Source: Pseudomonadota bacterium
Lineage (GTDB): Bacteria; Myxococcota_A; Polyangia; Polyangiales; JAKSBK01
Assembly (NCBI GenBank): GCA_022361155.1
Contig: JAKSBK010000421.1
Coordinates: forward strand, 1-39,634
Reading direction: 5' to 3'
Length of the DNA: 39,634 nt
Shown: piece by piece, positions 1-39,634 of the stretch
Layout of the letters: the number at the start of each line of letters is the position of its first letter
Numbering within the stretch: the first letter of the stretch is position 1
The notes under the pieces: model-generated
What the model was told of the DNA's origin: nothing
The model's database searches: none
Seen by the model: the letters and a program-made list of their open reading frames with translations, nothing else
Translations under genes and position numbers: made by a program

Positions 1-29
1 CGCTAAAGGTCAGCCGATATGCCACGCCG

Positions 30-1082
30 GTGGCGAGGCTCACATACCGCGACTCGGGTGTAGACACAGAAGCCTCCGACCGTTTCATCGGCCGCGTAGC
101 GGCCGCGGCTGAACGCACTCGCACGCCGCATTCGATCGGACGCGTTGGTGGGTTTGCGGCGCTGTGCACCCTGCCGTCAGGCCTGAAGCAACCTGTACTC
201 GTGTCGGGGAGCGACGGCGTTGGCACCAAGCTCTTGGTGGCACACATGGCTAACCGACACGACACGATCGGTGTGGACCTCGTCGCCATGTGCGTCAACG
301 ACGTGCTCACGACCGGAGCGCGCCCGTTGTTTTTCCTGGACTACTTGGCCACGGGCAAGCTGGATGTCGATCGAGCTGCGCAAGTGATCGAGGGCGTGGC
401 TTTGGGGTGCGCGCAGGCTGGCTGCGCGCTGGTGGGAGGCGAGACCGCCGAGATGCCTGGCATGTACGCAAACGGTGACTACGATCTGGCAGGATTCGCA
501 GTTGGTGTGCTCGAGCGCGAGCACCTGCTCCAAGCGGACCGGGTCCGCGAGGGGGACGTGGTCCTAGGGCTCGCGAGCAGCGGGCTGCATTCCAACGGCT
601 ATTCCCTCGCCCGCAAGGCGCTCCTGGAAGTGGCCGGGCACAAGCTCGACGATCGCATCGAAGCGCTGGGCGAACCGCTCGTGGACACACTGCTACGACC
701 CACGCGGATCTACGCGCGCGCTTGCGAGCGACTGGTGCATACCGGTGGCGTGCGCGTGTTTGCCCACGTCACCGGCGGCGGTTTGCCGGGCAATCTCCCC
801 CGCGTGCTGCCGCAGGGCCTTCAAGTCAAGCTCCATTCCGCGCGCTGGCCTCTACCGGCTGTCTTCCAGCTCATCGCCGAAGCCGGACAGGTCTCTGAAG
901 ACGAAATGTTCCGGACGTTCAACATGGGCATAGGATTCGTGGCCGTCGTGGCGCCGGAGCGGGTCGGCGAGCTCGTGGCCGCAGCCGAGGACAGCGGCGA
1001 ACGGGCCTATGAGCTCGGGCAAGTAGAGCGACTGCCGTGCTCGGCAGCGAAACCGGCCGCCCTCATCGTGACCGACCGATGA
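30..1082 (+). CDS. purM: Phosphoribosylformylglycinamidine cyclo-ligase (AIR synthetase)
   Basis: Cytosolic enzyme of de novo purine synthesis that uses ATP to close formylglycinamidine ribonucleotide into aminoimidazole ribonucleotide. The 350-residue product has the usual PurM length. It begins LTYRDSGVD and carries the family blocks SGSDGVGTKLLVA, GVDLVAMCVNDVL and LVGGETAEMPGMY in the N-terminal half, then GLASSGLHSNGYSLAR and VTGGGLPGNLPRVLP in the C-terminal ATP-grasp-like half. The GTG at 30 is chosen because it leads straight into the conserved N-terminus. The frame is open back to the window edge, so an upstream start cannot be excluded. The stop overlaps the purN start (ATGA), so the two are probably translationally coupled. 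Identification is secure; only the exact start is uncertain. Confidence 0.96.
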   Translation: MARLTYRDSGVDTEASDRFIGRVAAAAERTRTPHSIGRVGGFAALCTLPSGLKQPVLVSGSDGVGTKLLVAHMANRHDTIGVDLVAMCVNDVLTTGARPLFFLDYLATGKLDVDRAAQVIEGVALGCAQAGCALVGGETAEMPGMYANGDYDLAGFAVGVLEREHLLQADRVREGDVVLGLASSGLHSNGYSLARKALLEVAGHKLDDRIEALGEPLVDTLLRPTRIYARACERLVHTGGVRVFAHVTGGGLPGNLPRVLPQGLQVKLHSARWPLPAVFQLIAEAGQVSEDEMFRTFNMGIGFVAVVAPERVGELVAAAEDSGERAYELGQVERLPCSAAKPAALIVTDR

Positions 1083-1735
1083 GCCTTTCCCTCACCGTCT
1101 TGATCTCAGGCAAGGGCAGCAACCTGAATGCTATTCTCGAGGCCATCGATCGGGGCCGGTGCGATGCGCGAGTCGGGGCGGTCGTATCCGACAAGCGCAA
1201 GGCTCTCGGACTCGAGCTGGCGCGCGAGCGCGGTATTCCCACGCACGTCGTGCGCTTGCGCGACTACCCAGAGCGCCCGCTTTGGGACCGCGCCCTCGCC
1301 GACACGGTAACCCAGACCCGCCCCGAGCTCGTCGTACTCGCGGGCTTCATGCGGCTGGTGGGCTCGAACTTGTTGTCGCGCTTTCCGAAGAGGGTAATCA
1401 ACATCCACCCGTCCTTGCTTCCCTCGTTCCCGGGCGTGGACGCGGCCAGGCAGGCGATCGATGCGGGCGTACAGCTGAGTGGTTGTACCGTGCATCTGGT
1501 CGACCACGGCGTAGACAGCGGCCCCATACTGGCGCAGGCGGCAGTTCCTGTAGTCCAAGGCGAGACCCCGGCCGAGCTGCACGCCCGCATCCAACGTGTC
1601 GAGCACCGACTCCTGCCACGCGTGATCCAGTGGTTCGCCGCCGGGCGCCGGGATAGCGCTGAGTCGAGCCCGTCTCAAAGGGCGATCCTACCCGGCGCCG
1701 ACGATCAATTGCTCTGGCCACCGATGGATCCGTGA
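1079..1735 (+). CDS. purN: Phosphoribosylglycinamide formyltransferase (GART)
   Basis: Transfers a formyl group from 10-formyl-THF to glycinamide ribonucleotide in purine synthesis. The 218-residue protein has the N-terminal phosphate-binding loop ISGKGSNLNAI, the catalytic block INIHPSLLPSFPG (Asn and His of the formyl-transfer site) and GCTVHLVDHGVDSGPILAQ with the conserved Asp. An in-frame GTG-type start upstream (1037) would add 14 residues lying inside purM. The ATG at 1079, overlapping the purM stop by 4 nt, gives the canonical N-terminus and is preferred. The last 25 or so residues after the GART fold look unconserved. Its own stop overlaps the next gene (GTGA at 1732). Having purM and purN adjacent is common; the coupled third gene is not. 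Confidence 0.95.
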   Translation: MSLSLTVLISGKGSNLNAILEAIDRGRCDARVGAVVSDKRKALGLELARERGIPTHVVRLRDYPERPLWDRALADTVTQTRPELVVLAGFMRLVGSNLLSRFPKRVINIHPSLLPSFPGVDAARQAIDAGVQLSGCTVHLVDHGVDSGPILAQAAVPVVQGETPAELHARIQRVEHRLLPRVIQWFAAGRRDSAESSPSQRAILPGADDQLLWPPMDP

Positions 1736-3264
1736 CTGCCGACTACTACGACGTCGTCATACTGGGTACCGAGATCGGACCGCTGGCCTGCGCCGCTCTT
1801 CTGGCAAGACGCGGTTTTCGGGTCCTGGTAATAGGTCAAGGTACGCCTGCCCCGAGCTACCAGGCGGGCAGCTTTCGATTGCCGACGCGCCCCTTTACCT
1901 TGCTCGGAAGGGGGACGCCAGCCGTGCAGCGAGTGCTCGCTGAGTTGGCAATGAAACAGCGAGTCGCGAGCCTGAGCGCCGGTACCGATGCGAGCTTCCA
2001 GGTGGCTCTTCCGGGCCATCGGTTCGAGGTCTCCCATGATCAAGGCAGGATCGAGAGCGAAAGCGAGCGCGAGTTTCCGGAGGTCAGGCGGCCCATCGAG
2101 GACTTCCACAGCAACCTTGCGCGACTGTCCGAAGTGTTCGGCGAGCTCTGCCAGCGCGATCTGATGTGGCCACCCGAGACGTTTTTCGAACGCCGCGACT
2201 TCGCCAAGGCGAGCCGTGCGCTGGCGTTCGACAAGCACGGACGAGGACAAGACCCTCTGGCGGAGCTGCCGGAGCGGCATCCATTTCGCCTGGTCGCGCG
2301 CGCACCTGCACGCTTCGCCGACGGCATGGATCCGGACACGCAAACGCCACTGCGCCTGATGCGCCTGTACGCGAACTGGTACCGGGGTTCGCTGGGGCTG
2401 CGCTCGGGGCTGCCGGGCCTCTGGGACCTGTTGGTCGATCGCATACGTACGGCCGGCGGAGTGGTGCGACCCGGTGAACAAATCGACGGCGTGAGCTTTA
2501 GCCGAGGCGCGGTGACCGGGGTGCGGGTCGCCGCGTCCGGTACGCAGATCGGTTGCTCCTATGTGATTGCGGGGATCGACCTCGTCAGACTGCTCCCTCT
2601 GATGCCCGAACGTCAGCTGTGGGAGCAGCTTTTCGAGCGTGTGGGAGAGCCCCAGCCACGCTACGCTCGCTTCATGCTCAATCTCATCGTTCGGCCGCAC
2701 GGAGTGCCGCTTGGATTGAGCCGCGATGTCTTCTTTGTCCGCGACTCGAGCGCGCTGCTTTCGGGGGACAATCTGCTGCATGTGCAGCACGGGCCCTCCC
2801 TGGGAAACGCCGGGCGCCTGCTGTGCGTCGAGGCGCTGCTGCCCCGGCGCCACGTCGAGGACGACGGCTACCTGCAGCGCTTTCGAGAGCGGCTGATCGA
2901 GTCCCTCAGCGATTTGGTTCCGTTTCTTCGGATGCACCTGCTAGCGATGGACTCTCCCCACGACGGCCGGCCGCCCACCGACTGTGTGACCGGTCGTGAC
3001 CTTGCATGCCCGCAACCGTGGACCCGTGGCCGCCGTTCCATGCCCATCGTGTATGGCTACCCTGCTGCCCGCGCGCTGGGGCTGTGTGCCGTCCCCGTAC
3101 GTGCTCCCATCAAACGCCTGCTCTTGTGCAACGAACAGGTGGTGCCGGGCCTCGGGCTGGAAGGTACCATGTTGGCGGCGTGGTCCGCTGCCCGCGTGGT
3201 GACGCGTGCCGACAAGAAGCCGCGCTGGGTGCGCCGCTCCATGTGGGCCAAGGCGGAGGCCTGA
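1732..3264 (+). CDS. FAD-dependent oxidoreductase, phytoene-desaturase-like fold, substrate unknown
   Basis: A 510-residue protein with an N-terminal Rossmann FAD/NAD-binding segment (DVVILGTEIGPLACAALLAR, then GFRVLVIGQG), in which the middle glycine of GxGxxG is Glu. The C-terminal block RLLLCNEQVVPGLGLEGTML matches the position of the second FAD-contacting motif in amine-oxidase/phytoene-desaturase-like flavoproteins. No signal peptide or membrane segment is evident. It starts at GTG 1732, overlapping the purN stop by 4 nt, so it is probably co-translated with purMN. Nothing in purine synthesis requires such an enzyme, so the substrate cannot be inferred from context. A carotenoid- or porphyrin-type oxidase or an uncharacterised lineage-specific flavoprotein are both possible. 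The fold is fairly sure, the function is not. Confidence 0.75.
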   Translation: MTADYYDVVILGTEIGPLACAALLARRGFRVLVIGQGTPAPSYQAGSFRLPTRPFTLLGRGTPAVQRVLAELAMKQRVASLSAGTDASFQVALPGHRFEVSHDQGRIESESEREFPEVRRPIEDFHSNLARLSEVFGELCQRDLMWPPETFFERRDFAKASRALAFDKHGRGQDPLAELPERHPFRLVARAPARFADGMDPDTQTPLRLMRLYANWYRGSLGLRSGLPGLWDLLVDRIRTAGGVVRPGEQIDGVSFSRGAVTGVRVAASGTQIGCSYVIAGIDLVRLLPLMPERQLWEQLFERVGEPQPRYARFMLNLIVRPHGVPLGLSRDVFFVRDSSALLSGDNLLHVQHGPSLGNAGRLLCVEALLPRRHVEDDGYLQRFRERLIESLSDLVPFLRMHLLAMDSPHDGRPPTDCVTGRDLACPQPWTRGRRSMPIVYGYPAARALGLCAVPVRAPIKRLLLCNEQVVPGLGLEGTMLAAWSAARVVTRADKKPRWVRRSMWAKAEA

Positions 3265-3334
3265 GCCCGACCTTTATCAAACCCCCTGCAACGGGTGCTT
3301 GGCAAAGACGCTGAGGCAGGCGTATGCTAGCGGG

Positions 3335-4432
3335 ATGCAAGGTGGCAGCGGTTTGTCGTTGCACCAGCTTCTACGGGCTCTCGTCGACAAGGGTGGCTCG
3401 GACCTGCATATCAGCGCCCACACCCCACCGCAGCTCCGGATCGACGGTTCGCTGCTTCCGCTCAAGACCGCCCCGCTGACACCCCAGCAGACCAAGGAGC
3501 TGTGCTACTCGGTCCTAACCGAGGACCAGAAGGTCTCGTTTGAGAAGCGAAACGAGGTCGATTTCTCCTTCGGCGTCAAGGGTCTTTCGCGTTTCCGGGC
3601 CAACCTGTTTGTCCAGCGGGGCGCGGTCAGCGGCGTCTTTCGGCGGATACCGTTTCGCATCCTGTCCTTTGACGAACTCGGCCTGCCGAAGGTAATCGCC
3701 AGTTTCGCCAACCTTTCCAGCGGCCTTGTGCTGATTACAGGGGCCACCGGTTCTGGCAAGTCAACCACGCTCGCGGCAGTCATCGACAAGATCAATGCTG
3801 AAGCTCGCAAGCACATCATAACGGTCGAGGATCCAATCGAATTCGTGCACCGCAACAAACTGTGCGTGATCAACCAGCGTGAGGTAGGTTCGGATACGCA
3901 CAGTTTTGGTGACGCCCTCAAGCACGTTCTCAGGCAGGATCCCGACGTCGTGTTGGTAGGCGAGCTTCGCGACCAGGAAACGATCGAAGCGGCGCTGACG
4001 ATCTCGGAAACCGGGCACCTCGTCTTCGCCACCCTTCATACGAACAGCGCGACACAGACCGTCACGCGCATCGTGGACGTCTTCCCTGGCAACCAGCGCG
4101 ACCAGATCCGCCTGCAGCTATCCTTCGTGCTGCAGGGAGTGGTCACGCAGATGCTCCTGCCCAGGAGCGAGGGGCCGGGACGCAATCTCGCCTTGGAAAT
4201 CATGATTCCGAACTCCGCCATCCGAAACCTGATCCGTGAGGACAAGCTGCACCAAGTCTACTCCGTCATGCAGACCGGCCAGCACGAGACAGGCATGCAG
4301 ACGATGAACCAGGCGCTGTTCGCTCTTTACCGAAAGCGTCAGCTGAGCGCCGAGGAGGCAGTTTTTCGCTCAGACGAGCCCGCCGAGCTGCAGGCGATGA
4401 TACAGCGCACGGCTCGACTTGCCGCGTCCTAA
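3335..4432 (+). CDS. pilT: Type IV pilus retraction ATPase
   Basis: Hexameric AAA-like ATPase at the cytoplasmic face of the type IV pilus machine that drives pilus retraction (twitching motility). The 365-residue protein has the PilT N-terminal region (GGSDLHISAHTPPQLRIDG), Walker A GATGSGKST near residue 135, the Asp box, Walker B DPDVVLVGEL near residue 201, the His box TGHLVFATLHTNSA and the PilT-specific AIRNLIREDKLHQ near the C-terminus, which separates it from PilB. ATG 3335 is chosen because it precedes the conserved LHQLLRALVDKGGSDLH. The frame is open upstream (to 3206), but that part is unconserved and overlaps the previous gene. It is 70 nt downstream of the flavoprotein and followed by a degenerate intergenic repeat. 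Confidence 0.96.
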   Translation: MQGGSGLSLHQLLRALVDKGGSDLHISAHTPPQLRIDGSLLPLKTAPLTPQQTKELCYSVLTEDQKVSFEKRNEVDFSFGVKGLSRFRANLFVQRGAVSGVFRRIPFRILSFDELGLPKVIASFANLSSGLVLITGATGSGKSTTLAAVIDKINAEARKHIITVEDPIEFVHRNKLCVINQREVGSDTHSFGDALKHVLRQDPDVVLVGELRDQETIEAALTISETGHLVFATLHTNSATQTVTRIVDVFPGNQRDQIRLQLSFVLQGVVTQMLLPRSEGPGRNLALEIMIPNSAIRNLIREDKLHQVYSVMQTGQHETGMQTMNQALFALYRKRQLSAEEAVFRSDEPAELQAMIQRTARLAAS

Positions 4433-4435
4433 GGG

Positions 4436-4501
4436 CTCGTCCAAGAATAACTCGATCGGCTGCGGCCGTGCAGGGCGGCGCGCTCGCGGCTTTCGTCTTC
4501 G
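4436..4501 (+). repeat. Degenerate relative of the intergenic inverted-repeat element
   Basis: Just after the pilT stop, 4438-4448 (CGTCCAAGAAT) matches 10 of 11 bases of 19315-19325. Positions 4486-4501 (GCGGCTTTCGTCTTCG) match 15 of 16 bases of 17630-17645 and 14 of 16 of 28923-28938. These are left-arm sequences of the element described at 17606 and 28899. No convincing right arm is seen, so this is at best a decayed copy. Confidence 0.4.
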
Positions 4502-4597
4502 CAGGGTCCATAGGACTCTAGTGAACTCGTAATCCGTGGTACTAGCCGCTAGCCCAAGTTGCGTGCACGGTACACACAACTTTGGAGGAGCGGAACG

Positions 4598-4626
4598 GTG
4601 GTGGTAAACTGGTTACCTTTCACCAC
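4598..4626. other. Nested inverted repeat upstream of the TPR/PEGA-like gene
   Basis: GTGGTG (4598-4603) pairs with CACCAC (4621-4626), and inside it GGTAA (4603-4607) pairs with TTACC (4613-4617). It lies about 70 nt before the ATG at 4696. It could be an operator or an mRNA hairpin; no promoter boxes could be fixed around it. Confidence 0.3.
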
Positions 4627-4695
4627 ATTCGTCCGCGAGAGCCGATCCGGATAGCGAGGGGAGATTCCGCCCATGCCGCGCTTTACGCCACCATT

Positions 4696-5772
4696 ATGGT
4701 ACGCTACGTAGTCACGGCCATGTTCGTGGCAACGAAGGCCATTTGGGGCTGTTCGGCCGCGGTGGCTGTATGGGTGTTCATTTGTCCTGCGCAGGCCGTG
4801 CTAGCGCAAGCGGCGGAGCCATCCGTCCAGCAACGCAGTGCGGCCGCGGAGGCCTATGATCGGGGAACAGCAGCGTACTTGGCGACCGACTACGAACGCG
4901 CCGCTCAGTGGTTCGAAACCGCGCACCGCATCGCGCCAGCCGCGCCGGCGCTGCTGCAGGCGATACGCGCAAACGACCGTGCCGGTAGCAAGCTGCGGGC
5001 CGCCACCCTGTCGTTGCGGCTCTTGGCCGACTACTCCTCGGACGAGGCTGCCGCCAAGTACGGGATCCAGGTGCTGCAGGAAGCTCGCACAAAGTACCTG
5101 CGCGTGGATGTCCGCTGCCAGGACTGCTCGATCGCTGTGAACGGAGCCCCGCAGCAATACCCTTCGTTCTTCTTGGAACCGGACCAAGCCCATACCGTCG
5201 TGGCCGATTTCGAGAGCGGTGAGGTATCCGAGGAGGTTTCCGGCGCCGCCGGCAAGTCCATCACGCTCCAGTTCGAGGCGCCGCGAGTGTCCGGGGAAGC
5301 GCTGCGCGAGCTGCCGCGCCAATCTGTGTCCAGGACCGATACTCTCCTGCGCGGCGAGGGCGACGAACGCGCAGATGACGGCCGCAACGGCGGCGGCTTG
5401 CCTCCGTCCTTGACCTTTACCGCCATCGGGCTCACGGCCGTGGTCGCGGGCTTGACGGTATGGTCGAGGCTCGACAGCCTTGCCGGGGTAGATGCCTACG
5501 AGGTGCAAGCGAGCAAGTGCCAGCAGGCCGCCTATGACCCCGCACACCCTGACTGCATCGACGCCACCCAACGCCTCAACGAAGGGAGGGGCACGGAGGT
5601 TCGCACCAGTATCCTGCTGGGAGCCTCGGCAGCGCTCAGCGCCGGGTCCCTGATTCTCGCGCTGTTCCTTACGGACTGGTCCGGAGGGCGGGACAGCGAC
5701 GAGGCATCCATTCGGTTCGGTGCGCTGCTGGTTCCCGGTGGTGGAGCCGGCTTGCTCAAGGCACGTTTCTGA
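4696..5772 (+). CDS. Exported TPR/PEGA-like protein with two C-terminal membrane segments
   Basis: A 358-residue protein beginning with an export signal (VRYVVTAMFVATKAIWG, then a hydrophobic run ending AQAVLAQA). A helical region follows (RSAAAEAYDRGTAAYLATDY, ERAAQWFETAHRI), typical of TPR hairpins. Next comes a beta-rich stretch (YLRVDVRCQDCSIAVNG, FFLEPDQAHTVVADF) resembling the PEGA surface domain. The C-terminal third has two hydrophobic helices (FTAIGLTAVVAGLTVWS; SILLGASAALSAGSLILALF). The ATG at 4696 is preferred because it puts the signal at the N-terminus. A TTG at 4582 is in frame but would add 38 unlikely residues. The stop overlaps the kinase start (TGATG), and such PEGA/TPR proteins commonly accompany Ser/Thr kinases in myxobacteria. 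It may sense or anchor at the envelope for the kinase; this is inference. Confidence 0.7.
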   Translation: MVRYVVTAMFVATKAIWGCSAAVAVWVFICPAQAVLAQAAEPSVQQRSAAAEAYDRGTAAYLATDYERAAQWFETAHRIAPAAPALLQAIRANDRAGSKLRAATLSLRLLADYSSDEAAAKYGIQVLQEARTKYLRVDVRCQDCSIAVNGAPQQYPSFFLEPDQAHTVVADFESGEVSEEVSGAAGKSITLQFEAPRVSGEALRELPRQSVSRTDTLLRGEGDERADDGRNGGGLPPSLTFTAIGLTAVVAGLTVWSRLDSLAGVDAYEVQASKCQQAAYDPAHPDCIDATQRLNEGRGTEVRTSILLGASAALSAGSLILALFLTDWSGGRDSDEASIRFGALLVPGGGAGLLKARF

Positions 5773-7409
5773 TGGAGGCAAGACCGCCAACATCGACCGA
5801 CGAAGATCCCTTCGCCAGGAATCTCGCGGGCCGGAGGCTGGGACGCTACCAGGTGCTCACGAAGCTCGCCTCGGGAGGCATGGCGGCGGTCTACGTCGGC
5901 CGAGCCCTCGGTGTTGCGGGATTTTCCAGGCTCTTCGCTATCAAGGTCCTGCACCCGCACCTGGCCTACGAGAAGGAGTTCATCGACATGTTCAAGGATG
6001 AGGCCCGCCTGGCGGCGCGGATCCATCATCCGAACGTCGTCGCCACGCTGGACATCAACGACACCCCGGACGCGGGCTTCTATCTTGTAATGGACTACAT
6101 CGAGGGCGACCATCTGGGTGCCCTGCTGCAACAAGCCTTCCGAGCCGGCAATCGCGCGCCCCGACCGGTCGCGCTACGAATCCTGATCGATGCCTTGGGC
6201 GGCCTCGGCGCAGCGCACAGCCTCACGGACGAGGACGGCAAAGCACTCAACCTGGTCCACCGGGATATCTCGCCGCACAACATCATGGTGGGCACGGACG
6301 GAATCTCGCGCCTGACTGACTTCGGCGTCGCAAAGGCGGAGGCTCGGCTCGGCACGACACGCGAAGGGCAGCTCAAGGGCAAGCTCGCATACATGGCTCC
6401 GGAGCATGCGTCCTCGGGCTTTGCCGACCAGCGCTCGGACCTTTTCTCGATGGGCATCATCCTGTGGGAGACGCTCACCAACCGGCGGCTGTTTCGAGCC
6501 GACAACCACGCCGCGACCCTGAACAAGATCTGCATTGAACCGATTCCCGCACCCTCCGGGATCGATGAGGCATTGAGCCCGATGGACCCGGTGCTGGCGA
6601 AGGCCCTTGCACGGGCGCCGGAGGAGCGGTTTCAGACCGCAGAGGAATTCGCGGACGCTCTGGAACAGGCGGCCCCCGAGTTGGGAGGGATCGGCTCGCT
6701 ACGTGCTGTGGGGAAGATCGTCCGCGCCTACGCGTCCGACAAGCTCGATCACGAGCACGAGCTCATCAAAGGCGCCATTGCGAGCATCCGTGAGACCGAA
6801 AGCGATAACGGCGCGTTTTCGCAGCTACAGCATGAACCGCTGCAGGGAAGCGAGCTCAGCGCTTCCGGCAGCCACCCCTCCGCACATCCGCCGGCCGAGG
6901 TGCCTCAGCGGCCCCGCACGGCGTTCTGGCTCATCACGGGCGCGCTGCTGATCGTGGCCGCCGTTGCGCTGTTTCTGGCCATACGGGGCCGCAGGCCCCT
7001 GCCCCCTGCGGGCGAGCCGCGTCCGGTTTCGCCGCAGGTCGCGCAGCCGAGTCCGGAATCGCCAGCGCCGGTGCCCACGCAACCGCAAGCGGCCGAACCC
7101 CCCGTCGCTCCGCCGGAAGAGCTCGTGTCGCCGCCGGCGTTGCCCGAGTCGAAGCCGCCCCCCAAGCGCGCTCGCGCACCGAAGCGAACGAAGCAGGCGC
7201 CCACCCGGGCAGAGGCCAAAAAGCAGCGTGCCCGCCCCGCCGCGGCAACACCCCAGCGAAGCGGGCGGGGCCGGCGCCGCGCGGCCCGCGGCAGGCGCCA
7301 GGAGGAGGCTCCGGCCCCCCAGAAGACACGCGAGTCCAAGAGGCCGGCCTCCAAGAAAAGACCTGTCGACGATCTCTTTCCTCTCAACGAGAATCCGTAT
7401 CGGCGCTGA
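5772..7409 (+). CDS. Transmembrane serine/threonine protein kinase
   Basis: Hanks-type kinase of 545 residues. The catalytic domain occupies about residues 25-295: glycine loop LASGGMAAVY, FAIKVLHPH (ATP-binding Lys), catalytic loop HRDISPHNIM, DFGVAKAEA, the activation segment ending YMAPEHASS, and SDLFSMGIILWETL. One membrane helix lies near residues 385-404 (WLITGALLIVAAVALFLAI), then a Pro-rich stretch, then an Arg/Lys-rich tail ending in DLFPLNENPYRR. By topology the kinase is cytoplasmic and the Pro/basic tail is periplasmic. It overlaps the TPR/PEGA-like gene by one base and lies between pilT and pilC, suggesting that pilus or envelope state is linked to phosphorylation. Catalytic residues look intact. 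Targets are unknown. Confidence 0.93.
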   Translation: MEARPPTSTDEDPFARNLAGRRLGRYQVLTKLASGGMAAVYVGRALGVAGFSRLFAIKVLHPHLAYEKEFIDMFKDEARLAARIHHPNVVATLDINDTPDAGFYLVMDYIEGDHLGALLQQAFRAGNRAPRPVALRILIDALGGLGAAHSLTDEDGKALNLVHRDISPHNIMVGTDGISRLTDFGVAKAEARLGTTREGQLKGKLAYMAPEHASSGFADQRSDLFSMGIILWETLTNRRLFRADNHAATLNKICIEPIPAPSGIDEALSPMDPVLAKALARAPEERFQTAEEFADALEQAAPELGGIGSLRAVGKIVRAYASDKLDHEHELIKGAIASIRETESDNGAFSQLQHEPLQGSELSASGSHPSAHPPAEVPQRPRTAFWLITGALLIVAAVALFLAIRGRRPLPPAGEPRPVSPQVAQPSPESPAPVPTQPQAAEPPVAPPEELVSPPALPESKPPPKRARAPKRTKQAPTRAEAKKQRARPAAATPQRSGRGRRRAARGRRQEEAPAPQKTRESKRPASKKRPVDDLFPLNENPYRR

Positions 7410-7743
7410 CCCGGAGCCGGGTTCCGGTCAAGTCCTCGCGACGCGAGCGTGCGGCGCAACAGCGCCGCGTCAAGATGGTGCTAGGTCTGCCACCATTGGT
7501 CTTGGTCGCGCCTTGAACCGCCAGTTTTCGCTGGGATTTCGCTTCACCAAAAGTGCTGAGCTCGAGGCTAGGGAGGGGAGACGCAGCGGCATTGACGCAC
7601 TGCGACGCCGGTGTGGTGTCCCCTCGTGAATGTCCACAACTCACCCCGTGTGTGGTCGCCCGCAACCCAGGTTGCTTTGGATCCCTACGGTACGATCCGC
7701 TAATATTGTTAAAGTGCGGTAGCCCAGCTGGAACGGAGGTGAC
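7410..7743 (+). other. 334-nt gene-free gap with two GC-rich hairpins and the pilC ribosome-binding site
   Basis: At the kinase stop is ACCCGG-AG-CCGGGT (7409-7422). At 7451-7468 a perfect 7-bp stem GCGGCGC-AACA-GCGCCGC forms a strong tetraloop hairpin. Neither is followed by a T run, so a classic intrinsic terminator is not shown, although rho-dependent or structural termination is possible. The gap ends with GGAGGTGA (7735-7742), a full anti-Shine-Dalgarno match directly before the pilC ATG. I found no convincing sigma54 (TGGCAC-N5-TTGC) or sigma70 boxes and no credible small ORF. Confidence 0.5.
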
Positions 7744-8955
7744 ATGGCAGAGTGGGTCTGGGAGGCTCGTGGGAGAACCGGCGAAATGCGCAAAGGCATC
7801 ATGGATGCCCAGGACGCCGAGTCGGTTCACACCAAGCTGAAGCAGCAGCACCTGAGCCCTACCAAGGTGAAGAAGAAGGGCCGCTCGATCAACATCTCGA
7901 TCGGGTCACCCGTCGCGGACAAGGAGCTGGTCATCTTCGTGCGGCAGTTCGCCACGATGATCGACGCCGGCTTGCCCCTGGTGCAGTGCCTGGAAATCCT
8001 GTCCGCACAGGGAGAAAACAAGACTTTCAACGCAATCCTGCGTGACGTCAAGAACTACGTCGAGCAGGGAGCGACCTTTTCGGATGCGTTGAGACGGCAT
8101 CCGAAGGTATTCGACGAGCTTTTTGTGAACCTGGTCCAGGCCGGCGAGATGGGCGGGATCCTGGACACGATTCTCAACCGCTTGGCGGTGTATATCGAGA
8201 AGCGCGTCAAGCTGAAACGCCAGGTGCGCAGCGCGCTGGTCTACCCGACGTCGGTCATGCTCATCGCCGTGGCTGTGCTCGTTATCCTGCTGAGCTACGT
8301 CATTCCGTCCTTCGAGTCGATGTTTCGTGACTTCGGAGGACACGATTCGCTCCCGGGCTTGACGCGCTTCGTGATCGGTCTGTCCCAAGGATTCTTGGGC
8401 AGCGCTCATTGGATCGTCCTCGGAATTGCGACGGTGTCCGGACTCTTCAGCTACACCTATCGCCTGCCCAAAGGCAAGCGCTTCTATCACAAGGCTGTGC
8501 TCACGGCGCCGGTTCTCGGCCCTGTGATGCGCAAGATCGCGGTGGCACGTTTCACCCGTACGCTTGGGACTCTGCTAGGGTCAGGCGTACCGATCCTGGA
8601 CGCCCTCAACATCGTGGCCAAGAGCGCCGGCAACGTCATTGTCGAGGAAGCGATCGTCAAGACCGGTGAGGGCATCCGCGCAGGCCACACCATGGTGGAG
8701 CCCCTGGCCGCTTCCAAGGTGTTTCCATCGATGGTGGTCCAGATGATCGGTGTGGGCGAGCAGACCGGTGCGCTGGATCAAATGCTCAACAAGATCGCCG
8801 ATTTCTATGAGGAGGAAGTGGATGTCGCCGTCGCGGGCATGACGTCGCTCATCGAGCCCATCATGATGGTGGGAATCGGCGGCATGGTCGGTTTCATGCT
8901 GATCGCGATGTATATGCCGATCTTCGATATCGCCGGCAAGATCAAGACCCATTAA
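7744..8955 (+). CDS. pilC: Type IV pilus inner-membrane platform protein
   Basis: GspF/PilC-family polytopic inner-membrane platform on which PilB and PilT act. The 403-residue protein has the PilC opening (WVWEARGRTGEMRKG, then LKQQHLSPTKVKKKG) and two GspF domains. The first contains FVRQFATMIDAGLPLVQCLE and VQAGEMGGILDTIL; the second contains RFTRTLGTLLGSGVPILDAL and MIGVGEQTGALDQML. Membrane helices lie near residues 168-190, 215-237 and 373-395. ATG 7744 is favoured by the GGAGGTGA site just upstream and by conservation of the first residues. pilS follows after 31 nt. In Myxococcus the order is pilB-pilT-pilC-pilS-pilR-pilA; here pilT is separated from pilC by the kinase pair. Confidence 0.96.
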   Translation: MAEWVWEARGRTGEMRKGIMDAQDAESVHTKLKQQHLSPTKVKKKGRSINISIGSPVADKELVIFVRQFATMIDAGLPLVQCLEILSAQGENKTFNAILRDVKNYVEQGATFSDALRRHPKVFDELFVNLVQAGEMGGILDTILNRLAVYIEKRVKLKRQVRSALVYPTSVMLIAVAVLVILLSYVIPSFESMFRDFGGHDSLPGLTRFVIGLSQGFLGSAHWIVLGIATVSGLFSYTYRLPKGKRFYHKAVLTAPVLGPVMRKIAVARFTRTLGTLLGSGVPILDALNIVAKSAGNVIVEEAIVKTGEGIRAGHTMVEPLAASKVFPSMVVQMIGVGEQTGALDQMLNKIADFYEEEVDVAVAGMTSLIEPIMMVGIGGMVGFMLIAMYMPIFDIAGKIKTH

Positions 8956-8986
8956 TGCCCCGTAAACGTCGCCGCCATAGCGCCTA

Positions 8987-10702
8987 ATGCGACTCGGCGA
9001 GTCACAGCTACATGGTGCCGACTTGGCGGGCAGGGAGAGCTCCACCCTGGCAGGTGAATGGCAAGCCTCGGAGCTCAAGCGGAGACTCCTATGGCTGACT
9101 GGAGCACGTTTGGCCGTGGCAACGATGCTCTTGGGTGCCACCGTCTTGGTCAAGGGCAGCGAGGCCACCTGGTTCTCATCGTTTACGCCGCGCTTCCTGT
9201 TGCTGTCCATCGCAGCGACCTACAGCGTGTCGCTCCTTTTCGCGCTGTGGCTCAGGGCGCAAACCCCAGGCTCCTGGCTCGTTACGGTTCAGCTGAGCTG
9301 GGATCTACTGCTTACGAGCTGTCTGGTGTTCGTAACCGGCGGCGCGACGAGCGGCAGTACCGTCTTGTTTGGAATCACGGTGCTCATGGCCGCGATCGTC
9401 ACGGGTCCCAAAGCGGCCCGGTGGACAGGCATCGCGGCGCTCACGCTCTACGTCGTGCTGTCCACGTTGCTGGCAGTGGGAGTTGTGCCCGGGCCTCCTG
9501 ATCAAGCGACAGACAACTACCGCCCGAGCTTCGACGCGCTGGTCTATGCGCTGCTGCTCAACGTGCTCGGCCTGGGTCTGCTCACGCTGCTTGCCAGCAA
9601 CCTGGCATCCCGCCTGAGTCGAGCAGGGGGCAAGCTCCGCATCGCAGCCGCGAGCGCGCGTAGCTTGGCCCAGCTGAACGAGGACATCATTCGTTCCATG
9701 ACGTCCGGGCTGCTGACTCTGGACGCCGACGGGCGAATCCGCAGCGCCAACGCGGCCGCCGCGGCGATCTTCGGCATCGGCGAGGGCGAGCTGCTGGCGT
9801 GCCGGCTGCCCGAGCTGATCGAGCTCGAGGCGACCCCGCACCCCGAGGGGACCTGGAAGATCGCACGGGCGGAAGGGCGCGGAAGAAAAGCAACAGGCGA
9901 CAGGTTCCCCGTAGGCTACTCTGTAAGCCCGCTGCGCGGAGCGGATGGACGCAGCTCGGGCAGTTTGATCGTCCTGGAGGATCTGACCGAAATCACGAGG
10001 CTGCGCCGGGCCGCGGAACGCGCCGAACGGTTGGCTACGTTGGGAAGGCTGTCGGTTGGCCTAGCCCACGAGATCCGCAATCCGCTCGGGTCGATCTCGG
10101 GTTCCGTGCAGCTCGTCCGGGAGTCGCCCCTGATCTCGGCCGAGGATAGCCGGCTCCTCGGCATTGTCCTGAGCGAGACCGAACGCCTGAACGACCTCGT
10201 CACGAACATGCTGCAGCTCGGCCGCCCGGCGCAACCTCAACGCGTCACCCAGAATCTGAGCGAGCTCATCGACGACGTCGTCGACATGGCGCGCCGGGGG
10301 ATAACAAACCACAAGCGCATCCGGATCGATAGAACGGACACCACCCGCAACTGCGAGGCGATCGTGGATCCAGCTCAGTTGCGCCAGGTGCTTTGGAACC
10401 TGATCAAGAATGCGATCCAGGCGTCGCCTCACGAAGGCGTGGTGGAGGTCAAGCTGCACCACGAGGGCGACGAGCGTTTGGTCTTCGAGGTCAGCGATCA
10501 GGGCGACGGTGTAGATCCTGCCAACACCGATCGCATCTTCGACATGTTCTACTCGGAGCGCACGCACGGAATCGGGGTAGGCCTGGCCCTGGCAAAACAA
10601 ATAGTCGACGCTCACGACGGTCGCATCGACGTGCTCGGTGCGGACCGGCAGGGAGCGACCTTTCGTGTGACGCTGCCCGCGAAGATGCAGAGCGCCGCCT
10701 AG
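8987..10702 (+). CDS. pilS: Sensor histidine kinase, PilS-like
   Basis: A 571-residue membrane histidine kinase. The N-terminal third holds about six hydrophobic helices (for example LAVATMLLGATVLV, FLLLSIAATYSVSLLFAL, ALVYALLLNVLGLGLLTLLA), as in PilS. A PAS domain follows (LNEDIIRSMTSGLLTLDADG). The transmitter has H box GLAHEIRNPLGSISGS, N box LWNLIKNAIQAS, G1 DQGDGVDP and G2 GIGVGLALAKQIVDAH. All catalytic boxes are intact. It follows pilC closely, which supports PilS over a generic NtrB-like kinase. The expected partner PilR does not follow: the next genes are on the other strand, so the response regulator must be elsewhere if it exists. Confidence 0.88.
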   Translation: MRLGESQLHGADLAGRESSTLAGEWQASELKRRLLWLTGARLAVATMLLGATVLVKGSEATWFSSFTPRFLLLSIAATYSVSLLFALWLRAQTPGSWLVTVQLSWDLLLTSCLVFVTGGATSGSTVLFGITVLMAAIVTGPKAARWTGIAALTLYVVLSTLLAVGVVPGPPDQATDNYRPSFDALVYALLLNVLGLGLLTLLASNLASRLSRAGGKLRIAAASARSLAQLNEDIIRSMTSGLLTLDADGRIRSANAAAAAIFGIGEGELLACRLPELIELEATPHPEGTWKIARAEGRGRKATGDRFPVGYSVSPLRGADGRSSGSLIVLEDLTEITRLRRAAERAERLATLGRLSVGLAHEIRNPLGSISGSVQLVRESPLISAEDSRLLGIVLSETERLNDLVTNMLQLGRPAQPQRVTQNLSELIDDVVDMARRGITNHKRIRIDRTDTTRNCEAIVDPAQLRQVLWNLIKNAIQASPHEGVVEVKLHHEGDERLVFEVSDQGDGVDPANTDRIFDMFYSERTHGIGVGLALAKQIVDAHDGRIDVLGADRQGATFRVTLPAKMQSAA

Positions 10703-10877
10703 CCCGCATCGGTCACCAACTTCGACCCCGATCGGTCGAGGTGCCCGTGATAACAGCCGATCCGCAGTCGAAGCGCCGGAGGCATAGTCGGCACCATGTT
10801 GAGGACGCTGAGACGAGGACGCGGCTGCTTGCGCGGGCAGATCGGCCGATCGGGTCGGAGGCTGGTGACCATGCGGG

Positions 10878-10895
10878 CTAGTACCGCTTGCCAGG
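10878..10895 (+). repeat. 18-nt direct repeat, copy 1 (downstream flank of the PLP/GMC operon)
   Basis: CTAGTACCGCTTGCCAGG here matches 14112-14129 (CTAGTACCGCCTGCCCGG) at 16 of 18 positions. The 8-mer CTAGTACC recurs at 10898-10905, directly beyond the GMC stop. The remainder of the 10703-10905 gap shows no gene. Confidence 0.55.
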
Positions 10896-10905
10896 CACTA
10901 GTACC

Positions 10906-12426
10906 CTAGCTCCCCTGCGCGATGGCCCGTCCGACACGTAGGCCCAATGCGTAGATGGACAGCTGCGGTGGTACGCCGATCGATCCGGGAAACAGCGAGC
11001 CGTCCGCGACCCATAGGCCCTCGACATGGTGGTGCTGGCCGTGGCTGCCGACCGCGGCCTGGGATGGGTCGTCGCCCATGGGCACCGTTCCCATGGGATG
11101 CGCTGCTGCAAGATCGACGTAGCCGGGCGTCAACTCGAGCCGCGCCAGCACCTGTGCGTGACCGGGATCGGTCAGGACGCGGGGCGGCGTGGTTGGAACC
11201 AAGACCTTTCGGGCGCCCGCCGCGAACAACAAGCGCGCGCACGCGCTCAACCCCATGGCAAGCTGGCGCCGATCGGCGCGGGAGGGCCAGTAGTCGATAC
11301 GCTGATTCAGGTCTCCGTCGGGGGATACTCGCCCGTGGCTGTCGTCGTGCAGCACGGCGGTGAGCGCGCCAAGGTGAGCATAGCGTGTCATGAATTCCCG
11401 ATGCAGCGCGCCATGGCCGGGGAGCATCGACGCCACGCCGGCCGGATGCGCGACTGCCGGGACGATCCAAATGCGGCGCTCGCTTCCGGGGTCGAAGTCG
11501 AGGAACTCCGTGCACTCGTAGGCCTGTGGGATGCCCTGCCAGGCGCGGACGGGCGCCTCGAACTCGCCTGCCACCACCACAGCCGGGTGCAGGCGCAGTC
11601 GCTTACCCACCTCGTCGCCCGGGTCGGGACACCGCGAACGCAGCAGGATCGCAGCGGTGGCCGTTGCCGACCCCGACAAACACACCCGGGGTGCCTCCAC
11701 TTCGACCCGACCCAGCGGCCACTGGCGCTCGGGGTCAAGCGACACGGCTTCAACGCCGACAGCGGCATTGCCTCGCAGCACAACACGCACGGCCTGGCAT
11801 TGGGTCACGACCTCCGCGCCCGCGGCGACGGCAGCGGGGATCAAGACCTTGGCGGCGTTGTTCTTCGCGTCGTAGGCGCAGCCGAGCTCGCAGAATCCGC
11901 TCCCGATGCAGCCGCTGCGGTTGTGTTGCACCGGTCCGCCCCGATACCCTAGCGCCTTGCAGCCCTGCTCGAGCAGCCGGTTGTTGCGGTTCCGGAGTGC
12001 CGGTGGAATACCCGAAACACCCAGCATCCGCTCCACGTCCGTGTAGAGCGCATCCCAGGTCCCGCTGTCGAGGCTGCCGAGACGACCCGCGGCTGTCCAA
12101 CGCTGCAGTAACGTCCTCGGGATGCGCTTGCATAGATTGAGGTTGTGCACTGTGGAACCGCCAACCGCGCGTCCCTGCAGCACCCTGATCCCACGATCGG
12201 CAGTCATGCGATTGCCCGCTTCCCATAGCAACCTGGGGAACATCTCTTCTTCGCGTTGGGTCATGTCTGCGGGTGAGAGAAAGGGACCCGCTTCGAGCAC
12301 GATCACCCGCATGCCAGCCTCGGCAGCGGTCTTGGCCACCATGGCGCCGCCCGCACCGGAGCCAACCACGCAAAGGTCGGCCTCGAGCGCCAGCGGCTTC
12401 GGGAGTTGTGAAGCGTCGAAGATCAC
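10906..12426 (-). CDS. GMC-family flavin oxidoreductase
   Basis: A 506-residue glucose-methanol-choline oxidoreductase. It has the FAD-binding site LCVVGSGAGGAMVAKTAAEAG ending in VIVLEAGP, the GMC signature region VLQGRAVGGSTVHNLNLC, a Cys cluster (GCIGSGFCELGCAYDAKN), and a C-terminal active-site block AAAHPMGTVPMG followed by GLWVADGSLFPGSIGVPPQL. GTG 12426 is chosen because it starts just before the Rossmann motif and overlaps the upstream stop (GTGA). A longer frame to 12591 runs through the upstream gene and is rejected. GMC dehydrogenases often work with a small Gluconate_2-dh3-type subunit and a cytochrome. Here the small-subunit-like domain is the C-terminal part of the upstream protein. 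No signal peptide is seen. The substrate is probably an alcohol or sugar, not identified. Confidence 0.9.
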   Translation of the reverse strand: MIFDASQLPKPLALEADLCVVGSGAGGAMVAKTAAEAGMRVIVLEAGPFLSPADMTQREEEMFPRLLWEAGNRMTADRGIRVLQGRAVGGSTVHNLNLCKRIPRTLLQRWTAAGRLGSLDSGTWDALYTDVERMLGVSGIPPALRNRNNRLLEQGCKALGYRGGPVQHNRSGCIGSGFCELGCAYDAKNNAAKVLIPAAVAAGAEVVTQCQAVRVVLRGNAAVGVEAVSLDPERQWPLGRVEVEAPRVCLSGSATATAAILLRSRCPDPGDEVGKRLRLHPAVVVAGEFEAPVRAWQGIPQAYECTEFLDFDPGSERRIWIVPAVAHPAGVASMLPGHGALHREFMTRYAHLGALTAVLHDDSHGRVSPDGDLNQRIDYWPSRADRRQLAMGLSACARLLFAAGARKVLVPTTPPRVLTDPGHAQVLARLELTPGYVDLAAAHPMGTVPMGDDPSQAAVGSHGQHHHVEGLWVADGSLFPGSIGVPPQLSIYALGLRVGRAIAQGS

Positions 12427-14066
12427 CTTCGAGCCGCCCGGGGCAGTGCTCCACGGGGTGCGACGAGGCGCTCGTACGCGGGCCAGCGCGCTCGCTTCGG
12501 GACAGCCGCGCCGTTGTTCACCCCTGCCAGCGGCCCGGGATACTCCAGCGATGCCCATGTTTGGGGCTGCTGGTAGTGGGCGAAGAAACACAGCGCCCGG
12601 ACCGCCTTGTAGGCGTGGCGCAACACGCCCTCGCGGGTTGCAAGCCCGGCCAGGAAGCGTTCGCGTTGCTCGGGCTCGAGCTCGGTAAGACGGGAGACCT
12701 CGAGTCCCAGCACAGTCCCGTGCTCGAGCAGCGCCAGCAGTCTGTGGACTTCACGATGCAGCCAAGAAGGCATGCGTGACAGCAGCGCATCGACTTTGTC
12801 GGCCACGGCGTAGAGCCGGTCGCCTCGAGGTGCTGGCGGAAGTAACGCCTCGGCGATCGCATCCAGGATCTGTGCTTCGGTGGCGGACAACACACGACCT
12901 TGCCAGTTTGGCCGCGGTGGATAGCCCGACAGCCGTGACCAGATCAGCGCGCCACCCGCGCCCAGACCGGCCCCCGCGATCCAGATTCGACGCCCCGGGC
13001 GAGATCCGGGTTCGGATCCGGTTTCGGTGGCTTGCAGGCGAGACGCCAACGCCGAGGGCAAGCGCTGCTGCCAGTCATCGGTTCTTGGGAGCCCCGGACG
13101 ATGCGGCGTGACCCAAAACAGGATCCGGGAGCGCCGTTCTCTGCTGGGGATGCGCATGCGTCGCGCATCGGCCAAGAGAGCCGCCATGGCCTTGCCCGAG
13201 TAGATGGGCTCGAGGGCAAGCCCGTACGCCTGGAACGTCTCGCAGACGCGGCTCGAGGCTGCTGTGGCCACGCCGTAGGCGCTGCCGAGCTGGCTGCGAT
13301 CGATGCGGACCGGCACGGGCTCGCAGCGCCCGGCACCCGGCACGTGCCGCCCCCGCAGCCAGCGGATCACGCGGCGCTGCAGCTGATGCAGCCTCCAGTC
13401 TGGGCTCAGCGTCCGCTCCACCACGGCGATCGCGTGAATCGTCGTTCGCAGGCCAGCGAGCGCAAAGCCCACGGACAAGCCGGCCGCGATCCCGCCGCTG
13501 CCCATGGGCACGTACACGCGCTCGGGCTCAGGCAGCTCTCCGCTGCGGATCTGCTCGCTCAGCTCCAGCCCCGCGGCAGCGATCCCGGCGATGCCTGCTT
13601 CGGCCGACGCGCCCGGTGCAATCACAGGAGCGCCGTTGCGCGCCTTGCCGAGAAGCAAGAGCGGGTCCTTGATGGCCAGCGCCGTGCGCGAGGAATGGAA
13701 ACGTAAGCTGGTGGGGCCCGACGCCACGAATGCGAGGTTTTCGAGCACCTGTTGGCCTGGCGGTTCCCAAAAACACTGGGCCCACAGATGTCTGCCTAGC
13801 TGCTGCGCGGCCGCACACAGGGCGACCAGCTGCCCCGAACCAATGGCTCCGAGAGCGTGCCAGTCAGGTGCGTTCCTGAAAGCCGGTTCAGCCAGCAGCA
13901 CGTCGAGCTTTCTGGCCTTCGTCCCGCCTACGAGCGCGCCGCAGAGGTCGTCCCGTTTGACCCCAAGGTAATCGAGCCCAAGCTCGTCCTCGAGCGCTGT
14001 TAGTCGCTCGACCGGAGTGGGCTCCCTGATCCAGCCCAGCGTGTCGATGCGGTCCCCGAGCAGCAC
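12423..14066 (-). CDS. PLP-dependent enzyme (ACC deaminase/D-Cys desulfhydrase-like) fused to a GMC small-subunit-like domain
   Basis: A single 547-residue frame with two unrelated halves. Residues 1 to about 335 resemble fold-type II PLP enzymes of the ACC deaminase/D-cysteine desulfhydrase group: GVKRDDLCGALVGGTKARKL (putative PLP Lys50), IGSGQLVALCAAAQQLG, phosphate-loop-like MGSGGIAAGLSVGFALAG and LEPIYSGKAMAALLADAR. Near residues 358-380 is an Arg-Arg plus hydrophobic stretch (RRIWIAGAGLGAGGALIW). Residues 390-520 resemble Gluconate_2-dh3 subunits (LSATEAQILDAIAEALLPP, GVLRHAYKAVRALCFFAHY). GTG 14066 is used. The stop overlaps the GMC start, so a 1:1 complex is plausible. Several PLP-contact positions differ from the family norm (Gly for Asn after the active Ser; Ile for Thr in the phosphate loop), so substrate and even activity are open. 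Confidence 0.8.
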   Translation of the reverse strand: MLLGDRIDTLGWIREPTPVERLTALEDELGLDYLGVKRDDLCGALVGGTKARKLDVLLAEPAFRNAPDWHALGAIGSGQLVALCAAAQQLGRHLWAQCFWEPPGQQVLENLAFVASGPTSLRFHSSRTALAIKDPLLLLGKARNGAPVIAPGASAEAGIAGIAAAGLELSEQIRSGELPEPERVYVPMGSGGIAAGLSVGFALAGLRTTIHAIAVVERTLSPDWRLHQLQRRVIRWLRGRHVPGAGRCEPVPVRIDRSQLGSAYGVATAASSRVCETFQAYGLALEPIYSGKAMAALLADARRMRIPSRERRSRILFWVTPHRPGLPRTDDWQQRLPSALASRLQATETGSEPGSRPGRRIWIAGAGLGAGGALIWSRLSGYPPRPNWQGRVLSATEAQILDAIAEALLPPAPRGDRLYAVADKVDALLSRMPSWLHREVHRLLALLEHGTVLGLEVSRLTELEPEQRERFLAGLATREGVLRHAYKAVRALCFFAHYQQPQTWASLEYPGPLAGVNNGAAVPKRARWPAYERLVAPRGALPRAARR

Positions 14067-14111
14067 GCGTTCGAGCCTACTCCCGATCGCGTCCGTGTGC
14101 CCGCAGCAAAC

Positions 14112-14129
14112 CTAGTACCGCCTGCCCGG
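14112..14129 (+). repeat. 18-nt direct repeat, copy 2 (upstream flank of the PLP/GMC operon)
   Basis: CTAGTACCGCCTGCCCGG matches copy 1 at 10878-10895 with two mismatches and the same orientation. It lies between the GTG of the PLP fusion gene and the tRNA-Glu gene. The two copies bracket exactly the two-gene operon. Confidence 0.55.
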
Positions 14130-14146
14130 GGATCATGATGGATTCT

Positions 14147-14222
14147 TGGTGACCCCAACGGGATTCGAACCCGTGTTACCGGCGTGAGAGGCCGATGTCC
14201 TGAACCGCTAGACGATGGGGCC
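14147..14222 (-). tRNA. tRNA-Glu (anticodon CTC)
   Basis: Reading the minus strand from 14222 gives a 7-bp acceptor stem GGCCCCA/TGGGGTC (one G-T pair), D arm GTC-TAGCGGTTCAG-GAC, anticodon stem TCGGC/GCCGG around loop CTCTCAC (anticodon CTC), T arm ACGGG-TTCGAAT-CCCGT and discriminator A followed by an encoded CCA (14147-14149). It decodes GAG. It is transcribed downstream of tRNA-Gln, 33 nt apart, probably as one precursor. Confidence 0.97.
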
Positions 14223-14255
14223 GGGATTTCAATTCGGGTCTGGCAGGACCCATAG

Positions 14256-14326
14256 CTCGGGGACTAGGATTCGAACCTAGATAACCAGAACCAGAATCTG
14301 GTGTCCTGCCGTTAGACGATCCCCGA
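14256..14326 (-). tRNA. tRNA-Gln (anticodon CTG)
   Basis: The minus strand from 14326 gives acceptor TCGGGGA/TCCCCGA, D arm GTC-TAACGGCAG-GAC, anticodon stem CCAGA/TCTGG around TTCTGGT (anticodon CTG), T arm with TTCGAAT, and discriminator G. The weak U1-A72 pair and G73 are known glutamine identity elements. The next bases read CTA, so CCA is not encoded and must be added by nucleotidyltransferase, unlike the neighbouring tRNA-Glu. Confidence 0.96.
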
Positions 14327-14335
14327 AAAGCACCA

Positions 14336-14365
14336 ACAGGGGCGCATGTTTCTAGCGCCTCCTGT
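14336..14365 (-). other. Stem-loop just upstream of the tRNA-Gln gene
   Basis: ACAGGGGCGC (14336-14345) pairs with GCGCC-T-CCTGT (14355-14365, one bulged T) around a 9-nt loop. On the minus strand it is followed by TGGTGCTTTT and then the tRNA-Gln 5' end. It may be a weak terminator of an upstream minus transcript or part of the tRNA leader. No other feature is seen in 14366-14536. Confidence 0.4.
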
Positions 14366-14536
14366 CTTTGGGTGTCAAGCAAGCCTCGTTCCTATCCAAC
14401 ATGGCGCCGTCGCGGCTTGGATCTCGGATCCGGGATGGCGTTGCCGGTGAGGCGCATGCTGCGTTGACGAGTCCGCTGGCCCGGCGTAATTGCTGCTGGA
14501 CCCGCGCTGGCGCGGGCCGCTGAGGACGGATTCTGG

Positions 14537-15547
14537 ATGCCAAAGGACGGCTATCGGGTCGCCGTGGTTGGGGCCACGGGCGCTGTGGGGCAGCACATGC
14601 TCGGCATTCTTGCCGAGCGCTCCTTCCCAGTCAGCGAGATCGTGGTGTTTGGCTCCGCGCGCAGTGCCGGCCGCAGGCTCTCGTGGGCGGGCCGCGAGCT
14701 TGCGGTCGCGCCGCTCGAGCCGGCGGTCTTTGCTGGTGTCGAGCTCGCCTTGTTTTCGGCTGGCTCGAGCGTGTCACGCGAGTGGGGGCCTGTGGCTGCG
14801 GGCCAGGGTGCCCTGGTAGTCGACAACTCGTCTGCCTGGCGCATGGACCCCGAGGTGCCGTTGTGCGTGCCCGAGGTCAACCTCGAAGCAGCCCGGAGTC
14901 GGCCCAAGGGCATCGTGGCCAATCCCAACTGCTCCACGATCCAGATGGTGCTTGTCCTAAAGCCATTGCACGACGTGGCGCGGATCCGGCGCGTGGTGGT
15001 TTCCACGTATCAGGCGATCAGCGGCGCTGGCAGCCAAGCCCTCGAAGCGCTGCGAGACCAGCAACGCGGGCTCACGGCGGGTGAAGGGCTCGAGACCGAG
15101 CGCCTTGCGGGCCGGCTGGCGGGTAACCTGCTCATGCACTGGAAGGTCGACCGCAGCACGGGCTACCAAGAAGAAGAGCTCAAGATGCTGCACGAGACCC
15201 GCAAGATCCTGGATGACTCCGAGATTCGGGTCTCGCCGACCACGGTGCGCGTCCCGGTCGAGGTGGGCCACAGCGAAAGCGTCGCCGTCGAGACGGAGAG
15301 GCCCATCACTCCGGAACAGGCACGGAAACTGCTTTCAGACGCAGCAGGAGTCGAGGTCGTGGACGACTTTGCCCAGGGTGTCTACCCACAACCGATCGAC
15401 GTGGCGGGCAAGGACCCGGTGCTGGTGGGCCGTATCCGCGAAGACCTGGGCAACCCAGGGGGCCTTCAGATGTGGATCGTCGGCGACAATCTCCGGAAAG
15501 GCGCGGCGCTCAATGCCATCCAAATCGCAGAACAGCTCCTGCTCTGA
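14537..15547 (+). CDS. asd: Aspartate-semialdehyde dehydrogenase
   Basis: NADPH-dependent enzyme reducing aspartyl phosphate to aspartate semialdehyde, the branch point to lysine/diaminopimelate, threonine and methionine. The 336-residue protein is of normal length. It has the N-terminal nucleotide site RVAVVGATGAVGQHML, FSAGSSVSREWGP, VVDNSSAWRMDPEVPL, the catalytic cysteine in NPNCSTIQM (residue 132), the loop STYQAISGAGSQAL and the substrate-binding RVPVEVGHSE. ATG 14537 gives the conserved N-terminus directly. It stands alone after the tRNAs, and only 4 nt separate its stop from the earliest possible start of the next gene, so read-through into that gene is likely. Confidence 0.97.
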   Translation: MPKDGYRVAVVGATGAVGQHMLGILAERSFPVSEIVVFGSARSAGRRLSWAGRELAVAPLEPAVFAGVELALFSAGSSVSREWGPVAAGQGALVVDNSSAWRMDPEVPLCVPEVNLEAARSRPKGIVANPNCSTIQMVLVLKPLHDVARIRRVVVSTYQAISGAGSQALEALRDQQRGLTAGEGLETERLAGRLAGNLLMHWKVDRSTGYQEEELKMLHETRKILDDSEIRVSPTTVRVPVEVGHSESVAVETERPITPEQARKLLSDAAGVEVVDDFAQGVYPQPIDVAGKDPVLVGRIREDLGNPGGLQMWIVGDNLRKGAALNAIQIAEQLLL

Positions 15548-15551
15548 CAGC

Positions 15552-16883
15552 TTGTCGCAGCCGCCGGGGCGCGAGCGCCAATCTGGCGCAGCCAGGACGT
15601 CGGATCAAAACAAGCGAAATGCTTATCAAGGCGGACCGGTAAGGGCGATTGCCCAACCGCACGGGCCCGGTTGGCGCGTGTGGGGCATCGTGCTTGGGGC
15701 CGTGATCGGGTGCTTGCCTGCTGCGGGCCCGGCGCTCGCGCAGGCTACGTTTCCGGTCCTGTTGACGGCCGTGGGCGATCGGACCGGCACCACCTTCAAC
15801 CTGTCCAATAACCCGATCAACGCGCATGAATGCCGAGACAACATCGTGCTGACCTTCTGGCTTCAGGAGCTGCCCCAAACAGCACCCAGGATCGAGATCT
15901 GGTCGGGCATCGACTGCGTCGAGGAGGCCCGGCGTAACCCCACCGTCAACCAAATGCCCTGTACTCCCATCCAGACCGTGGATCGAGGCAATCAAATGCA
16001 GATCCCCGATGTCCAGATTCGGGTGCAAGACGGTGCGTCTCCCTTGGGAGGCGGAGCCGGGGCACCAGGCGCAGGTTCAGTGGGCGGCGCCGGCGGCGGC
16101 GCAGCCGGAGCCGGAGGCATGGCGGGCGCGGCCGGCGCCGGGGCGGCCGGTTTTTCCGGGCGCATGCATGATGGGGTCGGCGAAGACCCGGGTGGTCCCA
16201 CCCCACGTAGGGACAGTCCCGGGGCACCTGCCCTCGGATTGCCGTGCGACAACTTGTCGGAGAAGCGGATCTACTGGTTCATCGCACTCAAGACCACGGG
16301 CGGGCCTGCGGAAGCATCGGCGCAGTTCGAGGTCACCTTCGATACCATCGCTCCTGACGCTCCCCAGGGCGTGACCGCGGGGAGGGGGCAGAGCCAGATT
16401 CCGATCTCGTGGCAGCTCGTGGATGATACAAACAAGTATCGTATATACTACGATGTGAACATCGATACAGCCTGTGTATCGACGTTGTTCAGCGAAGGCG
16501 TGGATCCTCTTACGCTTTCTCCGGAGGTGAGCTTCAAGGAAGTCAACTCGCCTTTGGCCACCAGCTCGACGCTGGACAACGTGGTGCCGCTGTTCGGGAC
16601 GGCGGCCGTGGCTGTATCAGCCGTGGACCGGGCTGGCAACCACAGCCCGCTCTCCAACGTCGCCTGCGCCATGGGCGTGCCCACCGACGGCTTTTGGGAC
16701 ATCTACCGGGACCGGATCGGGCACACCCCGGATGAAGGCTGTAGCGTGCTGGGTGGCGCGCCAGGGGCTGGCTCGCAGGCGGGGAGGCTTCCATGGTCCG
16801 GTTGCGCCTGGGGCCTGACCCTGCTGCTGGTCCCGCTGCTGGTGTTGCGGCGCAGCGCGCGCGCACGCAGGAGCGGGCCATGA
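15552..16883 (+). CDS. Secreted surface protein with FN3-like domain and MYXO-CTERM-like tail
   Basis: An exported protein of up to 443 residues. A signal helix (VWGIVLGAVIGCLPAAGPALAQA) is followed by a Cys-containing N-terminal domain (CRDNIVLTFWLQELP), a Gly/Ala-rich low-complexity linker (about 16050-16155) and a fibronectin-III-like region (APQGVTAGRGQSQIPISW, AVAVSAVDRAGNHSPLSN). The C-terminus reads EGCSVLGG, a short spacer, a hydrophobic helix (WGLTLLLVPLLVL) and RRSARARR, the layout of MYXO-CTERM sorting signals. The start is uncertain: TTG 15552 gives a long n-region, and GTG 15678 sits right at the signal helix (401 residues). The frame upstream of 15552 lies in asd and is a shadow. 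The stop overlaps the barrel-protein gene (ATGA). Function is unknown, probably cell-surface. Confidence 0.75.
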   Translation: MSQPPGRERQSGAARTSDQNKRNAYQGGPVRAIAQPHGPGWRVWGIVLGAVIGCLPAAGPALAQATFPVLLTAVGDRTGTTFNLSNNPINAHECRDNIVLTFWLQELPQTAPRIEIWSGIDCVEEARRNPTVNQMPCTPIQTVDRGNQMQIPDVQIRVQDGASPLGGGAGAPGAGSVGGAGGGAAGAGGMAGAAGAGAAGFSGRMHDGVGEDPGGPTPRRDSPGAPALGLPCDNLSEKRIYWFIALKTTGGPAEASAQFEVTFDTIAPDAPQGVTAGRGQSQIPISWQLVDDTNKYRIYYDVNIDTACVSTLFSEGVDPLTLSPEVSFKEVNSPLATSSTLDNVVPLFGTAAVAVSAVDRAGNHSPLSNVACAMGVPTDGFWDIYRDRIGHTPDEGCSVLGGAPGAGSQAGRLPWSGCAWGLTLLLVPLLVLRRSARARRSGP

Positions 16884-17602
16884 GCCGTTGCACGCGGTTG
16901 GCGGCCGCTCTGGCGGCGGCGTCTTGCCTTTGCTGGGCCGGGCTCGACCTGTCGTCGGCGCTTGCGCAATACGACGAGCAAACCCCGACCCAGAAGCCCG
17001 GTTTCCAATCGCCCGAAGGCTTTGGCTTCGAGTTCAGGCTCGGGCCCTTCAAGCCCACCGACAACGTGGTCTTCGAGGAGGTGTTCAGCGATTCGGGCCC
17101 GATGCTCGCGACCGAGCTCGATATCCACGCCCATAGGTTGCCCGAGATCGGGGTCGCGAGCGTTGGCCTCGGCCTGGGCTGGGCTCGCTACGAGGCGGGC
17201 GCCTGCCAAGTGGAGACCTGCCAAGGCATGCGTCTTGAAGAGAAAACTACGCTCAGGCTGGTGCCCTTTTCGTTGCTGGCGGTGGCGCGGCTGGATGCCT
17301 TGCCGCGACGTTTCGGGGTCCCCTTGGTGCTCACGGCCAAGCTCGGCTACGAGTGGGTGCTGTGGGACACAGCTACCGGGGGCGTGGACGACGCCAGCGG
17401 CGTCAGCCCAGGCTTTCGTTGGGCGCTGCAGCTGGCGTTCGACCTGGGCGTGTTTCAGCCGCGCTCCGCCCGCATGCTCGACGAGGAGTGGGGGATCAAC
17501 CTCTCGTTCCTGTTTCTCGAGCTCTACGGCAGCACGGCCGAGGGCGACTCGCTGCCCGTCGGGGGCGAGAGCTGGGCTGCCGGGCTCGGGTTCCTTTTCT
17601 AG
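16880..17602 (+). CDS. Outer-membrane beta-barrel protein
   Basis: A 240-residue protein with a clear signal peptide (MSRCTRLAAALAAASCLCWA, cleavage probably after SSALAQ). Alternating hydrophobic/aromatic strands typical of small barrels follow: GFGFEFRLGPFKP, VGLGLGWARYEAG, TTLRLVPFSLLAVARLD, VLTAKLGYEWVLWDT, GFRWALQLAFDLGVF and a final strand ending LGFLF with C-terminal Phe, as expected for BAM substrates. ATG 16880 has AGGAG 7 nt upstream and overlaps the stop of the MYXO-CTERM-like gene. A longer frame from 16793 is rejected because it would hide the signal peptide. Translational coupling suggests it acts with the surface protein before it. Two cysteines (EAGACQVETCQG) may form a loop disulfide. 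Confidence 0.8.
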   Translation: MSRCTRLAAALAAASCLCWAGLDLSSALAQYDEQTPTQKPGFQSPEGFGFEFRLGPFKPTDNVVFEEVFSDSGPMLATELDIHAHRLPEIGVASVGLGLGWARYEAGACQVETCQGMRLEEKTTLRLVPFSLLAVARLDALPRRFGVPLVLTAKLGYEWVLWDTATGGVDDASGVSPGFRWALQLAFDLGVFQPRSARMLDEEWGINLSFLFLELYGSTAEGDSLPVGGESWAAGLGFLF

Positions 17603-17605
17603 CCC

Positions 17606-17747
17606 GTTCCTGTCCAGAATGGCGCCAGAGCGGCTTTCGTCCTCGTCCCGGGCCTGCGCGGTGTCGACTCTGAACCGCAGTACTCCCAGTATTCCTCGGT
17701 CCGGTCCTGCGGGCGCGCTCGCTCTGGCATCCATTCTGAACAGGAAC
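17606..17747. repeat. Intergenic inverted-repeat element, copy A (142 bp)
   Basis: It begins GTTCCTGTCCAGAATGG and ends with its near-perfect inverse (CCATTCTGAACAGGAAC). Together with CGCCAGAG/CTCTGGCAT the arms pair over about 25 bp with one or two mismatches. Inner arms CGGCTTTCGTCCTCG and CTGCGGGCGCGCTCGC are shared with copy B at 28899-29028, while the central part differs. It starts 3 nt after the barrel-protein stop and ends 21 nt before truA. No ORF is present. Confidence 0.75.
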
Positions 17748-17768
17748 AGGGTTTCGGAGACACTCTCT

Positions 17769-18590
17769 ATGACCACGAGTTGGGCCGGCGTCCGCATCGT
17801 CGTGGCGTACGACGGCGCGCGTCTGGCAGGCTGGCAGCGGCAGCCGGGACGCCGCACGGTTCAAGGTGCGCTCGAGCAAGCGCTCGACCGGATCGGTGGC
17901 TGGCATTCCGAGGTGCGCGGTGCGAGCCGGACCGACGCGGGGGTGCACGCGCTCGGTCAGGTGGCTGCCTTCGATGCGGGCCGCAAGCTCGAGCCCCGGC
18001 GTTGGGTCGCGGCGCTCAATCGCTACCTGCCTGAGGATATCGCCGTCCAGGCGGCCGAGGGCTGCGCGCGCGGCTACGATCCGCGCTTCCATGCGGTCTG
18101 CAAAACCTACCGCTACCTGCTCTGGGCTGCCCGCCCGCGTCAGCCCCTGCAGCGCATGACCGCCTGGCACCCCTCGACGCTGCTGCCGCGCACAGGACTC
18201 GACACCGAAGCCATGCGGCAGGCCGCGCAGCAGCTGGTCGGGACCCACGACTTTCGCGCCTTTCAGGCGGCCGACGACCATCGGCGCAACACTACGCGCA
18301 CCCTTTACACGGTGAACGTCACCCCTTGCCACCAGTCCGAGCCTCACCTGATGGCGATCGAGGTCACCGGCAGCGCGTTCCTCAAAAACATGGTTCGCAT
18401 CCTGGTCGGCACCCTGGTGGAGGTGGGCAGGGGTCGGCTCGGCCCCGGTGACATCGCCAGCCTGCTGGGCCCTGAAGGCCGGCGCCAGGCCGCAGGGCAG
18501 ACAGCGCCGGCTCACGGACTGACGCTGCTGTCGCTGGAGTTGGGTTCCGTGGAAACGGAAGCCTCAGGCTCGTGGGCCGGCTCACGCTGA
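17769..18590 (+). CDS. truA: tRNA pseudouridine(38-40) synthase
   Basis: Converts U38-U40 of tRNA anticodon arms to pseudouridine. The 273-residue protein carries VVAYDGARLAGWQRQPGRRT, the catalytic-Asp motif GASRTDAGVHALGQV (Asp near residue 55), ALNRYLPEDIAV, KTYRYLLW, HDFRAFQ and the C-terminal GSAFLKNMVRILVGTLVEVG. ATG 17769 starts just before the conserved WAGVRIVVAYDG. The much longer in-frame extension back to 16962 lies within the barrel-protein gene and is not coding. Its 3' end overlaps the convergent plsC by 9 nt. Confidence 0.96.
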   Translation: MTTSWAGVRIVVAYDGARLAGWQRQPGRRTVQGALEQALDRIGGWHSEVRGASRTDAGVHALGQVAAFDAGRKLEPRRWVAALNRYLPEDIAVQAAEGCARGYDPRFHAVCKTYRYLLWAARPRQPLQRMTAWHPSTLLPRTGLDTEAMRQAAQQLVGTHDFRAFQAADDHRRNTTRTLYTVNVTPCHQSEPHLMAIEVTGSAFLKNMVRILVGTLVEVGRGRLGPGDIASLLGPEGRRQAAGQTAPAHGLTLLSLELGSVETEASGSWAGSR

Positions 18591-19301
18591 AGCGAGCGGG
18601 CTTCCGCTCAATGCTGCAATGCGCACCCGCGTCAGCTCGGCGAGCTCCTTGACCGGCAGGCGCTCGACGTCGGCGACGCCGATGCACTCACCAATACGCA
18701 CCTCGACGTGTCCGGGATGCAGGAGCAGAGCCTTCTTGGGCAGAATGGCTCGCGTGCCACGAATGCCTACCGGCAGTATGGGCACCAGCGCCTTCTTGGC
18801 CAGGTGGAATCCGCCGGTCTTGAACTTTCCAACGCTGCCGGTTTCGCTGCGTGTTCCTTCGGGAAAGATGGCAACGGTGAGCCCCGCGTGAATGGCTGCT
18901 GCGGCCGCATCCAGCGACTCGATGGCGCTCTTGCGGCTTTGGCGATCGATGAGCACATGGCCACCCGCGCGCAGCGCCGCAGCCAGAAACGGAACCCTTG
19001 CGAGCTCCTGCTTGGCCACGAACCCAGGTACCATTGGAAGGGTCAGAAACAGCGTGGGGATATCCACCAGACTCTGGTGATTGCACACGACGATGTAGGG
19101 GCGGCTGGCGCTAGCGTGATCGCCGCCGTGCACCTCGAGGCTGACGCCCCAACTCTTGACGAGTCCCCGAGCCCACACGCGTTCCAGGCGCCGAAAGACG
19201 CTGACGTTGCCGCTGCTCGCCACGGCGACGACACCCAAGGAGCTCATCAGCACGGTCCACGGCAGGGTCAGGGCAGTGTTGAGGCAGGGGCGAAGTGTCA
19301 T
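18582..19301 (-). CDS. plsC: 1-acyl-sn-glycerol-3-phosphate acyltransferase
   Basis: Inner-membrane enzyme making phosphatidic acid from lysophosphatidic acid. The 239-residue protein has an N-terminal hydrophobic segment (TALTLPWTVLMSSLGVVAV), acyltransferase motif I CNHQSLVDIP (His and Asp four residues apart), GFVAKQELARVPFLAAALR, GHVLIDRQ (motif II), FPEGTRSETG (motif III) and VPILPVGIRGT (motif IV). All catalytic positions are present. ATG 19301 is the only sensible start. The gene is convergent with truA and divergent from the metalloprotease gene across a repeat-rich gap. Confidence 0.92.
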   Translation of the reverse strand: MTLRPCLNTALTLPWTVLMSSLGVVAVASSGNVSVFRRLERVWARGLVKSWGVSLEVHGGDHASASRPYIVVCNHQSLVDIPTLFLTLPMVPGFVAKQELARVPFLAAALRAGGHVLIDRQSRKSAIESLDAAAAAIHAGLTVAIFPEGTRSETGSVGKFKTGGFHLAKKALVPILPVGIRGTRAILPKKALLLHPGHVEVRIGECIGVADVERLPVKELAELTRVRIAALSGSPLASA

Positions 19302-19315
19302 GCCGATTAGGACCC

Positions 19316-19849
19316 GTTCAAGAATGGCTCTTCTCGTCTTCGTCGGCCCCGTCGAAATACCACCACTACCACCAGTCTGATGATCGATCAGATGTCTTGA
19401 GAAAAAGTTTGGTGAGGGCGTATTGCTGGCTGGACGATTCGGCAGCGGGTTGCGACGACATCGTGGTCGTGGTCGTGGTCGTGGTCGTGGCCGTGGCCGG
19501 TCCGAGGCAACCTAGGCAGTGGTGAGTATCGTGGGCGGGTGCTTGGTCAGGGTCAGGGGCTGGGTCGGGGCCTGACACGGGTCGGGATCGCGGTCGTGGG
19601 CCTCGGTCCCCTGGCTCGGCCTCGGTCCCTGTCTTGAGCCTGGGTCCCTGAACTGCTGCCCATCCCTAAGGCACAGATCATGTCCAGTAGATTCTTTCAA
19701 CACCACATGTGCCGGATCACCAGTACCACCAGTATTCGTCGTCGTCGCGCCTTGCCAGCGGCGCCCGGCCCTCGTCGATCCGGAAAAGTCATTTTCCAGA
19801 TCCGGATCGGGTACTCGAGCGCACGCACTGGAATCCGTTCTTTGTGAAC
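19316..19849. repeat. Long, degenerate inverted-repeat element (copy C) filling the 19302-19924 gap
   Basis: The left end CCCGTTCAAGAATGG with TTCTCGTCTTCG resembles the left arm of copy A. The right end CTGGAATCCGTTCTTTGTGAAC resembles the right arm of copy A (CTGGCATCCATTCTGAACAG-GAAC). The segment near 19718 (AGTACCACCAGTATTCGTCG) resembles the centre of copy A (AGTACTCCCAGTATTCCTCG). Between the arms lie a hexamer tandem repeat, GGTC-rich sequence and a small hairpin GGAAAA-GTCA-TTTTCC (19782-19797). No credible gene is seen in this 623-nt gap; small frames there are low-complexity. Confidence 0.4.
19461..19496 (+). repeat. Hexamer tandem repeat TCGTGG
   Basis: Five perfect TCGTGG units (19461-19490) followed by CCGTGG (19491-19496), then looser GGTC/GGGTC-rich sequence to about 19640. 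It is a non-coding simple repeat and could vary in copy number between strains. Confidence 0.85.
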
Positions 19850-19924
19850 TGCGTGCAGGAAAGTGCGCCATCCACGCCACGCTGTAGCGGAAGCTGCTAC
19901 GCTGCATAGTTCAGGTCCGCTACC

Positions 19925-21166
19925 GTGCGAAGACGACTTGCCAGTTCGGTGATGGCTCGGGCACGCTCGAGCCGGCCGTGCCGTACCGGATGGGCACGTG
20001 CTTCGACTGCCGGGCTGCTGGCACTTGGCTTGACCCTCAGCGCCGCCTCCTGCGCTCGCCCGAGCCGCGGCAGCGACCTCCGAGCCACGGGATCGACCGC
20101 GCTCAAGACAGGCTTCGTAAGCCGGGAGCAGGGAGGTATCCGCTGGACCTACCCCATCAAGGCCGAAGCACAGGTGCGTTCGTTGCAGGAGATCCGGCAA
20201 GAGGCATGGGGTCGAATCAGCGCCGAGCTCGGGCCGGAGCTTGGCCCTGCGTTCGAGGTTCGCATCGCAAGAAACCTCGAGGAAATGCAGGAGCTTGCCC
20301 CCCCGGGTCTGCGCGTCCCGACCTACGCGGTCGGGCTGGCGCTGCCTGCTCACGCGGACCACGGGCTGATTCTGCTCAGCATGACGGCACCCAAGACCTT
20401 CACCTTGGTCGATCTCGAAACCGTCTTCGTCCACGAGCTGTCGCACCTGGCGTTCGTGCGCGCTACCGGCGCGCACCCAACCCCCCGCTGGCTTTCGGAA
20501 GGCCTGGCCGTGCTCCAGGCCAAAGAACGGCCACTAGCCCGTTTTCGGACCTTGTGGGCGGGGACCGTGGCTGGGAGACTCATGACGCTGGAGGATTTGG
20601 AGAGGGGCTTTCCGGGCCGGCACCACAGAATCGACCTGGCCTACGCACAGAGCGCGGACTTCGTGGCCTTCTTGCGAGACGGACCCGCGATGCAGCAGCG
20701 TTTCGGGGCCCTGATACGACACGTGCGTGACGGGATGCCCTGGAAGCAAGCGGTCGACAGGGCCTACCGGGTGTCCATCGGCGAGCTCGAGCGACAGTGG
20801 AACGTAGAGCTGCGCCGGCGGTTCGGTCGCCTGCCGCTGATCCTGAGCGGCCTTGCCGGCCTCGGCGTTGTGGGCCTGCTCCTGCTGCTGATGGGTTACG
20901 CGCGCGGGCGCCGGCGCGATGCGGCCACGTTGCGCCGCTGGAACCAGGAGGAGCGCGCCGAAGAGCGCGCCGCTGCCGCCGCCAGGTTGACTCGAGCCTC
21001 GGAGCAAGGCCCCGGGCCGTCGGTGGCAGACAAGCCGGACGTTTACGTGCCGTCGCCCAGCATGCCGCGCAAGATCGCGGCAGTGAGGACGCCGTCGCGA
21101 TCCAGGCCGCAACCGGGCGACCTCCCCACGATCCGCTACGACGGACAGAACCATACGTTGCACTGA
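19925..21166 (+). CDS. Membrane-anchored peptidase-MA-like metalloprotease
   Basis: A 413-residue protein with a basic N-terminus and a hydrophobic signal (TAGLLALGLTLSAASC), possibly a weak lipobox. The zinc motif HELSH (residues 170-174) in FVHELSHLAFVRAT is followed by WLSEGLAV with a candidate third ligand Glu192, the arrangement of gluzincins of the peptidase MA family. A helix (LILSGLAGLGVVGLLLLLMG) near residues 300-320 anchors it, followed by a charged cytoplasmic tail (RGRRRDAATLRRWNQEERA) and an unconserved C-terminus. GTG 19925 is used; ATG 19952 is an in-frame alternative that also keeps the signal. It stands alone between the repeat-rich gap and the convergent TRAP genes. The substrate is unknown. 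Confidence 0.8.
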   Translation: MRRRLASSVMARARSSRPCRTGWARASTAGLLALGLTLSAASCARPSRGSDLRATGSTALKTGFVSREQGGIRWTYPIKAEAQVRSLQEIRQEAWGRISAELGPELGPAFEVRIARNLEEMQELAPPGLRVPTYAVGLALPAHADHGLILLSMTAPKTFTLVDLETVFVHELSHLAFVRATGAHPTPRWLSEGLAVLQAKERPLARFRTLWAGTVAGRLMTLEDLERGFPGRHHRIDLAYAQSADFVAFLRDGPAMQQRFGALIRHVRDGMPWKQAVDRAYRVSIGELERQWNVELRRRFGRLPLILSGLAGLGVVGLLLLLMGYARGRRRDAATLRRWNQEERAEERAAAAARLTRASEQGPGPSVADKPDVYVPSPSMPRKIAAVRTPSRSRPQPGDLPTIRYDGQNHTLH

Positions 21167-21265
21167 CTACTCCGTGGCTGCTCCGTGAGCTTGAAGGTCA
21201 CCGAGATGGATTGCCATCCTCGACCCATGGCTGAGGAATCCAACGGTGCAGCTGCACTGCCCAAT

Positions 21266-22597
21266 TCAGGGGGCGTCCCCGAGCGGCCAGGTGACCAGGG
21301 CCGGAAACAGGATGAGCGCCAGCAGGCCGATCAGCTGGATGACGATGAACGGTATGACGCCGCGATAGATGGTCGTTGTCTGTACGCTGTCAGGCGTCAC
21401 GCCGCGCAGATAAAAGAGGGCGAAACCAAAAGGTGGAGTCAAGAACGAAGTCTGCAGGTTCATGCCAACCATCACGCCGAACCATACGAGATCGACGCCC
21501 AGCAGGCGCGCCGCAGGCACGAGCAACGGCAACAAGATGAAGGCGATTTCGAAGAAGTCGAGAAAAAAGCCCAGCGAAAACACGGCGAGGTTCGCCACGA
21601 ACAGGAAGCCGGTGCGTCCACCGGGAAGGTTGGTCAGCAGATCCTCGATCCAGACGTCGCCATAGAGGCCACGAAAGACGAGTGAAAAGGCCGTCGAGCC
21701 GACGAGCAGCAACATCACCATGCTGGTCAACGACATGGTGCTGTTGGAGGTTTGGCGCAGCGCTCCGAGACTGAGTCGTCCCCGCAAGCCCGCAAGCACG
21801 ATCGCTCCCACGGCACCGAGGGCGCCAGCCTCGGTCGGCGTTGCCACGCCGGCGAAGATACTGCCCAGCACGAGCACGATCAGGAGCAAGGGCGGCGCCA
21901 TGACCAGGGCCGACTGGCGCCACAGCGCAGAGCCCCTCGCGGTCCGGTGCTCTTCGGGCAGGGCCGGCGCGGCCTTGGGTTGCAGCAGCGCCACCGACGC
22001 CACATAGGCCGCGTACAGGGCCGCGAGCAGCAGGCCGGGCAGCAGCGCCCCCACGAACAGATCGCCGACCGATACGCCCAGCTGATCCGCCAGCACGACC
22101 AGCACGACCGAGGGCGGAATGATCTGCCCGAGTGTTCCCGCTGCACTGATGACCCCCGCCGACAAGCTGGCGGAGTAGCCGGTGCGCAGCATAACCGGCA
22201 GCGAAATAAGCCCCATGGCAACGACGGATGCTCCCACCACGCCTGTGGCGGCAGCGAGCAGCGCGCCCACGAATACGACTGCGAGCGCCAGGCCTCCGCG
22301 CAACGGTCCAAAGAGCATGCCGATGCTGTGCAGCAGATCTTCGGCCAGCTTTGACCGCTCGAGCAGCGTGCCCATGAAGACGAAAAAGGGCACCGCGAGC
22401 AAGACGTAGTTGGACATGATCCCGAAAATGCGCTCCGGCAAAGCCTGCAGCAGCGTCCACTCGAAGTACCCGCCCGCCACGCCGATAACGGCAAACAGCA
22501 GCGCCGTTCCGCCCAGAGAAAACGCTACAGGGTAGCCGACGAATATGAGTGCGAACGCAGCCACGAACATGAGCGGCCCCAAGTACTGCTCGCTCAC
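21266..22597 (-). CDS. dctM: TRAP transporter large permease subunit
   Basis: DctM/SiaM-type 12-TM-class permease, the ion-coupled translocating subunit of a TRAP uptake system. The 443-residue protein has LIFVGYPVAFSLGGTALLF, the scoop region YVLLAVPFFVFMGTLLERS, GALLAAATGVVGASVVAMG, SAAGTLGQIIPPSVVLVVLA, ATPTEAGALGAVGAIVLAG and a C-terminal FFLDFFEIAFILLPLLVP. GTG 22597 is chosen: it begins the conserved region and overlaps the dctQ stop (GTGA). A longer frame up to 23059 is out-of-frame reading of dctQ and is rejected. No DctP solute-binding gene is in the window, so the substrate (typically a carboxylic acid) is unknown. Confidence 0.93.
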   Translation of the reverse strand: MSEQYLGPLMFVAAFALIFVGYPVAFSLGGTALLFAVIGVAGGYFEWTLLQALPERIFGIMSNYVLLAVPFFVFMGTLLERSKLAEDLLHSIGMLFGPLRGGLALAVVFVGALLAAATGVVGASVVAMGLISLPVMLRTGYSASLSAGVISAAGTLGQIIPPSVVLVVLADQLGVSVGDLFVGALLPGLLLAALYAAYVASVALLQPKAAPALPEEHRTARGSALWRQSALVMAPPLLLIVLVLGSIFAGVATPTEAGALGAVGAIVLAGLRGRLSLGALRQTSNSTMSLTSMVMLLLVGSTAFSLVFRGLYGDVWIEDLLTNLPGGRTGFLFVANLAVFSLGFFLDFFEIAFILLPLLVPAARLLGVDLVWFGVMVGMNLQTSFLTPPFGFALFYLRGVTPDSVQTTTIYRGVIPFIVIQLIGLLALILFPALVTWPLGDAP

Positions 22598-23127
22598 GCG
22601 TCTTCTCTCGAGTGTCCGGCAAGCAGCGCCACCTTCTTGATCGCTAGCGCTACGCCCTGTCCCGCAAGCAGAGCGAAAGCTGCGACGATCACGCTCTTGA
22701 GCGGGTAGCGCGGCAGACCGTCCGGGTCGGGAGAACCCTCCATGATCTGCCACGAGCTCAGCACGGCGGGCCAGGAAACGTATGCGGCGAAGGTGCAGAA
22801 GGGCAACAACAGCAATAGCGTTCCCAGAAGATCGATCCAGGCCTTGGTGCGCGTGCCGAGTCGGCCGTAGAACACGTCCACGCGCACATGAGCATTGTGA
22901 GCAAGCGTAGGCGCGGCGCCCAGCAGGAACACCACACTGAACATGTACCATTGAAGCTCGATGTAGGTGTTGGAGCTCAGCTCGGTTCCAACGAAGCGCC
23001 CCAAGTAGCGAGCAAGCGCGTTGTACGTTCCCACCAGGATCATCAGCAAAGTGATCCACGCCACGCCACGGCCGAGCGCGAGGCTGATGCGGTCGATGGC
23101 ACCGGCGACTTGGAGCCAGATCTTCAA
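22594..23127 (-). CDS. dctQ: TRAP transporter small permease subunit
   Basis: A 177-residue DctQ-type protein with four hydrophobic segments: WITLLMILVGTYNALARYL, YIELQWYMFSVVFLLGAAP, LLGTLLLLLPFCTFAAYV and VIVAAFALLAGQGVALAI. The polar signature between helices 1 and 2 (SSNTYIELQWYMF) and HNAHVRVDVFYGRL match the DctQ family, close to members annotated for mannitol/haloaromatic-type TRAP systems, though that does not fix the substrate. The start is TTG 23127: no ATG or GTG precedes the first helix. It lies 13 nt after pccB and overlaps dctM by 4 nt. Confidence 0.88.
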   Translation of the reverse strand: MKIWLQVAGAIDRISLALGRGVAWITLLMILVGTYNALARYLGRFVGTELSSNTYIELQWYMFSVVFLLGAAPTLAHNAHVRVDVFYGRLGTRTKAWIDLLGTLLLLLPFCTFAAYVSWPAVLSSWQIMEGSPDPDGLPRYPLKSVIVAAFALLAGQGVALAIKKVALLAGHSREDA

Positions 23128-23140
23128 GAGGCCGCGGGCC

Positions 23141-24700
23141 CTAAAGGGGTAAGTTGCCGTGCTTGCGCGGCGGGTTGCTGTCGCGTTTTTCCCGCAGCAG
23201 CTCGAGCGCGCCGATGACGTGCCGGCGTGTGCTTCGCGGGTGTATCACGGCATCGACGAAGCCGAGCTCGGCGGCCTTGAAGGGGTTGGCAAACTTGCTG
23301 CGGTACTCCTCGACGAACCGCAGTCTGGCGAGCTCCTCGTCGTCAGCGTCCTCGATCTCTTTGCGGTACACGATGTTCACGGCGCCCTCGGGTCCCATCA
23401 CCGCGACTTCGGCTGTGGGATAGGCGTAGTTGATGTCACCACGAATGTGCTTGGAGCTCATGACGTCGTAGGCGCCGCCGTAGGCCTTGCGTGTGATCAC
23501 GGTCACTTTGGGCACGGTAGCTTCGCAGTAAGCATAGAGCAGCTTGGCACCATGCTTGATGATGCCGCCGTATTCCTGACTCGTGCCGGGAAGAAAGCCG
23601 GGTACGTCCACGAACGTGAGCAGGGGGATGTTGAAGCAATCGCAAAAACGCACGAAGCGGCCCGCCTTGAGCGACGCGTCGATGTCCAGGCAACCTGCGA
23701 GCACCAGCGGTTGATTCGCGACGATTCCAACGCTCTGTCCAGCCAGGCGTGCGAAGCCTACGATGATGTTGGTAGCGAAACCCGAGTGGATCTGAAACAG
23801 CTTCCCCGCGTCCACCACGTGCTCGATGAGCTGCAGCATGTCGTAAGGTTTGGAAGGATCTTGCGGCACCAGGCTCTCGAGCTGCTCACACGGCGTATCG
23901 ACGGGATCGGTGCACTCGGCTCTGGGAGGGTCTTGTTGGTTGTTGCTCGGAAGAAACGAAAGGAGCCGGCGTACTTCTTTCAGGCAGTGCTCGTCGTCGT
24001 CGCACGCGAAGTGAGCCACGCCGCTCTTGTTGTTGTGTGTAGCGGCGCCGCCGAGCTCCTCCTTGCTGACCTTCTCGTGGGTCACGGTGCGTATGACATC
24101 CGGGCCGGTTATGAACATGTAGGATGAGCCGCTCACCATGAAGACGAAATCCGTGAGCGCGGGGCTGTACACGGCGCCTCCGGCACACGGACCCATGATC
24201 GCGCTGATTTGCGGCACGACGCCCGACGCCAAGGTGTTTCGCAGGAAGATCTCTGCATAACCGGCAAGCGATTCGACACCCTCCTGGATGCGTGCGCCGC
24301 CCGAGTCGTTGAGCCCGATCACCGGAGCGCCGACCTTGAGCGCAAGGTCCATGATCTTGCAGATCTTCTCCGCGTAGGCTGCGCTCAGCGAGCCGCCGAA
24401 CACCGTAAAATCCTGCGCGAACACAAATACCTTGCGTCCGTCCACAAGACCGTAGCCCGTGACGACTCCGTCTCCCGGTATCCGCTGCTCATCCATGCGG
24501 AAGTCGTGGCAGCGGTGGGTGACGAGGCGGTCGAGCTCCACAAAGGACCCCGCGTCGAGCAACAGATCGATGCGCTCGCGGGCGGTGCGCTTGCCTGAGG
24601 CATGCTGCTTGTCGATTCGGCTTTGGCCGCCTCCCAGGAGGGCCAGCCGGTCCAGCCGTTCGAGACGCTCGACGGGATCCGTGAGCTTTTCGTCCGCCAT
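23141..24700 (-). CDS. pccB: Acyl-CoA (propionyl/methylmalonyl-type) carboxylase carboxyltransferase subunit
   Basis: Beta subunit that moves CO2 from carboxybiotin to an acyl-CoA, most likely propionyl-CoA. The 519-residue protein is of family length and carries both crotonase-fold halves. The N-terminal half has [34 protein letters not shown] and the first oxyanion loop [16 protein letters not shown]. The C-terminal half has [20 protein letters not shown], the second loop [14 protein letters not shown] and [17 protein letters not shown], and it ends KHGNLPL. ATG 24700 gives the normal N-terminus. No biotin carboxylase or BCCP subunit is nearby, so it must pair with subunits coded elsewhere. 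It is cotranscribed with dctQM by spacing (13 nt). A related decarboxylase role is possible but not favoured. Confidence 0.93.
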
Positions 24701-24744
24701 GGGCCCGAGGCATAGCGGACAAGCGCCGGCAGGGGAAGACGCCC

Positions 24745-25770
24745 TCAGCGGTTTGTCTTGCCCCCACCCTCGAGGGCCGTAGGCATTTGCGGGTCGCTCT
24801 TGCGGGCCAGTGCATCCTTGATGTCGATTCCGAGGGGCCAGACTACGCCAGCAAGGCCCCCGACGCCGGACGTAACAAGCTTGGCCAACTGCAGCAGGAT
24901 CCCGGTCGCGAGGGCGTTGGCTTCAGCCACCCCGACCCGGCCGTACAGAAAGACCATCGCACCCTCGACCGCGCCGGCACCGCCTACCGTCAGCGGAAAA
25001 TAGGTGGCGGCCGCTGCCAGCGGCACGACCACCAGAGAGTCCATGGGTGTCACGGTCGCATCCAGCGCCGTAACCAGTACATGGCCGCTGACCGCCACGA
25101 GCGTATGCGTAGCCATGGCGAACGGGGCAGCCAGCATGAAGGGCCAAAACAGCTTGATCGCCGGCAGGCCCGCGGCCCAGCGGCTCAGGCCTCCCGGCAG
25201 CCACTCCGCCAGGCGCCGGCCCAGGCCGATCGCCAAGATGACGCCGATGCCGGCGGTCAGGCCCAGCGCGCTCCACAGCCAGATACCCTCGACGCCTGGG
25301 AGCGGGTTCAGATAGAACACGCTGGCCGCCAGCAGGATTAAGCCCGCTAGACCGAAAACCCGATCTACGAACACGACCGCGAGCGCTCCGGTCAGTCCGC
25401 GCTCCGAAAATGCCTGCCGGGTGCCAAGCGCACGCAACAGGTCGCCCGCTACCGCGCCCGGTAGCAGGTTGTAGAACATGCCTACCAGGTGCAGGTGCAG
25501 CAGGCGTCGAAGTCGAGGTGGGTTGCCGGCCCCGTAGGCGCGCAGAATGAGGGACCATCGGACCGCTGCCAGCGCCAGAGCCAGCAGGTACAGCGCGATA
25601 CCGAGCACGACCGCCCAGGCGGACACCCGACCGAGGGCCCCCAGCAATTGCGCGGGCTCGACGATGGTGAGCAGGTAGCCCAGGGCGCCGGTGGTGATGA
25701 GCAGACGCAGCGCCAAGCCCGTGAACCGCCGAACGGGCCGGCGCGCCGTGCCCTTCCTGGGCTCCGCCAC
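24745..25770 (-). CDS. LPG-synthase-TM/UPF0104-family membrane protein
   Basis: A 341-residue integral membrane protein with about eight hydrophobic segments ([42 protein letters not shown]-type region [17 protein letters not shown], and others). Family-typical spots are [16 protein letters not shown] between helices 2 and 3, DRVFGL, and [19 protein letters not shown] near the C-terminus. These match the membrane domain shared by lysyl-phosphatidylglycerol synthase and YbhN-like proteins, here without the synthase domain. Members are thought to act as lipid flippases or glycolipid exporters. GTG 25770 lies 3 nt after the gcvH stop, implying cotranscription. The specific lipid is unknown. Confidence 0.85.
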
Positions 25771-25773
25771 CGG

Positions 25774-26166
25774 TCAGGACTCAAGCGTTCCCACGAACTG
25801 CTCGTAGGCGTCCGCGTCCATCAGCGCCTTGAGCTCCCGCTTATCGGTGGGGCGAATCAGTACCATCCAGCCCTCACCGTAGGGCGCTTCGTTGACCAGC
25901 TCGGGGCTTTCCTGCAGCTGGTCGTTGATCTCCACGATCTCCCCGCTAATGGGAGCGAACAGCTCGCTCACCGCCTTGACAGACTCGATGTCCCCGAAGT
26001 GCGCGAGCGCTTCCAGCGTTGTCTGCGGCTCCGGCAGGTCCACCAGCGTGATGTCGCCAAGCTGCTCGACCGCAAAGGACGTGATCCCGATGCGGACGAC
26101 GTCCCCTTCGTCGGATGCCCACTCGTGATCCTTGGTGTACCTCAGGTTCGCTGGAAAAGTTGCCAT
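25774..26166 (-). CDS. gcvH: Glycine cleavage system H protein
   Basis: Lipoyl carrier that shuttles the aminomethyl group between P, T and L proteins. The 130-residue protein has the H-protein opening LRYTKDHEWAS, GITSFAVEQLGDITLVDLP, the lipoylated lysine (Lys64) in FGDIESVKAVSELFAPISGE and GEGWMVLI. Length and motif order are typical. ATG 26166 is 9 nt after the gcvT stop. gcvP and lpd are not in the window. Confidence 0.97.
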   Translation of the reverse strand: MATFPANLRYTKDHEWASDEGDVVRIGITSFAVEQLGDITLVDLPEPQTTLEALAHFGDIESVKAVSELFAPISGEIVEINDQLQESPELVNEAPYGEGWMVLIRPTDKRELKALMDADAYEQFVGTLES

Positions 26167-26175
26167 GATCTATTT

Positions 26176-27279
26176 TCACCGTTGCCGCTTATAAAATGGA
26201 GTGCGTACGACTTCCGCCTTCACGACCTTGCCGCGGATCTCGATCCCCAGCTCGGTCCCTCGCTTGGATGCCGCGGTGGGGACGTAGGCAAGACCGAGGT
26301 TGTGCCCCACGGTGAGACCTGGGCCGCCGCTTGTGACGCGGCCAATTCGCTCACCTGACCTGTCTAGCACCGGGTAGCCGGTACGTGCGATACCTCGTCC
26401 ACGCATCTGGAAGCCCACCAGCTTGCGCGAAACTCCCTGCCGCTTGCAGGCTTGCAGCGCGGACTGGCCCAGGAAGCTCGGCTTGCTCAAATTGACGACC
26501 CAGCCGATTCCGGCCTCGAAGGGATTCGTGCTTTCGTCGATGTCCTGCCCGTACAGACACAAGCGTGCTTCCAGGCGCAGCGTGTCTCGGGCTCCCAGAC
26601 CCGCCGGCTGGAGCCCGAATCGGTCACTTTTCTTCATCACCTGTCGCCAGATTGGCACTGCGGCATCGGGCTCGCAGAACAGCTCGAAGCCGTCCTCGCC
26701 TGTGTAACCGGTGCGTGCGGCGATAATCGAGCGGCCGCAAAGGTCCCCGCGGGCGAGCCGAAACGGTGCCAGGCCGGTCAAGTCAGCTTCTGCGCCGCAG
26801 GCGCGCAGGATGCTCTCGGCCTTGGGTCCCTGCAGCGCCATTAGGGCGTAATCGTCGCTTCGGTCTACGAACTGGCAGCGCTGGGCAGTGAGTTGTCGAA
26901 AATGAGACACCAGCTTGGTGCGGTTGGCCGCGTTGCAGACGACCACAAAGCGCTCGTGCTGCAGGCGGTAAACAATAAGGTCGTCGAGGATTCCTCCCTG
27001 CTCGTTGCAGCACACGGTGTACATGGCCTGACCCGCCTCGAGACTGTCGACGTCGCCCGCTACGATATACTGGAGGGCCGCACACGCGCCCGGCCCCTGC
27101 AGCACGAACTCGCCCATGTGCGACACATCGAACAGGCCCGCCGCCTCGCGCACCGCACGATGCTCCGCGGTCACCCCGCTGTAGCGGACGGGCAACCTGA
27201 ACCCCGCGAAATCGACCAGGCGGCCCCCGAGTTCCCGGTGGACCTCATCCAGGGGGCTTGGGCGCGAGACCGACTCCAT
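26176..27279 (-). CDS. gcvT: Glycine cleavage system aminomethyltransferase (T protein)
   Basis: Tetrahydrofolate-dependent enzyme releasing ammonia and methylene-THF from the aminomethyl-H protein. The 367-residue protein has VDFAGFRLPVRYSGVTAEH, LFDVSHMGEF, GGILDDLIVYRL (with the catalytic Asp), MALQGPKAESIL, ARTGYTGEDGFELFC, GLGARDTLRLEARLCLYGQD and GRVTSGGPGLTVGHNLGLAYV. ATG 27279 gives the canonical N-terminus; the extension to 27414 overlaps the divergent gene and is rejected. The 93-nt divergent gap to the FHA regulator has no recognisable glycine riboswitch. Confidence 0.96.
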   Translation of the reverse strand: MESVSRPSPLDEVHRELGGRLVDFAGFRLPVRYSGVTAEHRAVREAAGLFDVSHMGEFVLQGPGACAALQYIVAGDVDSLEAGQAMYTVCCNEQGGILDDLIVYRLQHERFVVVCNAANRTKLVSHFRQLTAQRCQFVDRSDDYALMALQGPKAESILRACGAEADLTGLAPFRLARGDLCGRSIIAARTGYTGEDGFELFCEPDAAVPIWRQVMKKSDRFGLQPAGLGARDTLRLEARLCLYGQDIDESTNPFEAGIGWVVNLSKPSFLGQSALQACKRQGVSRKLVGFQMRGRGIARTGYPVLDRSGERIGRVTSGGPGLTVGHNLGLAYVPTAASKRGTELGIEIRGKVVKAEVVRTPFYKRQR

Positions 27280-27372
27280 GCCGGGACCATAGCGGTGCTG
27301 TGCACCCCACGGCAAGCGATGAAAGCAACCTCCGTCCCACGCGGCCGATAATCGCGGCAAAGGAGCGCCGGC

Positions 27373-28899
27373 ATGAACACACTTCGGGTCTATCGCGGGG
27401 GCGAGCTGATTCACGACGCTCGGCTCGGCAGCTGTCCGCTAGAGATAGGCTCTGCCGCCGACTGCGACCTTCGCGTGCAGGACCCGGAGATCGGACCGCG
27501 CCATTGGCTCGTGCGCGAGCAAGCGGGCAGCGTAGTCGCCTACGACGTTGGCGGTGGCAAGTCCCGGCGTTCGCTGCCATTGCCCTTGGCGCAGCCCGTT
27601 CCCCTCGGTAGACACCACCGCCTACTGCGAGTGCAGGCTCCGCAGACGAAGGGGCGCGGCCATGCGAGGGGTCCGAGCGAAGGCCCTGGGGATCGGGGCT
27701 CGAGTTGCCCGCCGGGCGCTGCGCTGAGCCTGGTGGTCGGGTGCGGGCAGGACGCACGCCGGTTTGCGGTGCGCGACAAGCCCATCTCGGTCGGCTCGGC
27801 GTCCGAAAACCAGCTCGTGCTGCACGACCAAGCTGTCAGCCCGCAGCATTGCCGCTTCCAGCCGAGCCGAGCTGGCCTGCTGGTAAAGGATCTCGGCAGT
27901 CGCAACGGCACTTACCTGGATGGCGTGCGGGTGCAGCAAGCCTATGTGCTGCCGGGTTCGCGCATCCGGTTGGGGCGCACGGACCTGTGGGCCCTCGAAC
28001 GCCGTCCGGCGGCTGACCCTGAGTTTCCGATTGCAGCTTCCGTGGCGATGCGACAGGTGCTGGCCGAGGCAACGCGCTACGCCAGGCTTCCGTGGCCGGT
28101 CTTGCTCTTGGGAGAGACGGGCTGCGGCAAGGAGGTCCTGGCACGCCGGCTGCATGAGCAAAGCGCACGCCCCGGGCGCTTTGTGGCGCTCAACGCCGGC
28201 GGACTGCCCGCGCAGCTGGTGGAATCCGAGCTGTTCGGTCACGAGCGGGGCTCGTTTACGGGAGCAACCAACCGCCATTGCGGAGCCTTCGAGCAGGCGC
28301 ATCGCGGCACGTTGTTCCTGGATGAGATCGGTGAGCTGCCGCTTGCGCTGCAGGCGCGGCTGCTTCGCGTGTTGGAAACCTGGCGCATCCGGCGGGTAGG
28401 AGCGGAGAGCGAGCTGGCGGTGGACGTGCGTCTCGTTTGTGCCACGCACCGCGACCTACGCAGCCTGGCCGGCTCCTCCGAGTTTCGTCTCGATTTGTAC
28501 TACCGTCTTGCCCGTCTGGTGATTGAAATCGCACCCCTGCGCGAGCGAGCCGATGACATCGAACCGCTCGCTGCCCATTTTCTACGCTCGATTCAGTCGC
28601 AGGTGGGTCCCCGCTCGCTCAGCCCGGAAGCGCTGGCGCTCTTGCGCGGATACTCCTGGCCCGGCAACGCCCGCGAGCTCATGAACGTGCTTTGCATTGC
28701 TGCGGCCGCCGGTCCCTCCCCTTGCATCGAGCGTGATGACGTTGCAGCCGCGCTACGCCGCATCACAGCAGAGGCCAGCAACGAATTCAGTCCGAAGGCG
28801 CTGCGGCGGGTAGTCGACGGCTACGGCGGCAACGTCGCCGCAGCCGCGAGGGCGCTGGGTGTGCCGCGGACTACGTTGCGCGATCGCATCAAGCCTTAG
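27373..28899 (+). CDS. FHA-domain sigma54-dependent transcriptional activator
   Basis: A 508-residue enhancer-binding protein. Residues 1-90 look like a degenerate FHA fold (LEIGSAADCDLRVQDPEIG, then PRHWLVRE). Residues 115-210 are a clear FHA domain (ISVGSASENQLVLHD, SPQHCRFQP, DLGSRNGTYLDGVRV), a phosphothreonine-binding module. Residues 215-445 are the AAA+ domain with Walker A GETGCGKE (about 246), sigma54-contact loop GSFTGAT (about 292, Ser instead of the usual Ala), Walker B GTLFLDEIGELP and the arginine-finger region. The C-terminus has a Fis-type HTH (NVAAAARALGVPRTTLRDRI). AGGAG precedes the ATG. It is likely governed by Ser/Thr-kinase phosphorylation through FHA. Targets are unknown. 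Confidence 0.92.
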   Translation: MNTLRVYRGGELIHDARLGSCPLEIGSAADCDLRVQDPEIGPRHWLVREQAGSVVAYDVGGGKSRRSLPLPLAQPVPLGRHHRLLRVQAPQTKGRGHARGPSEGPGDRGSSCPPGAALSLVVGCGQDARRFAVRDKPISVGSASENQLVLHDQAVSPQHCRFQPSRAGLLVKDLGSRNGTYLDGVRVQQAYVLPGSRIRLGRTDLWALERRPAADPEFPIAASVAMRQVLAEATRYARLPWPVLLLGETGCGKEVLARRLHEQSARPGRFVALNAGGLPAQLVESELFGHERGSFTGATNRHCGAFEQAHRGTLFLDEIGELPLALQARLLRVLETWRIRRVGAESELAVDVRLVCATHRDLRSLAGSSEFRLDLYYRLARLVIEIAPLRERADDIEPLAAHFLRSIQSQVGPRSLSPEALALLRGYSWPGNARELMNVLCIAAAAGPSPCIERDDVAAALRRITAEASNEFSPKALRRVVDGYGGNVAAAARALGVPRTTLRDRIKP

Positions 28900-29028
28900 T
28901 TCCTGCCCAGAATCGCGCCAGGCCGGCTTTCGTCCTCGAAAAAATCCTCGAAATAGCGCTGCTATTCCTGCGGTTTTTTACTGCGGGCGCGCTCGCCCTG
29001 GCCCTGGCATCGGATTCTGGGCAGGAAC
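28899..29028. repeat. Intergenic inverted-repeat element, copy B (130 bp)
   Basis: It starts at the last base of the regulator stop codon with GTTCCTGCCCAGAATC and ends with the exact inverse GATTCTGGGCAGGAAC (16 bp perfect). Inner arms GGCTTTCGTCCTCG and CTGCGGGCGCGCTCGCCCTGG are shared with copy A (17606-17747); the central part is different and holds a terminator-like hairpin. It sits between convergent genes. Confidence 0.8.
28939..28979. terminator. Symmetric bidirectional terminator inside element B
   Basis: A6 (28939-28944), 7 nt, stem-loop AATAGC-GCT-GCTATT (28952-28966), 7 nt, T6 (28974-28979). On either strand the hairpin is followed by a six-T run after 7 nt. It lies between the 3' ends of the FHA regulator (+) and the glycosyltransferase (-), where a shared terminator is expected. 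The stem is only 6 bp but sits within longer outer arms. Confidence 0.55.
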
Positions 29029-29088
29029 TGGGTCTTAAACCGGTATGGCGCCAGGTACAGCCACGGAGCGCGGCGCGGACCTCGTTGG

Positions 29089-29814
29089 TTACGGCGGGTG
29101 ACCGCGGGCGCGGCGAAACGCGTCGCGTGCAAGACGCACCCGCATCGACACCAGCTCGGAGCCTACTTCGAGCGCGCGTTGCCAGCTGGCGGACTTCGAC
29201 TTGCCGTGCAGGCGAGGGCGGCACTCGATCGTGACCCAAGAGACGCGCAGTCCGGCACGAAGCGCTCGAATCGGGAACTCGAAATTCAGAAAAAACGTGT
29301 CCGAAGCCAGTTGCTGCGGCAGGAAGAGCGCACGCCGAAAAAGGTACGGGCCATCGCTCTTCAGACGCACACCGTGCAGCAGCGTGATCAGGGTTCGCAC
29401 GCCGAGCGAGAGCGACTTACGCACGAGCCCGTCGTCGCGGCTGGCGTAGGCGGAAAGCACGACGTCAGCCTTTTCGGCAGCGGCCGCTTGCCTCAGCGTG
29501 CCGATCGCTTGGGGCGCGATCTGCCCATCTGCCGGAAGGAACGTGACCCACTCGCCGCGCGCGGCCGCAACTCCCGTCTTCAGGCCGGCTCCCATCCCGC
29601 AGCGCCGGTCGTGGCGCACGCTGCGCGCCGCAAAGCCGGCGAGGGCTTGATCGGCGAGCTCACCGCTGCCGTCCGAGGAACCGTCGTCCACGAACACGAT
29701 CTCGCTGTCGGGCTCGTGCGCGCTCAGCCATGTGCGGAGCTCCCGCAGCACCGCAGGCACGCTGCGCGCCTCATCGTGCGCCAAGATCACAACGGAAAGG
29801 TCGAGTGTGTCCAT
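29089..29814 (-). CDS. Family 2 glycosyltransferase (polyprenyl-phosphate sugar transferase-like)
   Basis: A 241-residue GT-A fold enzyme: VVILAHDEARSVPAVLREL, the nucleotide-sugar site EIVFVDDGSSDGSGELAD, GMGAGLKTGVAAARGEWV, then FLPADGQIAPQAI (the DxD-equivalent) and a C-terminal region with HGKSKS similar to dolichyl-phosphate-mannose-synthase-like enzymes. No membrane segment is evident. It is 23 nt after the acyltransferase gene and appears to be the last gene of a minus-strand run that includes two surface lipoproteins. Together with the acyltransferase it could modify a glycan or glycolipid. The donor and acceptor are unknown. Confidence 0.85.
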   Translation of the reverse strand: MDTLDLSVVILAHDEARSVPAVLRELRTWLSAHEPDSEIVFVDDGSSDGSGELADQALAGFAARSVRHDRRCGMGAGLKTGVAAARGEWVTFLPADGQIAPQAIGTLRQAAAAEKADVVLSAYASRDDGLVRKSLSLGVRTLITLLHGVRLKSDGPYLFRRALFLPQQLASDTFFLNFEFPIRALRAGLRVSWVTIECRPRLHGKSKSASWQRALEVGSELVSMRVRLARDAFRRARGHPP

Positions 29815-29837
29815 TGGATGACAAGAGCGCTCGGGTA

Positions 29838-30353
29838 CTAGCTGCGTTCTCGCAGCACGCGAGCCGGGACGCCTGCGGCCACGCTGAAGGGGGGGATCGA
29901 GCGTGTGACCACGGCGCCGGCCCCGATCTGCGCCCCCTCTCCAATGCGGACACCTGGGAGTACGACGCAGCCGACGCCAAGGTCCGCGTGGCGTTCGATG
30001 GTCACGGGTGCGAGGTCCAGCGGCGCGAACAGGATCGGAATGCTTCGATCCACTTCCTTGTGCACCGAGGTCAGGATCTTGACCCCCGGCGCTATGCCGA
30101 CCCGCTCACCGATCTCGATGCCGCCGGCGCTGTGCAGGAAACACTGTTGCCCGATCCAGGCCTCGTCGCCGATATCCATCCAGTTGTGGTGGTAGCCCTT
30201 CAGGATGGTCTGGTGTCCTACATACACGTTGTCACCCAGACGTATCCGGCTGGGATGAAACACCATCACGCCGGGTTCGAGAACGCAATGGTCGCCGCGC
30301 GCGGCGAAGTCGTCTGGCTGAAACTGCCCGCTCCCGTGGCTCCGGTGGCGCAT
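29838..30353 (-). CDS. Hexapeptide-repeat (left-handed beta-helix) acyltransferase
   Basis: A 171-residue O-acetyltransferase-type protein built of hexapeptide repeats: IRLGDNVYVGHQTILKG, MDIGDEAWIGQQCFLHS, IEIGERVGIAPGVKILTS with the likely catalytic His in SVHKEVD, then ADLGVGCVVLPGVRIGEGAQ and the typical end IPPFSVAAGVPARVLRE. It resembles sugar acetyltransferases of polysaccharide clusters (WcaF/CysE-like fold). ATG 30353 is 45 nt from the preceding lipoprotein gene. The acceptor is unknown, but pairing with a family 2 glycosyltransferase points to a glycan. Confidence 0.88.
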   Translation of the reverse strand: MRHRSHGSGQFQPDDFAARGDHCVLEPGVMVFHPSRIRLGDNVYVGHQTILKGYHHNWMDIGDEAWIGQQCFLHSAGGIEIGERVGIAPGVKILTSVHKEVDRSIPILFAPLDLAPVTIERHADLGVGCVVLPGVRIGEGAQIGAGAVVTRSIPPFSVAAGVPARVLRERS

Positions 30354-30398
30354 GATCGAAGCAGGTTGATCCGAAAGCTCCTAAGGCTCCACCCAAGC

Positions 30399-32354
30399 CT
30401 ATGGACCGCTCGCGTCGATGCGGTAGAGCAGGATGTCGTCTTCGTTTAGAGCGTCGGTCGATGATTGCAGCATGACGTCCCCCGGGAAGGTTCCCATGCC
30501 GACGAAGGTGCCCGTGCCCACCACCGCGCCGTCGTTGGGATCCAGGGCGAGCGCGGCGAAATCGTTGTCGCCGTCGGCGCCGATGGCCTGGACCCAGAGC
30601 AACTCGCCATCCAGGTCGTACTTGGCGATGGAGTTGCTGTCGTCGCTTGCCCCTGGGGCCTTGGACCTGACCGCCTCCACGAGTCCCGGGGCTGCCCCGA
30701 AGGTCGCGATGCTCCGGATGCGCCCGCCGACATATAAGAAGCCGCCGCTGGAAATCGGTCCCGGGTCGTAAACTGCGATCGCATAGCCACGGTCTCTTTC
30801 GGGCCCACCCGCTTTCTTGACCCACAATAGGTTGCCATCCGGATCGTACTTGGCGAGGAATTGGTCGTTGTCGTTGCTGTCGTGGGCCTCGACGGTGAGA
30901 TCGGTTGGGCTGTCGGTGCAGGGCGGGTTAGGCACGGCCGGATCGACGCCCGGGGCCGGGGCCGGTGTCCCTGGCTTGTGCGGGGCTTTCGCAAAGAGCG
31001 CGCAGCCCCGGAACGTGCCGGTGACGTAGACATTGCCGGCCGAGTCGTGGGCCACGCTCTGGCTCACGGTTTGCTTGGTAGGAAAGCCGGCATGAGTGGC
31101 CCAGAGCAGATTGCCGCTCTTGTCGTAGTGCACCAGCAAGGCATCGGACGCGGCCGCCAGCCCACCGTAGGTGGTTAGCACCAGGCTCGAGCCCGAAGCG
31201 CCGGAGAGTTGCTTTGTTGCCGCGCCGGTCAGCTGCCCCGCGACGCTCCTGTTGCCCATCGGGTCGATGCTGACGCCAAAGCCCGCCGATTCGCCCTTGG
31301 CTCCGCCCGCACTGTCCGCCCAAAGCACGTTGCCCTGCTTGTCGTACTCGACCAAGAACAGGTCCGGCTTTCCCTGGCTCCTCAGGGACATCTCCATCGT
31401 TGCGGTGTCGAATACGAGCGTGCCCTCGAACTCACCCGATACCAAGATGTTGCCGCTCACCGGGTCGATGGCCACGCCTTGCGGGACCGCGGCACCCGCC
31501 CCATCCATGGAGGGCGTCAGCGACGCGGTCTCCGACCAGCGCGCACTGCCCTCGGGGTCGAAGCGGACGACGAACAGGTTCAGGTGGCTCGACCTGAGGG
31601 GCTTTGCCGGGTCGAACCCGGCCTCTCCAACAAAGGCTCCGACCGCCACCACGGAGTTGTCGCTGGGGTCCACTGCGAGCCCGAAGATCTCACCCTCCTT
31701 GCCCATGCCGGGCGCGGATTTGACCCAGAGCAGCTTGCCGCTCTTGTCGTACTTCGCGAGCGCCGGGTCCTCGTCGGCATGGCTCGTCACGCTCATATCA
31801 TCGAAGGTGACCGTGCCGTAACGCTCGGCATTGAGTCCCCAGCAGGCCAGCGCGTCCTCGGTCTCGCCGTCCGACGAGTCGCCTAGGCCGATACCCACAT
31901 AGACGTTGCCCATACGGTCCACCGCGACCGCGCTGGCGTCGTCGTCGGTGAGCCCTCCGGCGCAACGGCTCCACGTGGTTGCCGTCCCGTTGCCGGTGCG
32001 CTCGCAAGAGGCCCTTACTTCGCTGGCGGGTCCCAGCTTTGCGCAGCGAGCAGCCGTTGGATCGCCTCCCTGTCCGCCAGCGCCCGCGGCTGAAGCCCCG
32101 CCTGTCCCCGAGGCACCGCCAGCGCCCGCCCCACCTTCGCCACCTTGGCCGCTGGCGCCGGAGCCTCCACCGCCCCCGGCCGCACCGGCGTCGCCAGCAG
32201 CACCGCTACCGGCCATGGGCAAAGGGCTCTCGTCGCCTCCGCAGGCCGCGGCCAGCAGGGCGCTTGCGAGCACGAGCCACGCCGGCAGGGGAGGCGACAA
32301 GCGCCCACGTGCGCCGACGGCCAGCCGAGTCGCGTGTCTGGTTTGCACGAGCAT
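30399..32354 (-). CDS. Beta-propeller (SBBP-repeat) lipoprotein, paralog 1
   Basis: A 651-residue lipoprotein. An N-terminal signal ends in lipobox LLAAAC, then a Gly/Ala-rich linker of about 60 residues (GSGAAGDAGAAGGGGGSGAS). The rest is about seven to eight repeats of the SBBP type: GNVYVGIGLGD, LAKYDKSGKLLWVKSAPG, VVAVGAFVG, VRFDPEGSARWSE, VEYDKQGNVLWADSAGG, HYDKSGNLLWATHAG, GNVYVTGTFRGC, AKYDPDGNLLWVKKAGG. After the lipobox it has six cysteines whose places match those of the neighbouring paralog. It is predicted to be tethered at the outer membrane as a propeller. Enzymatic residues are not apparent, so a binding or structural surface role is likely. Confidence 0.82.
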   Translation of the reverse strand: MLVQTRHATRLAVGARGRLSPPLPAWLVLASALLAAACGGDESPLPMAGSGAAGDAGAAGGGGGSGASGQGGEGGAGAGGASGTGGASAAGAGGQGGDPTAARCAKLGPASEVRASCERTGNGTATTWSRCAGGLTDDDASAVAVDRMGNVYVGIGLGDSSDGETEDALACWGLNAERYGTVTFDDMSVTSHADEDPALAKYDKSGKLLWVKSAPGMGKEGEIFGLAVDPSDNSVVAVGAFVGEAGFDPAKPLRSSHLNLFVVRFDPEGSARWSETASLTPSMDGAGAAVPQGVAIDPVSGNILVSGEFEGTLVFDTATMEMSLRSQGKPDLFLVEYDKQGNVLWADSAGGAKGESAGFGVSIDPMGNRSVAGQLTGAATKQLSGASGSSLVLTTYGGLAAASDALLVHYDKSGNLLWATHAGFPTKQTVSQSVAHDSAGNVYVTGTFRGCALFAKAPHKPGTPAPAPGVDPAVPNPPCTDSPTDLTVEAHDSNDNDQFLAKYDPDGNLLWVKKAGGPERDRGYAIAVYDPGPISSGGFLYVGGRIRSIATFGAAPGLVEAVRSKAPGASDDSNSIAKYDLDGELLWVQAIGADGDNDFAALALDPNDGAVVGTGTFVGMGTFPGDVMLQSSTDALNEDDILLYRIDASGP

Positions 32355-32476
32355 TTACCTTTGCTGCGATCCGACCTGCGGGTTTGAGGCACTACGTCGA
32401 AGGACTCATACGACGGGGACGGCCGCGAGGAGGCATGGCCGCGGCCGATCGAGTTGTTCTTGGGTGGACCCTTAGC

Positions 32477-34252
32477 TCAATTCCCGTCCGCACGAAAGCG
32501 CCAGAACAGGATGTCGTCGTCGTTGTTGCCCACGTTGCCGGATGCCGACTGCAGCATGATGCCACCCTGAAAAATCGCTGTCCCGGCGAAGTTGCCGGTT
32601 CCGACAACCGCTCCGTCGGTCGGGTCCACCGCGATGTCCTCCAGATCGTTGTCGCCAGTGCCGCCCACCGTCTTGACCCACAGGAGGTTGCCCTCCAGGT
32701 CGTACTTGGCGACCGCATGGCTGTCGCCGCCAAAGCCGCTGCCCGTGCTGGGAGACGTAGCCATAAGCGTTGGGCCCGGTGGGGTGCCGAAGGTCGCGGT
32801 CCCCTGAATGCGGCCGCCGACATACAAGGCAGGTGGACCCGCCGCCGGATTGGGTGGGATGGGGTCGTACACCTCGATGGCGTAGCCGCGGTCGTCTTCT
32901 AGACCACCCGCAGTCTTGACCCAGAGCGGGATTCCGCTGGGGTCGTACTTGACGATGAACCAGTCCGCGTCCCCTGCCCCTGCCGACTTGGCTGCGAGGT
33001 AGCCCGGGCCGTTCACGCACGCTGCGGCAGGCACAAAGGGGGCTGCCGGTAGGTTCGGCACGACTGGGGTCATGGGGAAGAACGCGCAGTCGGTGAAGCG
33101 TCCGGTTACGTAAACGTTGCCGAGTGAGTCGTGACCCACGCCCTCACCGCGCGTGCGTTGGGTGGGATTGCCGGCGTGGGTGGCCCACATGACTTTGCCC
33201 AGGGCGTCGTAGTGCACGAGGATCATGTCGCCTCGAGTCCCTATAGGCGTGAGGGCGATATCACCGCCGAATTGGTCCGTGATGTGCTCGACTCCGCTGC
33301 CGCTCATGGTGCCCACCACCAGCTCGCTGCCGTCGCCCGGCTCGATCGTGATGTCGCGTCCCACCGACCTATCCCCTTGTCCGCCCGCGTCGTCGGCCCA
33401 AAGCACGTTGCCCGCCTTGTCGAACTCGGCGACGAACATGTCGGTCGTGCCCTGCGCGGTGAGCACTCTCGGCTGAGGGGTCGTGGCACCGAACGTGATC
33501 GTGCCTTCGAAGTCCCCGGTCACAATGATGTTTTCGGTGGAGGGCACGACCGCCACACCCCAAGCATCGGCGTCGCCGTTACCCATCGCGTCCGGGACCA
33601 CCATGGCGGTCTGGGACCATGCCAGGGTTCCGTCCGGGAAAAACTCCGCGATGAAAAGGTCTCGGTGCTGGGAGACCAGCGGTACATTGGGGTCCCAAGC
33701 AGCGGCGCCTTGGAAATCGCCCACCGCGATTACGCTCCCGTCCACGGGGTCCACCGCCACGGCCCGCACTTCGCCTTCCCCACCCATGCCGGGCGCCGAT
33801 TTCACCCAAATCAGATTGCCGGCTCGATCGTACTTGGCCAGGGCGGGGTCCTCGTCGCCGTCGCTGCTCAAGGCCATCCCGCCGAAGTCGACCGTGCCGT
33901 ATTCCGTCGCGGAGATCCCGAAGCACATGGTGGCCTGTCGAGTCTCGTCCGTGTCGGAATCCCCCATGCCCACGCCAAGATAGATGTTGCCAGCAAGATC
34001 CACGCCGATGGCGTTGCCGTCGTCGTCGGTCATGCTCCCCACGCAGCGCGCCCAGGTTTCGGGGCTGCCGATGCCGGTCATTTGACAGCTTCGCAGCTCC
34101 TGACCCGGGGGGGTCACGCTCGCACACGGGTTTGTCGCGCCACCCCCGCCGCTGGTCGCGCCGGTTCCTGGCATCGCCGGATCGGTGCCGCCCCCGCAAG
34201 CATACGACGCTAGGAGCATGCTCGTGCCTAGCGCGAAAGCAAGACGCCTCAT
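32477..34252 (-). CDS. Beta-propeller (SBBP-repeat) lipoprotein, paralog 2
   Basis: A 591-residue paralog of the next gene downstream. The signal (RRLAFALGTSMLLASYAC) has a weak lipobox with Tyr at -2, and the Gly-rich linker is short (TGATSGGGGATNPC). The body repeats the same motifs (LAKYDRAGNLIWVKSAPGMG, VTGDFEGTITFG, AEFDKAGNVLWADDAGG, HYDALGKVMWATHAGNP, VKYDPSGIPLWVKTAGG). The N-terminal block MTDDDGNAIGVDLAGNIYLG mirrors LTDDDASAVAVDRMGNVYVG in paralog 1. A strong ribosome-binding site GGAGGTGA (34256-34263) precedes ATG 34252. The two genes are 122 nt apart, consistent with tandem duplication and divergence. Confidence 0.82.
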   Translation of the reverse strand: MRRLAFALGTSMLLASYACGGGTDPAMPGTGATSGGGGATNPCASVTPPGQELRSCQMTGIGSPETWARCVGSMTDDDGNAIGVDLAGNIYLGVGMGDSDTDETRQATMCFGISATEYGTVDFGGMALSSDGDEDPALAKYDRAGNLIWVKSAPGMGGEGEVRAVAVDPVDGSVIAVGDFQGAAAWDPNVPLVSQHRDLFIAEFFPDGTLAWSQTAMVVPDAMGNGDADAWGVAVVPSTENIIVTGDFEGTITFGATTPQPRVLTAQGTTDMFVAEFDKAGNVLWADDAGGQGDRSVGRDITIEPGDGSELVVGTMSGSGVEHITDQFGGDIALTPIGTRGDMILVHYDALGKVMWATHAGNPTQRTRGEGVGHDSLGNVYVTGRFTDCAFFPMTPVVPNLPAAPFVPAAACVNGPGYLAAKSAGAGDADWFIVKYDPSGIPLWVKTAGGLEDDRGYAIEVYDPIPPNPAAGPPALYVGGRIQGTATFGTPPGPTLMATSPSTGSGFGGDSHAVAKYDLEGNLLWVKTVGGTGDNDLEDIAVDPTDGAVVGTGNFAGTAIFQGGIMLQSASGNVGNNDDDILFWRFRADGN

Positions 34253-34317
34253 GTGTCACCTCCAGGATCGGTCCAAGGTCAGCAGCAAAGCGGCTCCAAG
34301 CGATACTAGTCTGTGAG

Positions 34318-34331
34318 GGCCCATGTGGGCC
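34318..34331. promoter_or_regulatory. Palindrome in the divergent gap between lipoprotein 2 and the PilZ fusion gene
   Basis: GGCCCA-TG-TGGGCC is a perfect 6-bp inverted repeat with a 2-nt centre, 66 nt upstream of the lipoprotein ATG, followed by a T7 run at 34355-34361. It could be an operator for the divergent promoters. No definite -35/-10 or -24/-12 pair was found in the 262-nt gap. Confidence 0.3.
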
Positions 34332-34514
34332 ATTGTGGCTCAGCGGGTCGACTCTTTTTTTGACGATACTACAGCGGCAGGGGCTGACTGCACGCGGTCT
34401 GTAGCGCGCCCAGGTCGGGGGTGGCTTGACCGGCGGGTAGGGAAAGGTGGGCGGGATTGCGCGTTTTTTATGTGAGACGCCTAAACCGCACGCGTTTCAG
34501 TCGTTTGCCACAGT

Positions 34515-35852
34515 GTGCCAGCCGAATCCACAGCCCTCCTGGTAGCTGTCGTCAGCGGGGTGCGCGGCGCGGGTCAGAGCGTCGTGTGCACGAATCTGGC
34601 GATAGCGCTCGCGCACAAGCTGGGGCCGGTGGTCGTGGTGGATACCTGCCTGCAAAACCCGTCGCAGCACAAGCTGTTCGGCTTCGAGGCACCGGAGGTC
34701 ACGCTCGAGTCGTTCCTGGCGGGTCAGCGGAGCCTCGAGGCGTCCGCGCTCGAAACCGTCGCAAAGGGTGTACGCCTGGTGTGCGGCTTCGCCGCGCAGC
34801 ACCAGCTTGGGACCGCCGCCGTCGATGAGCTGGTGCAGCAGGCGCGCGGCCTTGATGCCAAGGCCGTCGTGTTCGACTGCGATCGCAACCTCACGGCGCA
34901 CGAGCTGCTGTTGCGCGCGGACGCGCGGGTCCTGGTCGTCACGCCTGGAACGAATGGCATCCAGGCCGCCTACGCCGTGATGCACGGTGCGATCTTGGAG
35001 CTCATCCAGAGCCTGGCAGGTGACGAAGCCTCGCAGGCGGCGCTCGAGCGAGCAGCCCGAAGCGTGCCCGACGGTCGCATCGGTAAGATGGTCGCCGGCC
35101 TGGCGAGCAGCGAGCCCGCGCTTTCCGAGCGCCTCGAACAAGCCTTGGGCAACTACGAGCTTTCGTTGCTCGGCAATCTGCTTGCTTCCTCGCAGGACAG
35201 CAACGAGATCCACGCGCTCGGCCGCCTGCTTCAGGAGGTGCTTGCAATTCGCGTGGCGACGGTGGGCGCCCTGCGACGCTCGGACCGCATAGAGCAGTCG
35301 GCTGCGGACGGTGCGCCTTTCATACGCCGGTGGCGCAAAGAGCAAGAGGAACGCTGGCTGCTGAAGATCGCCGAGCGCCTTGCGGGGCTGAAGCCACGGC
35401 CAGTCGAGCCGGTGGCGAAAGTCAAGGCGCCGCCGGCAGCGCGCCCACCCATCAGCCGACGGCCGGGGGCCGACAAGAGGCTGTTACCCTCGGAGCTTCA
35501 GCGCTACCAGCGCCGCCACGAGCGCTACCGAGCTCGCTGGCCGGTTGTGGTCGAGGTCGGCGGGGTGCGGGCGCGCATGGTCCTGACCGATGTGTCTGCC
35601 GGCGGGGCTGCACTGAAAGGCGAGCTTGCGGCGAGCGTGGGCCAGGAGGTGCGCATCAGCTTCTCGGATATGCCCGAGGGACCCCGGTTGACCGCGGTGG
35701 TGCGCTACGTGAATCCGCAAGCAACCCAGTTCGGCACCGAGTTTCAGGGTGAGAAGGCCCAACGCATCGGCAAGCGTTTGGTGGCGTTGGCGAAAGCCGA
35801 AATCGAGAAAGCCAAGAGGGCGAGCCGGACCTCTTCCTGTCCGGCGCCATAG
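34515..35852 (+). CDS. MinD/FlhG-like protein with degenerate P-loop fused to a PilZ domain
   Basis: A 445-residue protein. The N-terminal 260 residues follow the MinD/FlhG/ParA fold: LLVAVVSGVRGAGQSVVCTN, LAIALAHKLGPVVVVDTCLQ, AVVFDCDRNLTAHELLLRAD, VLVVTPGTNGIQAAYAVM. The deviant Walker A reads SGVRGAGQS in place of KGGVGKT, so both lysines are lost. After a charged, Pro-rich linker, residues 330-430 are a PilZ domain with the c-di-GMP motif RYRAR (about 337) and DVSAGG (about 359). GTG 34515 is the start. FlhG/MinD proteins place polar machines such as flagella and pili, and PilZ binds c-di-GMP, so a c-di-GMP-responsive positioning factor is plausible. It abuts maeB tail to tail with no gap. 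Confidence 0.85.
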   Translation: MPAESTALLVAVVSGVRGAGQSVVCTNLAIALAHKLGPVVVVDTCLQNPSQHKLFGFEAPEVTLESFLAGQRSLEASALETVAKGVRLVCGFAAQHQLGTAAVDELVQQARGLDAKAVVFDCDRNLTAHELLLRADARVLVVTPGTNGIQAAYAVMHGAILELIQSLAGDEASQAALERAARSVPDGRIGKMVAGLASSEPALSERLEQALGNYELSLLGNLLASSQDSNEIHALGRLLQEVLAIRVATVGALRRSDRIEQSAADGAPFIRRWRKEQEERWLLKIAERLAGLKPRPVEPVAKVKAPPAARPPISRRPGADKRLLPSELQRYQRRHERYRARWPVVVEVGGVRARMVLTDVSAGGAALKGELAASVGQEVRISFSDMPEGPRLTAVVRYVNPQATQFGTEFQGEKAQRIGKRLVALAKAEIEKAKRASRTSSCPAP

Positions 35853-38120
35853 TTACGAAGCCTTCGACTCGCCTTTGCCGAGGGCTTCCAGGCCGCAGAT
35901 CGAGGTCATGCGCACGATTTCTGCCACCGACGCGCCACGAGGCAGCAGACCGACCGCGCGCCGCAGGCCCAAGATGACCGGTCCGATCACATCGCCGTCG
36001 GCGAGCACGCGGGCCAGGCGGAAAGCGATGTTGGCGGCGCCCAGGGTGGGGAACACCAACACATTGGCCGGCCGGCCCAGGCGCCGGTCTTTCGGAATGA
36101 GCTCCTCGAAGTCGTTTGGGCTCACCGCCCAGTCAGCCTGGATCTCGCCTATCACCGGCAGGTTCGGCGCGCGCACGCGCACGATCTTGACGGCCTCCGC
36201 AACCTTGCGCGCCTCGGGGTGATCGGACTCCCCGAAGTTGGAAAAGGACAGCATCGCCACCACAGGTTCCACCTCGAAGCGACGGGCGGCATTCGCGGTC
36301 GCGATGGCGATGCCCGCCAGGGTCTCGGCATCGGGGGCGATGTTGAGGGTGGTGTCGGCAAAGAAGAGCGTCCGGTCGCGCAGGCGTACGATGTGCATGC
36401 CCGCCGCATGCCGGTAGCCCTCGGCCGTGCCGACGATCCGCAGGACCTTGCGAGCCGCCTGGGGATAGGCGGTCTCTGCCCCCGCCACAAGCGCGCTGAC
36501 CCGTCCCGCCTCCAGCAGGAGAATCGCGCACAGCAAGGGGTCGTTGATGATGTTCTGGCGGGCGATCACGGGGTCGCCGTCGCGTCCGAGGGTCTTGCGA
36601 TAGATGTCCACCAGCTCGTCCAGTCCCTCGAGCGTCCGGGGTTCCACGATCTTGGCCTCGGGGATCTTGACGCCCAGATCGCGGGCGCGCTTGTTCACCG
36701 TGACCGGGTTGCCCAACAGCATGCAGTGAGCGACGCGCTGCTCGCCGAGCTCTTGCACGGCTCGCAGGACCTTCTCGTTGAGGGACTCGGGGAACACCGC
36801 CCAAGGCCGTTGGGTCCTGCTTTTGCGTTGCGCCAGGGACACGAACGTGCGGGTCAGATCCAGGCGCTGCGCGAGCTCCTCGCGGTATTGGTCGAGATCG
36901 AGCGCGCGGCGCGCCACACCGGATTCGACGGCGGCCTTCGCCACGGCGTGCGATTCCCAGACCAGAACGCGCGGATCGAAGGGCTTGGGGATCAGGTAGT
37001 CGCGTCCAAAGTGGAACCGTTCCCCGCCGTAGGCGCGGCTGACCGACTCGGGAACGTCCTCGCGTGCGAGCGCAGCGAGCGAGCGCGCCGCAGCCACCAT
37101 CATCTCGCGACTGATGGAGCGGGCTCGCGTGTCGAGCGCGCCCCGAAAAATGAAGGGGAAACCAAGGACGTTGTTGATTTGATTGGGGAAGTCGCTACGA
37201 CCCGTACCCATGATGAGGTCGTCGCGCACCGCGTGGGCTTCTTCGGGCAGAATTTCAGGCCACGGGTTTGAGAGCGCGAAGACGATCGGGTCTCTCGCCA
37301 TGGCCCGGATCATGTCGGGCTTGAAGGCGCCGGCTACCGACAGCCCGATCAGGATGTCGGCGTCCTTGACCACGTCGGTCAGGGTCCTGCGACCGTCGTC
37401 GGGATGGGCGTACGGGGCCTTGTACTTGTTGACGTTTTCGCGGCCCTCGTAGATGTAGCCCTTGGTGTCGCACAGGAGGATGTTCTCGTGCCGGAACCCC
37501 AGGGCCTCGTACAGCCTGGCTCCCGAGATGGCGGAGGCACCGGCGCCGCTGATGACCATGAGGCACTGTGCGGGATCCTTGCCGGCGAGCTCGCAGGCGT
37601 TCAGCAGGGCGGCTCCGGAGATGATGGCCGTTCCATGCTGATCGTCGTGAAAGACCGGGATGTCCATGGCCTCTTCAAGGGCCGGTTCGATCTCGAAGCA
37701 CTCGGGCGCCTTGACATCTTCCAGGTTGATACCGCCGAACGTGGGCTCCAGGCGGCGCGTTGTTTCGATGAATTCCTCGACGGTGGGCGCGTCGATCTCG
37801 AGATCGAAGACGTCGATGTCGGCGAAGCGTTTGAACAGAACCGCCTTGCCCTCCATCACGGGCTTGCCTGCTCTGGGTCCGATGTTGCCCAGGCCGAGCA
37901 CGGCCGAACCGTTGCTGACGACCGCCACGAGATTGCCCCGCGCGGTGTATTCGTTGACGCGTTCCGGTAGCTCGGCGATGTCCAGGCACGGTTCCGCCAC
38001 GCCGGGGGTGTAAGCAAGGGAAAGATCGCGCTGGGTTGCTGTCGGTTTGGTGCAGCGGATTTCGATTTTTCCAGGCCGGCCCCGGCTATGGTACGCGAGC
38101 GCTGCTTCACGGTTGCTCAT
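35853..38120 (-). CDS. maeB: NAD(P)-dependent malic enzyme with phosphotransacetylase-like domain
   Basis: Decarboxylates malate to pyruvate with reduction of NAD(P). The 755-residue protein is the long bacterial form. The malic-enzyme half (1 to about 430) has [110 protein letters not shown] and [15 protein letters not shown]. The C-terminal half resembles phosphate acetyltransferase ([27 protein letters not shown]-like [55 protein letters not shown]). In known relatives this half is regulatory, binding acetyl-CoA. ATG 38120 gives the conserved N-terminus. Confidence 0.95.
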
Positions 38121-38282
38121 GCGGTTCCTCGTAGCTCGAGTTGCAGGGGGGCTCGTGCGTCAATAGAGCGACGCATGCAAGCGGGTTGGCAGTGTTGCAT
38201 CCGCGCACGCCAGCCGCCACAGATGCTTTCGACTTTCGAGAGTCCAGCTGCAATCGTCGCCGTTACCTTCTCGGATAGCCCT

Positions 38283-38308
38283 GTTTGCGTTTCATTTATT
38301 AGGCAAAC
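38283..38308. other. AT-rich stem-loop in the maeB upstream gap
   Basis: GTTTGC (38283-38288) pairs with GCAAAC (38303-38308) around a 14-nt AT-rich loop (GTTTCATTTATTAG). It lies 34 nt beyond the stop of the DUF2723-type gene and upstream of maeB on the same strand. It may be a weak terminator or a regulatory site. No T run follows. The rest of 38121-38341 shows only a weak 67-residue frame with no recognisable homology. Confidence 0.3.
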
Positions 38309-38341
38309 GTGATTCATCACCGAACTTCCTCGTGAGCGCGG

Positions 38342-39634
38342 TCAGGGTCCCGAAAACGCTTGCTGCAGCGCTTGGACCTCGTGTGTCAAATCGCCACCGA
38401 CACGCAGGAAGGCTTGTAGCGCGCCGCGTGCTCCCGGCTCGTCGCGGTCTGCGAGCTTCAGCCAGCCGAGCTGAAGCAGGGCGCGGGGGTCGCCACGCTC
38501 GAGCTGCGCTTGCAGCAGCGCGTACGCTTGCCGCCGAGCCGAGAGACGGAACAGCAGCACGGCGGCCTCGCGCACGGTGTCTTCGCGCCCCATGAGGAAG
38601 GTGCGCGCTTGCCGAACGACTGGAGGGCGCTCGCTCCGCAACGGTCCTGCCTTGCCCAGCAGCGCCACTTGATCCGAGGGCAAGAAGAACAGTGCCCGGC
38701 GCAGCTCGGCGAGGGCGCGCTGGCCCTGGTTGCGTTGCGTGAGCCAGCGAGCCCTGGCGACTACATGGTTGCGTACGATCGCTCCCGCCGTGTCCGTGTC
38801 GCCCGTCGGGCCCTGGGCCAGCTCGAGGCCGACCAAAGCCGCGAGTCGCTCTGCGACGTCAAACGATGCTTGGCCTGACACGCCCGTCCCGTCGCTGTTG
38901 GCCGGTGGGGTGGGGAAGCTAACGAGATACGGGCCGGCGACTATCGCTTCACGACGCTCGCCACCTTCCGAAGCGATGGCGACCCCGCCGCGAGCGCGCT
39001 CGAGGGCGCCCGCGAGGTAGCGGGCCCGGTTGGTCGTGCCGGGTCCCTTCACCGGCCGGCCATCGAAGAGGGGATGCGTTGCCAGGGTACGCCAATGCCA
39101 AGTCGACGTGATGAGGCCGGGCACGACGACCGCGACGTCCGGGCGTGCACCGCTGATGTCCTTGTGCATCATCCAGGTTGCTGCAGTGAAATCGCTCTCG
39201 GCAACGACGAGCGCTCTGGCCGGCGGGGTCGCCAGCAGCGCCAAACCCAAGGTGTCGAGCACCGGCAGGTCGCTCTCGAGCGACCGATGGGCTTGCCCCA
39301 GATTTGGCAGGTTGAGCGCCAGCGTGGCTAGTGCGATCGCGACGATGGGCGTCATGCGAGGTCGCCGCGACAGCAAGGCCCCCAGGCCGGCGGCCCCGAC
39401 GACGATCAGCATCGCAGTTGCCGGCCCAAGGTAGGCCACGTTGTCTGGGACATGGCTTGCAAGGGGCTGAAGAGCTCCAGCGACAAGCGGCAACCCGCAG
39501 ATCAGCAGCAGCGTGCGCCCCAGGCCTGGCGGCAGGCGCTTGCGCTGCCAGGAGCCAAGGATCACCGCGGTCCCGAGCAGCGGTGTGACTCCCGAGACAA
39601 GGGCAACGTAGAGCAGCACGTGTAGGAGATTCGC
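38342..39634 (-). CDS. DUF2723/TMEM260-like membrane glycosyltransferase-type protein, 3' part
   Basis: The frame runs off the window edge, and about 430 residues of the C-terminal part are visible. Four hydrophobic helices come first (VALVSGVTPLLGTAVILGSW, LLLICGLPLVAGALQPLA, LGPATAMLIVVGAAGLGALL, PIVAIALATLALNL). A soluble domain follows with LLATPPARALVVAESDFTAA and DISGARPDVAVVVPGLI, like the lumenal/periplasmic region after the membrane part of DUF2723 proteins. A C-terminal helical region with TPR-like character ends the protein (YALLQAQLERGDPRALLQLG). A GTG at 39619 exists but begins inside a membrane helix, so the true start is probably beyond the window. DUF2723 proteins are related to protein O-mannosyltransferases; the substrate here is unknown. 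Confidence 0.7.
   Translation of the reverse strand, partial: ANLLHVLLYVALVSGVTPLLGTAVILGSWQRKRLPPGLGRTLLLICGLPLVAGALQPLASHVPDNVAYLGPATAMLIVVGAAGLGALLSRRPRMTPIVAIALATLALNLPNLGQAHRSLESDLPVLDTLGLALLATPPARALVVAESDFTAATWMMHKDISGARPDVAVVVPGLITSTWHWRTLATHPLFDGRPVKGPGTTNRARYLAGALERARGGVAIASEGGERREAIVAGPYLVSFPTPPANSDGTGVSGQASFDVAERLAALVGLELAQGPTGDTDTAGAIVRNHVVARARWLTQRNQGQRALAELRRALFFLPSDQVALLGKAGPLRSERPPVVRQARTFLMGREDTVREAAVLLFRLSARRQAYALLQAQLERGDPRALLQLGWLKLADRDEPGARGALQAFLRVGGDLTHEVQALQQAFSGP

Follow-up and report, generated by a model that had tools for sequence, protein, structure and literature searches.

The stretch of DNA analyzed here (the window; 39,634 nucleotides) belongs to a draft genome of 5.4 Mb in 608 contigs and constitutes one of them. 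It carries two adjoining genes on the minus strand: a fusion gene encoding a PLP enzyme domain, a twin-arginine hydrophobic segment, and a Gluconate_2-dh3-like domain in one polypeptide, and a gene for a GMC oxidoreductase (Table 1). According to the ORF reading, the fusion gene starts with GTG at position 14066 and is terminated by the TGA codon at 12423–12425. An earlier note on this DNA had described an uninterrupted 547-residue frame joining an ACC-deaminase/D-cysteine-desulfhydrase-like PLP domain, an Arg-Arg hydrophobic segment, and a Gluconate_2-dh3-like domain, overlapping the GMC gene by 4 nt, and had noted that no described system was known to have such an architecture.

Table 1. Positions of the fusion gene, the GMC gene, and their features in the window
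Feature	Position	Strand	Basis
Fusion gene (547 aa) with PLP domain, twin-Arg hydrophobic segment, and Gluconate_2-dh3-like domain	12423..14066	-	Single frame
PLP fold type II domain, D-cysteine desulfhydrase-like, residues 15-305	13152..14024	-	PALP PF00291 match
K50 codon; K50 corresponds to Lys51 of StDCyD and is the predicted Schiff-base lysine for PLP	13917..13919	-	Invariant in 21 fusions, aligned to StDCyD
Linker, residues 341-357	12996..13046	-	Low or falling pLDDT in model
Twin-Arg hydrophobic segment, putative internal Tat-like signal or anchor, residues 359-378	12933..12992	-	R359/R360 invariant; aligns with Tat signals
Gluconate_2-dh3-like domain, residues 396-511	12534..12881	-	PF13618 match below cut-off
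GTGA overlap, 4 nt: fusion-gene stop / GMC-gene GTG start	12423..12426	-	Recurs in 17/21 loci
Gene for a 506-aa GMC oxidoreductase, from GTG at 12426 to the stop at 10906	10906..12426	-	Pfam GMC domains
GMC C173-x5-C179-x3-C183, spacing as in BcGDH 3Fe-4S ligands Cys212/Cys218/Cys222	11878..11910	-	HMMER alignment
GMC catalytic His443 codon (= His476 of BcGDH)	11098..11100	-	Alignment
GMC Pro486 codon, at position of second catalytic residue (Asn519 of BcGDH)	10969..10971	-	Alignment

A scan of GTDB representative genomes revealed 45 further loci in which a single frame contains both halves. In all 46 loci, including the window, the GMC gene was located directly downstream of the fusion. The fused proteins that were aligned end to end (n = 20) shared 38%–49% identity with the window's protein. 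Nearly all carriers were labelled as Myxococcota or deltaproteobacterial MAGs; 11 full-length fusions, counting that of the window, belonged to the window's order, and many more were present in other classes of the phylum. The search for the same domain order across Myxococcota, suggested in the earlier note, was thus successful, and the proposed coupling of the fusion to the GMC gene was supported. The GTGA overlap is as described in the earlier note, and an [AG]TGA overlap between the two genes was found in 17 of 21 loci (window counted). The origin of the window from a 608-contig draft could point to an assembly or frame artefact, either a chimera or a frame error at two genes that are separate in relatives. 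The same uninterrupted frame in 45 other loci, one of them on a complete chromosome, that of Minicystis rosea (L139), refutes this reading, excludes chance, and leaves an artefact with negligible probability. No third gene was conserved in the flanks of the fusion loci: neither a neighborhood that would name a pathway nor a conserved electron-acceptor gene was found beside the fusion and GMC genes. The two-gene unit is conserved in many myxobacteria-like bacteria, and the fusion is real. In the open-access literature searched, neither a published description of a PLP/Gluconate_2-dh3 fusion nor any system of such architecture was found, and the fusion is apparently so far undescribed. The parts themselves are already known; what is new is their combination in one protein.

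The N-terminal domain matched PALP (PF00291, residues 15–305) with 68.4 bits (E = 8.7e-19) at a cut-off of 35, in line with its earlier assignment to ACC-deaminase/D-cysteine-desulfhydrase-like PLP enzymes. The top PDB sequence match of the PLP-family profile was D-cysteine desulfhydrase of Salmonella (2.6e-46), and the best Foldseek match of the predicted PLP model was D-cysteine desulfhydrase 4d8t (5.6e-20). In StDCyD, active-site roles belong to Lys51, Ser78, Tyr261, Tyr287, and Thr315, and Gln77 is required for D-cysteine (PMC3344862). The five active-site residues correspond to K50, S77, Y264, Y289, and T320 of the window's protein. The first four were invariant and T320, the counterpart of the N1-binding Thr, nearly invariant in 21 fused proteins, and these residues were also retained in the solo forms of the enzyme. 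The positions of Gln77 and Asn79 are occupied by Gly in the fusion (Gly76 for Gln77), and the position of His80 is variable.

The PLP domain scored far below the cut-off of every named curated subfamily. D-cysteine desulfhydrase models yielded 58–67 bits versus cut-offs of 429–469, and TIGR01275 yielded 83.4 versus 289.4; with these scores and Gly at the Gln77 position, D-cysteine desulfhydrase proper was rejected. ACC deaminase is characterized by a Glu following the catalytic Tyr and by Leu322 (PMC4048297). The window has S290 and T320 at these positions and reached 29.1 bits with TIGR01274 (cut-off 392), so ACC deaminase proper was rejected as well. The models of D-cysteate sulfo-lyase CuyA / XcbE gave 92.4 and 91.9 bits, far under their cut-offs of 450, and were also discarded. 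Since the catalytic residues are kept and the specificity positions are changed, we consider the PLP domain most likely to be a catalytically active lyase or deaminase with altered specificity, acting on a D-amino-acid-like substrate. The loss of Gln77, Asn79, and a constant His80, along with scores far under every curated equivalog, could also be expected of a catalytically dead fold retained as a scaffold, dimerizer, or folding check; reuse of the PLP fold as a mere scaffold had been considered in the earlier note. It became less likely with the conservation of all main PLP catalytic residues, in the fusions and in the solo forms alike, and we regard a dead fold as quite improbable.

The product of the downstream gene contained both GMC domains (GMC_oxred_N, 8.5e-35; GMC_oxred_C, 2.1e-21), confirming its identification as a GMC oxidoreductase. 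No N-terminal signal peptide was visible in this protein. In the FAD glucose dehydrogenase of Burkholderia cepacia (BcGDH), a small gamma subunit provides the Tat signal and acts as a hitchhiker for the GMC catalytic subunit; the latter contains a 3Fe-4S cluster ligated by Cys212, Cys218, and Cys222 and has catalytic residues His476 and Asn519 (PMC6719666). The C-x5-C-x3-C motif was present in all 76 GMC proteins compared, and, judging by the cysteine spacing, the window's GMC protein probably contains a 3Fe-4S cluster. The second catalytic residue of a BcGDH-like GMC protein is expected to be Asn or His; Pro486 was found at this position, within a GxPPQ motif invariant in all fusion GMCs. Pro also occupies it in the GMCs of an unfused operon (see below) and in the nearer free-standing GMCs, whereas distant ones keep Asn.

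The C-terminal domain was more difficult to assign. PF13618 matched residues 396–511 with 17 bits in the whole protein and 20 bits in the C-terminal piece alone, below the curated cut-off of 23.4. Of the two halves that were to be compared with Pfam, the PLP half therefore passed its cut-off and the C-terminal half gave only a sub-threshold match. Free-standing homologues of the C-terminal piece scored 35.2 and 43.4 bits, and PF13618 was detected at E ≤ 0.01 in 13 of 19 homologous pieces, with a best value of 3.9e-11. Because the free-standing homologues pass the cut-off, sequence comparison indicates that the Gluconate_2-dh3 assignment is right and that the window's copy is divergent. This divergence also shows in the PF13618 search of the window's own genome, which returned nothing above the threshold. 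A fold search of the C-terminal domain model (pTM 0.68) against PDB found nothing significant, BcGDH gamma included, and a profile search of this domain against PDB sequences gave chance matches only.

The two domains are separated by the hydrophobic segment, and the presence of the Arg-Arg pair was confirmed: R359 and R360 were invariant across 21 aligned fusions. The mean hydropathy was 1.11 over 20 residues, within an overall range of 0.85–1.9; the shortness and modest hydropathy of the segment count against an export reading. Free-standing subunits encoded beside GMC genes have Tat-type signals at their N-termini (e.g., SRRTFVKAFG, TRRRLLKLGLGG; further examples are LSRRTFVKAFGAALLAAAGG and TTRRRLLKLGLGGGVLLG), and the mid-chain segment of the window, GRRIWIAGAGLGAGGALIWSR, aligns with them. 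According to this alignment, the twin-Arg segment of the fusions corresponds to the N-terminal Tat signal of the free-standing Gluconate_2-dh3 subunits, so that the PLP enzyme stands before a complete signal-bearing subunit. Members of the gluconate-2-dehydrogenase subunit family widely share a Tat signal (PMC10924467). The window's genome encodes TatC, as do seven related genomes that were tested. Tat signals are known at the N-termini of proteins, and no report of a Tat signal working behind a 340-residue folded domain was found in the open-access literature searched.

The fusion might link expression only, with its product cut by proteolysis or translated as two proteins from an internal start. 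All parts also exist separately, segment 354–374 falls below pLDDT 50 in the predicted model and could represent a cleavable linker, and in-frame GTG or TTG codons precede the twin-Arg pair in some genes. However, in the 30 codons before this pair, 1.2 in-frame start codons per gene were observed versus 2.0 expected, and 16 of 46 genes had none, a finding that disfavors a conserved internal start. An internal translation start yielding a separate subunit was rejected on these grounds. The single frame is, moreover, kept across the whole phylum, and production of two separate proteins appears unlikely.

In many genomes of the window's order, the C-terminal piece is a separate gene located beside a related GMC gene, and no PLP enzyme accompanies it. 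In quick midpoint-rooted trees with SH-aLRT support, the fused and solo PLP forms constituted one clade (support 100) apart from other members of the family, and the window's GMC protein clustered with those of the other fusion loci in a single clade (support 100). The GMC tree also grouped the fusion GMCs with subunit-GMC pairs that have no PLP enzyme. In Sorangium species, the PLP part is found alone, ends in a stop codon, and has no close GMC. It nests among the fused Polyangiaceae (branches of 95 and 94 in two trees), so the other parts were most likely lost there, and the solo gene is less likely to be the ancestral state. Another class of the phylum has an unfused three-gene operon, encoding the PLP enzyme, a Tat-signal subunit, and the GMC protein, in at least 15 of its genomes. 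The GMCs (support 99) and PLP enzymes (95) of this operon form clades of their own. A divergent succinic-semialdehyde-dehydrogenase-like gene (530.8 bits versus a cut-off of 521) is conserved in the operon clade and absent beside the fusion. In five genomes of the operon class, the PLP gene persists without the subunit-GMC pair. The unfused operon as a direct ancestor of the fusion is unsupported, with its PLP and GMC proteins falling in other clades. These separate clades suggest two independent associations, and a PLP enzyme of this family is likely to have joined a subunit-GMC pair twice. The solo PLP gene of Sorangium and the subunit-GMC pairs without a PLP enzyme indicate that the coupling is not obligatory; the link is useful and optional, and the parts can exist apart.

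The best explanation that we can offer is a membrane-tethered assembly with an active PLP enzyme on the cytoplasmic side and a subunit-GMC dehydrogenase in the periplasm; our confidence in it, the topology being drawn from the Tat-like signal, is evenly balanced. The C-terminal half of the fusion would be a small subunit of the Gluconate_2-dh3 type that has a twin-Arg signal of its own and serves as a Tat hitchhiker. After binding the GMC flavoprotein, which lacks a signal, in the cytoplasm, it would carry this partner through the Tat translocase. With the PLP enzyme fused ahead of it, the signal could not leave as a cleaved N-terminal peptide and would remain in the membrane as an N-in/C-out anchor. 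The PLP domain, which is probably dimeric like StDCyD, would thereby be kept on the cytoplasmic face. The dehydrogenase, which probably contains FAD and a 3Fe-4S cluster, would reside in the periplasm, where the GMC protein may oxidize an alcohol. The tether could set the stoichiometry and placement of both enzymes across one membrane, and the overlapping start codon could set joint expression of the two genes. Export, topology, the subunit contact, the enzyme activities, and any metabolic link are what we infer from the genes, and the model assumes that Tat tolerates a folded domain of such size ahead of the signal. A fuller version, put forward tentatively and somewhat doubtful, is that the folded cytoplasmic enzyme precedes a working internal twin-Arg signal, that Tat moves only the C-terminal hitchhiker and the bound GMC protein, and that across the membrane the two-sided pair passes on a physiological signal or takes part in one pathway. 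Points against the membrane-tethered assembly are the sub-threshold PF13618 score, the lack of a PDB match in the fold search of the C-terminal domain, the persistence of the PLP gene alone, the existence of subunit-GMC pairs without a PLP enzyme, and the lack of a conserved electron-acceptor gene in the neighborhood.

The fusion, the overlap, and the conserved gene pair would also suit an all-cytoplasmic or cytoplasm-facing complex in which the segment is a plain anchor or interface and the PLP and GMC active sites share substrates. Such a complex would agree with the lack of a signal in the GMC protein, and an extension N-terminal to a Tat signal is unusual. However, a plain anchor would not require RR over RK or KR, neither Arg residue varies, and genuine N-terminal Tat signals can be aligned with the segment. 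In addition, the PLP enzyme and the C-terminal subunit-GMC pair each occur without the other, and we consider the shared-substrate complex rather unlikely. If the twin-Arg segment is a Tat signal, the PLP domain would be cytoplasmic and the subunit-GMC pair periplasmic, which argues against direct channelling; the channelled PLP/flavin chemistry suggested in the earlier note is therefore unsupported.

If the membrane-tethered assembly is correct, a Tat signal can function behind a 340-residue folded domain, beyond the current N-terminal descriptions. It would also reveal that an amino-acid enzyme of the PLP type has been linked recurrently to a periplasmic flavin dehydrogenase, once by fusion and once by operon, in a phylum whose metabolism has many unusual features. 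Carriers that are accessible to genetics include Minicystis rosea, with the fused form, and Sorangium, with the PLP part alone.

Several known systems resemble parts of this unit. The PLP domain is similar to StDCyD (PDB 4d8t; PMC3344862) in its fold and in the equivalents of Lys51, Ser78, Tyr261, Tyr287, and Thr315, and differs in having Gly for Gln77 and Asn79, in the loss of His80, in its fusion to other domains, and in belonging to its own clade. The arrangement of a signal-less GMC protein beside the gene of a Tat-signal Gluconate_2-dh3-type subunit is shared with the gamma and alpha subunits of BcGDH (PMC6719666), as are the C-x5-C-x3-C spacing of the 3Fe-4S ligands and the catalytic His. 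Unlike BcGDH, the small subunit of the window bears a PLP enzyme ahead of the signal, Asn519 is replaced by Pro, and the flanks show no third conserved gene that might encode a multi-haem cytochrome c subunit; the sequence similarity is remote. The free-standing Gluconate_2-dh3 and GMC pairs of Myxococcota (loci L025-L035) have the same Tat-signal small subunit and closely related GMCs, the nearest with 45%–53% identity, but the PLP enzyme is absent in or beside them. The unfused PLP–Gluconate_2-dh3–GMC operon (loci L094, L224-L237, and L240) contains the same three kinds of proteins in the same order, whereas it consists of three genes, its PLP and GMC proteins fall in separate clades, and a divergent aldehyde dehydrogenase gene accompanies it.

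The fusion + GMC unit, a PLP domain joined in one frame to a Gluconate_2-dh3-like domain and followed by a GMC oxidoreductase gene, also occurs at locus L121 on an 832 kb contig of a MAG titled Bacteroidetes. The G+C content is 33% at this locus versus 65% in the window, and an inter-phylum transfer of the unit is possible.

The PLP-only relatives at loci L097 (G486) and L098 (G294) are sister to the fused clade; neither a small subunit nor a GMC gene was found near their PLP genes. This lineage is a possible source of the PLP domain of the fusion. Stand-alone genes of the same PLP subfamily are present in Sorangium and relatives (L071-L077, L148, L149, L159, L163), which have apparently lost the small subunit and GMC while retaining the PLP gene alone. 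In Sorangium, this gene is preceded by a frame that on inspection alone was named thioesterase-like (hotdog).

In another class of the phylum, L094 and L224-L243 share a syntenic region with an unfused PLP / Gluconate_2-dh3 / GMC operon, accompanied by a divergent succinic-semialdehyde-dehydrogenase-like gene. The two frames flanking the unit in the window were named from inspection of their translations; neither shows conservation next to other fusions.

Coordinates of the unit's neighbours, the GMC proline codon and related loci
Feature	Location	Strand	Remark
Sensor histidine kinase-like frame	window 8987-10702	+	convergent to unit
Aspartate-semialdehyde-dehydrogenase-like frame	window 14537-15547	+	divergent from unit
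Pro codon in GxPPQ, GMC gene	window 10969-10971		position of expected second catalytic Asn or His
Fusion + GMC unit	L121 (JAHEXY010000001.1) 3001-6102		
Unfused operon	L094 2914-7798		

Among the GMCs compared, proline in GxPPQ replaces the expected second catalytic residue across a large clade.
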